A DNA stretch of 64,000 nt from Fibrobacter sp. (GTDB lineage: Bacteria; Fibrobacterota; Fibrobacteria; Fibrobacterales; Fibrobacteraceae): positions 62,001 to 126,000 of the forward strand of contig JAKSIJ010000005.1 in NCBI GenBank assembly GCA_024398875.1, written 5' to 3'. Position numbers and translations under genes: made by a program. Under the pieces are notes generated by a model. The model was given only the letters and a program-made list of their open reading frames with translations, was not told where the DNA came from and ran no database searches. Below, one piece after another: positions 1 to 64,000 of the stretch; position 1 is the first letter of the stretch, and each line of letters opens with the position of its first letter.

Positions 1-724
1 CCGGCGGCACCCAGTTCAAAATGTAGGCTATCACCAAAAGCGTGCTAATCACGCCAGGTGCAATCAGCACCTTCCAACTGCGATGGGAAATCTTCTGAAT
101 GAGAATGCAGACGCCAAAAGACAAAAGCGTACTGACGAAGAACCAGATAAAGCCAATGCGATGGACCAAGTGAGGAATGGTGAAATTCATGAACATGGTC
201 CCCAGAAGGCAGAAGAACGCCAAAGTGAAGCCGAAACTTTCATACTTCTTCTGAAGGAATTCATTTCCCACCAAAAGGGAGGCAAGGACCAGCACCAAAA
301 CGAAGGATGCGAGAGAGCCGCTGCTCTTGAAATAGCACACGACAAGAGCGCTGAACAAGCTACCGAAACAGAACTGTACCACCCAACTGAAGCGGTTCTT
401 CCAGACTTCGCTCCATTCCCTATCCAGAAAGCGGTGGCGCACTACAATGGCTTGCTTCCCCTTGACCGTCTTCATGTTGTCGGATTCCGCCTGGATGCGT
501 TCGGGGGTCCAACCTTCAGGATGTTCCAAGCGCGCAGAAAGCAGCACTACAAAAACGAGAGCGCCCAAATAGTAGGCCAAAAGGAACAACAGATCCGTCC
601 CGTAAACCTTGTGGCCAAGGGTCCAGGAATCCCAGCCAAAGCCCGCCAGGAACGCAATCGCCGGGAAAAACTTTTTCAGTTTCACCACGATGGGAAGTGC
701 CAGAAGTTTATCCGCAAACTGCAT
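1..724 (-). CDS. DUF2914-type membrane protein, N-terminal part (runs off window)
   Basis: Reading the minus strand from the ATG at 724 gives an open frame of 241 codons that is still open at base 1, so the C-terminus lies outside the window. The protein starts MQFADKLLALPIVVKL and has several hydrophobic stretches (AIAFLAGFGWDSWTLG, LLFLLAYYLGALVFVVLL, SLFSALVVCYF, LASFVLVLVLASLLVG, LAFFCLLGTMFMNF, and others), so it is a multi-pass inner-membrane protein. The N-terminal pattern of a GF.WDS.TLG motif before the second helix resembles proteins annotated as DUF2914 in other bacteria; the DUF2914 domain itself would lie in the missing part. It starts 6 bases after the nadD-like stop codon and is probably the last gene of the same operon. 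Function unknown. Confidence 0.6.
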   Translation of the reverse strand, partial: MQFADKLLALPIVVKLKKFFPAIAFLAGFGWDSWTLGHKVYGTDLLFLLAYYLGALVFVVLLSARLEHPEGWTPERIQAESDNMKTVKGKQAIVVRHRFLDREWSEVWKNRFSWVVQFCFGSLFSALVVCYFKSSGSLASFVLVLVLASLLVGNEFLQKKYESFGFTLAFFCLLGTMFMNFTIPHLVHRIGFIWFFVSTLLSFGVCILIQKISHRSWKVLIAPGVISTLLVIAYILNWVPP

Positions 725-730
725 CAAGAA

Positions 731-1366
731 TCATTCCTTATACAAATCCCGTTCCAGAATGTACTGGTAGATTTCGGGCAATAGTCCCGCGGGACATTCG
801 CTGCGGTTGCAAAGCAGGCTTTTGCGGATGTTGGTGCTGGAATAGACGCCGTTGAAGCCCTCCTCGGGCCCGAGCCACAGCAGCGGAGCGTAACCGTTTG
901 CATTGTGGGCTTCCACGTCGGGCTTGGGGTATCCATTGCGGGCAAAGACAATCAGTTCGATATCCCGCAATAGCATCGGGCCGTTGTAGTTCGTGCCGTA
1001 AAAATTCATGGGGTCGCGCCAATGCGGGATGTTGCCGTAACTGTCGGCGCCAACCAGCAAGCGGAAGTTTATGTCCGGAAACTTCTCCTTCACGCCCATC
1101 AAAAAGACGTAGGAACCGCGAAAATCCCCTTGCTGAATCTCCAAGTCTGAAAGCACCAGCCGCTTATCGCCCGAGAAAGCCATTTCCAGCATGGTAAAGC
1201 GGTCTTCCGGGCTTGCGTGGAGAGTCTTGTCCCAGCGATCCGGACTAGGCATGAACCATACTTCATCGCAAAAACCGCGGTCAAGGCAAGTCTTTGCCAC
1301 CGTCACATGATCTTGATGAACGGGGTCGAAAGCTCCCCCGAGAATGGCCACGTTTTTAGTAGACAT
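731..1366 (-). CDS. nadD: Nicotinate-nucleotide adenylyltransferase family protein (NadD-like)
   Basis: A 211-residue nucleotidyltransferase of the NadD/CoaD fold, expected to adenylate nicotinate mononucleotide during NAD synthesis. Residues 10-20 read GGAFDPVHQDH, the family nucleotide-binding motif, although the usual glycine between the two histidines (HxGH) is Asp19 here. Near the C-terminus SSTNIRK matches the second family motif (S/T)STxIR. I chose the ATG at 1366; it overlaps the end of the upstream gene by 11 bases, and the longer TTG start at 1375 has no better ribosome site. The family and fold are clear. Whether this is the housekeeping NadD or a paralogue with another substrate cannot be settled from sequence. 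Confidence 0.78.
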   Translation of the reverse strand: MSTKNVAILGGAFDPVHQDHVTVAKTCLDRGFCDEVWFMPSPDRWDKTLHASPEDRFTMLEMAFSGDKRLVLSDLEIQQGDFRGSYVFLMGVKEKFPDINFRLLVGADSYGNIPHWRDPMNFYGTNYNGPMLLRDIELIVFARNGYPKPDVEAHNANGYAPLLWLGPEEGFNGVYSSTNIRKSLLCNRSECPAGLLPEIYQYILERDLYKE

Positions 1367-1934
1367 AGGCAGCAAAACCTAAGTTCAACTGCAGGCGGCT
1401 TCCGGAAACGGATTTGCTCTGGAAAGGATCATAATGGTCCAAAACCCAGTGGTAGGTAATATCCGTGAAGAGCATTGTCTTCGCAAAAATGTTAAAGATT
1501 GTGCCAAAACCCGCATACCATTCATTCCAGGCAACGTCTCCCAAATCAGAAAGCTCCTTGACTCTGGAATAACCGCCTTCCAAATAAAGCGTGCCAAATA
1601 CATGAGCCCCCAATTCCACATCGAAATCGGAATGGTCCACTTCTACATCCTTACCGTTATCCGCTTCCTCGGAATAATCAAAGAAGCCATAGCCAATGCG
1701 AAGGAAACCCAGTCCCGGAAGCCACGCGCCAATCATGGGCTCAATCTGACGGAAGCCCAAGCCCTTATCGTTTCCGACTCCCGTACCAGAGCCAAAGCCA
1801 AGGGCCGCCCCTAAAAAAATCGGAGTGGAAATCGCCGTTCCGGCACCACCGCCGGGAACCACTTCCTGCGCGTGACCAAGGCCCGCGAAGAGAAGGCCGA
1901 GGCACATCAAAAAGGCATAAAAACCAGACTTCAT
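1356..1934 (-). CDS. Exported protein, probable small outer-membrane barrel
   Basis: 192 residues with a clear signal peptide (MKSGFYAFLMCLGLLFAGLGHA, cleavage near the following QEV). The mature part is glycine-rich and alternates aromatic and polar residues (GAWLPGLGFLRIGYGFFDY, VDVELGAHVFGTLYLEGGY, LNLGFAAYVY), ending in an aromatic residue as outer-membrane beta-barrels do. I do not recognise a named family. ATG at 1934 is preferred to an upstream TTG at 1940. The coding end overlaps the start of the nadD-like gene, so the two are co-translated in the rsgA-to-DUF2914 operon. Confidence 0.7.
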   Translation of the reverse strand: MKSGFYAFLMCLGLLFAGLGHAQEVVPGGGAGTAISTPIFLGAALGFGSGTGVGNDKGLGFRQIEPMIGAWLPGLGFLRIGYGFFDYSEEADNGKDVEVDHSDFDVELGAHVFGTLYLEGGYSRVKELSDLGDVAWNEWYAGFGTIFNIFAKTMLFTDITYHWVLDHYDPFQSKSVSGSRLQLNLGFAAYVY

Positions 1935-1943
1935 TGCCAAATC

Positions 1944-2351
1944 CTATAAGACGAGAAGCAGTGCCAACGCTAGGCTCACCAAGCTATTCAGCACGGCATC
2001 CCACTTTGAAAGTATATAAAATTTTTGAGACACCGTATCGCAGCGGAGAATCTGCACCAAGAAAACGTCGGACAAGTAGAGGGTAAGGGCTAGTTTTGCA
2101 GTCACGAGGGTCACAATCCAGTAAGTAAAATCAGAAAAATAGGCGAGAACCACATAGACCAGGGACAAGAGGAATGAAAGGAGAAAATTGGAACGACGAA
2201 GTTCCGACTCCGAGGCCGTATTTTCTGACGCCAATTTCTTCAGTTCATCCGCCTTTTCGCACAGCGTCTTGTACGACATGAGGGCCTGGGAAATCTGGTA
2301 CCCCATCATGAGGATGGACGCCACTAGCATTATCTTTGCAACGACATCCAT
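1944..2351 (-). CDS. Small integral membrane protein of unknown function
   Basis: 135 residues with about four hydrophobic segments: residues 5-25, a pair around 58-90 and a C-terminal helix SLVSLALALLLVL. Between the first and second segment lies a charged, probably helical stretch (CEKADELKKLASENTASESELRR). No family was recognised. It starts 3 bases after the rsgA stop and ends 9 bases before the next gene, so it belongs to the same minus-strand operon. Confidence 0.65.
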   Translation of the reverse strand: MDVVAKIMLVASILMMGYQISQALMSYKTLCEKADELKKLASENTASESELRRSNFLLSFLLSLVYVVLAYFSDFTYWIVTLVTAKLALTLYLSDVFLVQILRCDTVSQKFYILSKWDAVLNSLVSLALALLLVL

Positions 2352-2354
2352 GCC

Positions 2355-3557
2355 TTAATCCTTCGCGTTCAAAATGCGGCAATAACTGGCGTAGCGCGCC
2401 TTTGTAATGCGGCCAGCATCCAAAGCCGCACGGACGGTACAACCGGGTTCCTTCAGGTGGATGCAGTTACTGAATTTGCAAGTGAAGCGGTCATCTTCAA
2501 AGAATCCCGGGAAGATTTTCGCCAGCGTTTCACTTTCCAGTTCCATCAAACCGATAGAGCGGATTCCCGGCGTGTCGATGACGTTACCGCCCTTGGGGAA
2601 ATCCGCCAGCGGCAAGTCAAAAAGGCTAGAGGACGTCGTGGTGTGGCGGCCCTTGCCGTCGCGCTCGCGGACTTCGCCTGTAGCGAGCTCCGCATCAGGA
2701 ACCAAGGCATTCACAAGCGTCGACTTCCCTACCCCGCTCTGGCCGCTAAATACGGAGGATTTGCCGTCCAGTTCCAGGCGAAGTTCCGAGAGGCCTGCGC
2801 CAGTCTTCACGCTGACCGGGATGCATTTGTCTACAATGGAGGCAAAGTCCCGAATGGATTCCGGAAGAGCATCCATAGAGGGATTTTCCAGCAGGTCCAT
2901 TTTCGTGAGGACGAGGACGAAGGGCAAATTGTTCAAATTTGCAGCCAGGAGGTAGCGGTCCATGAACCCGTAGTTGAATTCTGGTTGCGCAACACTTGCG
3001 ACAATGACGACCTGGTCCACATTGGCGGCAAGAGTCAACTCCCGATGGAAACTGTCCCGCGGGCCAGGGCGTTTGAGTTCACTCTTCCGCGGAAGAACCC
3101 GCACCACGCAGTATTTTTGAGAGCCGACGCCATCGCCTGCGTCTTCGCCGTCGTTCACAAGTCCGAGGAGGACGCGGTCACCGACTGCGGGGAATTCGCC
3201 CAAAGTTTTGGAGGTTGTGGCGCGATACATGGCTGTAACAACCTGCTCCGCCGCAGACTCCGCTGGGCCTTGTGTTTTCTGTGCAAAATCTGTGCCAGTA
3301 CCGTTTTCAGCATGGCCATCAAGGCGGACTTCGCAGGTGCGGCGGTGCACTTCCAGCACCAAGCCCTCAACGCAGTTCTCCTCTCCGATATTTTCTACCG
3401 GATTCTTGACCCGCTTGATTTTTGCCTTCTTGAATTCGCGACTAAAACGCTCCTTCGTGGGGCGTTCGTCCACCACTCCGGATACCATTTCCCGCATCAC
3501 ATCGATGCGGCGGCTGCGATGGTCACGACGAGTAGGACGCACACTTCTCAGTGGCAT
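2355..3557 (-). CDS. rsgA: Ribosome small subunit-dependent GTPase RsgA
   Basis: A 400-residue circularly permuted GTPase that releases factors late in 30S subunit maturation. An OB-like domain (about 60-170) comes first, then the GTPase motifs in permuted order: G4 TKMD (218-221), G1 GQSGVGKS (272-279) and G3 DTPG (328-331). A zinc-binding tail follows with Cys360, Cys365, His367 and Cys373. The first ~55 residues are a basic extension (RPTRRDHRSRR, KKAKIKRVK) that makes this protein longer than the usual ~300-350 residues, possibly for rRNA contact (inference). A GAAGAAGAG purine run precedes the ATG. It is the head of the operon running to the window start; serA lies 72 bases upstream. Confidence 0.95.
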   Translation of the reverse strand: MPLRSVRPTRRDHRSRRIDVMREMVSGVVDERPTKERFSREFKKAKIKRVKNPVENIGEENCVEGLVLEVHRRTCEVRLDGHAENGTGTDFAQKTQGPAESAAEQVVTAMYRATTSKTLGEFPAVGDRVLLGLVNDGEDAGDGVGSQKYCVVRVLPRKSELKRPGPRDSFHRELTLAANVDQVVIVASVAQPEFNYGFMDRYLLAANLNNLPFVLVLTKMDLLENPSMDALPESIRDFASIVDKCIPVSVKTGAGLSELRLELDGKSSVFSGQSGVGKSTLVNALVPDAELATGEVRERDGKGRHTTTSSSLFDLPLADFPKGGNVIDTPGIRSIGLMELESETLAKIFPGFFEDDRFTCKFSNCIHLKEPGCTVRAALDAGRITKARYASYCRILNAKD

Positions 3558-3629
3558 CTCTTCTTCAAGATTTTCATCTAACTCGTCTATAATGCACCCA
3601 TTTTCGCGCAGGAATTCTGCGCCAGCGGC

Positions 3630-4796
3630 CTAGAAATGAATGACGCGGACCTTGATGACCTTGTCGAGCTTAGAGAGCTTTTCAACGATGGAATCATCCA
3701 CCTTGCTTTCGACGTCAACGAGGTTGTAACCAATCTTGCCGTTGCTCTTGTTGCTGAAGGAGGCGATGTTGATGCCTTCGGCACCGAACACCTTCGTGAT
3801 TTCAGAAATCATGTTGGGCACGTCTTCGTTAATCACCACAACACGGCTCTTGACGCCCATGTGCGGGTGATCCACGAGGGCCGGGAAGTTCACGGAATTG
3901 CGGACGCAACCGAATTCCAGGTAGTCCTTCAATTCTTCGACAGCCATGACAGCGCAGTTTTCTTCAGCTTCTTCAGTGGAAGCGCCGAGGTGCGGGAAGC
4001 ACATGATCTTGTCATTCTGAATCTGCTTTGCATCCGGGAAGTCGCAGAGGTAACCCTTGAGGGTGTCGTTTGCGAGCATTTCGTAAATCGGGTCCATTTC
4101 AACAAGGCCACCGCGGGCGAAGTTCAAAATGTGCGTACCCTTGAAGTTCGCGAGATTCTTCTTGTTGAGGAGGTTTTCAGTCACGCCCTTGATGAACGGA
4201 ACGTGCACGGTGAGGAAGTCGGAATTGGCGATGACGGTGTCGAGGTCGGCAATTTCAACCTTGTTGGAAAGTTCATGCATGTTGTTAGCATTCGGATACG
4301 GTTCGTAAGCGAGCACGCGCATGTTCTTCCAACGGGCATAGTTAGCAACCAGCACGCCAATCTTGCCAAGGCCAATCACGCCGAGGGTCTTCCCTGCCAG
4401 TTCCATACCGGCAAACTTCTTTTTACCGCTTTCCACGGTCTTTGCCATGTCAGGGTCGTTCACATCAAGAGCCTTGACCCAATTGGCAGCCTGAGCAACG
4501 TTACGGACAGCCATACCGAGAACGGTCATCACCAGTTCTGCCACAGCGTTGGCGTTGGCACCCGGGGTATTGAACACGCAAACACCCTTTGCACTGGCCT
4601 TATCGATGGTGATGTTGTTCACACCAGCACCGGCACGAGCCACAGCCAGAAGGCCGTCAAAGTTGTCGGTATCGACTTGAGCTGAACGCACCAAGATGGC
4701 ATCGGGTTTTTCGATGGAATCGGAAACCTGATAGAAAGAGCCAAACAGGGAAAGTCCCTTCTTGGAAATGTTGTTCATCGTCTTAATAGTTGCCAT
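3630..4796 (-). CDS. serA: D-3-phosphoglycerate dehydrogenase
   Basis: 388 residues. It oxidises 3-phosphoglycerate to phosphohydroxypyruvate with NAD, the first step of serine synthesis. The Rossmann motif GLGKIG is at 142-147, the substrate arginine is Arg228 in NFARGG, and the catalytic histidine is His269 in FPHLGAST. A C-terminal ACT domain (about 318-388, VVVINEDVPNMISEITKVF onward) suggests feedback control, usually by serine. It is the short, single-ACT type without the long intervening domain. AAGGAC upstream of the ATG is a good ribosome site. It may be transcribed with rsgA, 72 bases downstream. Confidence 0.95.
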   Translation of the reverse strand: MATIKTMNNISKKGLSLFGSFYQVSDSIEKPDAILVRSAQVDTDNFDGLLAVARAGAGVNNITIDKASAKGVCVFNTPGANANAVAELVMTVLGMAVRNVAQAANWVKALDVNDPDMAKTVESGKKKFAGMELAGKTLGVIGLGKIGVLVANYARWKNMRVLAYEPYPNANNMHELSNKVEIADLDTVIANSDFLTVHVPFIKGVTENLLNKKNLANFKGTHILNFARGGLVEMDPIYEMLANDTLKGYLCDFPDAKQIQNDKIMCFPHLGASTEEAEENCAVMAVEELKDYLEFGCVRNSVNFPALVDHPHMGVKSRVVVINEDVPNMISEITKVFGAEGINIASFSNKSNGKIGYNLVDVESKVDDSIVEKLSKLDKVIKVRVIHF

Positions 4797-4853
4797 GATA
4801 TTTTGTCCTTATGTTTGAGTTTTAAAATTTTTGAGATTTGCCGCCGGCACCAC

Positions 4854-6593
4854 TCAGGGTTCCTGCCAACGGCCCTTCTCCTTAAGCAAATTCACCAATT
4901 CCTCGATGGCGTTTTCTTCGGGAATGTTCTTCTTCACCGCCACCTTGCCTTCAAAGAGGCTGATACGGCCGGGGCCGCCACCGACGTAGCCGAAGTCGGC
5001 GTCCGCCATTTCGCCCGGGCCGTTCACGATGCAGCCCATCACGGCGATGGAGATATCCTGCAAGTGGCCAAAGCGTTCCTTGATTTTCCCCAGCACCGTG
5101 CGAATGTCGTACAGCGTGCGGCCGCAACCCGGGCAGCTAATGAAGTTCGTCTTGCTGCGGCGGCACGCGGCGGCCTGCAGAATGTCAAACGTCAACGCCA
5201 CGGTCGCAGTCTCAGACTCGCCACCCTCAATGCAGACGGCATCGCCAAGACCATCAGTCAAAAGGCTTCCCAACTCCGCAGCCACCTTCAGCTGCGCACC
5301 CTCGCTCTTGTCAATTTTTGCGTAGAGGAGAATGGGGTCTTTACGGCCTGCAGCATCCAAAGCCGAGGCCAAGGCCCGAACACCGGGCACCAGATCTGCA
5401 CCCGTATAGCAGAAAAGGCTGTTTTCCGGCACTGCAGAAGGATTTGCAGCAAAACCTGCCACATCCATCGCATCTTTAAAGGTGACCAAGGGCTTGTTTT
5501 CAAAGCCAGCCAAAGCAAATTCCGGGCTACGACGCTCCTTTGTGGAGCTCAAGGCCGCCGCTTTCACGCCAACCTTCACAGGCTGGGAGCCGCCCATCTC
5601 CACCCCAGACAAAACCACAGGCGTGGATTCACGACGGGCATAGTGGTACGGGTCCTTCTTCCAGGCCGGCACATCAAACTTGGGCGCATTTGCATCCAAG
5701 GCGCAAACCCGAATCAATTCCTGAGCCACGGGCACTTCCGCCACAGGGTCTTCCGTCAGCGAAACGCGAATCGTATCGGCAAGACCATCGAGCAGCAACG
5801 CTCCGATACCGGCAGCAGACTTCAAACGTCCATCGGCGCCAGCGCCAGCCTCCGTCACGCCCACGTGGAACGGGTACGGCTTAAACTTTTCCTCTTTCAA
5901 GCGGGCCGCCAGCAAACGGTAAGCCGCAATGGCCACACGGGGATTGCTGGACTTAAGGCTCAGCACCACCTGGTCAAAATGTTCCGCTTCGCAAACCGCC
6001 AAATACTCGATGGCACTTTCCACCATGCCTTCCACAGTGTCGCCATAGCGGTAAATCATGCGGGCCGAAAGGGAACCATGGTTCACACCAATGCGAATAG
6101 CACGACCGAGGCGCTTCGCCTCCTGCACAAAAGGCGTAAAAGCCTCCGCCACCTTCTCCTTCCCCTCATCAAACATCTTGTCTGTCTGATTTTCGAGAGT
6201 GAGAATGCCCGTATCCACGAAGTTACCGGGATTGATGCGGACTTTTTCCACCCACTTGAGGGCCTCGAAAGCGGCCTTGGGCTGGAAATGAATATCTGCA
6301 GAAACGGGAACATCACAACCGGCAGCGCGAACCCGCTTCATCACCTCTTCCAAACCACAGGCATCGGCAAATGTGGGCGCCGTAATGCGGACCAAACCGC
6401 AACCGGCGGCGGCCAAGGCCAAAGTCTGACGCACAGTCTCATCCACATCCTTCGGCTTCGTCGTGGTCATGGACTGAACTAAAATAGGGGCATCGCCACC
6501 AATCAGGGCGCGGCCAACGCGGACCTGCACCGTCTCCCTGCGCACCGCCTTGAAGCGGTCGTCAACATAGGGGAATTTCATAAAATCTTGCAT
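4854..6593 (-). CDS. ispG: 4-hydroxy-3-methylbut-2-enyl-diphosphate synthase, long form
   Basis: About 579 residues. This iron-sulphur enzyme of the MEP isoprenoid pathway converts MEcPP to HMBPP. The N-terminal TIM barrel begins near VRVGRALIGGDAPILVQSM. The C-terminal domain carries the [4Fe-4S] ligands Cys487 and Cys490 (SCPGCGRTL) and Cys521 (MGCIVNGPGE). At ~580 residues it is the long form with a large domain inserted between barrel and reductase, as in Bacteroidetes, Chlamydiae and plants, rather than the ~370-residue proteobacterial form. ATG 6593 is used; ATG 6581 (MKFPYVDD) is an alternative, and the upstream GTG at 6662 gives an atypical N-terminus. Confidence 0.95.
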   Translation of the reverse strand: MQDFMKFPYVDDRFKAVRRETVQVRVGRALIGGDAPILVQSMTTTKPKDVDETVRQTLALAAAGCGLVRITAPTFADACGLEEVMKRVRAAGCDVPVSADIHFQPKAAFEALKWVEKVRINPGNFVDTGILTLENQTDKMFDEGKEKVAEAFTPFVQEAKRLGRAIRIGVNHGSLSARMIYRYGDTVEGMVESAIEYLAVCEAEHFDQVVLSLKSSNPRVAIAAYRLLAARLKEEKFKPYPFHVGVTEAGAGADGRLKSAAGIGALLLDGLADTIRVSLTEDPVAEVPVAQELIRVCALDANAPKFDVPAWKKDPYHYARRESTPVVLSGVEMGGSQPVKVGVKAAALSSTKERRSPEFALAGFENKPLVTFKDAMDVAGFAANPSAVPENSLFCYTGADLVPGVRALASALDAAGRKDPILLYAKIDKSEGAQLKVAAELGSLLTDGLGDAVCIEGGESETATVALTFDILQAAACRRSKTNFISCPGCGRTLYDIRTVLGKIKERFGHLQDISIAVMGCIVNGPGEMADADFGYVGGGPGRISLFEGKVAVKKNIPEENAIEELVNLLKEKGRWQEP

Positions 6594-6750
6594 ACCTAAA
6601 ATGTAGGTAAAATGGGTTGGCCCGAACTGGTTCAAAACGGGCAAATTATGCAATTTCGCCACATTTTGCTATTTTTTTGATAATGGATTGGAATACGGTC
6701 GTCATACTCATGCTATTCTGCGCGGGCGCCAGAACAAAACAGAGGAATTT

Positions 6751-7452
6751 ATGGCAAACAAAAAAGAAGTTGCAAAAGTCCAAAAGATTCTCTTTGATCA
6801 TCGGGACGAGGCATACGCCGCGTTTCAGGCAAAACTCACTCCCACCATTCCCGCAGAAACCTTCATCGGCGTGCGGGTTCCCGAAGTGCGGGCCATCGCA
6901 AAAGAATACATCAAGGATGCGGGTCACCAGGATTTCTTGAAGGCCCTTCCCCACAAGTACTACGACGAAAACATGCTTCACGGGCTTCTGATTTCCGCCA
7001 TCAAGGATTTTGCGGAAGCGGAGGAAGAGACGGACAAGTTTTTGCCATACGTTGACAACTGGGCGGTTTGCGACATCATGAGTCCCAAGGTTTTTGCCAA
7101 ACACAAAGCCGAACTTCTGCCCAAGATTCGGGAGTGGGCAGCCTCCAAAGAAACCTACACCTGCCGTTTTGGAATAGAGATGCTCATGAGCCACTTTCTG
7201 GATGCAGATTTCAAGCCCGAGTATCTGAAGATTCCCGCTGCGGTGAAAAGTGAAGAGTACTATGTGAACATGATGATTGCCTGGTTCTTCGCGACCGCAC
7301 TCGCCAAGCAATGGGACGCCACCATTCCCTACATCGAAAAGAAGAAGTTCTCCCCCTGGGTTCACAACAAGACCATCCAGAAGGCCTGCGAAAGCTACCG
7401 CATTACCGACGAGCAGAAGGCGTATCTGAAAACACTAAAGGTAGAACGATAA
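6751..7452 (+). CDS. DNA alkylation repair protein, AlkD family
   Basis: 233 residues rich in helices, matching the HEAT-repeat DNA glycosylases AlkC/AlkD that remove bulky or N3/N7-alkylated bases. Typical features are the N-terminal GVRVPEVRAIAKEY, the mid-protein DNWAVCD (the DxWxxxD pattern with the conserved Trp-Asp pair) and WFFATALAKQWD before the last repeats. The ATG at 6751 follows GAGGAA at ideal spacing, so a longer frame upstream is not needed. It is a single gene between ispG and the convergent tcdA. Confidence 0.88.
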   Translation: MANKKEVAKVQKILFDHRDEAYAAFQAKLTPTIPAETFIGVRVPEVRAIAKEYIKDAGHQDFLKALPHKYYDENMLHGLLISAIKDFAEAEEETDKFLPYVDNWAVCDIMSPKVFAKHKAELLPKIREWAASKETYTCRFGIEMLMSHFLDADFKPEYLKIPAAVKSEEYYVNMMIAWFFATALAKQWDATIPYIEKKKFSPWVHNKTIQKACESYRITDEQKAYLKTLKVER

Positions 7453-7490
7453 AAGTTAGCCTAGGCTAATAAAAGTTAGACTCGGCTAAT
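7451..7490. repeat. Two tandem 20-bp palindromic units between convergent genes
   Basis: Bases 7451-7470 and 7471-7490 are two near-identical 20-bp units (AAAAGTTAG..CT..GGCTAAT). The first contains a perfect 14-base palindrome TTAGCCTAGGCTAA. They cover the stop codon of the AlkD-like gene on one side and the last codons of tcdA on the other. They may act as a compact bidirectional transcription end, but there is no long T-run. Confidence 0.6.
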
Positions 7491-8172
7491 TTTCAGGTGG
7501 CAGTACCGAACGAATCACAAGGCTACTGAGGGCAAGGCCAAAAGCCGCCGTTACAGGCATGGCGCTCCCGAGATCAGCAGTCTTGATACTTTTCTCCAGG
7601 CTGTAAACCGCCTGAAAATCCCCCTTGAAGTCGCGCTTGCGAAGACCATTCCGCACGAGCTTACCCAAGGGGCAGCCGGAGGTTTCCCAAATGCTTGCGG
7701 TACGGACCTGCGTAGGATCCAACTTCCCTGCGGCACCAAGACTGCAAAACACCTGACAACCCTCTTCCGAAGCGGTCGCCAGCAAATCAATCTTATGGGC
7801 AAGGCTATCGATGGCGTCGACAACCACGTCAAAATTTGCAAAGTTGAACCGGTCGCGATCTGCCATAGAATACAGAGCCTGCACTGGCACAATTTCTGCT
7901 TCAGGATTAATATCGGCGAAGTGTTCCGCCAACACATCCACTTTCGGGCGCCCAATGGTAGAAATCATGGCCGGCAATTGACGGTTGATGTTACTTTCCA
8001 CAACGCAGTCGCTATCCACAAGCGTCAAATGACCTACGCCACTGCGAATTAACGACTCGGCGCACACACTGCCTACTCCGCCCACGCCAAAAATGGCCAC
8101 ACGGAGTTTGCCCAGGCGTTCCAAGGCTTCAGCGCCAATCAAACTTTCTATGCGGCTAAGGCGTTCGCTCAC
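7486..8172 (-). CDS. tcdA: tRNA threonylcarbamoyladenosine dehydratase (ThiF/E1-like)
   Basis: 228 residues of the ThiF/MoeB/E1 fold. TcdA (CsdL) cyclises t6A37 of ANN-decoding tRNAs to ct6A using ATP. The nucleotide-binding loop GVGGVG is at 29-34, followed by LVDSDCVVESNINRQL, the family's acidic and arginine-finger region, then GRPKVDVLAEH. The TcdA-type C-terminal segment is present but short (E. coli TcdA is ~268 residues). It overlaps the upstream aminotransferase by 4 bases, so they are translationally coupled. Confidence 0.88.
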   Translation of the reverse strand: MSERLSRIESLIGAEALERLGKLRVAIFGVGGVGSVCAESLIRSGVGHLTLVDSDCVVESNINRQLPAMISTIGRPKVDVLAEHFADINPEAEIVPVQALYSMADRDRFNFANFDVVVDAIDSLAHKIDLLATASEEGCQVFCSLGAAGKLDPTQVRTASIWETSGCPLGKLVRNGLRKRDFKGDFQAVYSLEKSIKTADLGSAMPVTAAFGLALSSLVIRSVLPPEN

Positions 8173-9365
8173 TTCAACTTTCCAATGCCTTCCAAGCGGT
8201 TCAACGCTTCAATTAGCGTTTCGTCTTTTTTGGCAAAATGGAGGCGGATCAAGTGATTTACCGGCTCCCTGAAAAAACTGGAGCCAGGCACTGCGGCAAC
8301 GCCCACTTTCTGGGCCAAATCAATGCAAAACTTTTCATCGATGTATTCGCCTTCCGCCAGTTTCCCTGCAAATTTCTGCTCGTAGCCAAATTCGCGGATG
8401 TCCAGAAGCACAAAGTAGGTACCCTGTGGCTCCATGAACTTGAGATTCAGATTGCGGAGACCCTCCATGAACATGTTCCGCATGTGGGTATAGTGGTCCT
8501 GGAGTTCCTTGTAGTAATCGTCACCAAAACGAAGCGCCGTCACAGCCGCTTCCATCAAAGGGGCCGCAGCACCCACCGTCAAAAAGTCATGGACTTTTTT
8601 CAGCCGGTCCATAATGGGCTCAACCGCCAACACATAACCCAGACGCCAACCCGTAATGGAATAGGTCTTGCTCAAGCTGCTGCATTCAATAGTGCGTTCA
8701 AACATGCCTGGCAATGTGGCGATGTAGGTGTGCTTGTGGGGCTCAAAAACGATGTGCTCGTAAACCTCATCCGTGATTACATACAAATCATACTTGATGG
8801 CCAAATCTGCGATAACCTGAAGCTCTTCGCGGGTAAAGACTTTTCCGCTAGGATTCGAAGGATTGCAGAGCACCAATGCCTTCACGTGGGGTTGCTTCAT
8901 GGCGGATTCCAGAATGTCCGCATCAAACTTCAAAGTGTCCGGGTCCAAGGGCACATAGACGGGTTCTGCACCGCACAAAATAGTATCAGCACCGTAGTTC
9001 TCGTAGAAGGGAGAGAACAGCACCACCTTCTCGCCCGGATTGCAGACGGACATCATGGCCGCCATCATGGCTTCCGTGCTACCGCAGGTCACCACCATCT
9101 CTTTCTGGGGATTATACCTGAGGCCGCTAAAATGAAAATGCTTATCGCTCAACGCCTCGCGAAAGTTCTCTGCGCCAAAAGTGATGGCGTACTGGTGCGG
9201 TCCCTTGGGGCCAATTTCGGCAAGCCGGTCCGTCAAAGCCTTGGGCGGGTCAAAATCGGGAAAGCCTTGAGAGAGGTTTACCGCACCGCAGGCGTTTGCA
9301 ACCCGCGTCATGCGGCGGATGACGGAATCCGTAAACGTAGATGTACGACTGCTCAGTGGCTGCAT
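8169..9365 (-). CDS. Pyridoxal-phosphate aminotransferase, class I/II
   Basis: 398 residues of fold type I. The PLP lysine is Lys233 in SLSKTYSITGWRLGY; other hallmarks are NPSNPSGK (168-175), Asp199 in VITDEVYEH and the substrate-binding arginine near HLIRLHFA. The N-terminal NLSQGFPDFDPP resembles the methionine aminotransferase / kynurenine aminotransferase-like subgroup (YbdL type), so 2-oxo-4-methylthiobutanoate or aromatic substrates are likely, but this is inference. It sits 1 base after the STAS gene and overlaps tcdA by 4 bases in one operon. Confidence 0.9.
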   Translation of the reverse strand: MQPLSSRTSTFTDSVIRRMTRVANACGAVNLSQGFPDFDPPKALTDRLAEIGPKGPHQYAITFGAENFREALSDKHFHFSGLRYNPQKEMVVTCGSTEAMMAAMMSVCNPGEKVVLFSPFYENYGADTILCGAEPVYVPLDPDTLKFDADILESAMKQPHVKALVLCNPSNPSGKVFTREELQVIADLAIKYDLYVITDEVYEHIVFEPHKHTYIATLPGMFERTIECSSLSKTYSITGWRLGYVLAVEPIMDRLKKVHDFLTVGAAAPLMEAAVTALRFGDDYYKELQDHYTHMRNMFMEGLRNLNLKFMEPQGTYFVLLDIREFGYEQKFAGKLAEGEYIDEKFCIDLAQKVGVAAVPGSSFFREPVNHLIRLHFAKKDETLIEALNRLEGIGKLK

Positions 9366-9366
9366 C

Positions 9367-9663
9367 TTACTTTATCCTCAAAATCTTCGTGAATCCCGAA
9401 AGGAACATGATGGTGTGAACATCCTCCGTTATATTCACCAAAGTAAGTTCACCATACTTCGCAATTTTTTTGTAGGCGCACAGCAACACACGAAGGCCTG
9501 CCGATGAAACAAAAGGCACCTTGGCACAATCTAGGCAAACAGAGAGATTTTGTCCGATGCACTCCTCCAATGCCGCTTCCAAATCCGTAGATGCGAGAGA
9601 ATCCAATTCACCATCCAAAGCGAGGTTCGCCAGGTTTTCAGTAACAGTCTTTGTAATCGTCAT
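9367..9663 (-). CDS. STAS-domain protein (anti-sigma factor antagonist-like)
   Basis: 98 residues covering one STAS domain. The region VPFVSSAGLRVLL (50-62) aligns with the phosphorylatable DSSG loop of SpoIIAA, with Ser53 at the phosphosite; the preceding Asp is Val here. Such proteins bind anti-sigma kinases or act in partner-switching or lipid-transport complexes. No kinase or sigma factor is adjacent, so the partner is unknown. It is first in the operon with the aminotransferase and tcdA, with a promoter-like box 28 bases upstream. Confidence 0.85.
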   Translation of the reverse strand: MTITKTVTENLANLALDGELDSLASTDLEAALEECIGQNLSVCLDCAKVPFVSSAGLRVLLCAYKKIAKYGELTLVNITEDVHTIMFLSGFTKILRIK

Positions 9664-9691
9664 TGAAGGGCCTCAATGTTAAATTTCTTTC

Positions 9692-9700
9692 GCAAATATA
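9692..9700 (-). promoter_or_regulatory. Promoter box TATATTTGC upstream of the STAS operon
   Basis: On the minus strand TATATTTGC lies 28 bases before the ATG of the STAS gene. It is identical to the boxes in front of tRNA-Glu (26702-26710) and the 72-aa gene (17932-17940). It fits the Bacteroidetes-style TAnnTTTG promoter element. Confidence 0.6.
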
Positions 9701-9778
9701 ACATCTCCCCGCAAGGTTTTCACACCAACCCATTTTCAATTCTATATTTTGGACAGACAAAACTAAGAGGGCTCGAAT

Positions 9779-11035
9779 TTGTACAAGTATACCTTGAATT
9801 ATACGGAACAGATGTATGCCGCCACAAAGGCCATACTCCCCTGTTTCACGGTAACCCTGAAAGAAGAGATTGACGGAAATACGTTAGCAGAGGCTGTCCA
9901 GCGCGCACTCTCCTACCATCCCCACTTCAAAACCCAGTTGATTAAGGAAGACGGGCTGTTCAAACTGGTGGAAAACGAAAGAAAGCCCATTGTCAAGGAA
10001 AGCGCATGGAGCGATGAAATCCGCTATGGTGGCGAGGATTACAACTTCTTCCCCTGGGTCATCACCTATACGGGTAAGCAAATCGTGTTTTCCGCCTACC
10101 ACTGCCTCACGGATGGCGGTGGAACGCTGTGCTTCTTGTTCGCGGTAACGCGCCAGTACCTGGAATTGCAAGGCGTGAAGTTTGAAACGGAAATTGGCTT
10201 GGTGGCTCCCGAAAATGTGGAGCGGACCATGGACAACATGTTCGAAGTCAACGCAAACCCTGCGGTACAAGGACTTCCCAAGCCCAATTTGGGAGAAGCC
10301 TCTCCCCTTCCGCCGGAATTTTACGAGACGGATTCCGCCAAGATTTCAACCTACCGCATCAGCCTCAAACTACCGGACGTGAAAAAACTCTCCATGGAAA
10401 GCGAGACCTCCAACTTCACCGTGGTGGCATACGTCATCGCCAAAGCCATGGAGCGGGCAATGGGGAAGAGCGAAGGCATCGTCAACATTCGCATTCCCGT
10501 AAGCCTCCGCGGTACATTCAAGAGTATTTCCGATAGAAAGAGCATCATCATTCCGCATCTCTGCTATGACATCAAGCTCATGGGAGGCCTGCGTCGCAAA
10601 ATGGTGGAAACCATTTTCAAAAGCCAGCTGTTCCTCCTCTCCGATAAGGTGAACGCCATCGAAGGCTGCAACCAGATGGTCGAATCCACGCAGAATCTGC
10701 TGGCACACCCCGAAAAGCTGGACGAAATGGGCAAGGCATTTGACGAAGGCTGCAACGCCATGAATGCAGGGATTTCGTACTCCCAGGCAACAAACGCCCA
10801 CAGTTTTGGCGAGATGGCGCAGTACATGGAAAACTATGGAGCCTACCACTTCCCGCAATGCATGCGGTACATGGAAATCATCGGCAATACCTTTGGCGGC
10901 TGGATTAACCTTTCCATCAGTCAAAGCAGCAAGAATGACATTCTCGTCAAGAAGATTACAGAAGTTCTCACCGAAGAAACCATCCGTTTCGAGTTTGAAA
11001 AAATGGAGACCCATGGCATCATGAGGCCCGTATAA
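9779..11035 (+). CDS. Condensation-fold / CoA-dependent acyltransferase-like protein
   Basis: 418 residues. An N-terminal chloramphenicol-acetyltransferase-like lobe carries H108-C-L-T-D112-G113, the HxxxDG active-site motif shared by NRPS condensation domains, wax ester synthases and alcohol acetyltransferases. A C-terminal lobe includes NIRIPVSLRGTF and GNTFGGWINLSISQ, placed like the second-lobe contacts of these enzymes. No carrier protein or NRPS gene is nearby, so it is more likely a free-standing acyltransferase than an antibiotic enzyme. The start is TTG at 9779, supported by AAGAGGG 7 bases upstream; the next Met is 11 residues later. A TATATTTTG box is at 9743-9751. hflX starts 7 bases downstream. 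Substrate unknown. Confidence 0.75.
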   Translation: MYKYTLNYTEQMYAATKAILPCFTVTLKEEIDGNTLAEAVQRALSYHPHFKTQLIKEDGLFKLVENERKPIVKESAWSDEIRYGGEDYNFFPWVITYTGKQIVFSAYHCLTDGGGTLCFLFAVTRQYLELQGVKFETEIGLVAPENVERTMDNMFEVNANPAVQGLPKPNLGEASPLPPEFYETDSAKISTYRISLKLPDVKKLSMESETSNFTVVAYVIAKAMERAMGKSEGIVNIRIPVSLRGTFKSISDRKSIIIPHLCYDIKLMGGLRRKMVETIFKSQLFLLSDKVNAIEGCNQMVESTQNLLAHPEKLDEMGKAFDEGCNAMNAGISYSQATNAHSFGEMAQYMENYGAYHFPQCMRYMEIIGNTFGGWINLSISQSSKNDILVKKITEVLTEETIRFEFEKMETHGIMRPV

Positions 11036-11042
11036 AGTCTTC

Positions 11043-12299
11043 ATGCGCGAAAACATCGAACATAAGCCAGTGAAGGAACGTTGCATTCTTGTAGGGATAG
11101 CAACACCCAAGGTGCATCACTGGCTGGCAAGCGAGCAGTTAGCGGAACTTGGCCGCCTTGCAGAAACCGCCGGCGCCGAGGTGACCCGCAGTTTTCTGCA
11201 GCGGGTGCAGCAGTTTAGCCCCGCCACTCTCATTGGCGAAGGCAAGGTGAATGAAGTCAAGCGGGCTTTGGAAGAAGACAATGCCAAGATGGTGGTGTTT
11301 GACGACGACCTTTCGGGTTCCCAGGTGCGCAATTTGGAAGAACGGCTGCCTGGCATCAAGGTGCTGGACCGCACAGGTCTCATTCTCGACATTTTTGCAA
11401 AGCACGCGGTGACAGCGGAAAGCCGCCTCATGGTGGAAGTGGCGCAACTGCAATACATGATGCCTCGCCTTACAGGTGCCTGGACGCACCTTTGCCGCCA
11501 GCACAATGGCGGTATCGGGACCAAGGGCCCCGGCGAAACCCAGCTGGAAACGGACCGTCGCATGATCCGCAAACGCATCCAAGAACTGAAGAAAAAACTG
11601 GCGAAAATCGAGGATGCCCGGGAAAGCCAGGCGGAAAAACGGAACGACATTTTCCAAGTGGGAATTGTGGGCTACACCAACGCCGGCAAAAGCACTCTCA
11701 CCAACCGATTGACCGGTGCCGACGTGTACGTTGAAGACAAACTATTTGCAACCCTTGACAGCACTACACGTAAACTCTTTCTGGATGGAGAGAACATCAT
11801 TCTCTCCGATACGGTAGGCTTTATTCGGAAACTCCCGCATAACCTAATTGAGACTTTCAAGAGCACCTTGGGCGTGGCCGCACATGCCGACTGCATTTTG
11901 GAAGTCGTGGACGGAAGCGCGCCTGATTACCGCGAGCATCTGGAAGTGACCCACAAGACGTTGGAAGGCATTATCGCGCCGGAAACGCCGCGGCTTCGGG
12001 TATTCAATAAGGTGGAAGTTTGTGATGAGGCTCGTCGAACAGAGCTATTGCAGAACTATCCGGAAGCCATACAAATTAGCGCACGGGAGAATATCGGGAT
12101 GGAACGGCTCCGCTCCGCCTTCAAGGAACAGCTTGAAATCTGGCACAAAAAGCGGGAAGATGCCGCCCGCGAGGCACAGAAAAACGCCGACGAACCCTGG
12201 CCACAACACCCCGCCGAAAGCGTCTCGGACAAGAGTTTCAACAGCAACCGCGACGAAAACTGGCGCGAACCCGGAATCTACGAAATTGGTTGCAATTAG
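11043..12299 (+). CDS. hflX: Ribosome-associated GTPase HflX
   Basis: 418 residues. HflX binds 50S subunits and splits stalled ribosomes, typically under heat stress. The HflX N-terminal domain (about 10-150) holds the glycine-rich GGIGTKGPGETQLETDRR (156-173), then a coiled-coil linker. The GTPase domain has G1 GYTNAGKST (210-218) and G3 DTVGF (256-260); the G4 motif is NKVE rather than NKxD. A ~60-residue polar C-terminal tail follows. It is probably co-transcribed with the acyltransferase gene 7 bases upstream, and it converges on the giant surface gene with only 10 bases between stops. Confidence 0.94.
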   Translation: MRENIEHKPVKERCILVGIATPKVHHWLASEQLAELGRLAETAGAEVTRSFLQRVQQFSPATLIGEGKVNEVKRALEEDNAKMVVFDDDLSGSQVRNLEERLPGIKVLDRTGLILDIFAKHAVTAESRLMVEVAQLQYMMPRLTGAWTHLCRQHNGGIGTKGPGETQLETDRRMIRKRIQELKKKLAKIEDARESQAEKRNDIFQVGIVGYTNAGKSTLTNRLTGADVYVEDKLFATLDSTTRKLFLDGENIILSDTVGFIRKLPHNLIETFKSTLGVAAHADCILEVVDGSAPDYREHLEVTHKTLEGIIAPETPRLRVFNKVEVCDEARRTELLQNYPEAIQISARENIGMERLRSAFKEQLEIWHKKREDAAREAQKNADEPWPQHPAESVSDKSFNSNRDENWREPGIYEIGCN

Positions 12300-12309
12300 G
12301 CAACCAACC

Positions 12310-15300
12310 TTACTTGATATTCACCTTACGAGTCTGGCTACCAACGCGAACCAAGAAGGTTCCGGCGCTAGACATGACGACATTGAAATTGCTGGCGTTA
12401 ACACGACCGGATTTCAACATACGGCCCTGCATGTCAACAACAGCATAGGCGCTGCCAATACGTGCAGAACCTATCTGGATGTTGCGACCTACTGTCGAGA
12501 CTGTGAAATGCGGAACTCCAACATCAATAAGAGCGTCGCCCTTTTCAGAGCTAGAGCTTTCGTCCTTCGCGCTTGAACTAGAGGCGGGCTTATCACCAGC
12601 AGAACTGCTTTCCGGCTTCACATCGCTACGAGAACTGGAGGAACTGCTGAGTTTTTCATATTGCGCCGTCACGTCCAGGTTCATTACAATCTCATCAAAT
12701 TCGTTATCCCAGCCGATAAACTTGTAGCCATCACGTTCCGGTTCGGCAGGTGCCGTAGCGGCAGCACCATACTTTACATTCTGAGACTTGAGTGTGGTAC
12801 CATCATAATCCAGGAAAGTAACCTTATAGGCATTCAACACGCTGTTGTAGGATGCCGTATAAGTGACATTGCCCGTAACCATTGAAACCGCAGGTGTCCA
12901 GCCTGCAAATTCATAAGTGTACTGGGCTGTAGAAACCTTGAACGGATCCGCCGGAGCGGTCGGCATCGTTCCGAATTCCACAGAACCCGATTCAATTATA
13001 GCACCATTGTCATCTACGAATGTAATGGTGTAAGACAGCACGCTATAACGGGCTTCAATGGAAATATCTGCCGAAATCGTGATAACATCACCAGGCTGAC
13101 CAAGATAATTTCCTTTATTGTCGTACCAGCCCTCAAATTTGTAGCCCGTCTTTTCCGCTGCAGAGGGCAGTGTATAGGAAGCACCTTCGTAAACACCCTC
13201 AGAAATTTCAACCTTGCCATCTACATATACAATAAGCTGGTGTTTGGGTGCGGCGGCAAACAATGCGTTCACAACCAAGGCAGACTTCACAGAAGTGAAG
13301 CTCTTGTCCCAACCGTTGAACACATAGCCTTCTCTGGTCGGCGTAGCAGGAGCTGTTGCAGCCTTGCCGTACTCCACATACTGGGTTTTCAAAATTTCGG
13401 AACCATTCTTGAAAACAACTTCGTATGTGACAGGGGTTGAGTCAAACACAGCAATATAAGTCGCAGCACCCACCACGCTGGCAATAGTTTTATCAAAGCC
13501 CTTGAAGGTGTAGTTAAATTCTACGGTGGATTCGCGTGAAGGATTTTCACCCTTATACGTCGGCATGGTTCCGTAAGCAAGCAATTCCTCTTGCAGAACA
13601 GAATTATCATAGTTCAGGAACTGGACCGTGTACTTATTGATGGTGGCATCATAAGTTGCCGTGTATGTGGCTTCGCCAGTAACCGGAATAAGGGTAGCGT
13701 CCCAACCGGCAAAGGTGTAGGAGTACTGGGCAGTAGCCGCAAGTGTAGGCGTATCGCCTGCATACACAGGCACGTTACCATACTGAACTGTAGAACTCTG
13801 AAGCACAGTACCGTCAATGTTTTTGAAGGTGACCGTGAAACTCAGGTCCAGAAGTTCACCATACAAGGCTTTGACTGTGGTATTTTCTGTAAAGACAGTC
13901 TTTGTATCTACAAGGGTAAGATTTTCATCAAACCAGCCCTTGAAATAATAGCCTTCTTCTGCAGCGGGTGCTTCAGGAATGGATTCCAGCATGCCATCAG
14001 CACCTGTAACGAGAGCCGCGATTTCATTGTCTTCGGGGTATTCAAAAGACACCACATATTTCTTTTCTGCAGCAGAAGCATACAAGGCGGAAACTGTCAT
14101 ATCGGCAGAAACTTTCTGCTTGCCCGTAAACAAATCTCCATTTTCCTTGACCCAAGAGACAAACTTATAACCCGAAGCAGGTTCTGGATCATCGGGCATA
14201 GATACAATTCCCTTGTTGTTGGTGTACTTACGAGTGGAGGCACCATCATCGTCAAAGGTAACGCGCATGGTTGGAAAATTATTTGCATCGGCAAAAATCG
14301 GGTAACCATTTGTGCGGCTCCAGATTTTTGAATTTTCCTGGGAACTAGCCATTGTATTCAACTGGTAGGCGAACTGATCGCGCTGCATATTGGCAGTAGA
14401 AAGGCCACCTACATTAACCGTTTTTGAGGAAGAATTATCAACGCCTACTGCGGCTGAAAGGTCAGCTACCTTGGTATCGAAATATGCATTCTTTGTACTG
14501 GCCCCACCCTCGATTAAGCCAAACAGGGCTCCCCTATAGGCCCCACTTATAGCCGCCTTGCCCACAATATTTTCAGCGGCGCTGTAGACATTTTGTACTA
14601 TACCAGAAGTATAGCCGGCAATACCGCCAACACAATATGAGGTAGCAGAAGCTTCCACATCAGCAAGATTGTAGCTATCTGTAATTTGAGAGCCGTTGTA
14701 ACCAGCAATGCCACCGGCTTTATTTAAAGAAAGAACCTTGCCCAAGTTTACACAAGTGGAAACTAGGCCCTTTGAATCAGATAAATAACCTACAATGCCG
14801 CCAGAATAAGAATAAGTTTTATAGCCAGAAGCAGTCACAGAACCGCTATTGATGCAATTGTTGATGGTGGCCCCGGCATGCACATAACCGGCCATGCCAC
14901 CGGAATAAGAAGAATAATAAGAAGAAGAAGAACCAGAAGCCGTCACAGAACCGCTATTGATGCAATTGTTGATGGTGGCCGCGGCAAGCACATAACCGGC
15001 CATGCCACCGGAATAAGAATAAGAAGAAGAACCAGAAGCCGTCACGGAACCGCTATTGATGCAACCACTGATGGTAGCAGCCGCAGACACATAACCGGCA
15101 ATGCCTCCAGAATATTGACCTAAAACATCAGACTTATTTTCAGAATTTTCAATGAACTTTCCACCAGCCTCATAACCAACAACCCCACCAACATAACTGT
15201 AGTAGTACGAGCTAACAGAGTGCTTTACCGAGCCAGATACCGCGGCTCCCTTGACACTCCCGGTATTGTATCCGGCAATTCCACCAACATCACCACGTGC

Positions 15301-15891
15301 ATAATAGGTTTTAGAATATCCATTCAAATAAGTCAACACAGTTCCATCAAAGGAAACATTTTCTATGGAGCCTTTATTTTTGCCAACTAACCCGCCAATG
15401 TTACCAAAATGATCTTTCGAAGTTGTCGTAACAACATGTGCATACACATAAGCATTATCCACGCTCAAATTCTTGACTACACCATTTTCGCCCACAACAC
15501 CAAACAAGCCACGGCTAATGGAGTCAGCATTGGCAGCCAATGTATCATTCACATATAGGCCGCTGATCTTATGGCCATTTCCGTCAAAAACACCGTCAAA
15601 GGCTCTGGTTGAAGTATCACCGATCGCCTTCCAGCGGGTAGTTCCACTTGTACTGGTTACCTCCGTATCCCACAGCACAATGTCGTTTGCCAACTGGGCA
15701 TTTATGGTAGTCTTGCCCGTGTTCACCTGCACTGCAAACCAGGCCAGTTCCTCGGGCGTAGAAATCAGGTAAAACACCTTGCCATCAATCTTCTTGGTGT
15801 TTTCGGGTTCATTGGAACCCCCATGCCAATTGGCAAAGGAGCAGGCAGCCGCAAGCAGCAAAATAGTTAGAATTTTTACGATTTTTGACAT
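12310..15891 (-). CDS. Giant surface protein with GLUG and Listeria-Bacteroides repeats and T9SS-like C-terminal domain
   Basis: 1193 residues. A signal peptide (1-20) is followed by a domain with many GG(L/I/M)(V/A)GY/K repeats (about 100-470), as in GLUG-motif surface proteins. Three near-identical ~33-residue units (INSGSVTASG..., around 14830-15100) carry Ser/Tyr runs of different length. Next come about eight Listeria-Bacteroides (Flg_new/InlB B-type) repeats (about 540-1080), each ending in patterns such as GYKFEGWYD or YTFAGWD. A serine-rich linker (1082-1117) leads to a ~60-residue C-terminal domain with VVDMQGRMLKSG and GTFLVRVGS..KVNIK, which looks like a type IX secretion sorting domain. 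It is likely exported and surface-anchored, perhaps an adhesin (inference). AAGGAT precedes the ATG. Confidence 0.85.
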   Translation of the reverse strand: MSKIVKILTILLLAAACSFANWHGGSNEPENTKKIDGKVFYLISTPEELAWFAVQVNTGKTTINAQLANDIVLWDTEVTSTSGTTRWKAIGDTSTRAFDGVFDGNGHKISGLYVNDTLAANADSISRGLFGVVGENGVVKNLSVDNAYVYAHVVTTTSKDHFGNIGGLVGKNKGSIENVSFDGTVLTYLNGYSKTYYARGDVGGIAGYNTGSVKGAAVSGSVKHSVSSYYYSYVGGVVGYEAGGKFIENSENKSDVLGQYSGGIAGYVSAAATISGCINSGSVTASGSSSYSYSGGMAGYVLAAATINNCINSGSVTASGSSSSYYSSYSGGMAGYVHAGATINNCINSGSVTASGYKTYSYSGGIVGYLSDSKGLVSTCVNLGKVLSLNKAGGIAGYNGSQITDSYNLADVEASATSYCVGGIAGYTSGIVQNVYSAAENIVGKAAISGAYRGALFGLIEGGASTKNAYFDTKVADLSAAVGVDNSSSKTVNVGGLSTANMQRDQFAYQLNTMASSQENSKIWSRTNGYPIFADANNFPTMRVTFDDDGASTRKYTNNKGIVSMPDDPEPASGYKFVSWVKENGDLFTGKQKVSADMTVSALYASAAEKKYVVSFEYPEDNEIAALVTGADGMLESIPEAPAAEEGYYFKGWFDENLTLVDTKTVFTENTTVKALYGELLDLSFTVTFKNIDGTVLQSSTVQYGNVPVYAGDTPTLAATAQYSYTFAGWDATLIPVTGEATYTATYDATINKYTVQFLNYDNSVLQEELLAYGTMPTYKGENPSRESTVEFNYTFKGFDKTIASVVGAATYIAVFDSTPVTYEVVFKNGSEILKTQYVEYGKAATAPATPTREGYVFNGWDKSFTSVKSALVVNALFAAAPKHQLIVYVDGKVEISEGVYEGASYTLPSAAEKTGYKFEGWYDNKGNYLGQPGDVITISADISIEARYSVLSYTITFVDDNGAIIESGSVEFGTMPTAPADPFKVSTAQYTYEFAGWTPAVSMVTGNVTYTASYNSVLNAYKVTFLDYDGTTLKSQNVKYGAAATAPAEPERDGYKFIGWDNEFDEIVMNLDVTAQYEKLSSSSSSRSDVKPESSSAGDKPASSSSAKDESSSSEKGDALIDVGVPHFTVSTVGRNIQIGSARIGSAYAVVDMQGRMLKSGRVNASNFNVVMSSAGTFLVRVGSQTRKVNIK
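14826..15103 (-). repeat. In-frame tandem repeat within the giant surface gene
   Basis: Three copies of a ~100-bp unit are visible on the plus strand, beginning near 14829, 14939 and 15038 (each starts GTCAC[A/G]GAACCGCTATTGATGCAA). Copies 1 and 2 are almost identical and copy 3 is diverged. Between units lie runs of GAA/AAGAA triplets (Ser/Tyr codons on the coding strand) whose length differs from copy to copy. The whole array stays in frame. Confidence 0.85.
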
Positions 15892-15905
15892 TTTACATTA
15901 TCCTT

Positions 15906-16193
15906 TTATTTTAAAATCACCTTTGTCACACAAGTGCGGGTTTCGCAACACACTTGAACTTCAACTTTTTGATGATTTACCTTTGCGGCAACAAGCATTT
16001 GGTATTCCCACTGATGCCAGTCATTAGGCACCTTTAAACCTTCGGATTCTGCAATGGGTTCGCAAGGTTTATCGTCATTCCAAAACACGTTGTACTTTTT
16101 GCCGTCCTTCTCCAAGGAGTATCCATCCCCGCCCCGGATAGTAAAACACCCATCCGAAGAGATTGTTTCCACATAGCCTTCAATCTTAAACAT
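15906..16193 (-). CDS. Unknown 95-residue protein coupled to the FRG-domain gene
   Basis: 95 residues (starting MFKIEGYVETISSDG), acidic to neutral, no signal peptide or membrane segment. Three cysteines cluster near the end (VCCETRTC). No family recognised. The start is fixed by TGATG: the ATG at 16193 shares its A with the stop codon of the FRG gene, and AAGGAGAAG lies just upstream inside that gene, so the two are translationally coupled. Its position suggests it works with the FRG protein, for example as inhibitor or effector partner (inference). Confidence 0.65.
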   Translation of the reverse strand: MFKIEGYVETISSDGCFTIRGGDGYSLEKDGKKYNVFWNDDKPCEPIAESEGLKVPNDWHQWEYQMLVAAKVNHQKVEVQVCCETRTCVTKVILK

Positions 16194-17101
16194 CACTTCT
16201 CCTTCAAAAAATCTTTCGAATCCAGCCATTGTTTCGTTCCCTTCCAATCAGGGTAAACAAAGTCAACGGTAAGCCCTAACATTTCCAACTCCCTCAGCAA
16301 AGGTTTCTTCGCCTCAACTGGAATCCTTATTTTTCGGCGAACCATGCCTTTTTTCGGGTCATCCTTCCATTGGGCGAGTTTCGTTCTCACCCCGTCCATC
16401 CCATAAATCATAAACGCACCTTGCTGCGCCCGGATCCGGGGGTTGTTCAGCAAAGGATGAACACAGAATACGCTTTCCATATCGTCCTTTTTTATCCAAG
16501 GCTCGAAATAAGGTTTCTCGGCCCTAATTTCGTGAAGCAAGTGTTTTATCCGCCAATCGGAATTAAAACCCTTGCGTTCGTTTTCTTCATCGGCTCTTAT
16601 GTTTCGAATGTCCAGTTCATCCTCAAAATCATAAACAGCGATATTCGCCAAAATGCTCACTTTGTCAGAATGGTAATTCTTGATTTTATCTTCTGGAACT
16701 TCATAAACATATATAACCCCATCTCTACGGCCTTCTTTTTCTTCTGTCATGCCGTAATCGGAATCGATATAGCAGGCAAAAAACACAGCCTGCAGCGCAC
16801 TTGTAGTAATATCCAAAAGACGGGTGGGAATCTGATAATGCTGCATCAAGACAAGTTTTTCGAAAGTTGACCTGCATGCGGCAAACTCATCGGGCAGGCG
16901 CCGTTCCGCCTCACGGAAAATCTTCGCCTCATTTTTCAGGCGACCGTTTCTTGTAATACTAGGCGTTGCTCCCGTAGGTCCATAATCCTCCGGCTCCCCA
17001 CGGTAATAATACCGGACATTGTCACGGTGGCCGTCAAGGCCATCGCGTTCAATCTGTCTCAGGCAGTCCAAAAGATCTGCTATTTTGAAAACCGCACCCA
17101 C
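16193..17101 (-). CDS. FRG-domain protein
   Basis: 302 residues. The FRG-domain signature is clear: YYYRGEPEDYGP (31-42, Arg34-Gly35 being the motif), then LVLMQHYQIPTRLLDITTSALQAVFFA with the conserved QHYG-like and PTRLLD elements. FRG proteins are of unknown biochemistry and often sit in accessory or defence-like loci. The start is GTG at 17101. There is no Shine-Dalgarno, but TTGACA (17130-17135) and TACATTTGA (17106-17114) form a good promoter ending 4 bases before this GTG, consistent with a leaderless mRNA. The downstream 95-residue gene overlaps by one base. Flanking DNA is strongly AT-rich. Confidence 0.82.
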   Translation of the reverse strand: MGAVFKIADLLDCLRQIERDGLDGHRDNVRYYYRGEPEDYGPTGATPSITRNGRLKNEAKIFREAERRLPDEFAACRSTFEKLVLMQHYQIPTRLLDITTSALQAVFFACYIDSDYGMTEEKEGRRDGVIYVYEVPEDKIKNYHSDKVSILANIAVYDFEDELDIRNIRADEENERKGFNSDWRIKHLLHEIRAEKPYFEPWIKKDDMESVFCVHPLLNNPRIRAQQGAFMIYGMDGVRTKLAQWKDDPKKGMVRRKIRIPVEAKKPLLRELEMLGLTVDFVYPDWKGTKQWLDSKDFLKEK

Positions 17102-17105
17102 ACCG

Positions 17106-17135
17106 TCAAATGTAAAAAAAAAAACACAATGTCAA
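17106..17135 (-). promoter_or_regulatory. Promoter of the FRG gene (TTGACA / TACATTTGA)
   Basis: On the minus strand, a consensus -35 TTGACA (17135-17130) is separated by 15 bases, mostly T, from TACATTTGA (17114-17106). The GTG start codon of the FRG gene begins 4 bases later. The surrounding 100 bases are very AT-rich. Confidence 0.6.
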
Positions 17136-17276
17136 GTAAATTTATTATAATCATATTTTTCAACGTTTTTTGATAAAAAAAAGGCAATTTTCACTTCAAA
17201 CGTCACTCCATCACCCCATTTTTTAGCGTTCAAACGCAGCCAAACCACCCCATCCCCTTTTTACTATAATTCTCAT

Positions 17277-17903
17277 GTGAACAAGGAAGAAATGAAAGCG
17301 AAATACGGCAAGCCCAAGGTCCCTCACGAATGGCGTAAAACGGACTGGTTCACCACTATGTTCTGCACCTTCTTCGGTTCGGGAATGAGCCCAAAGGCCC
17401 CCGGCACCATGGGAAGCCTCGCCGCAGCAATTGTCGCCTACCCCATCGCCTGGTTCTGCTACCATTACGGAATCCATCTTGGCGAAGGAACAGTGCTCGG
17501 CCCCTATCTCCATGAATTCTTCTACCACTTCTTCTCCATCGCGGCCATTGCCCTATTTTTTGTGGCAATTCCTTTTGTGAACAAGGCCATGAAGGACACG
17601 GGTACAGAAGATCCCGGATGGATCGTGATAGACGAGGTTTGCGGCGTTTGGATGGGGCTCGCGTTCATGGATATGCACATCATACTCACCAACCCCTGGA
17701 TTCTCTTGGTGGCTTTCGGGATTTTCCGGTTCTTCGATATTCTAAAACCATTGGGCATACACCAGCTGGAAAAATTACCCAAGGGCTGGGGCGTCATGGC
17801 AGACGACCTGCTCGGCGGAATCTACACGGCCATCAGCACCTTGATTTTCTGGCTAATCTTTGTGTTCGTCGTGATTATGACGGACCCGATGCCGCTGGAA
17901 TAG
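17277..17903 (+). CDS. pgpA: Phosphatidylglycerophosphatase A
   Basis: 208 residues. It dephosphorylates phosphatidylglycerophosphate to phosphatidylglycerol at the inner membrane. Family motifs: SPKAPGTMGSLAA near residue 39, DPGWIVIDEVCGVW, FRFFDILKP and KGWGVMADDLLGGIYA-like near the end, with hydrophobic helices between. Two starts are possible. GTG 17277 lies 3 bases after TATAATTCT (17265-17273) and would be leaderless. ATG 17292 has AAGGAAG five bases upstream but would lie inside the first five codons. I give the longer form. Confidence 0.92.
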   Translation: MNKEEMKAKYGKPKVPHEWRKTDWFTTMFCTFFGSGMSPKAPGTMGSLAAAIVAYPIAWFCYHYGIHLGEGTVLGPYLHEFFYHFFSIAAIALFFVAIPFVNKAMKDTGTEDPGWIVIDEVCGVWMGLAFMDMHIILTNPWILLVAFGIFRFFDILKPLGIHQLEKLPKGWGVMADDLLGGIYTAISTLIFWLIFVFVVIMTDPMPLE

Positions 17904-17931
17904 AGGACTAGAATTCCTCCCAAAATTTTTA

Positions 17932-17940
17932 TATATTTGC
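17932..17940 (+). promoter_or_regulatory. Promoter box TATATTTGC before the 72-aa/GNAT pair
   Basis: TATATTTGC is identical to the box of tRNA-Glu. It predicts a leader of about 70 bases before the ATG at 18014. The leader contains two small hairpins, CCAC-GAA-GTGG (17948-17958) and CCGG-TTTT-CCGG (17969-17980), and a five-codon mini-ORF (17990-18007). Confidence 0.55.
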
Positions 17941-18013
17941 ACCACAACCACGAAGTGGGTTTGGCGTTCCGGTTTTCCGGGCTTATTATATGAACAAAAC
18001 AATGTAGGGAAAT

Positions 18014-18232
18014 ATGTGTCTTCCAATTAGAGAAACACCTATCTTGTTCGGCGAAGATGCTCGCCGGTTCTTGGCCCGTATGAACGAACGGCACCCAGAG
18101 ACTCCGGAGGCTCGCGCCCAGCGATTGAAGGACTATGCAGAGATGCAGAAGGCCTTTGAAGAGGGCATGGCAGAAAAACGTGCCCGCGAAGCAGCCAATG
18201 GAGGTATTGACCCGTGGTTCAAGCAAATTTAG
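18014..18232 (+). CDS. Small protein, probable antitoxin partner of the GNAT gene
   Basis: 72 residues (MCLPIRETPILFGEDARRFL...), highly charged and helical after an N-terminal RETPILFGEDARRFL segment. It resembles small proteins of the form TPxLxGxDAxRFL that I associate with the position just upstream of GNAT acetyltransferase genes in Bacteroidetes-like genomes (recollection, not a search). No RHH or HTH fold is obvious. It overlaps the GNAT gene by 19 bases and carries that gene's ribosome site GGAGGT (18200-18205). An antitoxin role is inference from this arrangement. Confidence 0.6.
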   Translation: MCLPIRETPILFGEDARRFLARMNERHPETPEARAQRLKDYAEMQKAFEEGMAEKRAREAANGGIDPWFKQI

Positions 18233-18780
18233 AACAAATTCCATCTCTCAAATTCGTCCGAATAAAGAATTCCGAAACAGTCGAGCACTTTGATTGTGGC
18301 GATGCGGACTTAAACGATTTTATACTAAACAAGGCCGGTTTATTTGACATGAACCTTCTTGCCGTTAGCTACGCCTGTATGGAAAGCAACAGAAGTGGCA
18401 GAGTTCTCGCCTACTGCAGCCTCGCTAACGACAAAATCGCCATTACGGATTTTGAAAACAAGACGGAGTTCAACCGATTCCGCAAGATGCAAGGGTTTCC
18501 GAACGAGAAGCGACTGAAAAGCTACCCTGCGGTAAAACTCTGCCGTCTCGGAGTAATGAACCAAGCAAAGAATAAAAGAATTGGCACAAAGGTGCTCAAT
18601 TATCTAAAGACAATGTTCATCACCAACAACCGCACAGGATGCAGATTCATTACAGTGGACGCCTACATCAACGCCATACCATTTTACGCCAAGAACGGAT
18701 TTCAAATGTTGAATTCCGATGACGATGAAAGGGAACCGACGCGGTTAATGTATTTTGATTTGATGGACTTGGTGGGGTAA
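18214..18780 (+). CDS. GNAT-family N-acetyltransferase, possible toxin
   Basis: 188 residues of the GNAT fold. VEHFDCGDADLNDFI near the N-terminus matches the F.CG...LN.fL pattern of TacT/AtaT-type toxins, which acetylate aminoacyl-tRNA. Later, AVKLCRLGV.....NKRIGTKVLNYL is the acetyl-CoA binding strand and loop (R.xx.G/A), and NAIPFYAKNGFQ is the C-terminal GNAT motif with the catalytic-type Tyr. The GTG start at 18214 is supported by GGAGGT 8 bases upstream and is the only plausible start. Overlap with the 72-aa gene supports a toxin-antitoxin reading; a metabolic acetyltransferase is the alternative. Confidence 0.8.
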   Translation: MVQANLEQIPSLKFVRIKNSETVEHFDCGDADLNDFILNKAGLFDMNLLAVSYACMESNRSGRVLAYCSLANDKIAITDFENKTEFNRFRKMQGFPNEKRLKSYPAVKLCRLGVMNQAKNKRIGTKVLNYLKTMFITNNRTGCRFITVDAYINAIPFYAKNGFQMLNSDDDEREPTRLMYFDLMDLVG

Positions 18781-18787
18781 GGAAAGT

Positions 18788-19780
18788 TTACTTCAATCCG
18801 CGGCCGTAGGCGCAGTTGTTGTCTTCGTGCATGTAGTCGCCATCGTGATAGTAGGCGGCACGGGCGCGACAACCGCCACAGCGGTCATTGAACTTGCAAT
18901 TTCCGCAGAAGCCTTCATACGCCTTGGTGCGAAGCTTCTGGAACACGTCTGCATTGGCCCAGAGTTCATCGAACGGAGTGTCATGAACATCGCCCGCCTC
19001 TTCCATCATGTAGGCGCAGGGGCGCACCTTCCCGATGGGGCTTACAATGCAGTAATCCAAGCCGGCGAGGCATCCGCGACTATAGCGGGTCTTGATGCCG
19101 AGCTGGTCTGCAATGCGGAGGAACTGGGGCGCGCAAGTGGGCTTTACGGGGATTGGCAAGGTACGGCTCTTTTCCATGATGGCGCGAAGCAGTTTTTCGT
19201 ATTCCGCTACACGGAGGGCATGATCTTCAATCTCTTTTCCGCGACCCACGGGAATGAGGAAGAAAATTTGGTGGTTCACCGCTCCAATCTTCGCGGTAAA
19301 ATCCATGATGTCAAAAATCTCGGACTGGTTCCAGTCCATCACCGTTGTGTGTATCTGGAATGGAAGCCCCACCGCCTTGCAGTTTTCAATACCTGCCATG
19401 GTAAGTTCAAAGGCATTTGGGAGGCCACGAAATTCGTTATGGCTTTTGGGGTCAATGCTATCGATGCTGATGCCCATGGCACAGGCCCCCGCCTTCTTCA
19501 AGTTCTCCGCCATTTCCCGGGTAATCAGGGTTCCATTGGTGCCAAAAACCGGTCGCAAGCCCTTACTTGCCGCGTGAGCCACCAGTTCACAAATATCGGG
19601 GCGGGTCAAAGGCTCTCCACCGCTAAAAATCATGATTTTGAAGCCGGCACGGGCAATTTCGTCAATGAGCTTGAGGCCCTCTGCCGTGGTGAGTTCTCTA
19701 TTTTTAGACTCCCCTGCATCCTGGTAGCAGTGCTTGCAGGTCAAATTACACTTGTTGGTGGTCATCCAAGAAACAATCAT
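18788..19780 (-). CDS. Radical SAM/SPASM protein (AhbC/AhbD/NirJ-like)
   Basis: 330 residues. The radical SAM cluster motif CNLTCKHC is at about 11-18, followed by FSGGEP. A C-terminal SPASM domain holds cysteines for auxiliary clusters (CLAGLDYC, RPCAYM, CGNCKFNDRCGGC, NNCAYG). The N-terminal SWMTTNKCNLTCKHCYQDAG recalls enzymes of alternative haem and haem d1 synthesis, but peptide-modifying SPASM proteins share this layout, so the substrate is open. No haem gene or precursor peptide is adjacent; neighbours are the GNAT gene (convergent, 7 bases) and speA (divergent). Confidence 0.85.
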   Translation of the reverse strand: MIVSWMTTNKCNLTCKHCYQDAGESKNRELTTAEGLKLIDEIARAGFKIMIFSGGEPLTRPDICELVAHAASKGLRPVFGTNGTLITREMAENLKKAGACAMGISIDSIDPKSHNEFRGLPNAFELTMAGIENCKAVGLPFQIHTTVMDWNQSEIFDIMDFTAKIGAVNHQIFFLIPVGRGKEIEDHALRVAEYEKLLRAIMEKSRTLPIPVKPTCAPQFLRIADQLGIKTRYSRGCLAGLDYCIVSPIGKVRPCAYMMEEAGDVHDTPFDELWANADVFQKLRTKAYEGFCGNCKFNDRCGGCRARAAYYHDGDYMHEDNNCAYGRGLK

Positions 19781-19879
19781 GACCCCAATTTAGAAAATTG
19801 CCCCCCACCATTTACAACAAACTCCCCCATTAACTATATTTTTCAGCCACAACAATTTTTTCTTTTATAGGAACAGTAA

Positions 19880-21775
19880 ATGAAAAAATGGCGCATCGAC
19901 GATTCTCGTGACCTTTACAACATCAAGGGTTGGGGTGTAAACTACTTCGACATCAATGAAAAAGGCCACGCCACCGTTAGTCCCGTAAAGGAAAACGGTC
20001 CTATCATCGACCTGTACGACCTGGTACAGGAGCTCTCCATTCGGGATGTATCCACTCCGGTACTTCTCCGCTTCCCCGACATTCTGGACAATCGTCTGGA
20101 AAAAATCAACGAGTGCTTCGCCAACGCCAAAAAAGAATACGGTTTCAAGGGAAGCTACTACAACATCTTCCCCATCAAGGTGAACCAGCAGCGCGCCGTT
20201 CTGGAAGAAGTCGTCGGCCACGGAAAGAAGTTCAACATCGGGCTGGAGGCTGGTTCCAAGCCGGAACTCCATGCCGTTCTTGCCAACATGGACAACCCCG
20301 ACTCCCTCATCATCTGTAATGGCTACAAGGATGAGGACTTCATCGAGCTCGCGCTCCTCGCCCAAAAGATGGGCAAGCAGATTTTCATTGTGGTGGAAAA
20401 GATGAACGAACTCCACCTGGTGGTGGAAGTCTCCCGCCGCGTCGGGGTGCGCCCCAACATCGGCATCCGCGTGAAGCTTGCCAGCAATGGAGCCGGCAAG
20501 TGGGAGGAATCCGGTGGTTACCACAGCAAGTTCGGTCTCAACAGTTCCGAACTCCTGGAAGCCCTGGACTACATCCGCGAAGAAGAAATGGAGGATTGCC
20601 TCAAGCTCATCCACTTCCACCTGGGTAGCCAGATTACCAACATTAGGAACATCAAGGACGGCCTGCGCGAAGTTTCGCAGTTCTATGTGCAGCTGAAAAA
20701 GATGGGCATGGGCCTAGAATTCGTGGACGTGGGCGGTGGCCTCGGCGTGGATTACGACGGCACCCGCAGCAGTAACGGCAGTTCCGTGAACTACTCCATC
20801 CAAGAGTACGCCAACGACGTGATTTACGCCATGTACGAAGCCTGCGAAAAGGGCGAAGTGGAACACCCCAATGTGATTGCGGAATCTGGGCGCGCCTTGG
20901 CCGCACACCATTCCATCCTGGTTTTCAACATTCTGGAGCATGCAAGCCAGCCCTTCTTCGACGACAACGAAGACGAGATTCCCGAAGATGCAGAAGTGTT
21001 CTTGAAGGATCTTTACGCCATCTACAAGGGACTCACGCCGCGGAACCTTTTGGAAAGCTGGCACGACGCCATGCAGATTAACGACGACGTGCTGAACGGA
21101 TTCAAGCTGGGCACCGTAGATTTGCAGACCCGCGCCTTGAGCGAGCGCCTTTTCTGGACCATCGCCCGAGAAGTGAACCACATGGCTCAGGAACTTCGCC
21201 ATCCGCCTTATGAATTGAGTGAACTCCCGAAGCTTTTGGCCGAAAAATACTTCGGCAACTTCTCGCTGTTCCAGAGCCTGCCCGACAGCTGGGGCATCGA
21301 CCAGATATTCCCCATCATGCCTATCCAGCGGTTAGATGAAGAGCCCACGGTAGAGACCACGCTGCAAGATGTGACCTGCGATTCTGACGGTAAGATTGAC
21401 ATGTTCGCCCGCGGTGGCGAAGTGGCCCGCACGCTTCCCCTCCACAAGCTGAAGAAGGACGAGCCCTACTACCTTGCGGTCTATTTGGTAGGCGCCTATC
21501 AAGAAATTTTGGGCGACCTCCACAACCTCTTCGGCGATACCAACGCCGTACACATCGTCTGCGATGGCGACAAGTACGAGATTGACAAGATTATCGACGG
21601 CGAAACTGTGGAAGATGTGCTGGATTATGTGAACTTCAGCGACAAGGCCCTTGTCCGCACCATGGAAAACTGGGTGACCCGCTCCGTAAAGGAAGGGAAA
21701 ATTACCGTGAAGGAAGGTAAGGAATTCCTGAACATCTATCGCGGTGGCCTTTACGGCTACACCTACCTGGAATAA
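19880..21775 (+). CDS. speA: Biosynthetic arginine decarboxylase
   Basis: 631 residues, the usual length of SpeA. It decarboxylates arginine to agmatine for polyamine synthesis using PLP. The PLP lysine is Lys100 in FPIKVNQQ; GLEAGSKPEL, HFHLGSQ and VDVGGGLGVDYDGT are further alanine-racemase-fold signatures, and AESGRALAAHH lies in the C-terminal half. The family-specific helical domain follows. GGAAC is a weak ribosome site before the ATG, and TATATTTTTC (from 19835) is a promoter-like box. Two glycosyltransferase genes follow closely and may be co-transcribed. Confidence 0.96.
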   Translation: MKKWRIDDSRDLYNIKGWGVNYFDINEKGHATVSPVKENGPIIDLYDLVQELSIRDVSTPVLLRFPDILDNRLEKINECFANAKKEYGFKGSYYNIFPIKVNQQRAVLEEVVGHGKKFNIGLEAGSKPELHAVLANMDNPDSLIICNGYKDEDFIELALLAQKMGKQIFIVVEKMNELHLVVEVSRRVGVRPNIGIRVKLASNGAGKWEESGGYHSKFGLNSSELLEALDYIREEEMEDCLKLIHFHLGSQITNIRNIKDGLREVSQFYVQLKKMGMGLEFVDVGGGLGVDYDGTRSSNGSSVNYSIQEYANDVIYAMYEACEKGEVEHPNVIAESGRALAAHHSILVFNILEHASQPFFDDNEDEIPEDAEVFLKDLYAIYKGLTPRNLLESWHDAMQINDDVLNGFKLGTVDLQTRALSERLFWTIAREVNHMAQELRHPPYELSELPKLLAEKYFGNFSLFQSLPDSWGIDQIFPIMPIQRLDEEPTVETTLQDVTCDSDGKIDMFARGGEVARTLPLHKLKKDEPYYLAVYLVGAYQEILGDLHNLFGDTNAVHIVCDGDKYEIDKIIDGETVEDVLDYVNFSDKALVRTMENWVTRSVKEGKITVKEGKEFLNIYRGGLYGYTYLE

Positions 21776-21794
21776 TCAATACAGAAGGTCGTAG

Positions 21795-22640
21795 GTGTAC
21801 AAAAATTCGGAACAAATTGCCATCTTGATGTCCACCTACAATGGTGGAAAGTTCATTGGCGAACAGTTGGAATCACTATTCCAGCAATCTGTCCAGACAT
21901 TTCACCTCTACATCCGCGATGACGGTTCTACAGACGATACCTTAAAAATCGTATTCACCTTCATTGACAGGTTTCCACACCAGATTACCTTGGTACAGGA
22001 TTCTGCAACCCATTGTGGGCCGGCCAAATCCTTTATGGCATTACTGGAAAATGTGGATTCCGAATACTACATGTTCTGCGACCAGGACGATGTTTGGTTC
22101 CCTACCAAAATTGAGCACACCTTTGCGCAAATAAAGGCTTTGGAAAAAGAGAAATTGGACGACAACAACGATAGCGTTCCCGTCCTTGTAGCTACAGATT
22201 TGCAGGTCGTTGACGCAAGTCTAAATCTCATGGACAATTCCTTCAACAAAGACCTTAAAATAGACGTCTTCCGTAAGCATCCGCAGCTGCTCTGCATTCG
22301 CCACGTGGTCACGGGCTGTACGGCAATGTTCAACAAAGCCGCAAAAAAAGTATCGCTTCCATTTTCTTCTCTCGCAACCATGCATGATGAATGGATTGCC
22401 CTGAAGGTCTTCTTCAACAAGGGAATTGTCTACATGATGGACGAGGCTACCATCAGCTACCGTCAACATTCTGGAAATGAGCACGGGGCAAGCCAAGCCA
22501 CGACAAGTAAGTTGAAGCGCTGTCTCAGCCCCAAGTGGCGCAAGCAATTCTTCAGCGCCATCAAATTACTCCACAAGGAATTCAAACTACCTTACATCAA
22601 GTTCATCTGGTATAAAATTTTGTATAGTTGGACTAGGTAA
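21795..22640 (+). CDS. Family 2 glycosyltransferase
   Basis: 281 residues, GT-A fold. AILMSTYNGGKFIGEQL at the N-terminus, RDDGSTDDT (nucleotide-sugar binding) and YMFCDQDDVWFPTKI (metal-binding DxD-type and WxP motif) match rhamnosyltransferase-like GT2 enzymes of polysaccharide or O-antigen assembly. The start is GTG at 21795 with AGAAGG 7 bases upstream. It lies 19 bases after speA and 3 bases before a second GT2 gene. Sugar and acceptor unknown. Confidence 0.88.
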   Translation: MYKNSEQIAILMSTYNGGKFIGEQLESLFQQSVQTFHLYIRDDGSTDDTLKIVFTFIDRFPHQITLVQDSATHCGPAKSFMALLENVDSEYYMFCDQDDVWFPTKIEHTFAQIKALEKEKLDDNNDSVPVLVATDLQVVDASLNLMDNSFNKDLKIDVFRKHPQLLCIRHVVTGCTAMFNKAAKKVSLPFSSLATMHDEWIALKVFFNKGIVYMMDEATISYRQHSGNEHGASQATTSKLKRCLSPKWRKQFFSAIKLLHKEFKLPYIKFIWYKILYSWTR

Positions 22641-22643
22641 GAT

Positions 22644-23342
22644 ATGCGAAGCGTCTGCATGGCCACCTATAATGGCCAAAAATACATCCAGGAACAAATT
22701 GACAGCATTCTCCCCCAGCTTCGGGAAGACGACGAGCTCATTGTTTCCGATGACGCCTCCACAGACGACACATTAGATATCGTTCGCGGCTACAACGACC
22801 CTCGCATCAAGATTTTCCACAATGAAAATCACGGCGTCGCCCATAATTTTGAAAATGCACTCCGCAATGCCAGCGGTGATATCATTTATTTTGCGGACCA
22901 AGACGATGTCTGGCTTCCAGGAAAATTGGACAAGATGGAAGCATTCCTGAAAAATGGAAATTACGACACCATTCTCTGCAACTGCAGTCTAGTGGACGCA
23001 AATCTCAAGATAACTAAGGAACGGCATTTTGATGAGCATTGGCCTATGAAGAAATCGCTCATTAGAAACATCATTAACAACGGATGGCTTGGAGCCTGCA
23101 TGGCCTTCACCAAGCAAGTCAAAGACAAATGCATGCCATTCCCTCCCAAAGTGGTGGCCCATGATTTGTGGGTGGCCTTCTATTCTCAAAAGCATTTCAA
23201 ATGCGGATACATGGATGAAGTTCTCCAGCTTTACCGCAGGCACGAGAACACAGTTTCATTCACCGGCGGAAAGAGCACCAACAGTCTCTATTTCCGCATT
23301 GCCTACCGCCTTTATCTGGCTTGGCACATTCTGTGGGCCTGA
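22644..23342 (+). CDS. Family 2 glycosyltransferase
   Basis: 232 residues and a close relative of the preceding gene: SVCMATYNGQKYIQEQIDSI, SDDASTDDT and YFADQDDVWLPGKL line up motif by motif, so the pair probably arose by duplication. It lacks the ~30-residue tail of its neighbour. The C-terminal YRRHENTVS is typical of rhamnosyl-/galactosyltransferase-like GT2 proteins. It starts 3 bases after the upstream stop, so they form one transcript. Confidence 0.88.
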   Translation: MRSVCMATYNGQKYIQEQIDSILPQLREDDELIVSDDASTDDTLDIVRGYNDPRIKIFHNENHGVAHNFENALRNASGDIIYFADQDDVWLPGKLDKMEAFLKNGNYDTILCNCSLVDANLKITKERHFDEHWPMKKSLIRNIINNGWLGACMAFTKQVKDKCMPFPPKVVAHDLWVAFYSQKHFKCGYMDEVLQLYRRHENTVSFTGGKSTNSLYFRIAYRLYLAWHILWA

Positions 23343-23358
23343 TTTTTATATTTAGACT

Positions 23359-24204
23359 ATGATTCACGAAATTTTTCCCCACAAGCTAGACATTCAATTC
23401 CAGATTCAATCTCCGAAGCCCGAAGATTTTCTGATTGTCTATAAAGAGGGAAAGACTCTCCTGAAAAAAGAGGGGGACAATTTTGTGGTTCCCCATTTCT
23501 ACGACTTTTCGCAGGAATTTTTGACATCAAATACGGCCACTCATTCTGCCGTGCATTATCTGTTTAACATTGACGGCCGCGGCTACTTCCTTTTTGATGG
23601 TGATTGTCCAGAAATTGACGCATCGAAATTTCAATTCGGCGGCAACCGCACCTTCCGCACACTAGAAGACCATTGCGAGCGCCTTGGCGGAGCCGTAGCC
23701 ACCCATATCGCCCACTGGGAAAGCCTAAACAAGCATTGCGGCGTCTGCGGGAATTTGATGGAGCGGAGCAAAACGGAGCGGGCCATGGTCTGCCCCCATT
23801 GCAAGAATACCGTATACCCGCGGATTTCGCCGGTAGTCATCGTCGCCGTTAGCGATGGCGACAAGCTTTTGATGGCCCACAATCGGGACAATCCAAACCC
23901 TAGGCGCTTCCTCATCTCCGGCTTTGTCGAAGTGGGCGAATCGCTAGAACAGGCCGTCGCTCGGGAAGTGAAAGAGGAAGTGGGAATCAATGTGAAAAAC
24001 ATCCGCTACTTCGCAAGCCAGCCATGGCCCTTCTCGGACTCCATGATTGCGGGCTTTACTGCAGAACTTGATGGAGACCCCACCATTCACATGCAAGAAG
24101 ACGAACTTTCAGAAGCGTTGTGGGTCAAGCGGGAAGACATTCCACCTTATGAGACGGATGTAAGCATCAGCTGCTGTTTAATCGAGAATTTTAGGAAGAG
24201 ATAA
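23359..24204 (+). CDS. nudC: NAD+ diphosphatase / NAD-RNA decapping hydrolase
   Basis: 281 residues. NudC hydrolyses NAD(H) to NMN and AMP and removes NAD caps from RNA. A zinc ribbon uses Cys127, Cys130, Cys145 and Cys148. The Nudix box spans 188-210 (GFVEVGESLEQAVAREVKEE...), and the NudC-specific SQPWPFS is at 220-226. TATATTTAG (23347-23355) ends 3 bases before the ATG and there is no Shine-Dalgarno, so translation may be leaderless. Confidence 0.95.
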   Translation: MIHEIFPHKLDIQFQIQSPKPEDFLIVYKEGKTLLKKEGDNFVVPHFYDFSQEFLTSNTATHSAVHYLFNIDGRGYFLFDGDCPEIDASKFQFGGNRTFRTLEDHCERLGGAVATHIAHWESLNKHCGVCGNLMERSKTERAMVCPHCKNTVYPRISPVVIVAVSDGDKLLMAHNRDNPNPRRFLISGFVEVGESLEQAVAREVKEEVGINVKNIRYFASQPWPFSDSMIAGFTAELDGDPTIHMQEDELSEALWVKREDIPPYETDVSISCCLIENFRKR

Positions 24205-24240
24205 ATCTTCGCGCGGGACCATAGTCAAAGGAGCCTCGCG

Positions 24241-24996
24241 CTATAAAATCAGCGGGACGGGAGCATCGGCAGTAAGTTCATCCCGAGTCACCTTGCAATC
24301 CACTACAAATATATTGACGCCCGCATCTCGGGCTCGACAAAGCGCAGCGGCAAAATCCGGATGAATTTCGGCAGCGGGGCCAAAGGTCTTACAGCCCTTC
24401 ATCTGTATGAGGAAAAGAATTCCGCATTCATAGGGAGTGCCATCCTCTGCACAGATTTTTTCTTCCAGAATGTTCGCCAGTTCTGTCAGATGTTTCACGC
24501 CACGCTCCGTCGGGGCATCCGGAAATGTGGCCGCAGCCTGATTCTCCAGGGTGACGCCCTTCACCTCCAGAAACATCTTGTGCAGTTTCTGGCCGCGGCC
24601 CGAAGTTTTATATTCGATGTAGAAATCAAACCGAGAATTTCCGAAAGTATATTCCGGCTTCAAGAAAGTGATGTTGGGGAACCGCTCCCGATTCGTCTTG
24701 ATCCACTCCCCCGCCACTTTGTTGGGAGCCTGGCTATCCATATTCACGAGGATTTTCCGTTTTCTTCCCCGCGTCCACTCCACCTCTTTTTCCACAGTCA
24801 CCAAGTCATAGGGAGTTTTTCTCTCTGGATTTGTGGACTTTTCCAAATAGACTCTGCAGCCAGGCACCAGAAGTTCCCGGCAACGACCCGTATTCTTCAC
24901 ATGGACAACAGTATCCTTCCCCGCAATCTCCACATGGGCAATAAAGCGGTTAGGCCTCGAAATAAACATTCCTTCAACGATATGCGCGTATTTCAC
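24241..24996 (-). CDS. sfsA: SfsA family DNA/RNA nuclease
   Basis: 251 residues. SfsA was first described as a sugar fermentation stimulation protein and is now annotated as a nuclease-like protein. An N-terminal OB-like part (IVEGMFISRPNRF, VHVKNTGRCRELL) is followed by a restriction-endonuclease-like core: SRFDFYIEY, FLEVKGVTLE (the E-x-K catalytic pair) and FPDAPTERGVKHL. The start is GTG at 24996, giving the family-typical MKY..IVEG N-terminus. It converges with nudC and is divergent from putP. Confidence 0.93.
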   Translation of the reverse strand: MKYAHIVEGMFISRPNRFIAHVEIAGKDTVVHVKNTGRCRELLVPGCRVYLEKSTNPERKTPYDLVTVEKEVEWTRGRKRKILVNMDSQAPNKVAGEWIKTNRERFPNITFLKPEYTFGNSRFDFYIEYKTSGRGQKLHKMFLEVKGVTLENQAAATFPDAPTERGVKHLTELANILEEKICAEDGTPYECGILFLIQMKGCKTFGPAAEIHPDFAAALCRARDAGVNIFVVDCKVTRDELTADAPVPLIL

Positions 24997-25060
24997 TCCC
25001 CCTAATCTAAAAAAATTGGAACATCTTACTAAATTTACCTTACAAATTTAGGAGGACCTC

Positions 25061-26599
25061 ATGGTCTTAACAGTTTTCGTTCTTTACCTTTTGATGATGC
25101 TTGGCATTGGAGCCTACTTCTCCAAGAAAGCAAACAGCCTTAGCGCCTATTACCTGGGCAACCGCGGCATGAACAAGTGGGTGGTGGCCATGTCCGCCCA
25201 GGCCTCTGACATGAGTGGCTGGATGCTGATGGGTCTCCCTGGCGCCATCTTTGTCAGTGGCTTCTCGGAAGCTTGGATTGGCATCGGCCTTGTCATCGGC
25301 ACCTACTTCAACTGGAAGATTGTGGGCCGCCGCCTCCGCAAGTACTCTCACATCTGTGGCGATTCCATCACTTTGCCGGACTTCCTTTCCAACCGTTTCC
25401 GCGACAACAAGGGAATCATCCGCATCATCGCCTCCATCTTCATTCTCGCCTTCTTCCTCTTCTACACCGTTTCTGGCTTCGTTGCCTGCGCCAAGCTCTT
25501 CGGTACCATCTTCAACATGGACTACACCACGGGCCTTATCCTCGGCGCCGTTGTGGTGGTGAGCTACACCTTCATGGGTGGTTTCTTCGCTGTGTGCTGG
25601 ACGGACTTCATCCAGGCATCCATGATGCTCCTCGCCGTGATTATCGTTCCGGTGATGATTATGGTTGGCTCTGGCGGTTTTGCTTCTACCATGGACGCCG
25701 TGAACGCCCAAAACCCCTACCTCATGAGCCTTTTCACCAACGCTACAACGGGCAAGGCCATCGGTCTCATCTCCCTTGTTTCTAGCCTCGCCTGGGGCCT
25801 TGGCTACTTTGGCATGCCTCACATTCTGGTCCGCTTCATGTCCATCAAGAATGCAGAAGAAATCAAGCATTCTCGCCGCATTGCCATGACCTGGGTTATC
25901 GTCTGCCTGGGCGCCGTCATCATGATTGCGCTCCTTGGCCGCTACTATGTGGAAGTGAACCACATTTCTGTCACCGACCCGGAACGCATCTTCATGATTC
26001 TCTGTCAGTCCCTCTGCCATCCGGCTGTAGCCGCCATCCTCATGGCCGCCATCCTCGCCGCCATCATGAGTACTGCAGACTCCCAGCTGCTGGTTTCCGC
26101 ATCTGCCTTCAGTAACGACCTCTACAAGAACATCTTCCGCAAGAACGCAAGCAACAAGGAAGTGATGTGGGTGAGCCGCATTATCGTGGCTGTCATCGCC
26201 ATCGTCGCCGTCATCGTTGCCATGCAGGGTGCACCCAGCGCCGATGGCGTGAAGCAGGGCAAGAGCTTCCTGGATGTGGTGATGAGCCTCGTGAGCTTCG
26301 CCTGGGGTGGCTTTGGCGCTACCTTCGGTCCTATCGTTCTCCTGGCCCTCTTCTGGAAGCGCACCACCCTCGCCGGTGCCATCAGCGGTATGCTGGTGGG
26401 CGGTATCACCACCTTCGTCTGGAAGTTCTATCTCTCCGGTCTCAGTGCTGAAATCTTCCAGATTTACGAACTGGTTCCGGGCTTCGTGCTCTCCTTCATC
26501 ACCATCGTGGTGGTAAGCTCCTTGACCAAGAAGCCTGCCAAGGAAATCACAGACGAATTCGATGCCGTGGAACACCTCCACCTGAGCGACATCAAGTAA
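25061..26599 (+). CDS. putP: Sodium/proline symporter
   Basis: 512 residues with about 13 hydrophobic helices of the sodium:solute symporter family. Family signatures: YYLGNRGMNKWVVAMSAQASDMSGW near the N-terminus, DFLSNRFRD, GLGYFGMPHILVRFM mid-protein and ILAAIMSTADSQLLVSASAF (the Na+-site helix). It imports proline with Na+. TTAGGAGG precedes the ATG and a strong terminator follows. Confidence 0.92.
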   Translation: MVLTVFVLYLLMMLGIGAYFSKKANSLSAYYLGNRGMNKWVVAMSAQASDMSGWMLMGLPGAIFVSGFSEAWIGIGLVIGTYFNWKIVGRRLRKYSHICGDSITLPDFLSNRFRDNKGIIRIIASIFILAFFLFYTVSGFVACAKLFGTIFNMDYTTGLILGAVVVVSYTFMGGFFAVCWTDFIQASMMLLAVIIVPVMIMVGSGGFASTMDAVNAQNPYLMSLFTNATTGKAIGLISLVSSLAWGLGYFGMPHILVRFMSIKNAEEIKHSRRIAMTWVIVCLGAVIMIALLGRYYVEVNHISVTDPERIFMILCQSLCHPAVAAILMAAILAAIMSTADSQLLVSASAFSNDLYKNIFRKNASNKEVMWVSRIIVAVIAIVAVIVAMQGAPSADGVKQGKSFLDVVMSLVSFAWGGFGATFGPIVLLALFWKRTTLAGAISGMLVGGITTFVWKFYLSGLSAEIFQIYELVPGFVLSFITIVVVSSLTKKPAKEITDEFDAVEHLHLSDIK

Positions 26600-26625
26600 T
26601 TCGCCTCTTACAGCAATAAATTCCT

Positions 26626-26657
26626 GCCGGGATTGCAAACGCTTTCCCGGCTTTTTT
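26626..26657 (+). terminator. Rho-independent terminator of putP
   Basis: GCCGGGA (26626-26632) pairs with TCCCGGC (26645-26651), followed by a six-T run, 27 bases after the putP stop. Confidence 0.85.
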
Positions 26658-26701
26658 GTGCGTTCATTAAGAAAGAACCTTTGAAATTCTCCAGAATTTT
26701 A

Positions 26702-26710
26702 TATATTTGC
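26702..26710 (+). promoter_or_regulatory. Promoter box TATATTTGC of tRNA-Glu
   Basis: TATATTTGC ends 7 bases before the first base of mature tRNA-Glu (26718). Transcription must begin between the box and the tRNA, which fixes the box as a -10/-7 element. Confidence 0.7.
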
Positions 26711-26717
26711 GCCACTC

Positions 26718-26790
26718 GCCCCTATCGTCTAGTGGCCTAGGACTCGGGATTCTCATTCCCGCAACAGCAGTTCGAGTCTGCTTGGGGGTA
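26718..26790 (+). tRNA. tRNA-Glu (anticodon CTC)
   Basis: A 73-base cloverleaf. The acceptor GCCCCTA (26718-26724) pairs with TGGGGGT (26783-26789) with two G-T wobbles. The anticodon stem CGGGA/TCCCG encloses the loop TTCTCAT, giving anticodon CTC. The T-arm is AGCAG-TTCGAGT-CTGCT and the discriminator base is A. The CCA end is not encoded. A terminator follows directly. Confidence 0.92.
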
Positions 26791-26793
26791 CTA

Positions 26794-26829
26794 AGCTCGC
26801 CGCAAAGTCATTTGCGGCGGGCTTTTTTT
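26794..26829 (+). terminator. Rho-independent terminator of tRNA-Glu
   Basis: CGCCGCAAA (26798-26806) and TTTGCGGCG (26811-26819) form the stem, with flanking GC pairs and a seven-T run. Confidence 0.85.
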
Positions 26830-26883
26830 CAACCGTCAGGTTGAGTTATTTTACAGAAGAGGGTTTCGCGCGAACCATGAACC

Positions 26884-27498
26884 CTATGGGTTCCGCACGC
26901 AGCGCACGGAGCGGGCATCCGCCTTATCAAAGGAATTCAGCTTGGCCGCGTCGCTGCTGAAATCGAGATATAGATAGAAGGCGAAGTTTTCATTCGAGGA
27001 ATCCTCCACAGTGCTGGAAGATGCTACGCCGGAGGTAGCGGTCCAGAAATAGCCGTAGCCGCCAATGCCATCGAACTTGCCGTCACTACCGCGATAGCCT
27101 GCAGGCAGCGCCCCAAAGTCCAACATGTTTGTTCCATTCCCCTTTTTAAACCAGCCACTGCCAGATTTAAGTGCAGAGCCAGCAACAGCCGCACCGCCAC
27201 CCGCATTCACTAGGGATTCATAATCTTCTCTGCTGGGTAGGCGCCACCCCTCGGGGCAAGCATTCATGGCAGCAGCCCAGGTGTACAGGCGTCCGAACTT
27301 TTTGCAGTTTTTGGCCACCCCATCAGGGCAAAAACTTCCCGTGGTTTCGAAGTTCAAGTTTGAAGCCATCCAAACCTTGCCTCCAATCTCTACAATGTTG
27401 TAACTTTGACCGTCTCGTTCATCCGTGAAGGATTCAGAACAGCCTGCCAATACAAATGCAACGATGGCGAAGAACAGGGCGGAAAAATAAAAACGCAT
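26884..27498 (-). CDS. FISUMP-domain lipoprotein
   Basis: 204 residues. A lipoprotein signal (MRFYFSALFFAIVAFVLAGC, lipobox LAGC) is followed by a Fibrobacter succinogenes major paralogous domain: DGQSYNIVEIGGKVWMASNL, then CPDGVAKNCKKFGRLYTWAAA, CPEGWRLPSREDYESL, FGALPAGYRGSDGKF, GYFWTAT and the terminal ARSVRCVRNP. The paired cysteines are typical of the family. FISUMP proteins are abundant surface or periplasmic proteins whose exact role is unknown. ATG 27498 is used rather than a TTG at 27510. Confidence 0.9.
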   Translation of the reverse strand: MRFYFSALFFAIVAFVLAGCSESFTDERDGQSYNIVEIGGKVWMASNLNFETTGSFCPDGVAKNCKKFGRLYTWAAAMNACPEGWRLPSREDYESLVNAGGGAAVAGSALKSGSGWFKKGNGTNMLDFGALPAGYRGSDGKFDGIGGYGYFWTATSGVASSSTVEDSSNENFAFYLYLDFSSDAAKLNSFDKADARSVRCVRNP

Positions 27499-27510
27499 AG
27501 TCAAAATCAA

Positions 27511-27640
27511 TTCAAAATTTAAAATTCATAATTCAAAATTAGTGCTTCTGACGAAATACTTCGCCTGAAATATCTCATAATTCATACTTCATAATTTATA
27601 ATTAATAACTTCATTATTGTCGCACTCATTTTGCCTTCGT
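27511..27640. repeat. AT-rich dispersed repeat, copy 1
   Basis: Low-complexity DNA built of variants of AATTCAAAATT and TTCATAATTTATAATT, with the words AATTAGTGCTTC (near 27538) and GCACTCATTTTG.CTTCG (near 27621), both of which also occur at 51954-52137. A related AT-rich copy lies at 39885-40020. No coding capacity. Confidence 0.7.
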
Positions 27641-27651
27641 CGTAAAACAGA

Positions 27652-27677
27652 AAAACTCGGCTTTGCAGCCGAGTTTT
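27652..27677 (-). terminator. Terminator of the PpiD-like gene
   Basis: AAAACTCGGC (27652-27661) pairs with GCCGAGTTTT (27668-27677) around a 6-base loop; on the minus strand the 3' arm ends in a T-run. It lies 24 bases after the stop codon. Confidence 0.85.
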
Positions 27678-27700
27678 CAAAAATCGCTAGATAGCGAGAA

Positions 27701-29641
27701 TTAGTCTTTGTAGAACAAATCCAGATTGCTTTCCACCGGCGTGCCAGCTTCCAGCTTGCTCACGTAATCGTTGAAGAGGGTCATGCCAGTAAAGCGAGCG
27801 GCATTGGCCATATCGTCTTGAGTGGCGGCGATGACGGCTTCAGCTTCAGCAGCCTTCTTGGAATTGATGCGGACCATAACGGCGCCCTGCTCCGTAGCAA
27901 TTGCTGGGCCCCATTCCCCTTCCTTCTGAGAAGCGAGAATCTTTGCCACAGCCGGATTGGCGTAGCCAAAGCCTGGGAGGTAGCCATCCACAGAGGCGGT
28001 CTTGTTTTCCACAGTCACCTTTTCAATGGCAGGAGCCTGAGCAGAGGAATCAGCGGCAGGAGCCCAAGCCTTCACCTGGTCAACCACAGAGTTCAGATAA
28101 GCAACAGCAGCTTCAGAAGCCTTCTTCTGAAGGAGCGTCTTCTTGATGGCATCGAAGTGGAGACTCAAATCACGAGTGCCAGCCTTCAACTCGCCAGCCT
28201 TGATGGCCACGGCCACAAACTTGTTGTTCTTCAGCACCGGAGAAACAGGACCCTCCTCTTCCGGGAGGTTCTTGTTGGGCCAAGCGTAGGAGGTAAGGCC
28301 CTTCATATAGCCGAGGGCAGAAACCATGCCGTCGCGGCCCATCCATTCAGATTCCACGACTTCCAGATTCTGTTCCTTGGCGGCGTCAGCAAAGCTCTTG
28401 CCGTTGTTTACAGCAGTCTTGATGCTGGTAAGCACTTGTTCCAAGCTGTCCACCGTTTCAGAGGAGGCGGTAACAGCGAGAAGGATGTGGCCAACTTTAG
28501 CAGTTTCTGCACCAGTGGAATCCTTGGTCTTGCCGTAGCTCTTGATGATGTGATAGCCGAACTGAGACTTCACCGGTTCAGAGATGGCGCCGGAATCCAG
28601 AGCCATAGCAGCCTGTTCGAATTCAGGAACGAAAGTTCCGCGACCAGCTTCCTGGTCCAGCACGCCACCATTCTGAGCGCTACCCGGATCTTCGGAAGAA
28701 ATGCGAGCCATGTCTTCGAAAGTTGTGGTAGAGGTGGAATCCGTCAGCTGGTTGTAAAGGGTCATGGCGTAGTCGCGAATGCGTTCGTCATCACCCGTTG
28801 TAGCGGCAATGGGGAGTACCACATACTGGAACTTCACCTTGTCATTTTCCACAAAGAAGCTATCGGGGTTAGCGTTGAAGTATTCCTTCACCATGGCTTC
28901 GTCCACGGCATTTTCATCAACAGCGAAATCGGAGTTAGCGGCAACAGCAATATCCATGTCGTAGTCCGTCATGCGGCGTTCCACTGTCCACTTGGATTCA
29001 AGGGCGGTCGGATGCACGGAAGCGCTGACCAGCATCTGCAGTTGACGAGCCGGAATGGTGTTCGTTTCCAATTCACTTTCCAGCTGGAGCATGGAGCCCC
29101 AGTTGTTGAAGGCGTCGCTGGTTTCCAGCCAAGCATCGTAATCAGCCTTATTGAAGGTGGAGTCCACCAAGAAACGCGGAAGGCTGGCGATATAGTTCTG
29201 AGAGCGCTGCATCATGTCTTCTTGAGAGGTGGCCTGGCGCTGAATAGCATTCAAACGGTACTGGGCTTCCTGAACCACGCGAGAGCGAACCAGGTCCGGA
29301 TTGCGCTTGAATTCAGCCTTCACCTCGGCAACCGAGGCTGCCAGTCCGGCCTTTTCGTACTGGCCGTTCATAATGATTTGGCGAACAAAGGAGCGGAACA
29401 CGTCAGAACGGAGCTGTGTATACTGCTCGTCTTCCAAGTGCTGGCCCTGGAACTGGGTTTCCACGATGTTCTTGATGCGGGCATCAAATTCTGCATAGGA
29501 GATCTTGTGGTCATTCACAATGCCCACAGGATAGCTCTGGGCGGTTCTCGGCACACGGTCCATAGCCAAAAGGCCCACCACAATGCCTGCTGCAAAAATA
29601 ACGATGACCCACTTGGCCTTTTCATTAATCCACGTTAACAT
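27701..29641 (-). CDS. PpiD/SurA-like periplasmic peptidyl-prolyl isomerase
   Basis: 646 residues. A single N-terminal membrane anchor (WVIVIFAAGIVVGLLAM, about 11-27) is followed by a SurA-N-like chaperone region. A parvulin-type rotamase domain then includes FEDMARISSEDPGSAQNGG, PEFEQAAMALDSGAISEPV and SQFGYHIIKSYG. A C-terminal chaperone-like region follows. This is the PpiD layout: an inner-membrane-anchored foldase assisting exported proteins. On the minus strand TACCTTTGT (29678-29670) is a promoter-like box, and GGAGTT lies before the ATG. Confidence 0.88.
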   Translation of the reverse strand: MLTWINEKAKWVIVIFAAGIVVGLLAMDRVPRTAQSYPVGIVNDHKISYAEFDARIKNIVETQFQGQHLEDEQYTQLRSDVFRSFVRQIIMNGQYEKAGLAASVAEVKAEFKRNPDLVRSRVVQEAQYRLNAIQRQATSQEDMMQRSQNYIASLPRFLVDSTFNKADYDAWLETSDAFNNWGSMLQLESELETNTIPARQLQMLVSASVHPTALESKWTVERRMTDYDMDIAVAANSDFAVDENAVDEAMVKEYFNANPDSFFVENDKVKFQYVVLPIAATTGDDERIRDYAMTLYNQLTDSTSTTTFEDMARISSEDPGSAQNGGVLDQEAGRGTFVPEFEQAAMALDSGAISEPVKSQFGYHIIKSYGKTKDSTGAETAKVGHILLAVTASSETVDSLEQVLTSIKTAVNNGKSFADAAKEQNLEVVESEWMGRDGMVSALGYMKGLTSYAWPNKNLPEEEGPVSPVLKNNKFVAVAIKAGELKAGTRDLSLHFDAIKKTLLQKKASEAAVAYLNSVVDQVKAWAPAADSSAQAPAIEKVTVENKTASVDGYLPGFGYANPAVAKILASQKEGEWGPAIATEQGAVMVRINSKKAAEAEAVIAATQDDMANAARFTGMTLFNDYVSKLEAGTPVESNLDLFYKD

Positions 29642-29796
29642 AGAGATAACTCCATTAAAATTGTCGGGGACAAAGGTAGCAATATTTTAGGGTGTTAAAA
29701 TCTTTTTCCAGCACAATATAGCCGTTCTCCCCTATTTTTTCTATCTATGGAGCATCTCAAACCAATTACCCTGTGGTAGAGAATCGGAGATACAGA

Positions 29797-31380
29797 ATGT
29801 ACGATATTTTAGTTCTGGGCGCCGGGATTTCCGGCTTGAGCGCCGCACTCCATGCAGCAGAAAAAGGTCTTTCCGTGGTCATCCTGACCAAAGGCGCAAA
29901 ACCAGACGGTTCATCCAACTACGCACAGGGCGGCATTGCCACCGTTACCGAGAAGACGGACAAGTTTGAATTCCATATTGCGGATACATTGGAAGCAGGT
30001 GCCGGTCTCTGCAAAAAAGAACCGGTGAATATTCTCACCAAGAGTGGCCCCGCGACCATCAAACAATTGGTAAAATGGGGAACGCTATTCACTCCATCGC
30101 CTACAAACAAAGCCGAATTCGACCTGCATTTGGAAGGTGGACACAGCCATCACCGCATTCTCCACGCCGCCGACTTGACGGGCAAGGAAATCATGCGGGC
30201 GCTCCTCTGCGAACTCCACAAGCAAAAGAACATCCACTACCTGGAAAACTGCTACATCAAAGATTTAGTTTGTTCTGGAGAAGGGAAAAAGAAGCGCTGC
30301 GTGGGCGCAAAAATCATCCACCAGAAAACTGGCGAGGTAGAGACCATTCTTGCGAAGGCCACAATTCTTTCCACCGGTGGAGCGGGTCGCATTTGGCAGT
30401 ACACCGTTTGCCCGCCCGATAGTTGCGGCGACGGCATGGCCATTGCTGCTCGCGCAGGAGCGGCCCTCCAAGACATTGAATTCATGCAGTTCCACCCCAC
30501 AAGCCTCTATGCCCCAAGCCTCAAGAAGCCCTTCCTCATCTCGGAAGCCGTCCGCGGTTTCGGTGGCATCCTGAAGAACTTCAAGGGCGAGGAATTCATG
30601 AACCAGGTTCATCCACTCCATTCCCTCGCCCCTCGCGACATCGTGGCCCGCGCTATTCACAGCGAAATGCAGCGTCTGGGAAAGCCCCACATGTTCATTG
30701 ATCTTTCTGGCCGCACGCCTAAGGACATTAAGAGCCACTTCCCCAACATCTATGCAAAATGCAAGGAAGTGGGTATCGACATCACCAAGGAATGGATTCC
30801 TGTGGTTCCTGCAGCGCATTATATGTGCGGCGGAGTCCTCGTAGACACTTGGTCCAGAACCGAGATCAAGGCCCTCTATGCCTGCGGTGAAGTGGCAGCC
30901 ACTGGCGTTCATGGCGCAAATCGTCTCGCCTCCAATTCCCTGCTGGAAAGTGTTGTATTTGCCATCCGCGCTGTAGATGATATTGCCAAGAGCGGAATTC
31001 TGAAGGATAAGATTACGGCACGGAAACCTGCGAAAAAAGAAGTGGTCAGTTTTGCCAAAGCTCCCTACTGGAAAAAACGTAAGAAGATTCTGCAAGACAT
31101 GATGTGGGCTAACTGTGGCATCGTCCGCACTGTTGCCGGGCTCAATCAGGGATTGAAAGTCATCGAATCTCTGGAAGCCGATGCCGCCGCGGCCATCAAG
31201 GCAAAAGAGACCGAGAACATTCACTTCCTGGAATTCTTGAATGCACTTCAGGTTTCCAAGATGATTCTCATCGCTGCTCTCCGCCGTAAGGAATCCCGCG
31301 GGCTCCACTACATTCTGGACTACCCCCAGCCGGACCCCAAGACCAAGCACCAGAGCATTTATCTGAGCGACAAAAAGTAG
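29797..31380 (+). CDS. nadB: L-aspartate oxidase
   Basis: 527 residues. An FAD enzyme that oxidises aspartate to iminoaspartate, the first step of de novo NAD synthesis. It begins with the FAD-binding GAGISGLSAALHAAEKG, then SSNYAQGGIA, EGGHSHHRILHAADLTGKEI, the HPT and SEAVRGFGG region, and HYMCGGVLVDTWSRT near the active site, ending in a helical succinate-dehydrogenase-like C-terminal domain. The ATG at 29797 is chosen because GGAGA lies 7 bases upstream; a GTG at 29773 is in frame but less likely. nadA and nadC are not in the window. Confidence 0.95.
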   Translation: MYDILVLGAGISGLSAALHAAEKGLSVVILTKGAKPDGSSNYAQGGIATVTEKTDKFEFHIADTLEAGAGLCKKEPVNILTKSGPATIKQLVKWGTLFTPSPTNKAEFDLHLEGGHSHHRILHAADLTGKEIMRALLCELHKQKNIHYLENCYIKDLVCSGEGKKKRCVGAKIIHQKTGEVETILAKATILSTGGAGRIWQYTVCPPDSCGDGMAIAARAGAALQDIEFMQFHPTSLYAPSLKKPFLISEAVRGFGGILKNFKGEEFMNQVHPLHSLAPRDIVARAIHSEMQRLGKPHMFIDLSGRTPKDIKSHFPNIYAKCKEVGIDITKEWIPVVPAAHYMCGGVLVDTWSRTEIKALYACGEVAATGVHGANRLASNSLLESVVFAIRAVDDIAKSGILKDKITARKPAKKEVVSFAKAPYWKKRKKILQDMMWANCGIVRTVAGLNQGLKVIESLEADAAAAIKAKETENIHFLEFLNALQVSKMILIAALRRKESRGLHYILDYPQPDPKTKHQSIYLSDKK

Positions 31381-31480
31381 CCAGAATATCGTTTCTTTTA
31401 TGCCATTGATTTCGCGGGCACGAGGCCAAGCTCTTTGATTTTGTGGACTCAATTCCGTATAATTTTACTACTATTGAATC

Positions 31481-32539
31481 ATGGCTGAAGAAAACACATC
31501 TGTAAGCAAAAAGACCATCGCCGGAAGCCGTAAAACGGCGCTTCCCGCAAAAATTGGCGGTTACAAACCTACCCAACTTTTAGGAAAGGGGGCCATGGGG
31601 AACGTATGGCTTTGTCACGACCCCTCCCTAGACCGCATGGTTGTTGTAAAGCAGATGCTTCCGCTTCTTCTGAACCAAGACGATTTTATTCTACGGTTCG
31701 AGCGGGAGGCGCGCATTCTCGCTCACTTGAACCACCCCGCCATCGTGGTGCCTTACGCCCTCTGGAAAGAGAAAGACGGGCAACTCTCCCTCTCTATGGA
31801 ATTTGTCCAAGGCCGAAGCCTGCGGGAACTGCTGGATAATTGCAAGCAGCCCCCGGTATGGGTGGTGATGAGCGTCCTCTACGACCTTCTGAATGTTCTG
31901 AGTGTGGTGCATAACCATGGCATCGTTCATCGGGATTTGAAACCCGCAAACTTGATGATTGATAAGGATGGACGATTCCGTCTCTTGGATTTTGGTGTCG
32001 CCCATGAAGACAAAAAATTTGAGGAAGACGTCACTCTTACTATTCCAGGTTCCCAAATCGGAACGGGAGCCTACATGAGTCCGGAACAAACCGTCAATGC
32101 TCAGGCGACACCTGCCTCAGACCTGTTCAGCGTGGGCATCATCGCAAGCGAAATGCTTCTCGGCGAAAACGTCTTCCGCGGGCAAAATCTGGAGCAGACC
32201 TTTAGGAACATCCAGAAAATGGTCATCAAGCCGGAAGCCTTTGACGAACGCGTTCCCATGCCACTCCGAAAGCTCGTCATCAGGCTTCTTTCCAAGAAGC
32301 CTGCAAAGCGGCCGCTTTCGGCTGCAGATGCTGCCGACGAGCTTTCAAAAATGATGCGAGCCTATCCGCGGGACTTGATGCCCTACATATCAGAATGGAT
32401 CAACGCCACCATGCAGCAAAAGGACTGCGGCATCAATCCGGTTCTCTACCCCGACACGCGTAAAAAATTGTTCCTCTGGGGTCTTTCCCTCGGTGCTGTT
32501 GTGGTAACCGCCATTTCCATTTTCATCCACTTCATCTAA
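31481..32539 (+). CDS. Membrane-anchored Ser/Thr protein kinase
   Basis: 352 residues of the Hanks/PknB type. The kinase domain (about 28-295) has the glycine loop LLGKGAMGNVW, the ATP lysine Lys57 (VVVKQML), catalytic HRDLKPANLM (His150-Arg151-Asp152), DFG at 170-172 and GTGAYMSPEQ in the activation region, so it should be active. A C-terminal membrane helix (FLWGLSLGAVVVTAISIFI) anchors it, with almost nothing outside and no PASTA repeats. cvpA starts 7 bases later. No Shine-Dalgarno is evident; TACTATTGA ends 3 bases before the ATG. Confidence 0.93.
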   Translation: MAEENTSVSKKTIAGSRKTALPAKIGGYKPTQLLGKGAMGNVWLCHDPSLDRMVVVKQMLPLLLNQDDFILRFEREARILAHLNHPAIVVPYALWKEKDGQLSLSMEFVQGRSLRELLDNCKQPPVWVVMSVLYDLLNVLSVVHNHGIVHRDLKPANLMIDKDGRFRLLDFGVAHEDKKFEEDVTLTIPGSQIGTGAYMSPEQTVNAQATPASDLFSVGIIASEMLLGENVFRGQNLEQTFRNIQKMVIKPEAFDERVPMPLRKLVIRLLSKKPAKRPLSAADAADELSKMMRAYPRDLMPYISEWINATMQQKDCGINPVLYPDTRKKLFLWGLSLGAVVVTAISIFIHFI

Positions 32540-32546
32540 GGTCATT

Positions 32547-33287
32547 ATGGTCTGGATAGATATCGTCTGCCTCGTCTGCGTCGTACTTTTCGCCCTCATT
32601 GGCCTCTGGCGTGGATTCCTCAAAAGCATATTCAGGTTGTGTGCCTGGATTGGCGGCATTCTCGGAGCCTACTTTTCTCAAGATTTAATCGGAGGACTTG
32701 TAGCAAGCAATTTGGAGATGAGCGGCTTTACCGTCACTCTGGTTTGCATCTGCGTGGGTTTTCTAGTGCCCTTTCTGCTCCTCAGTTTTGTCGGCCATTT
32801 TTTGAACAAAATGGTTTCCGGGTCTGTTGTCAGCGGCATCAACCGCATTCTCGGCGGTGTTCTTGGAATTGTAAAAGCCCTTATCCTCTGTTTCCTTTTC
32901 CTCACAGTGATGCACCTGCTCCCTGTATCCGGAGACCTACGCGAGAACCGCAACAATGCTCTATCTTACGCTGCCTACAAGTGGTCCTTAGAAGTCATGG
33001 GATTCTCTTCCGAGGAAGTCGACCTTAAAGGAATGGCGGAAGAAAAAGTGGACAAACTCACCCAGGATATTACAGACAAAGCCATCGAGAAGGTGAAGGA
33101 AGAATCCGCTGCCGCTGCAGAAAAAGCCAAGGAAGAGGCTGCAAAGGCAGTTGACAAGATTAAGGTCGATGCTGCTGGTGCTGTAGAAAGCGCAAAAGAA
33201 AAGGCGGCAGAAGCAAAAAATAAAGCCCCTGACTCCATTCAAGAGAAAGCAGAGTCATCCATTCCAGACAGCACTGCCGAAAAATAA
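32547..33287 (+). CDS. cvpA: CvpA family membrane protein with C-terminal coiled coil
   Basis: 246 residues. The first ~135 form the four-helix CvpA domain (DIVCLVCVVLFALIGLWRGFL, the family's G..G.wRGf pattern; GINRILGGVLGIVKALIL). A ~90-residue Ala/Lys/Glu-rich tail is predicted to be a long helix or coiled coil (EKAKEEAAKAVDKIKVDA). CvpA proteins are linked to envelope homeostasis and, in E. coli, colicin V export; the function here is not known. It follows the kinase gene by 7 bases, so the tail could be a phosphorylation target (inference). Confidence 0.85.
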   Translation: MVWIDIVCLVCVVLFALIGLWRGFLKSIFRLCAWIGGILGAYFSQDLIGGLVASNLEMSGFTVTLVCICVGFLVPFLLLSFVGHFLNKMVSGSVVSGINRILGGVLGIVKALILCFLFLTVMHLLPVSGDLRENRNNALSYAAYKWSLEVMGFSSEEVDLKGMAEEKVDKLTQDITDKAIEKVKEESAAAAEKAKEEAAKAVDKIKVDAAGAVESAKEKAAEAKNKAPDSIQEKAESSIPDSTAEK

Positions 33288-33302
33288 ATTCCTAGTCCAG
33301 CG

Positions 33303-34715
33303 CTATTTGCTTTCGAGCAAATGCTTCACTGACTCGGCGAACTTATCCAAGCTCGGGTCTCGCGCGCCCATCAGTAGGATGGTATCGCCAGGTTCCGCAT
33401 ACTCCACCATCTTCTTCGCGCACTCGTCGCGGTTCTCGATGTAGATGGACTCGCAGCCCTTGAGAATCAAATCATCCGCCAAATCGCCGGCGCTGATATC
33501 GCGAGTGACAGTTCCGCCCGCATAGTAGATTTCGCTAAAGAACATCACATCATTCTTGCGGTCATCACCGATGTCTGCCGCACGCAAAGTTTTCGCGATG
33601 AACTCCACCAGATCCTTCCGCAAAAAGCGGGTCGGGCCATAACCGTGAGGCTGGAACCAGGCAATGACGCGACCTTCCGTAAAGTCCTGAGCGCTCCTAA
33701 TGCTGGCAGAAATTTTTGCCGGATTGTGGGCGAAGTCATCCACCACCGTCACGCCATTGAAAGTTCCAAGAATCTGATGTCGGCGGAAAACACCTGGGAA
33801 TGTGGAGAGGGCATCGGCGCAGGTATGGAGGGAAACGCCTGCACGAAGCGCAGCCGCAGTTGCTGCCAATCCATTTTCCATATTGTGTTTACCTGGAAGC
33901 GGAATTTCGAACCGAACCAATTCCGACTGATGACGCACGCGGAACTGGATGTGAGTCCCCACAGTCTTGAAATCCGTTCCCTGAACACCGACGTAATTTT
34001 CAAAACCAAAATCAAATTCACGACCAGCACTAAACTTCTTTGCGAGGGGATGGGCGTCATTGACAATGAGGGTGTGGCCCGCACTCAAGATGTTATGGCT
34101 GAACTTGAGGAAAATCTCCTGCAGTTCGTCCATTTCCTTATGGTCCTTGTCCACATTAAGAATGAGACCTATTTCAGGTTCGTAGCGGACTAAAGTTCCA
34201 TCACTTTCATCAGCTTCCACCACAAGCCATTCGCCCTTACCGCTAACGGCATTGCCAATCTTGCCCTGCTGTTGCAAATTCACAAGGCCGGCTCCCGTCA
34301 TTACGGAAGGTTGCAAACCTGCGTATTCCAAAATGTGGAAAATCATTGCCGTAACCGTAGATTTACCGCTTGTACCACTCACCGCAATAGTGCGGGCTTC
34401 CTTGGAAATCTTCGCCAGCATTTCGCTGCGATGCATTACCGGAATATTCAGTTCCTTGGCACGCTTTAAATCGGGATTGGTGTCTTCAATAGCAGTACTC
34501 ACTACAACTGCCGAGAGACCCGCCACCACGCCAGAACCATCCTGTGGGAAGCACTTTACACCACAAGCCTCCAACTGGTCCATGACCTTGGGCTTTTCCG
34601 CAGCACCAAACTGACGGTCGGAACCGCGAACATCAACACCACGACCAACTAAATACTGAGCGATGGCACTCATGCCAACACCCGCAACACCGATAAAGAA
34701 ATAAGATTCGCTCAT
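33303..34715 (-). CDS. Mur ligase family protein (MurC/Mpl-like)
   Basis: 470 residues with the three Mur-ligase domains. The N-terminal UDP-binding loop is GVAGVGMSAIAQYL. The ATP site reads GTSGKSTVTAM instead of the classical GTHGKTTT of MurC. EADESDGTLVRYEPEIGLILNVDKDH carries the catalytic acid and carbamylated-lysine region. DDFAHNPAKISASI and FQPHGYGPTRF are in the C-terminal domain. It would ligate L-alanine to UDP-MurNAc (MurC) or a peptide (Mpl); sequence alone does not decide. ATG 34715 has AAAGG five bases upstream. It converges with cvpA. Confidence 0.82.
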   Translation of the reverse strand: MSESYFFIGVAGVGMSAIAQYLVGRGVDVRGSDRQFGAAEKPKVMDQLEACGVKCFPQDGSGVVAGLSAVVVSTAIEDTNPDLKRAKELNIPVMHRSEMLAKISKEARTIAVSGTSGKSTVTAMIFHILEYAGLQPSVMTGAGLVNLQQQGKIGNAVSGKGEWLVVEADESDGTLVRYEPEIGLILNVDKDHKEMDELQEIFLKFSHNILSAGHTLIVNDAHPLAKKFSAGREFDFGFENYVGVQGTDFKTVGTHIQFRVRHQSELVRFEIPLPGKHNMENGLAATAAALRAGVSLHTCADALSTFPGVFRRHQILGTFNGVTVVDDFAHNPAKISASIRSAQDFTEGRVIAWFQPHGYGPTRFLRKDLVEFIAKTLRAADIGDDRKNDVMFFSEIYYAGGTVTRDISAGDLADDLILKGCESIYIENRDECAKKMVEYAEPGDTILLMGARDPSLDKFAESVKHLLESK

Positions 34716-34836
34716 ATAGCCTTTGTAGTAAAATTTCAATTCTAAAAATCTCTTTTTTTTTCAATCTTGGCAACCGCCTTTCAATTTTTTATTATCTCTA
34801 AGGGGTAAAAGAATTTTATTTGGCGCGAGGTTTGCT

Positions 34837-36324
34837 ATGCAATTTGAAAGTTTTACTGCTTTAAAAAAATTATTCGAAGCACAGGGAAATCGGCGCTGGT
34901 CCATAGCCCAAACTACGGCTAAAGAACGCATTGCCAAACTGCAAGAACTTAGAGCGGAAATCGTCCGCAGGCAAGAGGAGTTCTACACCGCCATCTGGGA
35001 AGATTTTCACAAGCCCCGATTCGAAGCCTGGCTCTGCGAAGTCTTCCCCGCCATTGAAGAAATCGATTGCGCCATCAGCCACCTTGAAGAATGGATGAGG
35101 GACAAATCCGGGAAATGGCTGTACTTTCTACCCACCACCAAAAATCGCCTCCATTACGAGCCCAAGGGAAGAAGCCTCATTTTCGCCCCCTGGAACTACC
35201 CTTTCCTCCTATTGATTAGCCCCATTGTTTCTGCCATTGCCGCCGGAAATACCGTTATTGCAAAACCAAGCCACAAAACACCTCGGGTCAGCACCTTCCT
35301 CGCAAGCCTTTTGGAAGGGGTATTTGAGGCAAATGAAGTTGCCGTCATCGAGGGCGCAGGGGCAGAAGTCGGCGACGATCTTCTGAAGTTGCCCTTCGAC
35401 CATGTGTTCTTTACCGGGAGCCCAAAAGTCGGAGCCCATGTGGCGGAACTCGCCGTCAGTCATCACGCCAGCGTTACGCTGGAGCTGGGCGGGAAATCGC
35501 CCGTCATTATTCTCCCTGACATCGCAACAGACGTTGCCCGCGACAACAACGGAAGCCGCACCCGCGAACAGTGCCGCGCCCTCAAGGATGCCGCAGAAAA
35601 AATCGCCTGGGGAAAGATGCTCAACGCAGGCCAGACATGCATCGCCCCCGACTACGTCCTTTGCCCGCGGGATTTGGTTCCTGCATTTGCTAAGGCTGCC
35701 GCCGCGGCCGTCCAAAAGATGTACGGCGAAACAGATGAACAGCGAAAGGCATCCCCCGATCTGGTTCACATCATTGACGAAAGCGCCTGCAGCCGCCACC
35801 AAAGGCTTGTGGCGGACGCAGTAGATCGAGGTGCCACTCCAATTCTCAGCGGAGAATTTGACATAGAAAATCGCTACACTCCTGCAACGATTCTCACGAA
35901 TGTCACTCCTGACATGGAAGTGATGCAGTCCGAAATCTTTGGTCCAATCCTTCCCATTCTCGCCTACGACACTCTGAACGAAGCAATTTCATTTGTTCAA
36001 AATCGCCCCAAACCGCTATCCCTCTACATCTTTGGAAAAACACAGCCCGACATTGACAAAGTTCTACGTCAAACTACCGCAGGCTCCACCTGCATCAACA
36101 ACTGCATTATCCAAATCGAGAATCTGGATTTGCCCTTCGGCGGTGTGGGCATGAGCGGCTCCGGGAATTACCACGGATTCTATGGATTTAGAGCATTCAG
36201 CCACGAGCGAAATGTGATGGAACAGGGATTTTTCGATGCCGTACGACTTTTCCACCCACCTTACAAAACAAAGGGTTTACAAGCCCTATCTCAAAAAATC
36301 CTTAAATTTTTGAAGAAGTTTTAG
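34837..36324 (+). CDS. Aldehyde dehydrogenase, class 3 type
   Basis: 495 residues. NAD(P)-dependent oxidation of aldehydes, probably medium- or long-chain aliphatic or aromatic ones. Class 3 features: FAPWNYPFLLLISPIVSAIAAGN, FTGSPKVG, the general base Glu216 in ELGGKSP and nucleophile Cys268 in NAGQTCIAPDY, then SEIFGPILPI and the PFGGVGMSGSGNYHG signature. Between Glu216 and Cys268 there are about 18 extra residues (234-251, RDNNGSRTREQCRALKD) compared with the usual ~34-residue gap. GAGG precedes the ATG. Confidence 0.92.
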   Translation: MQFESFTALKKLFEAQGNRRWSIAQTTAKERIAKLQELRAEIVRRQEEFYTAIWEDFHKPRFEAWLCEVFPAIEEIDCAISHLEEWMRDKSGKWLYFLPTTKNRLHYEPKGRSLIFAPWNYPFLLLISPIVSAIAAGNTVIAKPSHKTPRVSTFLASLLEGVFEANEVAVIEGAGAEVGDDLLKLPFDHVFFTGSPKVGAHVAELAVSHHASVTLELGGKSPVIILPDIATDVARDNNGSRTREQCRALKDAAEKIAWGKMLNAGQTCIAPDYVLCPRDLVPAFAKAAAAAVQKMYGETDEQRKASPDLVHIIDESACSRHQRLVADAVDRGATPILSGEFDIENRYTPATILTNVTPDMEVMQSEIFGPILPILAYDTLNEAISFVQNRPKPLSLYIFGKTQPDIDKVLRQTTAGSTCINNCIIQIENLDLPFGGVGMSGSGNYHGFYGFRAFSHERNVMEQGFFDAVRLFHPPYKTKGLQALSQKILKFLKKF

Positions 36325-36400
36325 CAAAAACAAATTCAATCATTCCTTTCCGCCCATTTTATATTATCTTTATTTTGAATAAATAACAAAAGGCGCGTTT

Positions 36401-38617
36401 ATGGATTGGAAAGATTTTACCACCATGTCTGAAGACCAGATGCTCCCAATTTGGGACATGTATTGCAGTGATCCCTTCGCTGTGCTTGGCATCCACCCTC
36501 TTGAAACCGACAAGGGAATCAAGACCGTAATCCGTGCCTATCAGCCGCAGGCCTCCTACATCCGCGGTGAATCCTGCGACGGGAAGCTGGAATTTGATTT
36601 TGTGAAACTTGGCGATACGGGATTCTTTGAAGCCATTCTGGACATGGACTTCAAACCCTTCTTCTACAACTTGATTATCAAGCAGGGCGACGGAAATACC
36701 TACACCCTCACGGACCCCTACGCCTTCATGCCCGTACTTTCGGAATACGACCGTCACTTGATTGGCGCGGGAACCCACTATGAGCTCTATCGCAAACTTG
36801 GCGCCAACCTGGTGGAACACCAAGGTTTCAAGGGCGTGCAATTTGCAGTCTGGGCTCCCAATGCAAAAGCCGTTTCTGTAGTTGGCAGTTTCAACAGCTG
36901 GGATGGTCGTCGCCATCAGATGCGCATGCTGGGTAGTTCCGGCATTTGGGAAATCTTCATTCCAAATATTGGCGAGAACGAACTCTACCGCTTTGAAATC
37001 CATGGTGCCGACGGGAACCTCCATGTGAAGGTAGACCCCCTCGCCAAACTTTCTGAAATGCGCCCGGCCACAGCCTCCATCACCACACACTTGGATGGCT
37101 ATGAATGGGGCGATGAGCTTTACATGAAGACCCACTGGGCAACCAAGGTCTTCGGTGGTCCCATGAACATCTATGAGGTCCACGCTGGCTCTTGGCGCAG
37201 AGATCCCTCTAATCCGGACCGTTTCCTCAACTGGGACGAACTCTCCGAGCGCCTGATTCCTTACCTCAAGGAAATGGGCTACACCCACGTGGAATTTTTG
37301 CCGCTGGCAGAACACCCACTGGACGAATCCTGGGGCTATCAAGTGACGGGTTATTACTCCCCCACCAGCCGTTATGGCACGCCCGACCAGTTCCGCCACT
37401 TTGTGGACCTTTGCCACCAAAATGAAATCGGAGTGATTCTGGACTGGGTTCCGGCCCACTTCCCGAAGGACGCTCACGCCCTCGGACGTTTTGACGGCAC
37501 CGCCTGCTACGAGCACGCCGACCCGCGCCAAGGCGAGCACCCTCATTGGGGCACCTACATCTTCAATCTGGCCCGCAACGAGGTAAAGAACTTCCTCATT
37601 GCAAACGCCATGTACTGGCTCAAGGAATTCCACTGCGACGGTCTCCGCGTAGACGCTGTGGCCTCCATGCTCTATCTGGACTACGGAAAGGGTCCGGGCG
37701 AATGGGTTCCGAACAAAGACGGCGGCAACATCAACTACGACACCATGGAGTTCTTGAAGCACTTGAACAGCATCATGGGTCGCCTTACGCCTCACGCCAT
37801 TCTCATCGCCGAGGAATCCACCAGCTTCCCCAGCATCACGCGTCCACCCGAACAAGGCGGCCTCGGCTTCCACTACAAGTGGAACATGGGCTGGATGAAC
37901 GACTTCCTCAGCTACATCCATCATGAGCCCATCCACCGCAAGTACCACCACAACCAGCTCACCTTCAGTATGATGTACGCCTACAGCGAGAACTTCATCC
38001 AGGTGTTCAGTCACGACGAGGTGGTCCACGGCAAGGGAAGCATGCTCCGCAAGATGCCTGGCGACAACTGGCAACAATTTGCAAACCTACGCCTCACCTA
38101 CGCCTTCCAGTACGCCCATCCGGGCAAGAAGCTCAATTTCATGGGCAACGAGTTTGGCCAGTGGCGTGAATGGAACGAAAAGCAGTCTCTGGACTGGCAC
38201 CTCATCAGCTGGGACAGTCATGGAAAGATGCTCCAGATGATGAAGACGCTGAACCACCTGTACAAGGACAACGCTCCCTTCTGGGAAATTGACCATTATC
38301 ACACAGGCTTTGAATGGATCTGGTGCGACGACGCCGACAATTCCATCGTAAGTTTTGTGCGTAAAGATGACCACGGGAACGAAATCATCTGCGTGTTCAA
38401 CTTCACTCCAGTTCCTCGCTTTGATTACCGTTTGGGCGCCACCAGCCGCGGCGCTTGGAAGGAAATCTTCAATACGGACGCGGGCATGTTCGGCGGAACA
38501 AACATCGGCAACTGCGGCAAAGTCCATACGGAAGACATTCCCTGGCAGAATCGTCAATGTAGCCTAAACGTACAGCTACCGCCACTGGGTGCAGTCTTCT
38601 TCAAGCTGGAAAAATAG
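36401..38617 (+). CDS. glgB: 1,4-alpha-glucan branching enzyme
   Basis: 738 residues. It makes alpha-1,6 branches in glycogen. An N-terminal extension and CBM48 domain (FAVWAPNAKAVSVVGSFNSWDGR) precede the GH13 barrel: HVEFLPLAEHPLDESWGYQVTGYY, the nucleophile Asp in CDGLRVDAVASMLYLDYG, the acid Glu in LIAEEST and the transition-state Asp in FSHDEVVHGKGSM. NFMGNEFGQWREWNE is typical of bacterial GlgB. Glycogen storage is a known trait of Fibrobacter. A strong terminator follows. Confidence 0.96.
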   Translation: MDWKDFTTMSEDQMLPIWDMYCSDPFAVLGIHPLETDKGIKTVIRAYQPQASYIRGESCDGKLEFDFVKLGDTGFFEAILDMDFKPFFYNLIIKQGDGNTYTLTDPYAFMPVLSEYDRHLIGAGTHYELYRKLGANLVEHQGFKGVQFAVWAPNAKAVSVVGSFNSWDGRRHQMRMLGSSGIWEIFIPNIGENELYRFEIHGADGNLHVKVDPLAKLSEMRPATASITTHLDGYEWGDELYMKTHWATKVFGGPMNIYEVHAGSWRRDPSNPDRFLNWDELSERLIPYLKEMGYTHVEFLPLAEHPLDESWGYQVTGYYSPTSRYGTPDQFRHFVDLCHQNEIGVILDWVPAHFPKDAHALGRFDGTACYEHADPRQGEHPHWGTYIFNLARNEVKNFLIANAMYWLKEFHCDGLRVDAVASMLYLDYGKGPGEWVPNKDGGNINYDTMEFLKHLNSIMGRLTPHAILIAEESTSFPSITRPPEQGGLGFHYKWNMGWMNDFLSYIHHEPIHRKYHHNQLTFSMMYAYSENFIQVFSHDEVVHGKGSMLRKMPGDNWQQFANLRLTYAFQYAHPGKKLNFMGNEFGQWREWNEKQSLDWHLISWDSHGKMLQMMKTLNHLYKDNAPFWEIDHYHTGFEWIWCDDADNSIVSFVRKDDHGNEIICVFNFTPVPRFDYRLGATSRGAWKEIFNTDAGMFGGTNIGNCGKVHTEDIPWQNRQCSLNVQLPPLGAVFFKLEK

Positions 38618-38629
38618 CCTAGAGTTTAT

Positions 38630-38660
38630 AAAAGCATCGCGAACCTCGCGATGCTTTTTT
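38630..38660. terminator. Bidirectional terminator between glgB and the nucleotidyltransferase gene
   Basis: AAAGCATCGCG (38631-38641) pairs with CGCGATGCTTT (38647-38657), flanked by A's and T's on the two sides, so it can end transcripts from both convergent genes. Confidence 0.85.
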
Positions 38661-38693
38661 CTGACATTTGAGACCAATCAAACTGCGTTGAGA

Positions 38694-39611
38694 CTATCGA
38701 TGGACGATTGTGTTTTCAATCGTTCCACCGCTAATGCGGACTCCATCCCACAAGATGGCATTCTTGATTTTGCAGTTTTTCAAAACGCAATTATCACCCA
38801 CAGCGACATTGGGGCCAATTCTACTATTAATGAGAGTAACATTCTTACCAATATGGCAAGGGCCCTTCACACTGTGAGCAGAGAACTCACTAGAATTGTC
38901 ATTGCGAGAAATCACGTAGGCATTGGTATCCAAGAGCGTTTCCACCAGGCCGCAATCCAGCCATTTCTGGACAGGCGCCGTATGGAATTTGCAGCCCGCC
39001 TCAATCATCATTTGCAACGCGTCCGTCAACTGGAATTCACCCTTGGTGCGGCGATCATTCTTCATGATCTCGGCAAGAGCATCCTTCAGAGCACGAACAT
39101 CCTTGATAAAGTAAATGCCCACAATGGCTTCATCGCTAACAAACTTCTGAGGTTTCTCTTCCAAGCGTTCAATTTTACCCTGAGCATTAGTCACAGCCAC
39201 ACCAAAACGGGAAGGATCTTCAACCCTAAAGGTATAGAGCACATTTTCCTTTTCCCTTTTCAAAATGGAAAGGTCTGCTTCAAAGAGCGTATCGCCCAGA
39301 ATAATCAAAAGCGGTTCATCGTCCTCCACGAAGGGAAGCGCAAGGCTAATGGCCTCACCAAGGCCTTGAGGATTTTCTTGACGAACAGCACGAGTTTTAC
39401 CCCAATCCGTCCTTTTCGCCAGATACTCATCCATCTGCTCCGCTTTATAGCCCGTGATGAAGATAGTTTCCTCAGGCTTCAAATCCTGGGAATCTTCCAC
39501 AATCCAATCGATGATAGGCTTCCCTGCCACCGGTAACAAGCACTTGGGCAAATCTTCCGTGTAAGGACGGAGACGCATTCCATTTCCAGCAACCGGCAAA
39601 ACAATTTTCAT
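38694..39611 (-). CDS. Sugar-phosphate nucleotidyltransferase
   Basis: 305 residues. N-terminal GT-A-like pyrophosphorylase domain: LPVAGNGMRLRPYTEDLPKCLLPVAGKPI holds the G.G.RL.P.T...PK consensus, followed by QGLGEAISLALP and ILGDTLFEADL. The C-terminal ~60 residues form a short left-handed beta-helix (HIGKNVTLINSRIGPNVAVG). It would make an NDP-sugar, probably glucose-, mannose- or GlcNAc-type, for polysaccharide synthesis; the substrate is not identifiable. AAGAGGA precedes the ATG. Confidence 0.88.
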   Translation of the reverse strand: MKIVLPVAGNGMRLRPYTEDLPKCLLPVAGKPIIDWIVEDSQDLKPEETIFITGYKAEQMDEYLAKRTDWGKTRAVRQENPQGLGEAISLALPFVEDDEPLLIILGDTLFEADLSILKREKENVLYTFRVEDPSRFGVAVTNAQGKIERLEEKPQKFVSDEAIVGIYFIKDVRALKDALAEIMKNDRRTKGEFQLTDALQMMIEAGCKFHTAPVQKWLDCGLVETLLDTNAYVISRNDNSSEFSAHSVKGPCHIGKNVTLINSRIGPNVAVGDNCVLKNCKIKNAILWDGVRISGGTIENTIVHR

Positions 39612-39687
39612 AAATCCTCTTATTCAGCAAATACAGGGACAATAAAATTCCACGATTACGTACCAAAAATAAAAACAAATCGCGTAA

Positions 39688-39722
39688 AAAGAAAAAACCT
39701 ACCCCAAATGGAGTAGGTTTTC
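39688..39722 (-). terminator. Terminator of tRNA-Lys
   Basis: On the minus strand AAAACCTAC..., a four-base loop and GTAGGTTTT form a stem directly after the tRNA, followed by T-rich sequence. Confidence 0.8.
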
Positions 39723-39723
39723 G

Positions 39724-39796
<73 letters not shown>

Positions 39797-39884
39797 ATGT
39801 CGCTTAGGACGGGGTCAATAATAGAAAAGCAGTCCCCCGTTGGCAAGGGAAAAAGCGAAATTTTTGAAAAAAATTTCGCAATTA

Positions 39885-40020
39885 TGAATTATAAATTATG
39901 AATTATAAGAATTGCAGGGAAAAACAGCCAAAATACGGCTTAACATTTATATATTCCTCTCATCTCATAATTTATAATTCATACCTTATAATTATAATCC
40001 ATACCTCATAATTATATTCT
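39885..40020. repeat. AT-rich dispersed repeat, copy 2 (intergenic upstream of xerD)
   Basis: Between tRNA-Lys and xerD the sequence is mostly variants of TTATGAATTATAAATT and CTCATAATTTATAATTCATA, interrupted by a short GC-containing stretch (39911-39943). The last unit supplies TATATTCT (40013-40020), which may serve as the xerD promoter box. No coding capacity was seen from 39797 to 40026. Confidence 0.65.
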
Positions 40021-40026
40021 AAGTCT

Positions 40027-42083
<2,057 letters not shown>

Positions 42084-42127
42084 CAATCGCACACTCGCTT
42101 AAGCTAAGCACAAACAATAAATATAGA

Positions 42128-42157
42128 AGCACCGGACATCAAGTCCGGCGCTTTTTT
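42128..42157 (+). terminator. Rho-independent terminator of leuB
   Basis: CCGGAC and GTCCGG, extended by AGC/GCT, form a stem around ATCAA, followed by six T's. Confidence 0.85.
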
Positions 42158-42210
42158 ATTCTCTAAACAAAGGGACCATTGCTCCAAACAAAGCTTGTTC
42201 TAGATAACGC

Positions 42211-42240
42211 AAAAACCCTAGGCCGAAGCCTAGGGTTTTG
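42211..42240 (-). terminator. Terminator of the OmpA-family gene
   Basis: A perfect 12-bp stem AAAACCCTAGGC / GCCTAGGGTTTT (42212-42223 with 42228-42239) with a CGAA loop, 25 bases after the stop on the minus strand. The 3' arm ends in T's. Confidence 0.88.
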
Positions 42241-42264
42241 TCTATGAGACTCTTTTACGTTTGA

Positions 42265-44874
42265 TTACTGCTGTTCGCCGTTATCACACTTGGTACCGTC
42301 GTTGTCGGCAGTAACGAAGTGCATTTCAATACGGCGGTTCATTTCACGACCATCGGCAGTGCTGTTGTCGTCAACAGGGCAGCTGGAGCCAAGACCCACA
42401 GCCTTGATGCGCTTCTTTTCCACACCACCCTTGACCAGTTCCTTCATCACAGATTCAGCACGCTGTTGAGAAAGTTTCTGGTTGGTCTTTTCCTTACCCT
42501 GATTATCGGTATGACCCTGAATCACAATCTGGAGATTCTTGTAGTCTTCTTCAGATGTGAGTTTCTTGGCCACCTTCTTCAAGATGTTCTTAGCGTTGGA
42601 TTCGAGAGTAGCCTTACCGCTCTTGAAGGTCACACCATCCAGCTTTTCAACAGCCTTCTTGGGGCAACCGAAGCCATCGTCACCGGCAATATCCGGGCAA
42701 CGGTCAATGCCTGTGCAAACACCTTCGAATTCCTTCTGGAGCTTCTTGATGCTTACCCATTCAGAGCAAACGCCATCCTTATCAGCATCAGGATCGTCTT
42801 CGTTCGGGCAACCCTTGTTCCAAGCCGGACCCGGTTCATCTTCGCAGCGGTCATAGCCCGTGCAAACATCCTTGAACTGGTCAAGCATCTTCTTCTTCGT
42901 CACCCACGGAGAGCAAATAGAGTCTCCATCCGGGTCCGGGCTTTCCATCGGGCAACCATTGGCCTTCAGATCACCAGGTTCGGTCGGGCACTTATCAACG
43001 CCAGCGCAGATTCCATCATACTGGTCAAGCAACTTCTTCTCAGTCACCCAAGGATCGCAGACGCCATCCTTATCGGTATCCGGATCGCCAAGCGGGCAAC
43101 CATCGTTAGAGGCAGGACCGAATTCAGCTTCACACTTGTCAAGACCCTTACAGCCCTTCGTAATGAAGTTCTTCTTAGCAATCTTCTCATCGGTCAAAGC
43201 CTTCTCGAAGATACCAGCCTTCTTCTGAGTGAACACCCACTGGTCGCAGAGGCCGTCACCATCAGAATCCGGATCTTCCCACGGGCAACCCTTGTTGTCC
43301 ATAGCTCCCGGTTCACCCGGACACATATCATAGCCCTTGCACTTGCCAGCAAATTTCTTCAGTTGCCCCTTGTCAGTGACCCACGGAGAGCAGACGCCAT
43401 CAGCATCCGGGTCCGGATCATCTTCCGGGCAACCCGCAGATTCAACAGTACCCTTCTTGGTCGGGCATTCATCAATGCCTTCACAGATACCCTTGAACTT
43501 CTTCAGCATATTCTTCTGACTTACCCAAGCATCGCAAACGCCATCACCATCCGGGTCAGGATTGTCGAGCGGGCAACCATTTTCGTCTTCACCCGGTTCG
43601 TTGGGGCATTCGTCGACGCCTTCGCAAACGTCAGCAAATTCATCAGCGTAACCTTTTTCTTCAACCCAAGCATCACAAACACCGTCTTCATCCGGGTCAG
43701 GATTGCCCAACGGGCACCCCTGGTTCAACTTGTGGCCATAGTCGTCCGGGCACTTGTCATCACCATCTTCTACACCATCGCCATCACGATCCTGAGGAAC
43801 AAGGAAGTGGCTCCAGGTCAAACCACCATACACAGTATATTCCGGGTTCACGCGAGTTCCCACAAGCGTAACACCATTAGCCTTCTCGGTCATCCCTGCT
43901 TCCTGGAATTCATGAGACTGGTAAGACTTAGCGTCATACACATAGTTATCGCCACCAAGATAATAGGAGGCACCCAAATGGATATCAAGACCAACAGGAA
44001 GGTGGAACACGATAGCTCCAGACAATTGTTTCATGTCCAAATTCTGTTCTTCACCGGTTCTTGCAATCGTAAACTTATCCAACTGGATATCCCAATAATA
44101 TTCCACAAACAACGAGAGGAAGTCCATAAAGTAAACATCAGCAGCAGCGCTAACGAACGGAAGTGAGATATAGTCGTCATTTGTCGTATAGCGGTAACCA
44201 CCGTTAAGGTAGAGAAGGAACGGGAATCCATCACCATCTTCATTCTTGCTGAAATCAGCGGTAACAGCTAAACCGAACTTCATCGTTGTGTTCTTCGTAC
44301 CAAATGCAAAAGCCTCTCCTGTCGCATTGTTGATGTACTCAGCCTCACGAACCCAGAGGCCCTGTTTTGTCTTATCTGCCGTTCCAAAAGAAGCGCCGCC
44401 GAAAATAGCGATGTCCATAGGCTGATAGTCCGGAAGCGGGAAACGAATCTTTACGTCACCGCGAACGTTTCCTATATAGCCAATCTTGAACATATCCCCG
44501 TTTTCGCCAATTTTAAATTGGTCATAGTGAACTGGGATTGTCACACCAACGTCAAAATAGTCCCAAATACCAATAGCAAAACCGGTATTCATGGTCAAGC
44601 CAGTAAAGTCATTTACTGTCTGATTGACGTTTTTACCGTCAGCATCCGTAACACCCTTGTAGATGGAATATCCACCCGGATCCTGAATGGGGAACATGTC
44701 GTTACCAAATGTCGCATCACCCAAGCCAAAGAACACAAGCTTTGCGTGTCCTAAAGATTGAGCGGACTGAGTCTTGTTCACACCAACAAAGCCGTCCTTG
44801 TTGATGGTTTGAGGATGCTCAGCAAAGGCGGACATCGCCAACGCCAGGGCCAATCCCGTTACTATTCGTTTCAT
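42265..44874 (-). CDS. OmpA-family porin with cysteine-rich TSP3-type calcium-binding repeats
   Basis: 869 residues. A signal peptide (MKRIVTGLALALAMSAFA) is followed by a ~360-residue probable beta-barrel rich in aromatics and glycine. One canonical thrombospondin type-3 motif (DRDGDGVEDGDDKCPDD) leads into seven ~46-residue units of the form DxDxDGxCDxWV...C.G.D.CP..PG....GCP, each with four cysteines; unit 4 has an extra ~14 residues. The C-terminal ~120 residues are an OmpA peptidoglycan-binding domain (IVIQGHTDNQGKEKTNQKLSQQRAESV and NRRIEMHF). It likely links the outer membrane to peptidoglycan via a Ca-stiffened stalk (inference). AAGGAGA precedes the ATG, with a promoter box 39 bases upstream. 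Confidence 0.92.
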   Translation of the reverse strand: MKRIVTGLALALAMSAFAEHPQTINKDGFVGVNKTQSAQSLGHAKLVFFGLGDATFGNDMFPIQDPGGYSIYKGVTDADGKNVNQTVNDFTGLTMNTGFAIGIWDYFDVGVTIPVHYDQFKIGENGDMFKIGYIGNVRGDVKIRFPLPDYQPMDIAIFGGASFGTADKTKQGLWVREAEYINNATGEAFAFGTKNTTMKFGLAVTADFSKNEDGDGFPFLLYLNGGYRYTTNDDYISLPFVSAAADVYFMDFLSLFVEYYWDIQLDKFTIARTGEEQNLDMKQLSGAIVFHLPVGLDIHLGASYYLGGDNYVYDAKSYQSHEFQEAGMTEKANGVTLVGTRVNPEYTVYGGLTWSHFLVPQDRDGDGVEDGDDKCPDDYGHKLNQGCPLGNPDPDEDGVCDAWVEEKGYADEFADVCEGVDECPNEPGEDENGCPLDNPDPDGDGVCDAWVSQKNMLKKFKGICEGIDECPTKKGTVESAGCPEDDPDPDADGVCSPWVTDKGQLKKFAGKCKGYDMCPGEPGAMDNKGCPWEDPDSDGDGLCDQWVFTQKKAGIFEKALTDEKIAKKNFITKGCKGLDKCEAEFGPASNDGCPLGDPDTDKDGVCDPWVTEKKLLDQYDGICAGVDKCPTEPGDLKANGCPMESPDPDGDSICSPWVTKKKMLDQFKDVCTGYDRCEDEPGPAWNKGCPNEDDPDADKDGVCSEWVSIKKLQKEFEGVCTGIDRCPDIAGDDGFGCPKKAVEKLDGVTFKSGKATLESNAKNILKKVAKKLTSEEDYKNLQIVIQGHTDNQGKEKTNQKLSQQRAESVMKELVKGGVEKKRIKAVGLGSSCPVDDNSTADGREMNRRIEMHFVTADNDGTKCDNGEQQ
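42640..43790 (-). repeat. Coding repeats: one TSP3 motif plus seven four-cysteine units
   Basis: This is the part of the OmpA-family gene that encodes the Asp/Cys repeats. The units are similar but not identical at DNA level (GGATC and CCCGGGTCCGG-like words recur), so the array is old rather than a fresh slippage product. Confidence 0.8.
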
Positions 44875-44913
44875 AGAGTCTCCTTATAATTGGAATAGTC
44901 ATTAAGTTTGCGC

Positions 44914-44922
44914 ACAAATATA
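44914..44922 (-). promoter_or_regulatory. Promoter box TATATTTGT of the OmpA-family gene
   Basis: On the minus strand TATATTTGT lies 39 bases before the ATG. The leader contains AAGGAGACTCT directly before the start. Same box family as the tRNA promoters. Confidence 0.6.
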
Positions 44923-45047
44923 GCTTTTCTACGTTACAACGTTCTAGACGCAAATCCGCAAAACACCTATAAAATCGCGGTTCTCGCCATTACATCAAGA
45001 TAAATTTTACGTTTAAAAATTCTCCCCTTTCCAAAATGTGATTTTCA

Positions 45048-45728
45048 TCACACAATTGCCGACATAAGTCCTTTCTCAAAGAGCTCTGGATGCTCGCGGC
45101 AAATGCTGGTAAATCCACTTTTCCCGATGACGACATGGTCTATGACCGGAATCTGGAGGATTTTGCCAGCCGCACACAAAACCCGCGTGATGGCGTAATC
45201 GTCTGCGCTGGGTGCGCTGGAGCCCGAAGGATGATTGTGCGCGAAAATGACGGACACGGCCTTATCCTCCACCGCCCTGCAAAAGGCCTCCCGCGGGTGC
45301 ACCGGTGTCTGATTCACAAGGCCCGTAGTCACCTCATGGATATTGATGACGCGATTTACCGAATTCAAGGTAACAACCACCAAATGCTCCTGCGACTCAT
45401 ATTTGAGATATGCGAGACGCGGCAAGATGTCCTCCGGCCTCATGATAGAAATCGCCTTGTTGCCCAAGATATAGCGGCCCGAAAGCTCGAGGCAGGCAAG
45501 CACTTGAGTCGCCTTCGCACGCCCGAGGCCTCGAATCCTAAGAAGGCTGTCCATTTCTGGCATAGACGTTGCTGAGGAAAGGTAGCCCGAGAGATTGCGG
45601 GAAAGCTCGAAGACGTCGCAGTCCCGAGTGCCGCTTCCGAGAATGATGGCCAAAAGTTCCTCGCTGGTGAGGGCCGCCGCCCCCCGCTGCTGCAATTTTT
45701 CCCGGGGAAGTAGATTTTCCTGGTCCAT
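45048..45728 (-). CDS. radC: RadC family JAB-domain protein
   Basis: 226 residues. An N-terminal helix-hairpin-helix-like domain (LTSEELLAIILGSGT, IRGLGRAKATQVLA) precedes a JAMM/MPN domain with HNHPSG and downstream Asp in DHVVIGKSGFTS, the zinc ligands. The historical name implies DNA repair, but the true role of RadC is unresolved. AGGAG lies 8 bases before the ATG. It is a single gene facing the long ilvB upstream region. Confidence 0.92.
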   Translation of the reverse strand: MDQENLLPREKLQQRGAAALTSEELLAIILGSGTRDCDVFELSRNLSGYLSSATSMPEMDSLLRIRGLGRAKATQVLACLELSGRYILGNKAISIMRPEDILPRLAYLKYESQEHLVVVTLNSVNRVINIHEVTTGLVNQTPVHPREAFCRAVEDKAVSVIFAHNHPSGSSAPSADDYAITRVLCAAGKILQIPVIDHVVIGKSGFTSICREHPELFEKGLMSAIV

Positions 45729-46117
45729 TTCGTAAACTCCTATGAATTTTTATGTGTTTACCCTATAAGACGCTTTTTTTCAGGAAATTTTCACACTTTT
45801 TTTGAAATTTTTATGGGAATGGACGGAGGTCGTCTAATTTTAAGCAAAATTCACCATTTTTAGAAGTAATAATCACGCAAAAACATCAAACTTCATCAAA
45901 AACAACGACAATTTACGTTCAAGAAGTTTTCTTCCATCAGAGTTTTACACAAAAATACAGTACATTTTTATCAGTAAAAATCAAAATTCGCGCAAACTTA
46001 TATAAAATTTATCGCATTTTTCACAAATATCCACTACAAACCGGTTGCCAGAATTCAAAAACATTGGTAAATTTTAAACAAAAATTAAAATCATCAAAAA
46101 CAAACACAAGGAAAATC
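45729..46117. other. 389-bp AT-rich intergenic region between radC and ilvB
   Basis: No gene is seen. The region is strongly A-rich on the plus strand toward ilvB. TATAAAATTT near 46000-46010 could be the ilvB promoter box. I found no branched-chain leader peptide, T-box motif or terminator hairpin, so attenuation control of ilvB is not supported. Confidence 0.5.
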
Positions 46118-47836
46118 ATGGCAAAAAAAGCATTAAGCGGAGCCGAAGTGATTATCGAGTGCCTAAAAAGAGAAGGTATCGACACCATTTTCGGTTATCC
46201 TGGTGGATCGGCCATTCCCATGTTCGACGCCATTCTGGATTCTAGTATCAAGGTTGTCCTCTCCCGCCACGAGCAGGGAGCCACCCACATGGCCGACGGT
46301 TATGCCCGTCAGACTGGAAAAGTGGGCGTAGCTTTGGTTACTAGCGGCCCTGGTGCCACCAACACCTTTACAGGTATATATACAGCTTTGATGGACTCCT
46401 CCCCGATTGTTGTTCTCGCCGCCCAGACGACGACTCCGAACCTCGGCAAGGACGCCTTCCAGGAATGCGACACCAGCGGCATGACCTTCGCCGCCGTCAA
46501 GCATTCCTATCTGGTGAAGGACGCAAACGATCTTCCGCGCGTGATGAAGGAAGCCTTCCACATTGCACGCACCGGCCGCCCGGGCCCCGTGCTCATCGAC
46601 CTCCCGAAGGATGTGACTGCAGGCCCCTGCACCGCACCTTTCACAGATACGATGGACCTTCCCGGCTACAAGATTCCCACCTACGCAGCTGCTGAAGATG
46701 TGGAAAAGGCCGCAGAACTTATCAAGAAATCCAAGAAGCCTTTGCTCCTCGTGGGCCATGGCGCTATGATTAGCGGCGCCTGCCGCCAAGTGAAGGAATT
46801 GGCCGAAAAGCTGGGCGCTCCCGTAGCCTGCACCATGCTTGGCCTCGGCGCCTTCCCCACAGATCACGAACTTTCCCTCGGCATGCTTGGCATGCATGGT
46901 ACCGTGTACGCCAACAAAGCGGTTCTCGACTGCGATCTCATCATGAGCATCGGTAGCCGTTGGGACGACCGCATTACCGGCAAGCTGGATGTGTTCTGCA
47001 AGGACGCTGTTAAACTTCACATCGATATCGACCCTGCCGAAGAAGGCAAAGTCCTGCAGCCGGACGTGTTCATGTGCGGCGACGCAAAGCTCGTACTCGA
47101 ACAGCTTTTGCCTATGGTGAACAAGCTGGACACTGCCGATTGGCTCAAGACCTGCCAGACCTGGAAAAAGCGCTTCCCGCTGACATATCCCAAGCAGGGC
47201 GGGCTCCGCATGCAGCATGTGATTGCAACTGTTAGCGAACTCACCAAGGGTCAGGCCATCGTCACGACCGACGTGGGTCAGCACCAGATGTGGGTGGCCC
47301 AGTTCTTCCACATCAACAATCCTCGCCAACTCCACAGTAGTGGTGGCGCAGGCACCATGGGCTTTGGCTTCCCCGCAGCCATCGGCGCCGCCTTCGGCAA
47401 CACCACCGGCTGGCCTGTGGTAAGTTTCAGCGGTGATGGCGGATTCCAGATGACGGAAGCGGAACTGGCTACAGCAGCCATCCACAAGCTCCCCATCAAG
47501 ATTTTCGTCATGGACAACAAGTTCCTCGGCATGGTCCGTCAGTGGCAGGATTTGTTCTACGACAAGCGCTATTCCAGCGTGGACATGAAGGGCAATCCGG
47601 ACTTTGTGAAGCTCGCTGAAGCCTATGGCATTCCGGGGCTCCGCATCAAGCGCGCCGCCGACGCCCAGAAGATGATTCAGAAGGCCTTGGATTACAAGGA
47701 TGGTCCGATTCTCATTCACTGCGAATGCGAAAAGGAAGACAACGTGTATCCCATGATTCCTGCAGGCGCTCCTATCACCGCCATGATGACAGAAGCCCCC
47801 AAGGGTAAACTTGAAAAGCCCACAGGATCGACCTAA
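46118..47836 (+). CDS. ilvB: Acetolactate synthase, large subunit
   Basis: 572 residues. A ThDP enzyme that joins two pyruvates, or pyruvate with 2-oxobutyrate, in valine, leucine and isoleucine synthesis. The N-terminal GYPGGSAIPMFDAI and catalytic Glu52 (SRHEQGATHMADGYAR) bind ThDP; LVTSGPGATNTFTGI follows. The middle FAD-binding domain leads to the C-terminal ThDP motif GDGGFQMTEAELATA..... LPIKIFVMDNKFLGMV. The start at 46118 has AAGGA upstream; the in-frame extension to 46064 lacks any ribosome site. ilvH follows after 15 bases. Confidence 0.96.
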   Translation: MAKKALSGAEVIIECLKREGIDTIFGYPGGSAIPMFDAILDSSIKVVLSRHEQGATHMADGYARQTGKVGVALVTSGPGATNTFTGIYTALMDSSPIVVLAAQTTTPNLGKDAFQECDTSGMTFAAVKHSYLVKDANDLPRVMKEAFHIARTGRPGPVLIDLPKDVTAGPCTAPFTDTMDLPGYKIPTYAAAEDVEKAAELIKKSKKPLLLVGHGAMISGACRQVKELAEKLGAPVACTMLGLGAFPTDHELSLGMLGMHGTVYANKAVLDCDLIMSIGSRWDDRITGKLDVFCKDAVKLHIDIDPAEEGKVLQPDVFMCGDAKLVLEQLLPMVNKLDTADWLKTCQTWKKRFPLTYPKQGGLRMQHVIATVSELTKGQAIVTTDVGQHQMWVAQFFHINNPRQLHSSGGAGTMGFGFPAAIGAAFGNTTGWPVVSFSGDGGFQMTEAELATAAIHKLPIKIFVMDNKFLGMVRQWQDLFYDKRYSSVDMKGNPDFVKLAEAYGIPGLRIKRAADAQKMIQKALDYKDGPILIHCECEKEDNVYPMIPAGAPITAMMTEAPKGKLEKPTGST

Positions 47837-47851
47837 TAGGAGGATATGAAA

Positions 47852-48346
47852 ATGAAAGACATTGCACATTCTATTAGTTTGTTAGTAGCCAACCGCCCGG
47901 GCGTTCTGGTGCGTATCGCCCTCGTGTTCTCCCGCCGCGGCTACAACATCGATTCTCTGGTGGTCTCCCCCACTCTGGACCCGAACTTCAGCCGCATGAA
48001 CATCATCGCCCGCGGTAATCCCGACATCCTGATGCAAATCATCAAGCAGTTGGAAAAGCTGGTGGACGTGGTGCAGGCGAAGGATCATACCGATACCAAC
48101 GCTGTGGAAAAGGAACTGGCCCTCATCAAGGTCCGCTGCGAACCTGAACAGCGCACCGAAATTCTCCAGCTCTGCGACCACTTCCACGCCAACACCGTGG
48201 ATATGACGGAACACTCCGTCATCGTGCAGATTACCGGCAACTCCATGAAGGTGGATTCCCTCAAGAGTCTCCTCCAGAAGTTCGAGATTGTGGAATACAT
48301 CCGCACAGGTAAAGTCATCATGCTCCGCGGTGAAGACAAAACCTAA
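47852..48346 (+). CDS. ilvH: Acetolactate synthase, small regulatory subunit
   Basis: 164 residues. It begins with an ACT domain (SISLLVANRPGVLVRIALVFSRRGYNIDSL) and ends with the IlvN/IlvH C-terminal domain (VEKELALIKV, IVQITGNSMKVDSL, EYIRTGKVIMLRG). It binds valine and confers feedback inhibition on IlvB. AGGAGG at 47838-47843 is 8 bases from ATG 47852 but only 2 from ATG 47846, so the second Met is the likely start. Confidence 0.95.
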   Translation: MKDIAHSISLLVANRPGVLVRIALVFSRRGYNIDSLVVSPTLDPNFSRMNIIARGNPDILMQIIKQLEKLVDVVQAKDHTDTNAVEKELALIKVRCEPEQRTEILQLCDHFHANTVDMTEHSVIVQITGNSMKVDSLKSLLQKFEIVEYIRTGKVIMLRGEDKT

Positions 48347-48371
48347 AAGCCGTATATTTCCTTTCTTTATC

Positions 48372-48419
48372 AAAAAGGCATACTATTCAGCATAAAATCG
48401 CAGATTAGTATGCCTTTTT
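48372..48419 (+). terminator. Long-loop terminator after ilvH
   Basis: AAAAGGCATACTA (48373-48385) pairs with TAGTATGCCTTTT (48406-48418) across a 20-base loop and ends in six T's. The arms belong to the TACTATT repeat family described for 48372-48586. Confidence 0.7.
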
Positions 48420-48586
48420 TGCATCAATTCTCTTTTGAGAAACACATAAAGATTGAAATAAGCATAATATTTGTCAAAAAAAAACAAATAGTACGTCAAT
48501 AACACGGTGTTGTGCGCCAATAATGTACAAACAAATTAACAAAATACGTACTATTTACGCAAAAAACAACGAATAGTACGCCTTTC
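48372..48586. repeat. Inverted-repeat cluster with TACTATT core
   Basis: AAAGGCATACTATTC (48375-48388) and GAATAGTACGCCTTT (48571-48585) form a 15-base inverted repeat with one mismatch, about 211 bases apart. Three more copies of the core lie between: TTAGTATGCC (48405-48414), AAATAGTACGT (48486-48496) and ACGTACTATTT (48546-48556), the last two being exact inverse copies. No coding frame. MITE-like or operator-like. Confidence 0.6.
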
Positions 48587-48628
48587 GCGCACTCTTTGAC
48601 GATGTAGGCATTGCGAAGTAGCTACCAA

Positions 48629-49135
48629 CTACCACTTGGCCAAGGCGTTCGTAATAATCAAGTCCTGAAGTTTCTCAATGGCACGAGCCTGACCATGGCG
48701 GTCTTCGGTCTCGTTCTTCTGCACATCGTAGGTTCCATCAGCCGAGAGCGATTTGGACTCGTAGATAATCTTCTCTTTCACATTATCGTAGAACTTCACA
48801 CTCACGCGAATAGTTACGCGGTAGGTTTCCACATCACTACTGCTGTTGTAGTTTTCCGGCTTATTGGTGTAGCTCAACAGGGTGATTTCAAAATCGGCAT
48901 TTGCCTCTTCGTTCACCAGACGAACGCTTCCGGCATTTTTCCGGAACATGTCCACTACAGCCGTGTGAATGTCATTAGCCAACACCGGATCCAAGGTTTT
49001 ATCTTCTACCTCATGAATCTGGACTGTTTTGATATGGCTGGGGAGCGTACTTGCCGTAAAACTGTAGCAGCCAAACAAACAGGAGGCCACAGCGGCGAAC
49101 AGAACGGCAAAAAGACTTTTACGCAACAAACCCAT
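48629..49135 (-). CDS. lptE: LptE-like lipoprotein (LPS assembly)
   Basis: 168 residues. A lipoprotein signal (MGLLRKSLFAVLFAAVASCLFGC, lipobox LFGC) is followed by YSFTASTLPSHIKTVQIHEVEDKT, which matches the start of LptE/LpsD-like proteins (Y.f.g.slp..iktv.V..f.N.t) that plug the LptD pore. The C-terminal LIITNALAKW is also typical. TATATTTGT (49147-49139 on the minus strand) ends 3 bases before the ATG without a Shine-Dalgarno. The distant upstream starts lie beyond this promoter, which supports ATG 49135. Confidence 0.75.
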   Translation of the reverse strand: MGLLRKSLFAVLFAAVASCLFGCYSFTASTLPSHIKTVQIHEVEDKTLDPVLANDIHTAVVDMFRKNAGSVRLVNEEANADFEITLLSYTNKPENYNSSSDVETYRVTIRVSVKFYDNVKEKIIYESKSLSADGTYDVQKNETEDRHGQARAIEKLQDLIITNALAKW

Positions 49136-49138
49136 ACC

Positions 49139-49186
49139 ACAAATATAAATAAATCCTACCCTTCCCGCCATTTTTACTACATTTGA
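49139..49186. promoter_or_regulatory. Divergent promoter boxes between lptE-like gene and serS
   Basis: TATATTTGT (minus, 49147-49139) faces the lptE-like gene and TACATTTGA (plus, 49178-49186) faces serS. serS has a 25-base leader with AGAGG, while the lptE-like gene has only 3 bases between box and ATG. Confidence 0.55.
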
Positions 49187-49211
49187 GCCGTAAATTTCAA
49201 AGAGGCATAAA

Positions 49212-50498
49212 ATGCTTGACATTAAGAAAATCCGTGAAAATCCGGAATATTATATTGCAGAAACCGAAAAGAAATACACTACCGTGAGCCTGAAGGACGT
49301 CCTCGCCATCGATAACGAACGCCGCCCCCTCCTCACCGAAGTGGAACGTTTGAAGAGCGAACGCAACGCCGAATCCAAGCGCATCGGAGAATTGAAGAAG
49401 AAAGGCGAAAATGCGGATGAAGCCGTGGCCGCCATGCGCGCTCTGGGCGACAAGATTGATGAACTGGACAAGCAGCTCAAGGACCTGGACTACAAACAGA
49501 CCGAAATGCTCATGCATGTGCCAAACATCGCTCCCCGCTCTCCCGAAGGCAAGGATTCCAGCGACAACGTCGTTGAAAAAGATGGTCCTATTCCCTTTGA
49601 CTTCTACACCAAGAATGACGATTTCGCCCGCGTAGACCACAAGACTTTGGGCGAACGCCTTGGCATTTTCGATTTCGAACGCGGGGCCAAGATTTCTGGT
49701 TCCGGTTTCCCGGTGTATCGCGGTCTCGGCTCTCGCCTGGAACGCGCCCTCATCCAGTTCTTCCTGGACGAACACCAGAAGGCCGGCTTCGAGGAATTCA
49801 CTCCGCCATACCTCGTCACCCGCAACACCATGCGCGGCACAGGTCAGCTCCCGAAGTTTGAAGAAGACATGTACCGCTGCGACAAGGATGACGACCTGTT
49901 CCTCATTCCTACGGCAGAAGTTCCTCTGACAAACCTCTACTCCGGCGAAGTGATTCCCGAATCCGAACTGCCCAAGCGCATCTGCGCCTACTCTGCCTGC
50001 TTCCGCCGCGAAGCTGGCTCCTACGGCAAGGACACCCGCGGCCTTCTCCGCCTCCACCAGTTCAACAAGGTGGAAATGGTGTACTTCGCCCATCCGGAAC
50101 GCTCTTACGAAGACCACGAGGAACTGACCCGCTTCGGCGAAATGCTTCTCGAAAAGTTGGGCCTTCCCTACCACCGTCTCGCCCTCTGCAAAGGCGACCT
50201 CGGCTTTGGCGCTGCAAAGTGCTATGACCTTGAAGTCTACGCCCCTGTGGAAAAGAAGTGGCTCGAAGTTTCTTCCTGCTCCAACTTCGAAGACTACCAG
50301 GCCCGTCGCGCAAATATCAAGACCAAGATTGGCGGAAAGAACACCTTCGTCCACACTCTGAATGGTTCTGGCCTCGCCACTCCGCGCGTGATGGTGGGCA
50401 TCTGCGACAACTACCAGCAGAAGGACGGCTCTCTCTTGATTCCTGAAGTGCTGCGCCCCTACATGGGTGGCATGGAAAAAATTGAGCCGAAGCGCTAA
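49212..50498 (+). CDS. serS: Seryl-tRNA synthetase
   Basis: 428 residues. An N-terminal two-helix coiled coil (about 30-100) recognises the long variable arm of tRNA-Ser. The class II catalytic domain has FEEFTPPYLV, LFLIPTAEVPLTNLY, motif 2 AYSACFRREAGSYGKDTRG and motif 3 ATPRVMVGICDNYQ..DGS with IPEVLRPYMGG. Length and order are standard. A terminator follows 28 bases after the stop. Confidence 0.97.
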   Translation: MLDIKKIRENPEYYIAETEKKYTTVSLKDVLAIDNERRPLLTEVERLKSERNAESKRIGELKKKGENADEAVAAMRALGDKIDELDKQLKDLDYKQTEMLMHVPNIAPRSPEGKDSSDNVVEKDGPIPFDFYTKNDDFARVDHKTLGERLGIFDFERGAKISGSGFPVYRGLGSRLERALIQFFLDEHQKAGFEEFTPPYLVTRNTMRGTGQLPKFEEDMYRCDKDDDLFLIPTAEVPLTNLYSGEVIPESELPKRICAYSACFRREAGSYGKDTRGLLRLHQFNKVEMVYFAHPERSYEDHEELTRFGEMLLEKLGLPYHRLALCKGDLGFGAAKCYDLEVYAPVEKKWLEVSSCSNFEDYQARRANIKTKIGGKNTFVHTLNGSGLATPRVMVGICDNYQQKDGSLLIPEVLRPYMGGMEKIEPKR

Positions 50499-50524
50499 TC
50501 GACAACAAATTTCAGCCAAAATTT

Positions 50525-50549
50525 CAAAAAGGGTTCTCGAAAGAGAATC
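50525..50549 (+). terminator. Rho-independent terminator of serS
   Basis: AGGGTTCTC and GAGAATCCT form a stem (one G-T pair) around a GAAA tetraloop, followed by seven T's. Confidence 0.85.
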
Positions 50550-50597
50550 CTTTTTTTCATCAGTTCGTCATCTAATTTTATTTAAGAAGCCGCGCCC

Positions 50598-51353
50598 TTA
50601 TTTAGGCAACTGCACCTTATAAATCCAGGGCCAATTCTTCCCTGTAATCCAGAAATCCTTGCCATCAAAAGCAATGCCGTTCAGCACATCTATTCGGGGG
50701 AATTTCTTGCGCAGTTCCATGATTTTCTTTGAGCAATCAATATAGCGTTGTACTTTACCGCTAGGCAAATCTACAACTGCAATAGAGTCGGAAAACCAGA
50801 TATTTGCATACAAAGTATTCCCAACCACTTCCAGCTCATTGAGTTTTTGAACCGGGCGACCACCGTCCTTCACTTCAATGGTTCCGAAAGTATTGAAACT
50901 CCCGAGAGCAATCAAAAGCAGTTCATGACTGCCGTTACTCATAATGAGGGAGTTATTCCAGAACGAAAGCCCCCAACCCTCTGTAGGAATGCGGAACTCT
51001 CCCTTAGCAGTAAAAGGTTTGCGGTTATAAATGAAAGCCTTCTTGGATTTCCAAGTTAGATAAAAAAGGTCCTCGCCCACAACAACGGAACCCTCGCCAA
51101 AATAGCGTTCTTGCAGCCCGACGGAATCAAGAATCTTCCCCGAGGCATCATAGCGATACAAGCTACTACGGCCATACTGCCCCGTAGATTCCACCAGCTC
51201 TTTACCATCAAAGAACAAACCCTGGGTAAAATGATTCTGGTCATGGGAAAGAGAATCCAAAAACACCGGTTCCACCGCAGGCGCGCCTGCATCAGCAAAT
51301 ACTGCAGACAAAAGCAACGACCATATGACAATGTAAAGACGGGAACCAAACAT
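50598..51353 (-). CDS. Glutaminyl-peptide cyclotransferase (glutamine cyclotransferase family)
   Basis: 251 residues with a signal peptide (LYIVIWSLLLSAVFADAGA), so periplasmic or exported. The mature part is a five-bladed propeller-type glutamine cyclotransferase: HDQNHFTQGLFFDGKELVESTGQYGRSSL, YFGEGSVVV, KLNELEVVGNTLYANIWFSD and DVLNGIAFDG. It converts N-terminal Gln of peptides to pyroglutamate. N-terminal pyroglutamate is common on type IX-secreted proteins in Bacteroidetes, so it may act on surface proteins such as the one at 12310-15891 (inference). No Shine-Dalgarno; a TATATTTTGC box ends 6 bases before the ATG. Confidence 0.88.
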   Translation of the reverse strand: MFGSRLYIVIWSLLLSAVFADAGAPAVEPVFLDSLSHDQNHFTQGLFFDGKELVESTGQYGRSSLYRYDASGKILDSVGLQERYFGEGSVVVGEDLFYLTWKSKKAFIYNRKPFTAKGEFRIPTEGWGLSFWNNSLIMSNGSHELLLIALGSFNTFGTIEVKDGGRPVQKLNELEVVGNTLYANIWFSDSIAVVDLPSGKVQRYIDCSKKIMELRKKFPRIDVLNGIAFDGKDFWITGKNWPWIYKVQLPK

Positions 51354-51359
51354 ATTCAA

Positions 51360-51391
51360 GCAAAATATAACTATAAAATTCTATATTTTGC
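51360..51391. promoter_or_regulatory. Symmetrical divergent promoter pair
   Basis: GCAAAATATA (51360-51369; TATATTTTGC on the minus strand) and TATATTTTGC (51382-51391) are exact inverse copies 12 bases apart. Each is followed after exactly 6 bases by an ATG: 51353 on the minus strand and 51398 on the plus strand. Neither gene has a Shine-Dalgarno. Confidence 0.65.
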
Positions 51392-51397
51392 TCCGTC

Positions 51398-52042
51398 ATG
51401 GGCGCTATTCGTGAACCAGCAAAAGTGAAAATCATCGTCGGCATTTTAGCAAAAGACGCCGAGGCTATAGAATCTGTCCGCAAAACACTTCATGAACGTT
51501 TTGGGGAAGAAGATTTCAATCTGGAACCCTTCCCATTCGCATTCACAAACTACTACAAAGATGAGATTGGCGATAAACCTGTTCGGGCATTTTTCAGTTA
51601 CGAAACTCTGGTAGACCGCACAGAAATTGTGGATATCAAACTCTGGACAAATGAGGTAGAGCTTGCAATCGCCGATAAAAACGGCACTCCAGGGCTCCGG
51701 CCCGTAAATCTGGACCCAGGCTACATGACCCTCGGGCAATTCTTCCTCGCCACCACAAAAGATCAGCGCCAGCGGGTCTATATGCAGCGGGGCATCTTTG
51801 TGGAGCCCACCCTCTATTTTCAGGACGGTCACTTCCATGCCTTTGACTGGACCTATCGGGACTATCAAAGCGAAAAATACATTCAGTATTTGGAAGAAGT
51901 CCGCAAGCGCCTCGCCTACCAGCATACAACCGGGCACCCCTACCGCCTTCGATCAATTCAAAATTCAAAATTAGTGCTTCGCACTCATTTTGACTTCGGC
52001 TCGGAAATGCCCGAGCAAGCGCGGTCGTCTCACTCGCCTTGA
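51398..52042 (+). CDS. DUF4416 family protein with repeat-derived C-terminus
   Basis: 214 residues. The first ~183 match DUF4416: KVKIIVGILAKDAEAI, FAFTNYYKDEIGDK, VDIKLWTNEVEL, RPVNLDPGYMTLGQFFLATTKDQRQRVYMQRGIFVEPTL and FDWTYRDYQSEKYIQYLEEVR. Function of the family unknown. From about residue 186 the frame runs into an AT-rich dispersed repeat (from ~51954), which supplies the last ~28 residues (IQNSKLVLRTHFDFGSEMPE...), so the natural C-terminus has been replaced or extended. No Shine-Dalgarno; a promoter box ends 6 bases before the ATG. Confidence 0.82.
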   Translation: MGAIREPAKVKIIVGILAKDAEAIESVRKTLHERFGEEDFNLEPFPFAFTNYYKDEIGDKPVRAFFSYETLVDRTEIVDIKLWTNEVELAIADKNGTPGLRPVNLDPGYMTLGQFFLATTKDQRQRVYMQRGIFVEPTLYFQDGHFHAFDWTYRDYQSEKYIQYLEEVRKRLAYQHTTGHPYRLRSIQNSKLVLRTHFDFGSEMPEQARSSHSP

Positions 52043-52137
52043 CAAAATTCAAAATTCAAAATTAAAATTCATAATTTACACCTCATAATTTATAATCTAT
52101 ATCTCATAATTTATACTTCATACTTCATAATTAATAC
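51954..52137. repeat. AT-rich dispersed repeat, copy 3
   Basis: It begins with AATTCAAAATTCAAAATTAG, then GTGCTTCGCACTCATTTTGA, a GC-rich interruption (51998-52040), a second AATTCAAAATT run and a chain of CTCATAATTTATA.. units up to the DUF486-type gene. It shares the words AATTAGTGCTTC and GCACTCATTTTG.CTTCG with copy 1 at 27511-27640. Its left part is translated as the end of the DUF4416 protein. Confidence 0.75.
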
Positions 52138-52149
52138 TTGTCTAGCACT

Positions 52150-52521
52150 ATGAAAGCAGGAATCATTACCATCGGTCTTCTCATCATTAGTAACGTATTC
52201 ATGACCGCAGCCTGGTATGGCAATCTCAAACTGAAGGAGATGCACATCAGTACCGACTGGCCTCTAATCCTCGTGATCCTTGCCTCCTGGGGCATCGCAC
52301 TCATTGAATACTTCTTCATGATTCCAGCAAACAACATCGGAAGCCGCATCAACGGAGGTCCTTTCAGCCTCATGCAGCTGAAAATCATTCAAGAGGCCAT
52401 TTCCATCACTGTGTTTACCATCATTTCGGTCACTGTATTCAATTCAGAAACACTACAGTGGAACCACATTGTAGCTTTTGCACTGATTATCGGCGCCGTA
52501 TTCTTCGCCTTCCTTAAATAA
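52150..52521 (+). CDS. DMT-family protein (DUF486)
   Basis: 123 residues with four hydrophobic helices, matching small DUF486 membrane proteins of the drug/metabolite transporter superfamily: IGLLIISNVFMTAAWYGNLK, ILASWGIALIEYFFMIPANNIGS and FSLMQLKIIQEAISITVF. Transport substrate unknown. ATG 52150 is chosen over upstream non-ATG starts in the repeat. It follows the AT-rich repeat, which may supply its promoter, and precedes the HAD gene by 10 bases. Confidence 0.82.
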   Translation: MKAGIITIGLLIISNVFMTAAWYGNLKLKEMHISTDWPLILVILASWGIALIEYFFMIPANNIGSRINGGPFSLMQLKIIQEAISITVFTIISVTVFNSETLQWNHIVAFALIIGAVFFAFLK

Positions 52522-52531
52522 TTTGTCTGTA

Positions 52532-53254
52532 ATGACGCCTAAAAGCGAAATCACCGCGTTCCTCGCCCACAAAGAACTGTTCATTTTTGATTTGGACGGA
52601 ACCCTGTTCAATACTCTTGGAGATTTAGCGCCTGCGGTAAATTATGCAATGCGTCAGTTCGGCTTGAAAGAGCATGACAACGAAGCTGTACGCAGCTTTA
52701 TTGGCAATGGCTCCATGAATCTAATCCGTCGTGCCATCTGCAAATCTTTGAACGTCACTAATACTACCGAAATGATTGCACTAGGAGTTTTGGAGATTGG
52801 CGGTTTTGATGTCGCCAAAATTCATAACGTGTATTCCGAATTTTATTGGGAACACTGCACCGAAAATACGGAGCCATACACAGGCGTCATTGAGTTCATC
52901 CGCAGTCTTCGCGAGAATGGCAAGGGCATTGCAATGCTTACCAACAAGCCTGTAAAACCTGCAGAAAAGATTCTCCAAAAGTTTGGCATTTTAGATTGCT
53001 TTGACGTCTACCTCTGCGGCGACACCACACCCGAAAGGAAGCCCAGCCCCGCAGGCATATTTGCAATTCTGAAGCAACTATCCAAGAGCCGCGAAACCGC
53101 GGTGATGATTGGCGATGACACGCCCGATATTATGGCAGCAAGAAACGCAAGCATTGATTGCGTAACTCTGTTGGAAGGATTCGGCAAGCCAGAGAGCCTC
53201 TTACCGCTACAGCCCAAATACACCGCCGGTCATATCAAAGATTTATATCTTTAA
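52532..53254 (+). CDS. gph: HAD-family phosphatase, phosphoglycolate phosphatase-like
   Basis: 240 residues. The HAD motif I FIFDLDGTLFNT carries the nucleophile Asp and the acid/base Asp. A helical cap domain follows, then motif II AMLTNKP, motif III Lys in ERKPSP and motif IV IGDDTPDI. The pattern is that of phosphoglycolate phosphatases, but HAD substrates are hard to predict. ATG 52532 is used; there is no clear Shine-Dalgarno. miaB begins 92 bases downstream. Confidence 0.82.
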   Translation: MTPKSEITAFLAHKELFIFDLDGTLFNTLGDLAPAVNYAMRQFGLKEHDNEAVRSFIGNGSMNLIRRAICKSLNVTNTTEMIALGVLEIGGFDVAKIHNVYSEFYWEHCTENTEPYTGVIEFIRSLRENGKGIAMLTNKPVKPAEKILQKFGILDCFDVYLCGDTTPERKPSPAGIFAILKQLSKSRETAVMIGDDTPDIMAARNASIDCVTLLEGFGKPESLLPLQPKYTAGHIKDLYL

Positions 53255-53346
53255 CAAACATCCTGCGAACAATCGGCAGCGTGCGAGGCCCCGTGAGTGA
53301 ACAACATTTATCTCCGAGCAAGAGAATTTTTTCTACATTTCCTTGC

Positions 53347-54657
<1,311 letters not shown>

Positions 54658-54658
54658 A

Positions 54659-55690
54659 ATGAAATTTGTACGTAATACGACTCTACTCGGCATTATTTTA
54701 GGCGCAACATCTCTATTCGCCCAGGCCCCAACTATGGCGGACGCCCAAAAGGCTTATGTTGCAGGCCAATGGAAAGAAGCCGCCACTGCTTACGAACAAG
54801 TTTGTCCCACCGTCGCTGACTCTGCAAAAACAGAATGCTATCTCTGGAACATTCTCGCCCTCTCTCAAACCGGGTCCGCCGATGACTTCAAAAAATCAGG
54901 CCGACGCTTGGATTCCCTCATCAAGGAAACCAACCCGCAAAAGAGCATCTACTCTGACCTGCTCATGACCCGCGCCCAATTCCAGATGTATCTCGGGAAG
55001 TTTGACAATGCAGGCAAAGCGTTGGTAAGCGCCATTGAAACTTCTGGCCCACAGCAGCGCGTAGCACTCCAGAAGGTCTGTGGAGCAGTTCAGCCAAGAG
55101 CCAAATCCGCCATGCTAGATTCTGCCTGTGCAAAGCTCAATGTGGTAGCCACGCCCGAGGCTCCCGTAACAGCAGTTCCCACACCCGCAGCAGTGGCTGC
55201 ACCCGCAACAACCCCGGCTGTGCCCGCGGCAGCCCCAGCTGTGTCCGCAAAAGACACCACAACGTCTGCAGTAGTTGTGACAGCAGCAAAAGACTCCGCG
55301 AAGCCAACCGCTCCCGTCACAACATCTAGCAGTTCCGTCACTACTGCAATCGCGGTTTCCTCAGAAACTGCAGTTCCGCAGCCCGAAACAGCCACACCCT
55401 CTGCCAACGCAACCGCTAAAACTGAATCCGCACCGGCAGTGGCGGTTCCTTCTCAAGACAAGTGGGCTCTCCAGTTGGGAGCTTTCGGTGTAAAATCCAA
55501 TGCGGAACTTCTGGTAAAGAACATGAAGAAACGGGGCATCAAATGTCAAATAGACGAACGAGTCGGAGCAACAAAAACGCTTTTCATCGTTTCAATCCCT
55601 GGTTTTGCCACCAAAGAAGCCGCAGTCGATTTTGGAGCCCAGAAACTGGCCCCTATCAAAGTGGACTTTCAGCCCGTTTCAAGGAAATAA
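54659..55690 (+). CDS. Exported SPOR-domain protein
   Basis: 343 residues. A signal peptide (MKFVRNTTLLGIILGATSLFAQA) is followed by a TPR-like helical region (about 25-170, AYVAGQWKEAATAYEQ). A ~100-residue Ala/Pro/Thr/Ser-rich linker leads to a C-terminal SPOR domain (WALQLGAFGVKSNAELLVKNMKKRG...FIVSIPGF). SPOR domains bind denuded peptidoglycan at division sites, so a periplasmic septal or envelope role is likely. It starts 1 base after the miaB stop, so it is co-transcribed with miaB. Confidence 0.85.
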   Translation: MKFVRNTTLLGIILGATSLFAQAPTMADAQKAYVAGQWKEAATAYEQVCPTVADSAKTECYLWNILALSQTGSADDFKKSGRRLDSLIKETNPQKSIYSDLLMTRAQFQMYLGKFDNAGKALVSAIETSGPQQRVALQKVCGAVQPRAKSAMLDSACAKLNVVATPEAPVTAVPTPAAVAAPATTPAVPAAAPAVSAKDTTTSAVVVTAAKDSAKPTAPVTTSSSSVTTAIAVSSETAVPQPETATPSANATAKTESAPAVAVPSQDKWALQLGAFGVKSNAELLVKNMKKRGIKCQIDERVGATKTLFIVSIPGFATKEAAVDFGAQKLAPIKVDFQPVSRK

Positions 55691-55745
55691 AGGGATTTTT
55701 TCACCAAATTTCCCCATAACATCTACAAAAATGACAAAAGAGTTC

Positions 55746-55754
55746 TATATTTGA
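55746..55754 (+). promoter_or_regulatory. Promoter box TATATTTGA of tRNA-Leu
   Basis: TATATTTGA ends 10 bases before mature tRNA-Leu, in the same relation as the box of tRNA-Glu. Confidence 0.65.
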
Positions 55755-55764
55755 GCCAACCCCA

Positions 55765-55848
55765 GCCGGGGTGGTGAAATTGGTAGACGCGCTGGACTCA
55801 AAATCCAGTACTCGCGAGAGTGTGAGGGTTCGATTCCCTCCCCCGGCA
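55765..55848 (+). tRNA. tRNA-Leu (anticodon CAA)
   Basis: 84 bases, class II with a variable arm. Acceptor GCCGGGG (55765-55771) pairs with CCCCGGC (55841-55847). The anticodon stem CTGGA/TCCAG with loop CTCAAAA gives anticodon CAA. The variable arm includes CTCGCGAGAG. The T-arm is GAGGG-TTCGATT-CCCTC and the discriminator is A. CCA is not encoded. No terminator is seen before the next gene, 18 bases later. Confidence 0.94.
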
Positions 55849-55866
55849 TTACAATACGAGGTCGCT

Positions 55867-56646
55867 ATGGCAAAGTGGTGCAAAGTTATTACGACAATTC
55901 TCGTTGCAGGGGCAATGGCCTTTGCTCAGTACGACGATGACGATGCCTTGGCTTCGGAATCTGAAGAACCCTCCTACTCTTACGGCGAAGATAACACAGA
56001 TGCTTCTGATGAAGCTTCCAGCGAAGTCGCGGCTTCCGATGAAAATGCAGAAGAAGCCGACGAATCTGTAGGCGAAGCTACCGCTAGCGGCGATGAATGG
56101 GCTGGCTTCAAATATGAAGAAATGGGACTTACCCAGTGGGAATTCCAGCAGGCAAAAGAAGCAGGTATTTCTCGCGATAAGCTCACACGCCTTGTAGAAC
56201 TCGGCGTTCGTCCCTCTGAATACCTCCAGCACCCCTGGGAAAAGATGGGCGTCAGCGAAGAGGAATGGCTCGCACAGCGTTCTGAAGGTATGGAAGATGC
56301 AGATATTGACCGTTCCTACCGCAACAAGTCTGGCGATCAGGCATATGCCTATGTTTCCCTCCTCCTTCCCAGTTTCTATCAGTGGAAGGCCGAGCGTTAT
56401 TCTACCGCCATTTGGATTGACGCTCTCTGGGCCCTCGGCGTTGGAGCAACCGTTTATATGGCCATAGATGGAAGCCACAGCTGGTATTACTTCTTGATTC
56501 CAGTCGTTGTCGCCCACGGATGGTCCTTCATCGACGCATTCTTTGGCACCCAATGGGATAGCAATCCCGATGCCAATCGTTTCAGTTTTGGCGTAGCCCC
56601 CACCTTCGACAAGGGTGTTGCAGGCATGCTTCAAATGAAATTCTAG
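55867..56646 (+). CDS. Unknown exported protein with acidic region and C-terminal membrane helices
   Basis: 259 residues. A signal peptide ([18 protein letters not shown]) is followed by a ~70-residue very acidic, low-complexity segment (Glu/Asp/Ser/Ala). A helical region has tandem motifs [23 protein letters not shown] and [15 protein letters not shown]. Two hydrophobic helices follow ([40 protein letters not shown]). Family not recognised. GAGG lies 6 bases before the ATG. It starts 18 bases after tRNA-Leu with no visible promoter of its own, so its mRNA may be the 3' part of a tRNA precursor. Confidence 0.72.
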
Positions 56647-56650
56647 GCCA

Positions 56651-57010
56651 ATGTTGCTGGAATTACTCAAAAGCAAGATTCACCGCGCTACCGTTACCGA
56701 CGCAAACCTCAACTACGAGGGCTCCATCACCATCGCCCGCGATTTGATGGACGCTGCAGGCATTCTCCCCTACGAAAAAGTGGGCGTTCTGGATGTGAAC
56801 AATGGTTCCCGCCTGGAAACATACGTTATCGAAGGCCCTGCAAAATCTGGAGTCATTTGCGTGAATGGTGCAGCAGCGCATCTCGTGAAGCCAAATGATT
56901 TGGTCATCATTGTGGCCTACGCTTCTATGGCTCCAGAAGAAGCAGTGAATTGGAAGCCCACCGTTATCCGTGTCAACGGAAAGAACGAAATCATCGAAAT
57001 CAAGAAATAG
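56651..57010 (+). CDS. panD: Aspartate 1-decarboxylase
   Basis: 119 residues. It makes beta-alanine for pantothenate. It is a pyruvoyl enzyme that cleaves itself at Gly24-Ser25, seen here in NYEGSITI. Further signatures are [18 protein letters not shown] and the [15 protein letters not shown] strand. The length is standard. It starts 4 bases after the preceding gene, so they are co-transcribed. panB and panC are not in the window. Confidence 0.96.
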
Positions 57011-57073
57011 ATTTCGTAAACTCGCTCCCCAAAAAACTTTGCGAGAGCTAGAAGCATTTTCTATATTGAAAAT

Positions 57074-57628
57074 GTGGACTTTAGGTCATATATCATATTA
57101 GGTTTCCTATCCGTTTCTCTCATTTACGGGAACGATTCTACCGCTGTAGTCCCCTCATCAAGTGCGTCTGACACCGCCTACATTCTGGTAGATGGGACTC
57201 CCTGGAACCGGGATTTTTTTCCTCGGGAACGGCTGCTGCGCCAAACCACTCTTGATCCGTCATTATACGCAGCATTCAGCTACTCCGCCAACTTTCTGAG
57301 TGGACCCCGCGGGAGCTTCGCACAGCAAACCTATATGGCTCATCTTGCTTACGAATTCAATCCAGACTTGCACCTCTATGCGGATTTGGGTTTATGGATG
57401 CCCCTATACTCCTCAGTAAAAGGGGTTCAGAGCTTCGCGAAAGAAGATGTGCGACAAGGCAATGTGGATTTTATATTACCCGACATTGCACTGGAATATA
57501 AGCCTAGTGCGAACACCTCCGTCCACTTAATGATTGTCAATGAAAACGATGCAATGAAAGCTTATGGCCCTTGGTACGACCCAATCAGACCATATTCGCG
57601 CTGGAGAAATTCTACATTTTATAGGTGA
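57074..57628 (+). CDS. Exported protein, possible outer-membrane barrel fragment or small barrel
   Basis: 184 residues with a signal peptide (SYIILGFLSVSLIYG). The mature part has alternating aromatic strands (LYAAFSYSANFLSG, YMAHLAYEFNPDLHLYADLGLWMPLYSS, ALEYKPSANTSVHLMIV). No named family. The start is GTG at 57074; TATATTGAA (57062-57070) ends 3 bases before it and there is no Shine-Dalgarno, so it may be leaderless. Its stop TGA overlaps the next ATG by one base. Confidence 0.65.
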   Translation: MDFRSYIILGFLSVSLIYGNDSTAVVPSSSASDTAYILVDGTPWNRDFFPRERLLRQTTLDPSLYAAFSYSANFLSGPRGSFAQQTYMAHLAYEFNPDLHLYADLGLWMPLYSSVKGVQSFAKEDVRQGNVDFILPDIALEYKPSANTSVHLMIVNENDAMKAYGPWYDPIRPYSRWRNSTFYR

Positions 57629-58029
57629 TGAATCATAAAATTTTCACATGTGCAATTTTGCTTTTGCTCCTTGCGGGTTGCAAGGAAGAAAAAGTCGTTG
57701 TGCAAGAAAAGCGCTCCTACAAAGGCGATGTGGAAGTTTTGAACAGTTGTGGAATGCAGGGCGCCGCAGCAAAGATGAAAAACTTTTTACGTGAAAATGG
57801 ATTTGATGTAGTAAGTTCGCGAAATGACCGCTTGCAAAACTACGACGAAACAATCATTGTGCTACGGAACCCTGAATGGGAAGGAGCCAAGGCGCTAGCC
57901 CAGACTTTGAAAACAGACAATGTCCTTGTGGTGCATAGCAACCGCGCCATGGTGGATGCTGCCGTGTATATAGGAAAGGATTATTTAAAAATCATAGAAC
58001 CCGAAAGAGGTGAAGATGAAGAAGACTAA
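57628..58029 (+). CDS. Lipoprotein with LytR C-terminal-like domain
   Basis: 133 residues. Lipoprotein signal (MNHKIFTCAILLLLLAGC). The mature part (VEVLNSCGMQGAAAKMKNFLRENGFDVV, then DETIIVLRN) matches the LytR_C domain found at the end of LytR-CpsA-Psr proteins and alone in Bacteroidetes-like genomes, a probable wall- or polymer-associated fold. It overlaps the previous gene by TGATG and the rsfS start by 14 bases, so it belongs to a coupled operon with rsfS and argS. Confidence 0.8.
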   Translation: MNHKIFTCAILLLLLAGCKEEKVVVQEKRSYKGDVEVLNSCGMQGAAAKMKNFLRENGFDVVSSRNDRLQNYDETIIVLRNPEWEGAKALAQTLKTDNVLVVHSNRAMVDAAVYIGKDYLKIIEPERGEDEED

Positions 58030-58432
58030 AGAAGAATTTACGGATTCTGTCCGCTTGGGAGCAAGCATTCTGTTTGAGCTCCGGGCTGAAAATGTGGAAT
58101 TGATGGACCTCCGCGGCATCAAGGATGTGACGGACTTTTTCCTGGTGGCTACCTGCGATAGCGAGGCACAGATGCAAGCGATTCTCAATGAACTCCGCAA
58201 GGAATTCAAGGCGCAAAAACTCACCACAAACGGCGTAGAATACAAGGAAGGTGTCCGCTGGGCCGTTTTCGACGCCGGTATGGATTTGATGATTCATCTG
58301 TTCGAAGAAGAAAAACGCGAAGAGATTTCCCTGAACCGCCTCTATGCAGACGGAAAGATTACCGCGCTCAACGAAGCAGACTTCGTGAAGAGCACCAAGA
58401 AGAAGAAGGCTGACGAAGATGAACTCGTTTGA
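58016..58432 (+). CDS. rsfS: Ribosomal silencing factor RsfS
   Basis: 138 residues. RsfS binds L14 and blocks joining of ribosomal subunits when nutrients are scarce. Family motifs: VELMDLRGIKDVTDFFLVATCDSEAQMQAI, the KLTTNGVEYKEGVRWAVFDAGMDLMIHLF core and REEISLNRLYAD. A Lys-rich tail ends the protein. ATG 58016 has AGAGG five bases upstream. Its end overlaps argS by 14 bases. Confidence 0.92.
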   Translation: MKKTKEEFTDSVRLGASILFELRAENVELMDLRGIKDVTDFFLVATCDSEAQMQAILNELRKEFKAQKLTTNGVEYKEGVRWAVFDAGMDLMIHLFEEEKREEISLNRLYADGKITALNEADFVKSTKKKKADEDELV

Positions 58433-60131
58433 AGCACAGATTGCCGCTGCCCTAGAAGCTACCGGCACATTTTCTGCCGATGCTGCGCTGAAACTGATTT
58501 CCGTTCCTCCCGACACCACGCACGGGAACTTCACCATTCCCTGTTTTTCCTTGGCAAAGACGCTGCGTAAAGCGCCCAAAATCATCGCCGAGGAACTGGC
58601 AGCCCAGGTGAAACTACCCTCTGGACTTTCCAAAGTGGAAGCAGTAAATGGATATTTGAACTTCTTTATCGACCGTTCCTTCCTTGCAAAATCAACACTG
58701 GAAGCCATTGATGCCAAGGGTCTCGACTACGGTTATGCGGATTCCAATGGTAAGGTCGTCTGCATTGACTTCAGCTCCCCAAACATCGGTAAGGAACTAG
58801 CCTTCCATCACCTGCGCTCCACCATGATTGGGAATAGCCTTTCCCGCATCTACAAAGCGGCGGGTTACAAGGTTGAACGCATCAACCATCTGGGAGACTG
58901 GGGAACCGCCTTCGGTAAGCTCATTGTCATGTACCTGCGCGAAAATCGCCCGACGGACGACGCCACCTTGGACAGCCTTACCGTCAAAGAGCTCAACATT
59001 CTCTACGCCAGTTTTTCCAAAATCAGCAAGGAAGAGCCTGGTTTGGAAGATGAAGCCCGCGCTGCATTCACCAAACTGGAACAGGGCGACGAATTCTATC
59101 GCAAGCTATGGACAGCTTTCCGTGCCGCCACCTTGAAGGAACTGAACCGCATTTACGACATGCTGGGCGTCAGCTTCGACCATTATACCGGCGAATCCTT
59201 CTTCGAAGACAAGATCCCTGCGATTCTGGATGAACTGCGCGAGAAGAAGCTCATGGTGAAGAGCCAGGAGCTGGATGTGGTGATGCTGGATGAATTTGAT
59301 TTGGGCCCGTGCCTCATTCGCAAGAGCGATGGAAGCACCCTGTACGCCACACGCGACTTAGCCGCCGCCAACTACCGCAAGCAGGAATACAATTTTGACA
59401 AATGCCTCTATGTGGTGGATTTGGGCCAGGCCCTCCACTTTAAGCAGGTGTTCCATGTGCTGAAGAAGATGGGTCGGGAATGGTATAAGGACATGTACCA
59501 CATTCCCTTTGGCGTCATCCTTCAACTAGTAGACGGCAAGTGGGAAAAGGGTAAGACCCGTACCGGTACCGCAAGCCTCCTCCGCGATGTGATTGAAGCC
59601 GCCCAGAAGAAAATCCTCGAATTCATCAACGAGAAGAATCCTGACCTGGAAAACAAGGAAATCATCGCCCGTGAAATTGGCGTCAGCGCCATCACCTTCA
59701 ACGATTTGAAGAACAGCCGTTTGAAGGATGTGAAGTTTGACTGGGATGCTGTCATGAGCTTTGAAGGGGACACAGGTCCCTACGTTCAGAACGCCCACGT
59801 GCGCCTCTGCAGCATTATGCGCAAGGCTGGCTACGCCGTAAAACTGGACGAAGTGGATTACGCACAACTTCAAGACGACAACGCCTACGAACTCATCAAG
59901 GTTCTTGCACGAAAGGGAGAAAAGATTCTCGCCGCCTGCAATACGGATGAGCCCAGCGTTCTCGCCCAATACGCGCTGGAAATTGCGGAATACGCCCACC
60001 GGTTTATCCACAATGATCGCGTTCTCGGCAGTGCCGAAGAGAAGTCCCGCTTGTTCTTAGTGCAGGCAACCCAAATCGTACTGGAGAATGTGCTAGACCT
60101 GTTGGGGCTCTTCCCCATCCGCCAGATGTAA
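58419..60131 (+). CDS. argS: Arginyl-tRNA synthetase
   Basis: 570 residues. It has an N-terminal Add-1 domain and a class Ia catalytic core: DFSSPNIGKELAFHHLRSTMIGN, where the usual HxGH signature reads A-F-H-H. Next comes INHLGDWGTAFGKL, then EKGKTRTGTASLLRDV in place of KMSKS. The ArgRS anticodon domain (DALR) runs to the end with FEGDTGPYVQNAHVRL...... LFLVQATQIVLENVLDLLGL. All other family blocks are present, so it should be active. The stop lies 11 bases before the TPP riboswitch. Confidence 0.95.
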   Translation: MNSFEAQIAAALEATGTFSADAALKLISVPPDTTHGNFTIPCFSLAKTLRKAPKIIAEELAAQVKLPSGLSKVEAVNGYLNFFIDRSFLAKSTLEAIDAKGLDYGYADSNGKVVCIDFSSPNIGKELAFHHLRSTMIGNSLSRIYKAAGYKVERINHLGDWGTAFGKLIVMYLRENRPTDDATLDSLTVKELNILYASFSKISKEEPGLEDEARAAFTKLEQGDEFYRKLWTAFRAATLKELNRIYDMLGVSFDHYTGESFFEDKIPAILDELREKKLMVKSQELDVVMLDEFDLGPCLIRKSDGSTLYATRDLAAANYRKQEYNFDKCLYVVDLGQALHFKQVFHVLKKMGREWYKDMYHIPFGVILQLVDGKWEKGKTRTGTASLLRDVIEAAQKKILEFINEKNPDLENKEIIAREIGVSAITFNDLKNSRLKDVKFDWDAVMSFEGDTGPYVQNAHVRLCSIMRKAGYAVKLDEVDYAQLQDDNAYELIKVLARKGEKILAACNTDEPSVLAQYALEIAEYAHRFIHNDRVLGSAEEKSRLFLVQATQIVLENVLDLLGLFPIRQM

Positions 60132-60141
60132 AAGAACATAA

Positions 60142-60223
60142 ACCGGGGAGCTGGAGGTTCCGGCTGAGAGGGCGACAAAACCGTCGCCGACCCGATAACT
60201 TGAACTGGATAATGCCAGCGTTT
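60142..60223 (+). promoter_or_regulatory. TPP riboswitch (THI element)
   Basis: Conserved parts in order: GGGGAGC (from 60147), GGCTGAGAGG with CTGAGA at 60165-60170, a hairpin GGCGAC/GTCGCC, ACCCGA (60190-60195), then CTTGAACTGGATAATGCCAGCG (60199-60220). It precedes thiM by 13 bases. No terminator follows and AAGGAG (60225-60230) lies just beyond it, so control is probably at translation initiation, thiamine pyrophosphate hiding the ribosome site. Confidence 0.93.
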
Positions 60224-60235
60224 TAAGGAGTTAAA

Positions 60236-61114
60236 ATGAAGCTAGACATTACTCATGCAATAAAGGATGTGCGGGACACCCATCCCCTAGTCCATTGCAT
60301 TACCAACTACGTAACCGTCAATGATGTGGCCAACTCCATTCTTGCCATTGGAGGCTCCCCTATCATGGCGGACGCATTGGAAGAAGTCGAAGCAGTTGTG
60401 AGCAAATCCAAAGCTCTGGTTCTCAACATCGGAACGTTGAACGAAAATACCGTAAAAGCAATGATTCTCGCAGGGAAAACGGCTAATGCAAAAAACATTC
60501 CCGTAATTTTTGACCCTGTGGGTACAGGATTTACACCGTACCGAACAGAAGCGGCAAAGAAAATTTTGGATGAAGTTAGGGTTGGCATAATACGGGGGAA
60601 CCTTTCAGAGATAGCCTCCCTGGCAGGAATTAAATCTGCCAACAAAGGCGTAGATGCAAGTGACAGCATAACCGACATCAAAAATTCCATTGCAGGCATT
60701 GACCAGGTCGCCATCGCAAAAGGTCTTGCGCAAAAATACAGTACCATCATCGCCATCACGGGCCAAACGGACATCATCAGCGATGGAAACTGCTGTTACA
60801 AAATTCGCAACGGCCATCCGATGCTTTCCAAAGTAACGGGAACTGGCTGTATGGCCACAGGGCTCATCGCCGCCTTCGCGGGAGCAAACAGCGCCGCCAT
60901 CACAAGCTTAAACACAGATGCTGCGGGCGCCTCCGGAGCAACCTTGATTTCAGCTGCAGTTGCAGGCATCGCCTCCATGGGAATCGCCGGCGAAATCGCC
61001 TTCGCAAAAGCAGGCAATGATGGCACCGGGAGTTTCCACGTCGCGATTATCGATGCACTAAGCCGCATGAACGACGTAGAGTTGCAGAGCCACCTCAAAC
61101 TGGAGGAAGTATGA
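60236..61114 (+). CDS. thiM: Hydroxyethylthiazole kinase
   Basis: 292 residues. It phosphorylates the thiazole moiety in thiamine salvage. Ribokinase-like signatures: [28 protein letters not shown] at the N-terminus, [20 protein letters not shown] and the anion-hole [20 protein letters not shown] near the C-terminus. It is under the TPP riboswitch and overlaps thiE by 4 bases. Confidence 0.96.
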
Positions 61115-61755
61115 AGCCTGTGATAGACTATTCCCTCTATCTCTGTACTGACCGCAGCCTCATGAGTTGCAAGACCATCGAAGAATCTGTAGAACAGGCA
61201 ATCGCAGGCGGAGTTACCGTAGTTCAACTTCGGGAAAAGAACTGCTCTAGTCGTGAATTTTATGAGTTGGCCAAACGCGTGCAGCAAATCACCAAGCCAA
61301 ACAACATTCCTCTTATCATTAACGACCGTGTGGATATCGCCCTCGCCGTTCAAGCAGAAGGCGTCCACATCGGACAAAGCGACCTGCCCGCAAAAACAGT
61401 CCGTAATATAGTCGGGCCCGACATGATCATCGGAGTTTCTGCCAGCAATTATGCGGAAGGTGCGCAAGCGGTAGCTGATGGTGCTGATTACTTGGGTGTA
61501 GGCGCCATGTTTGCCACAGGAACAAAGACCGACGCCGTTCTCACACCCTTTGAAGATTTGAAGCAATTGCGACAGGAATTTCCGATTCCCATCGTCGTCA
61601 TCGGCGGCATCAGCGCCACAACTATTCCGCAATTTTCAGGATTAGGTATTGATGGTTACGCCGTGGTAAGCGCCATCGTAGCACAGCCCGACATCAAAAA
61701 AGCGGCAGAAGAACTCCGCCGCCTCATTGACACATCTAAACGCTTTCCCCGCTAG
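61111..61755 (+). CDS. thiE: Thiamine-phosphate synthase
   Basis: 214 residues. A TIM barrel that joins HMP-pyrophosphate and thiazole phosphate. Motifs: [51 protein letters not shown] and [14 protein letters not shown]. It overlaps thiM by 4 bases, so it is coupled. thiD is not present next to it. Its 3' end overlaps the convergent membrane-protein gene by 20 bases. Confidence 0.95.
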
Positions 61756-62125
61756 GTTCTTCCCGTTTTAAGAGATGTAGTGCAACCAGAATCTGCACAA
61801 ACTGCTTAGGGAACGCAAGTCCAAAAACAGCAATAACCAGAACCAGAATTCCTGCAATAAAAAGAAGCGTGAGGAGAGTATCTGCCATAGGCAGCATATC
61901 CTTGGCATCTCGCAACAGGGCTAGAAGTTCTCTATCGTCAGCAAAATTTTTTGCTGCAAAGCGACCCGTAAAATTGTTATAGCGGGCAAGGCCTTTATCC
62001 ACCCCAGTTTGAGCAAGGACTAATACAGACGACAGAGCCCGTTCTACAAGCAAGAAAAACATTCCCAGAACAGCAAACATCGCTGCTATAAAACGAGCTG
62101 TACGAGTTGTAGTCAGGCCACTCAT
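61736..62125 (-). CDS. Small membrane protein of unknown function
   Basis: 129 residues with two hydrophobic helices: about 11-30 ([18 protein letters not shown]) and about 85-108 ([22 protein letters not shown]). Between them is a ~50-residue loop ([21 protein letters not shown]). No family recognised. ATGA overlap with the upstream acyltransferase gene indicates translational coupling, so a role near lipid metabolism is possible. Confidence 0.65.
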
Positions 62126-64000
62126 TTTTTTGCTTCCGCCAATTCCTTAGCCAATTTCTTCGCTGCAGTAAAGTCTGCCTTTCCAGTGCCAAGTTTAGGA
62201 ACCTTTTCCACATTGAATGCAAGAGAAGGCAACATCAAAGCCGGAATTCCTGAGCCGCGAAGCTCGGAAATCACCGCAGAAGGTTCCTTCGCTCCCTGAT
62301 ACAGAAGGACAATTTTCTCCCCCTTGCTGGCATCGGGAATTGTGGTAACCACATAATCGCAACCTTCCAGAACAGGGGTATCCTGAATCTTCTTCTCCAC
62401 AGCACCGAGGCTCACCATTTCGCCACCCAACTTTGCAAAGCGGCTGTAGCGGTCCACAATGAAGAGGAATCCGTCTTCATCCAAATAGCCCTTGTCCCCA
62501 GTGCGGTAGTAGCGCTTACCGTTCAGATAAACAATCACACTCTTGGTGCGTTCATCATCGTTCAAGTAGCCCACCATAACCTGGCCACCGCAAATGAGAA
62601 TCATGCCCGCTTCACCTGTGGGGAGCGGTTCGTTGGTTTCCGGATCCACAATAAGGAATTCCGTTCCCGGCAAAGCCATACCCACGCTGCCAGCACGGTT
62701 GTTCACCATCATGGTCATGTAGTCATTGAGAAGCGTGTCTTCCGTATTGGTAGAGGCCACAGGTGCAGTTTCGGTGCAGCCGTAGCCTTCAAAGATTTCC
62801 TTACCAAACTTCAGGCGGAAACTAGTCTTCAGTTCCGGACGCAAGGCCTCAGCACCAGCAATGATGATGCGCACATCCTTGAAAACCAAGGGGTGAACAT
62901 AGCGGCTGATGGTAAAGGCGCGAAGGAATGTGGGAGTTGCCACAACAGCTGTCACATGGAATTCAGCACAAACGCGGGCCATAGTCTTCACATCAGTGGG
63001 GTCTGCTACCGCCACCATGGGGCTACCTTCCGTAAAGTTCAGGATGGTGGTCACCGTAAGGCCAAAGGCGTGGAACAGCGGGAGTTCCGACAACATCACA
63101 TCGTTGCGAGTCACATTGAAAATGCAAGCCAGCTGCTGCACATTGGCCATCAAGTTACGGTGAGAAAGGAGCACTCCCTTAGGCGTTCCCTCAGAACCCG
63201 AACTGAAGAGGATGGTGGCAATGTCATCCAACTTCGATTTCTTGTTGTACAAGAACTTCAGCGCCCAGGCTGGGAGAATCACGCTCAAAATCACCCGGAA
63301 GACAATAGCGGCCTTCGGAATGGCCTTCATCAAATCTTCAGCGTAGAACAAACGGATTTTGCCGTCGTTGGCAATAGCCGTATAGTCATTACCGCGACGC
63401 TTCAGTTTGTCCATGAACAAGCGACTGGTAATCACCGTCTGGATGCCCGCACGCTTGGCACAGTTCTCCACATTCTCCGGCGAGGAGGTGTAGTTCAAGT
63501 TCACATTCGTCTTGCCTAAAAGCCACAAGGCCAGGTTCACGATGGCGCCGGCAGAACTGGGCGGAAGCATGATACCCACCGTCTTATCCTTAGGCGTAAG
63601 CATCTTCTTCAAGAGTTCCCTAAAGGCAAAGGTGGCTCCCATAAGCTTATAGCCCGAAAGGTGTGCTCCATCAGGATTATAAACCGCGGGTCCATTCTTT
63701 ACATACTTCTTGCAAGTACGAATCCATGTTTCGGCGATAGGCTTACGGAACGAAAGGGCATAATCCCAGGCATCAATAGAAATTCTACGAACAATGGCAC
63801 GAACATCGTTGGGCTTTGTATCCAAAGGAATGGGTTCACCAAAGGCAACCGTTACACCCTTGTCAGCAGAAGCGCCATACATATCGGATCCGCTATAGCT
63901 GTAGTTGGAGCCCCACAATCCCTGAATATAGAAGGGAACAATATCCGCATCGATTCCATCAATCGCCTTGGAATAGTCAATGGTAAAGGGCTCCACATGG
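62122..64000 (-). CDS. Acyltransferase / acyl-ACP synthetase fusion (Aas-like), 5' end outside window
   Basis: 626 codons are visible and the frame is still open at the window end. The first visible Met-like codon (GTG 63996) is only an internal Val. The first ~80 residues (ADIVPFYIQGLWGSNYSYS) are the C-terminal part of a PlsC-type acyltransferase. An AMP-forming acyl-CoA/ACP synthetase follows: ILFSSGSEGTPKGVLLSHRNL (P-loop), EGYGCTETAP, YYRTGDKGYLDEDGFLFIVDR and KLGTGKADFTAAKK. This matches Aas, which re-acylates lysophosphatidylethanolamine; many relatives also carry an N-terminal MFS flippase, which would be outside the window. Confidence 0.88.
   Translation of the reverse strand, partial: HVEPFTIDYSKAIDGIDADIVPFYIQGLWGSNYSYSGSDMYGASADKGVTVAFGEPIPLDTKPNDVRAIVRRISIDAWDYALSFRKPIAETWIRTCKKYVKNGPAVYNPDGAHLSGYKLMGATFAFRELLKKMLTPKDKTVGIMLPPSSAGAIVNLALWLLGKTNVNLNYTSSPENVENCAKRAGIQTVITSRLFMDKLKRRGNDYTAIANDGKIRLFYAEDLMKAIPKAAIVFRVILSVILPAWALKFLYNKKSKLDDIATILFSSGSEGTPKGVLLSHRNLMANVQQLACIFNVTRNDVMLSELPLFHAFGLTVTTILNFTEGSPMVAVADPTDVKTMARVCAEFHVTAVVATPTFLRAFTISRYVHPLVFKDVRIIIAGAEALRPELKTSFRLKFGKEIFEGYGCTETAPVASTNTEDTLLNDYMTMMVNNRAGSVGMALPGTEFLIVDPETNEPLPTGEAGMILICGGQVMVGYLNDDERTKSVIVYLNGKRYYRTGDKGYLDEDGFLFIVDRYSRFAKLGGEMVSLGAVEKKIQDTPVLEGCDYVVTTIPDASKGEKIVLLYQGAKEPSAVISELRGSGIPALMLPSLAFNVEKVPKLGTGKADFTAAKKLAKELAEAKK

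Follow-up and report, generated by a model that had tools for sequence, protein, structure and literature searches.

The window, by which is meant the whole stretch of DNA that was analysed (64 kb), carries at positions 48372-48586 three inverted-repeat pairs, hereafter dyads, which form a gene-less or 'solo' array in the gap between two convergent genes. The left-hand gene is one that we take to be ilvH, following the name in an earlier note on this sequence, and the right-hand gene is a lipoprotein-like ORF which the same note called 'lptE-like'. The half-sites of the dyads have the sequence GCRTACTATT or the variant ACGTACTATT, the left arm of dyad 2 being degenerate; they are held apart by spacers of 16, 15 and 16 nt, and the dyad centres lie 83.5 and 84.5 bp from one another. 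From left to right the features are as follows.

47846-48346, + strand: ORF, presumably ilvH, left neighbour, convergent with the right neighbour
48372-48586, no strand: solo three-dyad array, with dyad centres at 48395.5, 48479.0 and 48563.5
48374-48387, + strand: dyad 1, left half-site AAAGGCATACTATT (pattern search, alignment)
48388-48403, no strand: dyad 1, spacer, 16 nt
48404-48417, - strand: dyad 1, right half-site, one mismatch; may also serve, together with the left arm and the T run, as ilvH terminator
48462-48471, + strand: dyad 2, left half-site GCATAATATT, degenerate (by eye; centre from the motif-free array detector)
48472-48486, no strand: dyad 2, spacer, 15 nt, a base shorter than the other two (by eye; centre from the detector)
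48487-48496, - strand: dyad 2, right half-site AATAGTACGT
48524-48544, + strand: box TGTACAAACAAATTAACAAAA, just inside dyad 3 (by-eye similarity)
48546-48555, + strand: dyad 3, left half-site ACGTACTATT (pattern search)
48556-48571, no strand: dyad 3, spacer, 16 nt
48572-48585, - strand: dyad 3, right half-site AATAGTACGCCTTT (pattern search)
48629-49222, - strand: ORF, lipoprotein-like, right neighbour

The outer arms had been described as inverse copies of one another, and indeed 48374-48388 (AAAGGCATACTATTC) agrees with the reverse complement of 48571-48585 (AAAGGCGTACTATTC) at 14 of 15 bases; equally, 48486-48496 and 48546-48556 are, as claimed, exact 11-base inverse copies. The count of 'three further' copies of TACTATT/AATAGTA inside the outer pair was slightly generous, since two exact copies and two imperfect ones lie there: exact copies stand at 48381, 48487, 48549 and 48572 (n=4), and the imperfect inner ones are ATTAGTA at 48404 and TAATATT at 48465. 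The earlier note had also held that a lack of other copies, together with unconserved arms, would point to chance in AT-rich DNA. Further copies and conservation of the arms were both found, and chance is ruled out by an excess of the motif (TACTATT occurs 10 times in the window against 2.6 expected), by a pattern search of the genome with controls, and by a motif-free array detector, for which this is the sole array detected across the 64 kb. Moreover, all three occurrences of GTACTATT in the entire window lie inside 48372-48586. The repeat cluster is a copy of a scattered three-part DNA signal.

One of the pairs had been assigned to the ilvH terminator. This is plausible for dyad 1, given its strong RNA fold (-22.3 kcal/mol, z -7.7) with a U run directly after it. 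A stable hairpin followed by a T run is found at dyad 1 only, and a simple terminator accounts for dyad 1 at most; dyad 3 can adopt two other single-strand folds, both weaker. A search of Rfam gave no family, its single match falling below the gathering score (E 0.39).

Copies of the arrays in Fibrobacter genomes

The genome from which the window comes (G000; 2.78 Mb, 90 contigs, 99.3% complete) contains four arrays with the window motif, namely that of the window itself, one on contig C5 near argJ, one on C23 between typA and prfB, and one on C31, where argJ, typA and prfB are names that we presume from the neighbouring proteins. The C31 array lies between divergent ORFs and the remaining three between convergent ones. 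When the spacer is fixed at 16 nt and three mismatches are allowed, the pattern finds 11 sites in G000, against none for the reversed control; the twelfth dyad is dyad 2 of the window, whose 15-nt spacer places it outside the fixed-spacer pattern. The C23 array has its half-site variants in a different order, and the C5 array contains a sequence related to the box TGTACAAACAAATTAACAAAA, similar T/A-rich boxes being seen by eye in other arrays. Across the 24 seven-base cores of the G000 half-sites a hand recount gives 7 mismatches, such that decay of the arrays for want of a gene is not evident.

Among the 61 genomes of the genus, the motif occurs within three mismatches in 18, many of these at control level, and with at most one mismatch in G000, G021 and G058 only. 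The ilvH protein of G058 is identical to that of G000, yet G058 has no array at either ilvH or typA, and its argJ array is nearly unchanged: the G058 copy (L250, on C13) departs from that of G000 (L021, on C5) by two in-dyad differences, both ACGTAC to ACATAC, one in each of the half-sites with which dyads 2 and 3 face each other. The two are the same C-to-T type of change.

Dispersal in extragenic space is found for the two motifs surveyed, GCRTACTATT in G000 and TGCTACTAAA in G063 and G061. The second of these forms 24 dyads in G063, arranged as eight three-dyad arrays with spacings near 84 and 95 bp, alongside one gene of the family described below; in G061 the dyads number 21, again beside a single gene, and here one array is down to a single dyad while another has its middle dyad out of register. 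Other genomes hold 20 (G069), 9 (G054), 8 (G001), 8 (G006), 3 (G004) and 2 (G019) such dyads, which are present in 16 of the 61 genomes, a part of which was inspected.

Seven array pairs, six gene-less and one gene-linked, were taken as orthologous between G063 and G061, and for this one motif and species pair 29/546 positions have changed in the half-sites against 118/984 between them (P 1e-5), much of the change being supplied by two pairs with poorly conserved flanks (L293/L301 and L298/L304). The half-sites of these two species change 2.3 times more slowly than the intervening DNA, and gapped positions number 0 in the half-sites and 3 between them. Compared with one another, the eight paralogous arrays of G063 show identities of 49% in the flanks and 43% in the spacers, against 29% by chance, the shared sequence ending ~20 bp beyond the outermost dyads. 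Since the sharing extends beyond the half-sites, the eight arrays are probably old copies of one ~250 bp unit.

As for their location, eight of the 11 gene-less arrays (four in G000, seven in G063) lie between convergent genes, compared with a baseline of 25 of 81 gaps (P 0.005), where ORF calling was mechanical and some of the tested gaps also count in the baseline. A function as an operator for the neighbouring genes is therefore unlikely. Overall, the dispersed arrays appear to be kept by selection, mostly to avoid promoters (11 cases) and to come and go between close relatives.

Occupied and unoccupied counterparts could be compared in three cases (ilvH, typA, and L296 of G063 with L314 of G061), and showed neither a target duplication nor a clean empty site. 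In all three comparisons the whole spacer differs, and hence no insertion junction is readable. The unoccupied L314 (16536-16727) holds other sequence in its spacer, of the GTGACG..CATCCTGAGG..GAAGGATCC kind, and similar CATTCTGAGG stretches lie 3' of ilvH in L220 and L231, a hint that the genus has another family of dispersed repeats. Separately, G064 has four ACATACTA-type dyads (C26:113254, C26:134209, C26:322434 and C42:51687) whose spacers are nearly identical too, unlike those of the other arrays, and which are perhaps a younger or a different repeat.

A gene family with adjoining dyad arrays

The array behind typA in G021 additionally holds a 270-aa gene, and past this gene lies a fourth dyad, 90% identical to the third over 48 nt. 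Of 41 genomes searched, 14 contained matches to the protein, as did 41 of the genus's 61 (with 0 to 7 matches apiece), tallies which count G014, with a C-terminal match only, and the pieces of split genes. A scan of named genomes gave at least 579 relatives, the best 80 of which are from Fibrobacter, Treponema, Bacillota and one unclassified source, mostly rumen and gut as judged by titles. The first locus set comprised 36 of 40 rows, the four left aside being weak C-terminal matches at G014:C3 and G001:C37 and two rows for the second piece of a split gene; because it overlaps with the set of 80, the 116 loci are not independent and non-redundant counts (95% protein identity) are used. Viral contigs have nine loci that match mainly in the C-terminal part. 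In a tree built from 83 rows the phyla stay largely apart, with 4 changes against the least possible 2, and recent transfer between phyla is therefore not evident. Open-access PMC texts, going by their titles and the starts of their abstracts, yielded no paper on the family or its arrays.

The four arrays of G000 persist though no cognate gene for their motif was found in that genome, nor was one found in G058 (71% complete). The sole family gene found in G000, L110 (C1:87372-88202), is flanked by a pair of 214-bp direct repeats, 95% identical to each other, which carry a different, GC-rich inverted repeat.

The AlphaFold2 model of the protein (pLDDT 94.6, pTM 0.81) consists of a helix, beta-hairpin, helix domain followed by a PD-(D/E)XK domain. 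Its structural matches are I-Bth0305I (Z 8.8, rmsd 2.5, 89 aligned) and TnsA (Z 8.1, rmsd 4.0, 119 aligned), both just above the level that the tool calls common, and Vsr (Z 6.9, rmsd 3.6, 103 aligned). Foldseek gave no match at E 0.001 or below in the PDB, and four at E 0.001 or better among viral models, these being DUF2726-like, Gp28-like or unnamed. Conserved motifs RSKSE, PDF and WEH lie in the PD-(D/E)XK-like fold, and the catalytic residues (L121 numbering) are E169 in 115/115 sequences, D207 in 113/115, and E222 and H223 in 115/115, an E..D..ExH pattern that we take to be the EDxHD motif. On the strength of the predicted fold and these residues, the domain can be placed with the EDxHD/Vsr-like PD-(D/E)XK proteins. 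Searches of Pfam, NCBIfam and PHROGs revealed no family common to the members; the Pfam and NCBIfam matches are scattered, each in one of 26 members (best E 0.0027), with no transposase family among them. The C-terminus of the PADLOC model PDC-S68, approximately the last 125 of its 1221 positions, matches the nuclease domain in 26/26 members. Matches of the N-terminal part to the coils of prefoldin, Rad50 and TasH were set aside, being at the level that the tool calls common for helical pairs, and no relation to TIGR-Tas is claimed.

Arrays stand upstream of 65 of the 93 non-redundant family genes, and on either side of 69 of the 93. By group, the upstream arrays number 36/46 in Fibrobacter, 14/14 in Treponema, and 15/33 in Bacillota and others; seven loci with less than 450 bp of 5' flank are left out of these counts, as is L164, which has no intact ORF and was left out of the protein work also. 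Control segments 0.9-2.45 kb away contain arrays in 5 of 307 cases, two of which (L145 and L183) seem on visual inspection to be genuine arrays without a gene, and shuffled upstream regions (one shuffle each) contain none in 109. An earlier and stricter detector gave upstream arrays at 65/109 loci, against 0/95 control segments and 0/109 shuffles; both detectors take only dyads that are ~45 to 115-140 bp apart. No array is detected on either side of 24 of the 93 genes, 17 of them from Bacillota or other groups. Single dyads are missed by the detector, such that neither the G021 gene with the window's motif nor the family gene of G000 scores.

Of the two control loci, L183 (Butyrivibrio hungatei) has, ~1.84-1.91 kb upstream of its family gene, two TGACTAAA dyads of a different motif, 74 bp apart and between convergent ORFs, with no family gene adjoining among the ORFs listed. 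At L145 two TGCTAC-motif dyads lie ~2.31-2.40 kb downstream of the start of the family gene, the gene's own array being of GTGTTACCAAA. Elsewhere, at least seven dyads precede the gene of L126 (Clostridiaceae) at intervals of 74-75 bp, with similar spacers, making almost a tandem repeat.

Each gene tends to have half-sites of its own, which resemble those of its close relatives, as seen at 36 and then 80 loci, and conservation inside the elements peaks ~9-19 bp from the dyad centre. Over 68 elements, similarity of motif tracks similarity of protein (Mantel r 0.37, 0/1000 permutations), a correlation to which the common ancestry of linked DNA can contribute in part. When the protein is divided, the partial r is 0.23 (0/1000) for the N-terminal part and 0.09 (23/1000) for the other; the N-terminal part is thus the better correlated candidate for the determinant of specificity, if not decisively so. 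Direct repeats that contain dyads (61-335 bp, 80-98% identical) enclose the gene at 9 of 110 loci, a tally from which matches at L122 and L149, outside or barely overlapping the arrays, are left out. The layout looks as though array and gene together had been added to an array already in place; alternatively, recombination between the repeats could remove the gene.

The distances between dyad centres cluster at 62-66, 73-75, 83-86, 94-97 and 104-106 bp, the gaps between these being near-empty. Indeed, 138 of 143 spacings deviate by no more than 1.6 bp from a whole number (6 to 10) of 10.55-bp turns, where 30% would be expected, and when each element contributes one spacing the vector strength is 0.90 (59 elements); these statistics use spacings of 55-112 bp, a few others being found at 50, 53, 128 and 138 bp. 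The spacings in the window (83.5 and 84.5 bp) correspond to eight turns. This whole-turn spacing, which proteins aligned along one face would require, suggests that the dyads are protein-binding sites in double-stranded form, not RNA hairpins.

A proposed two-part system and its alternatives

The feature in the window is probably a gene-less copy of the array of a two-part system, made up of a nuclease-like protein and phased arrays of its cognate dyads. The first part would be a protein of ~270-300 aa that begins with a helical-hairpin domain and ends in a PD-(D/E)XK domain resembling Vsr, TnsA and I-Bth0305I; the second would be the arrays, often of three to five dyads, with gene-specific half-sites of ~10-12 bp and centres whole turns apart (mostly 6 to 10). 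There is good reason to expect that dimers of the protein bind each dyad and are aligned along the same face of the helix; the array 5' of the gene would then be its own operator. Each dimer would most likely contact its dyad via half-sites ~29 bp apart, neighbouring dimers would meet on that face, and an array ahead of the gene would serve autoregulation. More tentatively, the protein may also spread or maintain the dispersed arrays, the whole working like REPIN-RAYT with PD-(D/E)XK in place of the HUH transposase. The link to the gene family is strong, binding by the candidate protein is likely, and mobility is offered as a hypothesis. It is similarly possible, if doubtful, that these are a new class of two-part element in gut Fibrobacter, Treponema and Bacillota, in which a PD-(D/E)XK protein would propagate or maintain arrays of its own one-face binding sites, its specificity having diversified to dozens of half-sites of ~10-12 bp.

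The arrays might alternatively be fixed landmarks, by which an immobile set of sites lets a nuclease-fold regulator or nucleoid protein organise the chromosome or insulate convergent genes. The gene-less arrays are constrained and mostly at the same places in two species, they are few per genome and on different contigs, and eight of 11 lie between convergent genes, all as such a function would have it. Nonetheless it is unlikely, since the presence of arrays varies in close relatives (G058 lacks those of G000 at ilvH and typA), the genes are patchy (41/61 genomes, 0 to 7 matches) with many different motifs, and the catalytic residues are kept.

A further reading is that of a defence or toxin-like nuclease which the arrays, as decoys or self-marks, sequester until phage arrives, the gene-less arrays being leftovers or protection. 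The BstA protein has a cognate upstream DNA element, aba, and the logic here is similar; arrays occur both at the gene and elsewhere, and PDC-S68 matches in all 26 members. That match, however, spans only ~125 of 1221 positions, and this reading is improbable.

The earlier note had offered 'MITE-like or operator array'. Of this, the dispersed repeat (four arrays in the genome) and the look of operator sites, with helical phasing, have stood; an operator for the neighbouring genes is, as argued above, unlikely, and the case for a classical MITE, moved by an ordinary transposase via terminal inverted repeats, is weakened to the point of being very improbable. The eight G063 arrays are several copies with common, inverted ends, sharing sequence to ~20 bp past the outer dyads, but no target duplication or empty site is seen in three pairs, and the linked gene encodes a PD-(D/E)XK protein, no known transposase. 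Finally, it is hardly credible that the dyads act as RNA hairpins terminating or stabilising transcripts of the flanking genes, for which the strong fold and U run of dyad 1 and its position 3' of ilvH would speak, when dyad-dyad distances track the DNA helix (of which RNA hairpins have no need), arms vary independently (e.g. GGCA facing CGTA in dyad 2 at C5), arrays precede 65/93 family genes, and Rfam has no family for them.

The proposed two-part system matters in several respects. The family is unnamed, has no Pfam, NCBIfam or PHROG model, and spans three or more bacterial phyla, its hosts living mostly in the gut. A likely DNA target is written beside most of its genes, and sequence recognition by nuclease-type proteins is therefore testable across dozens of natural variants. 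It also accounts for intergenic inverted repeats that would otherwise be mistaken for terminators, and is a possible second, independent case besides REPIN-RAYT for the persistence of small palindromic repeats. If the reading as a new class of element is true, it would be a RAYT-REPIN analogue of independent origin with another enzyme, and would constitute a natural library of long-site DNA-binding nucleases.

Comparison with known systems

Operator arrays of autoregulators whose sites share one face of the helix are known, and the present arrays resemble them in having several dyads, whole turns apart and so placed, upstream of the gene of the probable binder. For binding by the encoded protein, the covariation of motif and protein is an indirect sign. 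They differ in that arrays of this kind are found without a gene as well, in most of the 11 cases examined between convergent genes. With I-Bth0305I, TnsA and Vsr the protein shares, according to its model, the C-terminal fold and the E..D..ExH residues, and it differs from them in being encoded by a free-standing chromosomal gene with upstream cognate arrays and in its helical N-terminal domain. The 9/110 loci at which direct repeats with dyads enclose the gene are compatible with a homing endonuclease, whose gene is copied into cleaved empty sites, without being proof of it. PDC-S68, a candidate defence protein of PADLOC, has the C-terminal nuclease domain in common with the family, over only ~125 of its 1221 positions.

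REPIN/REP doublets with their RAYT transposases have a gene beside its own cognate palindromic repeats, with the repeats dispersed extragenically (PMC3116915, PMC2817692). The likeness extends to one gene with adjoining cognate palindromic repeats, to extragenic dispersal, to several gene-repeat types and to their co-variation; indeed, the family genes do have their own cognate repeats (65/93 upstream, 69/93 on either side). The differences are that the protein here is a PD-(D/E)XK-like nuclease and there an HUH tyrosine transposase, that ~44 bp dyads in helix-phased arrays take the place of hairpin doublets, and that 1-8 arrays per motif and genome occur in the cases seen, whereas REPs usually number more than 100 per genome (PMC2817692). 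Although the dyads are able to fold as single strands, their helical phasing points to double-stranded DNA. REPIN-RAYT is thus the closest known logic, but its defining enzyme, the HUH/Y1 tyrosine transposase, is absent, and the present system is therefore not a member.
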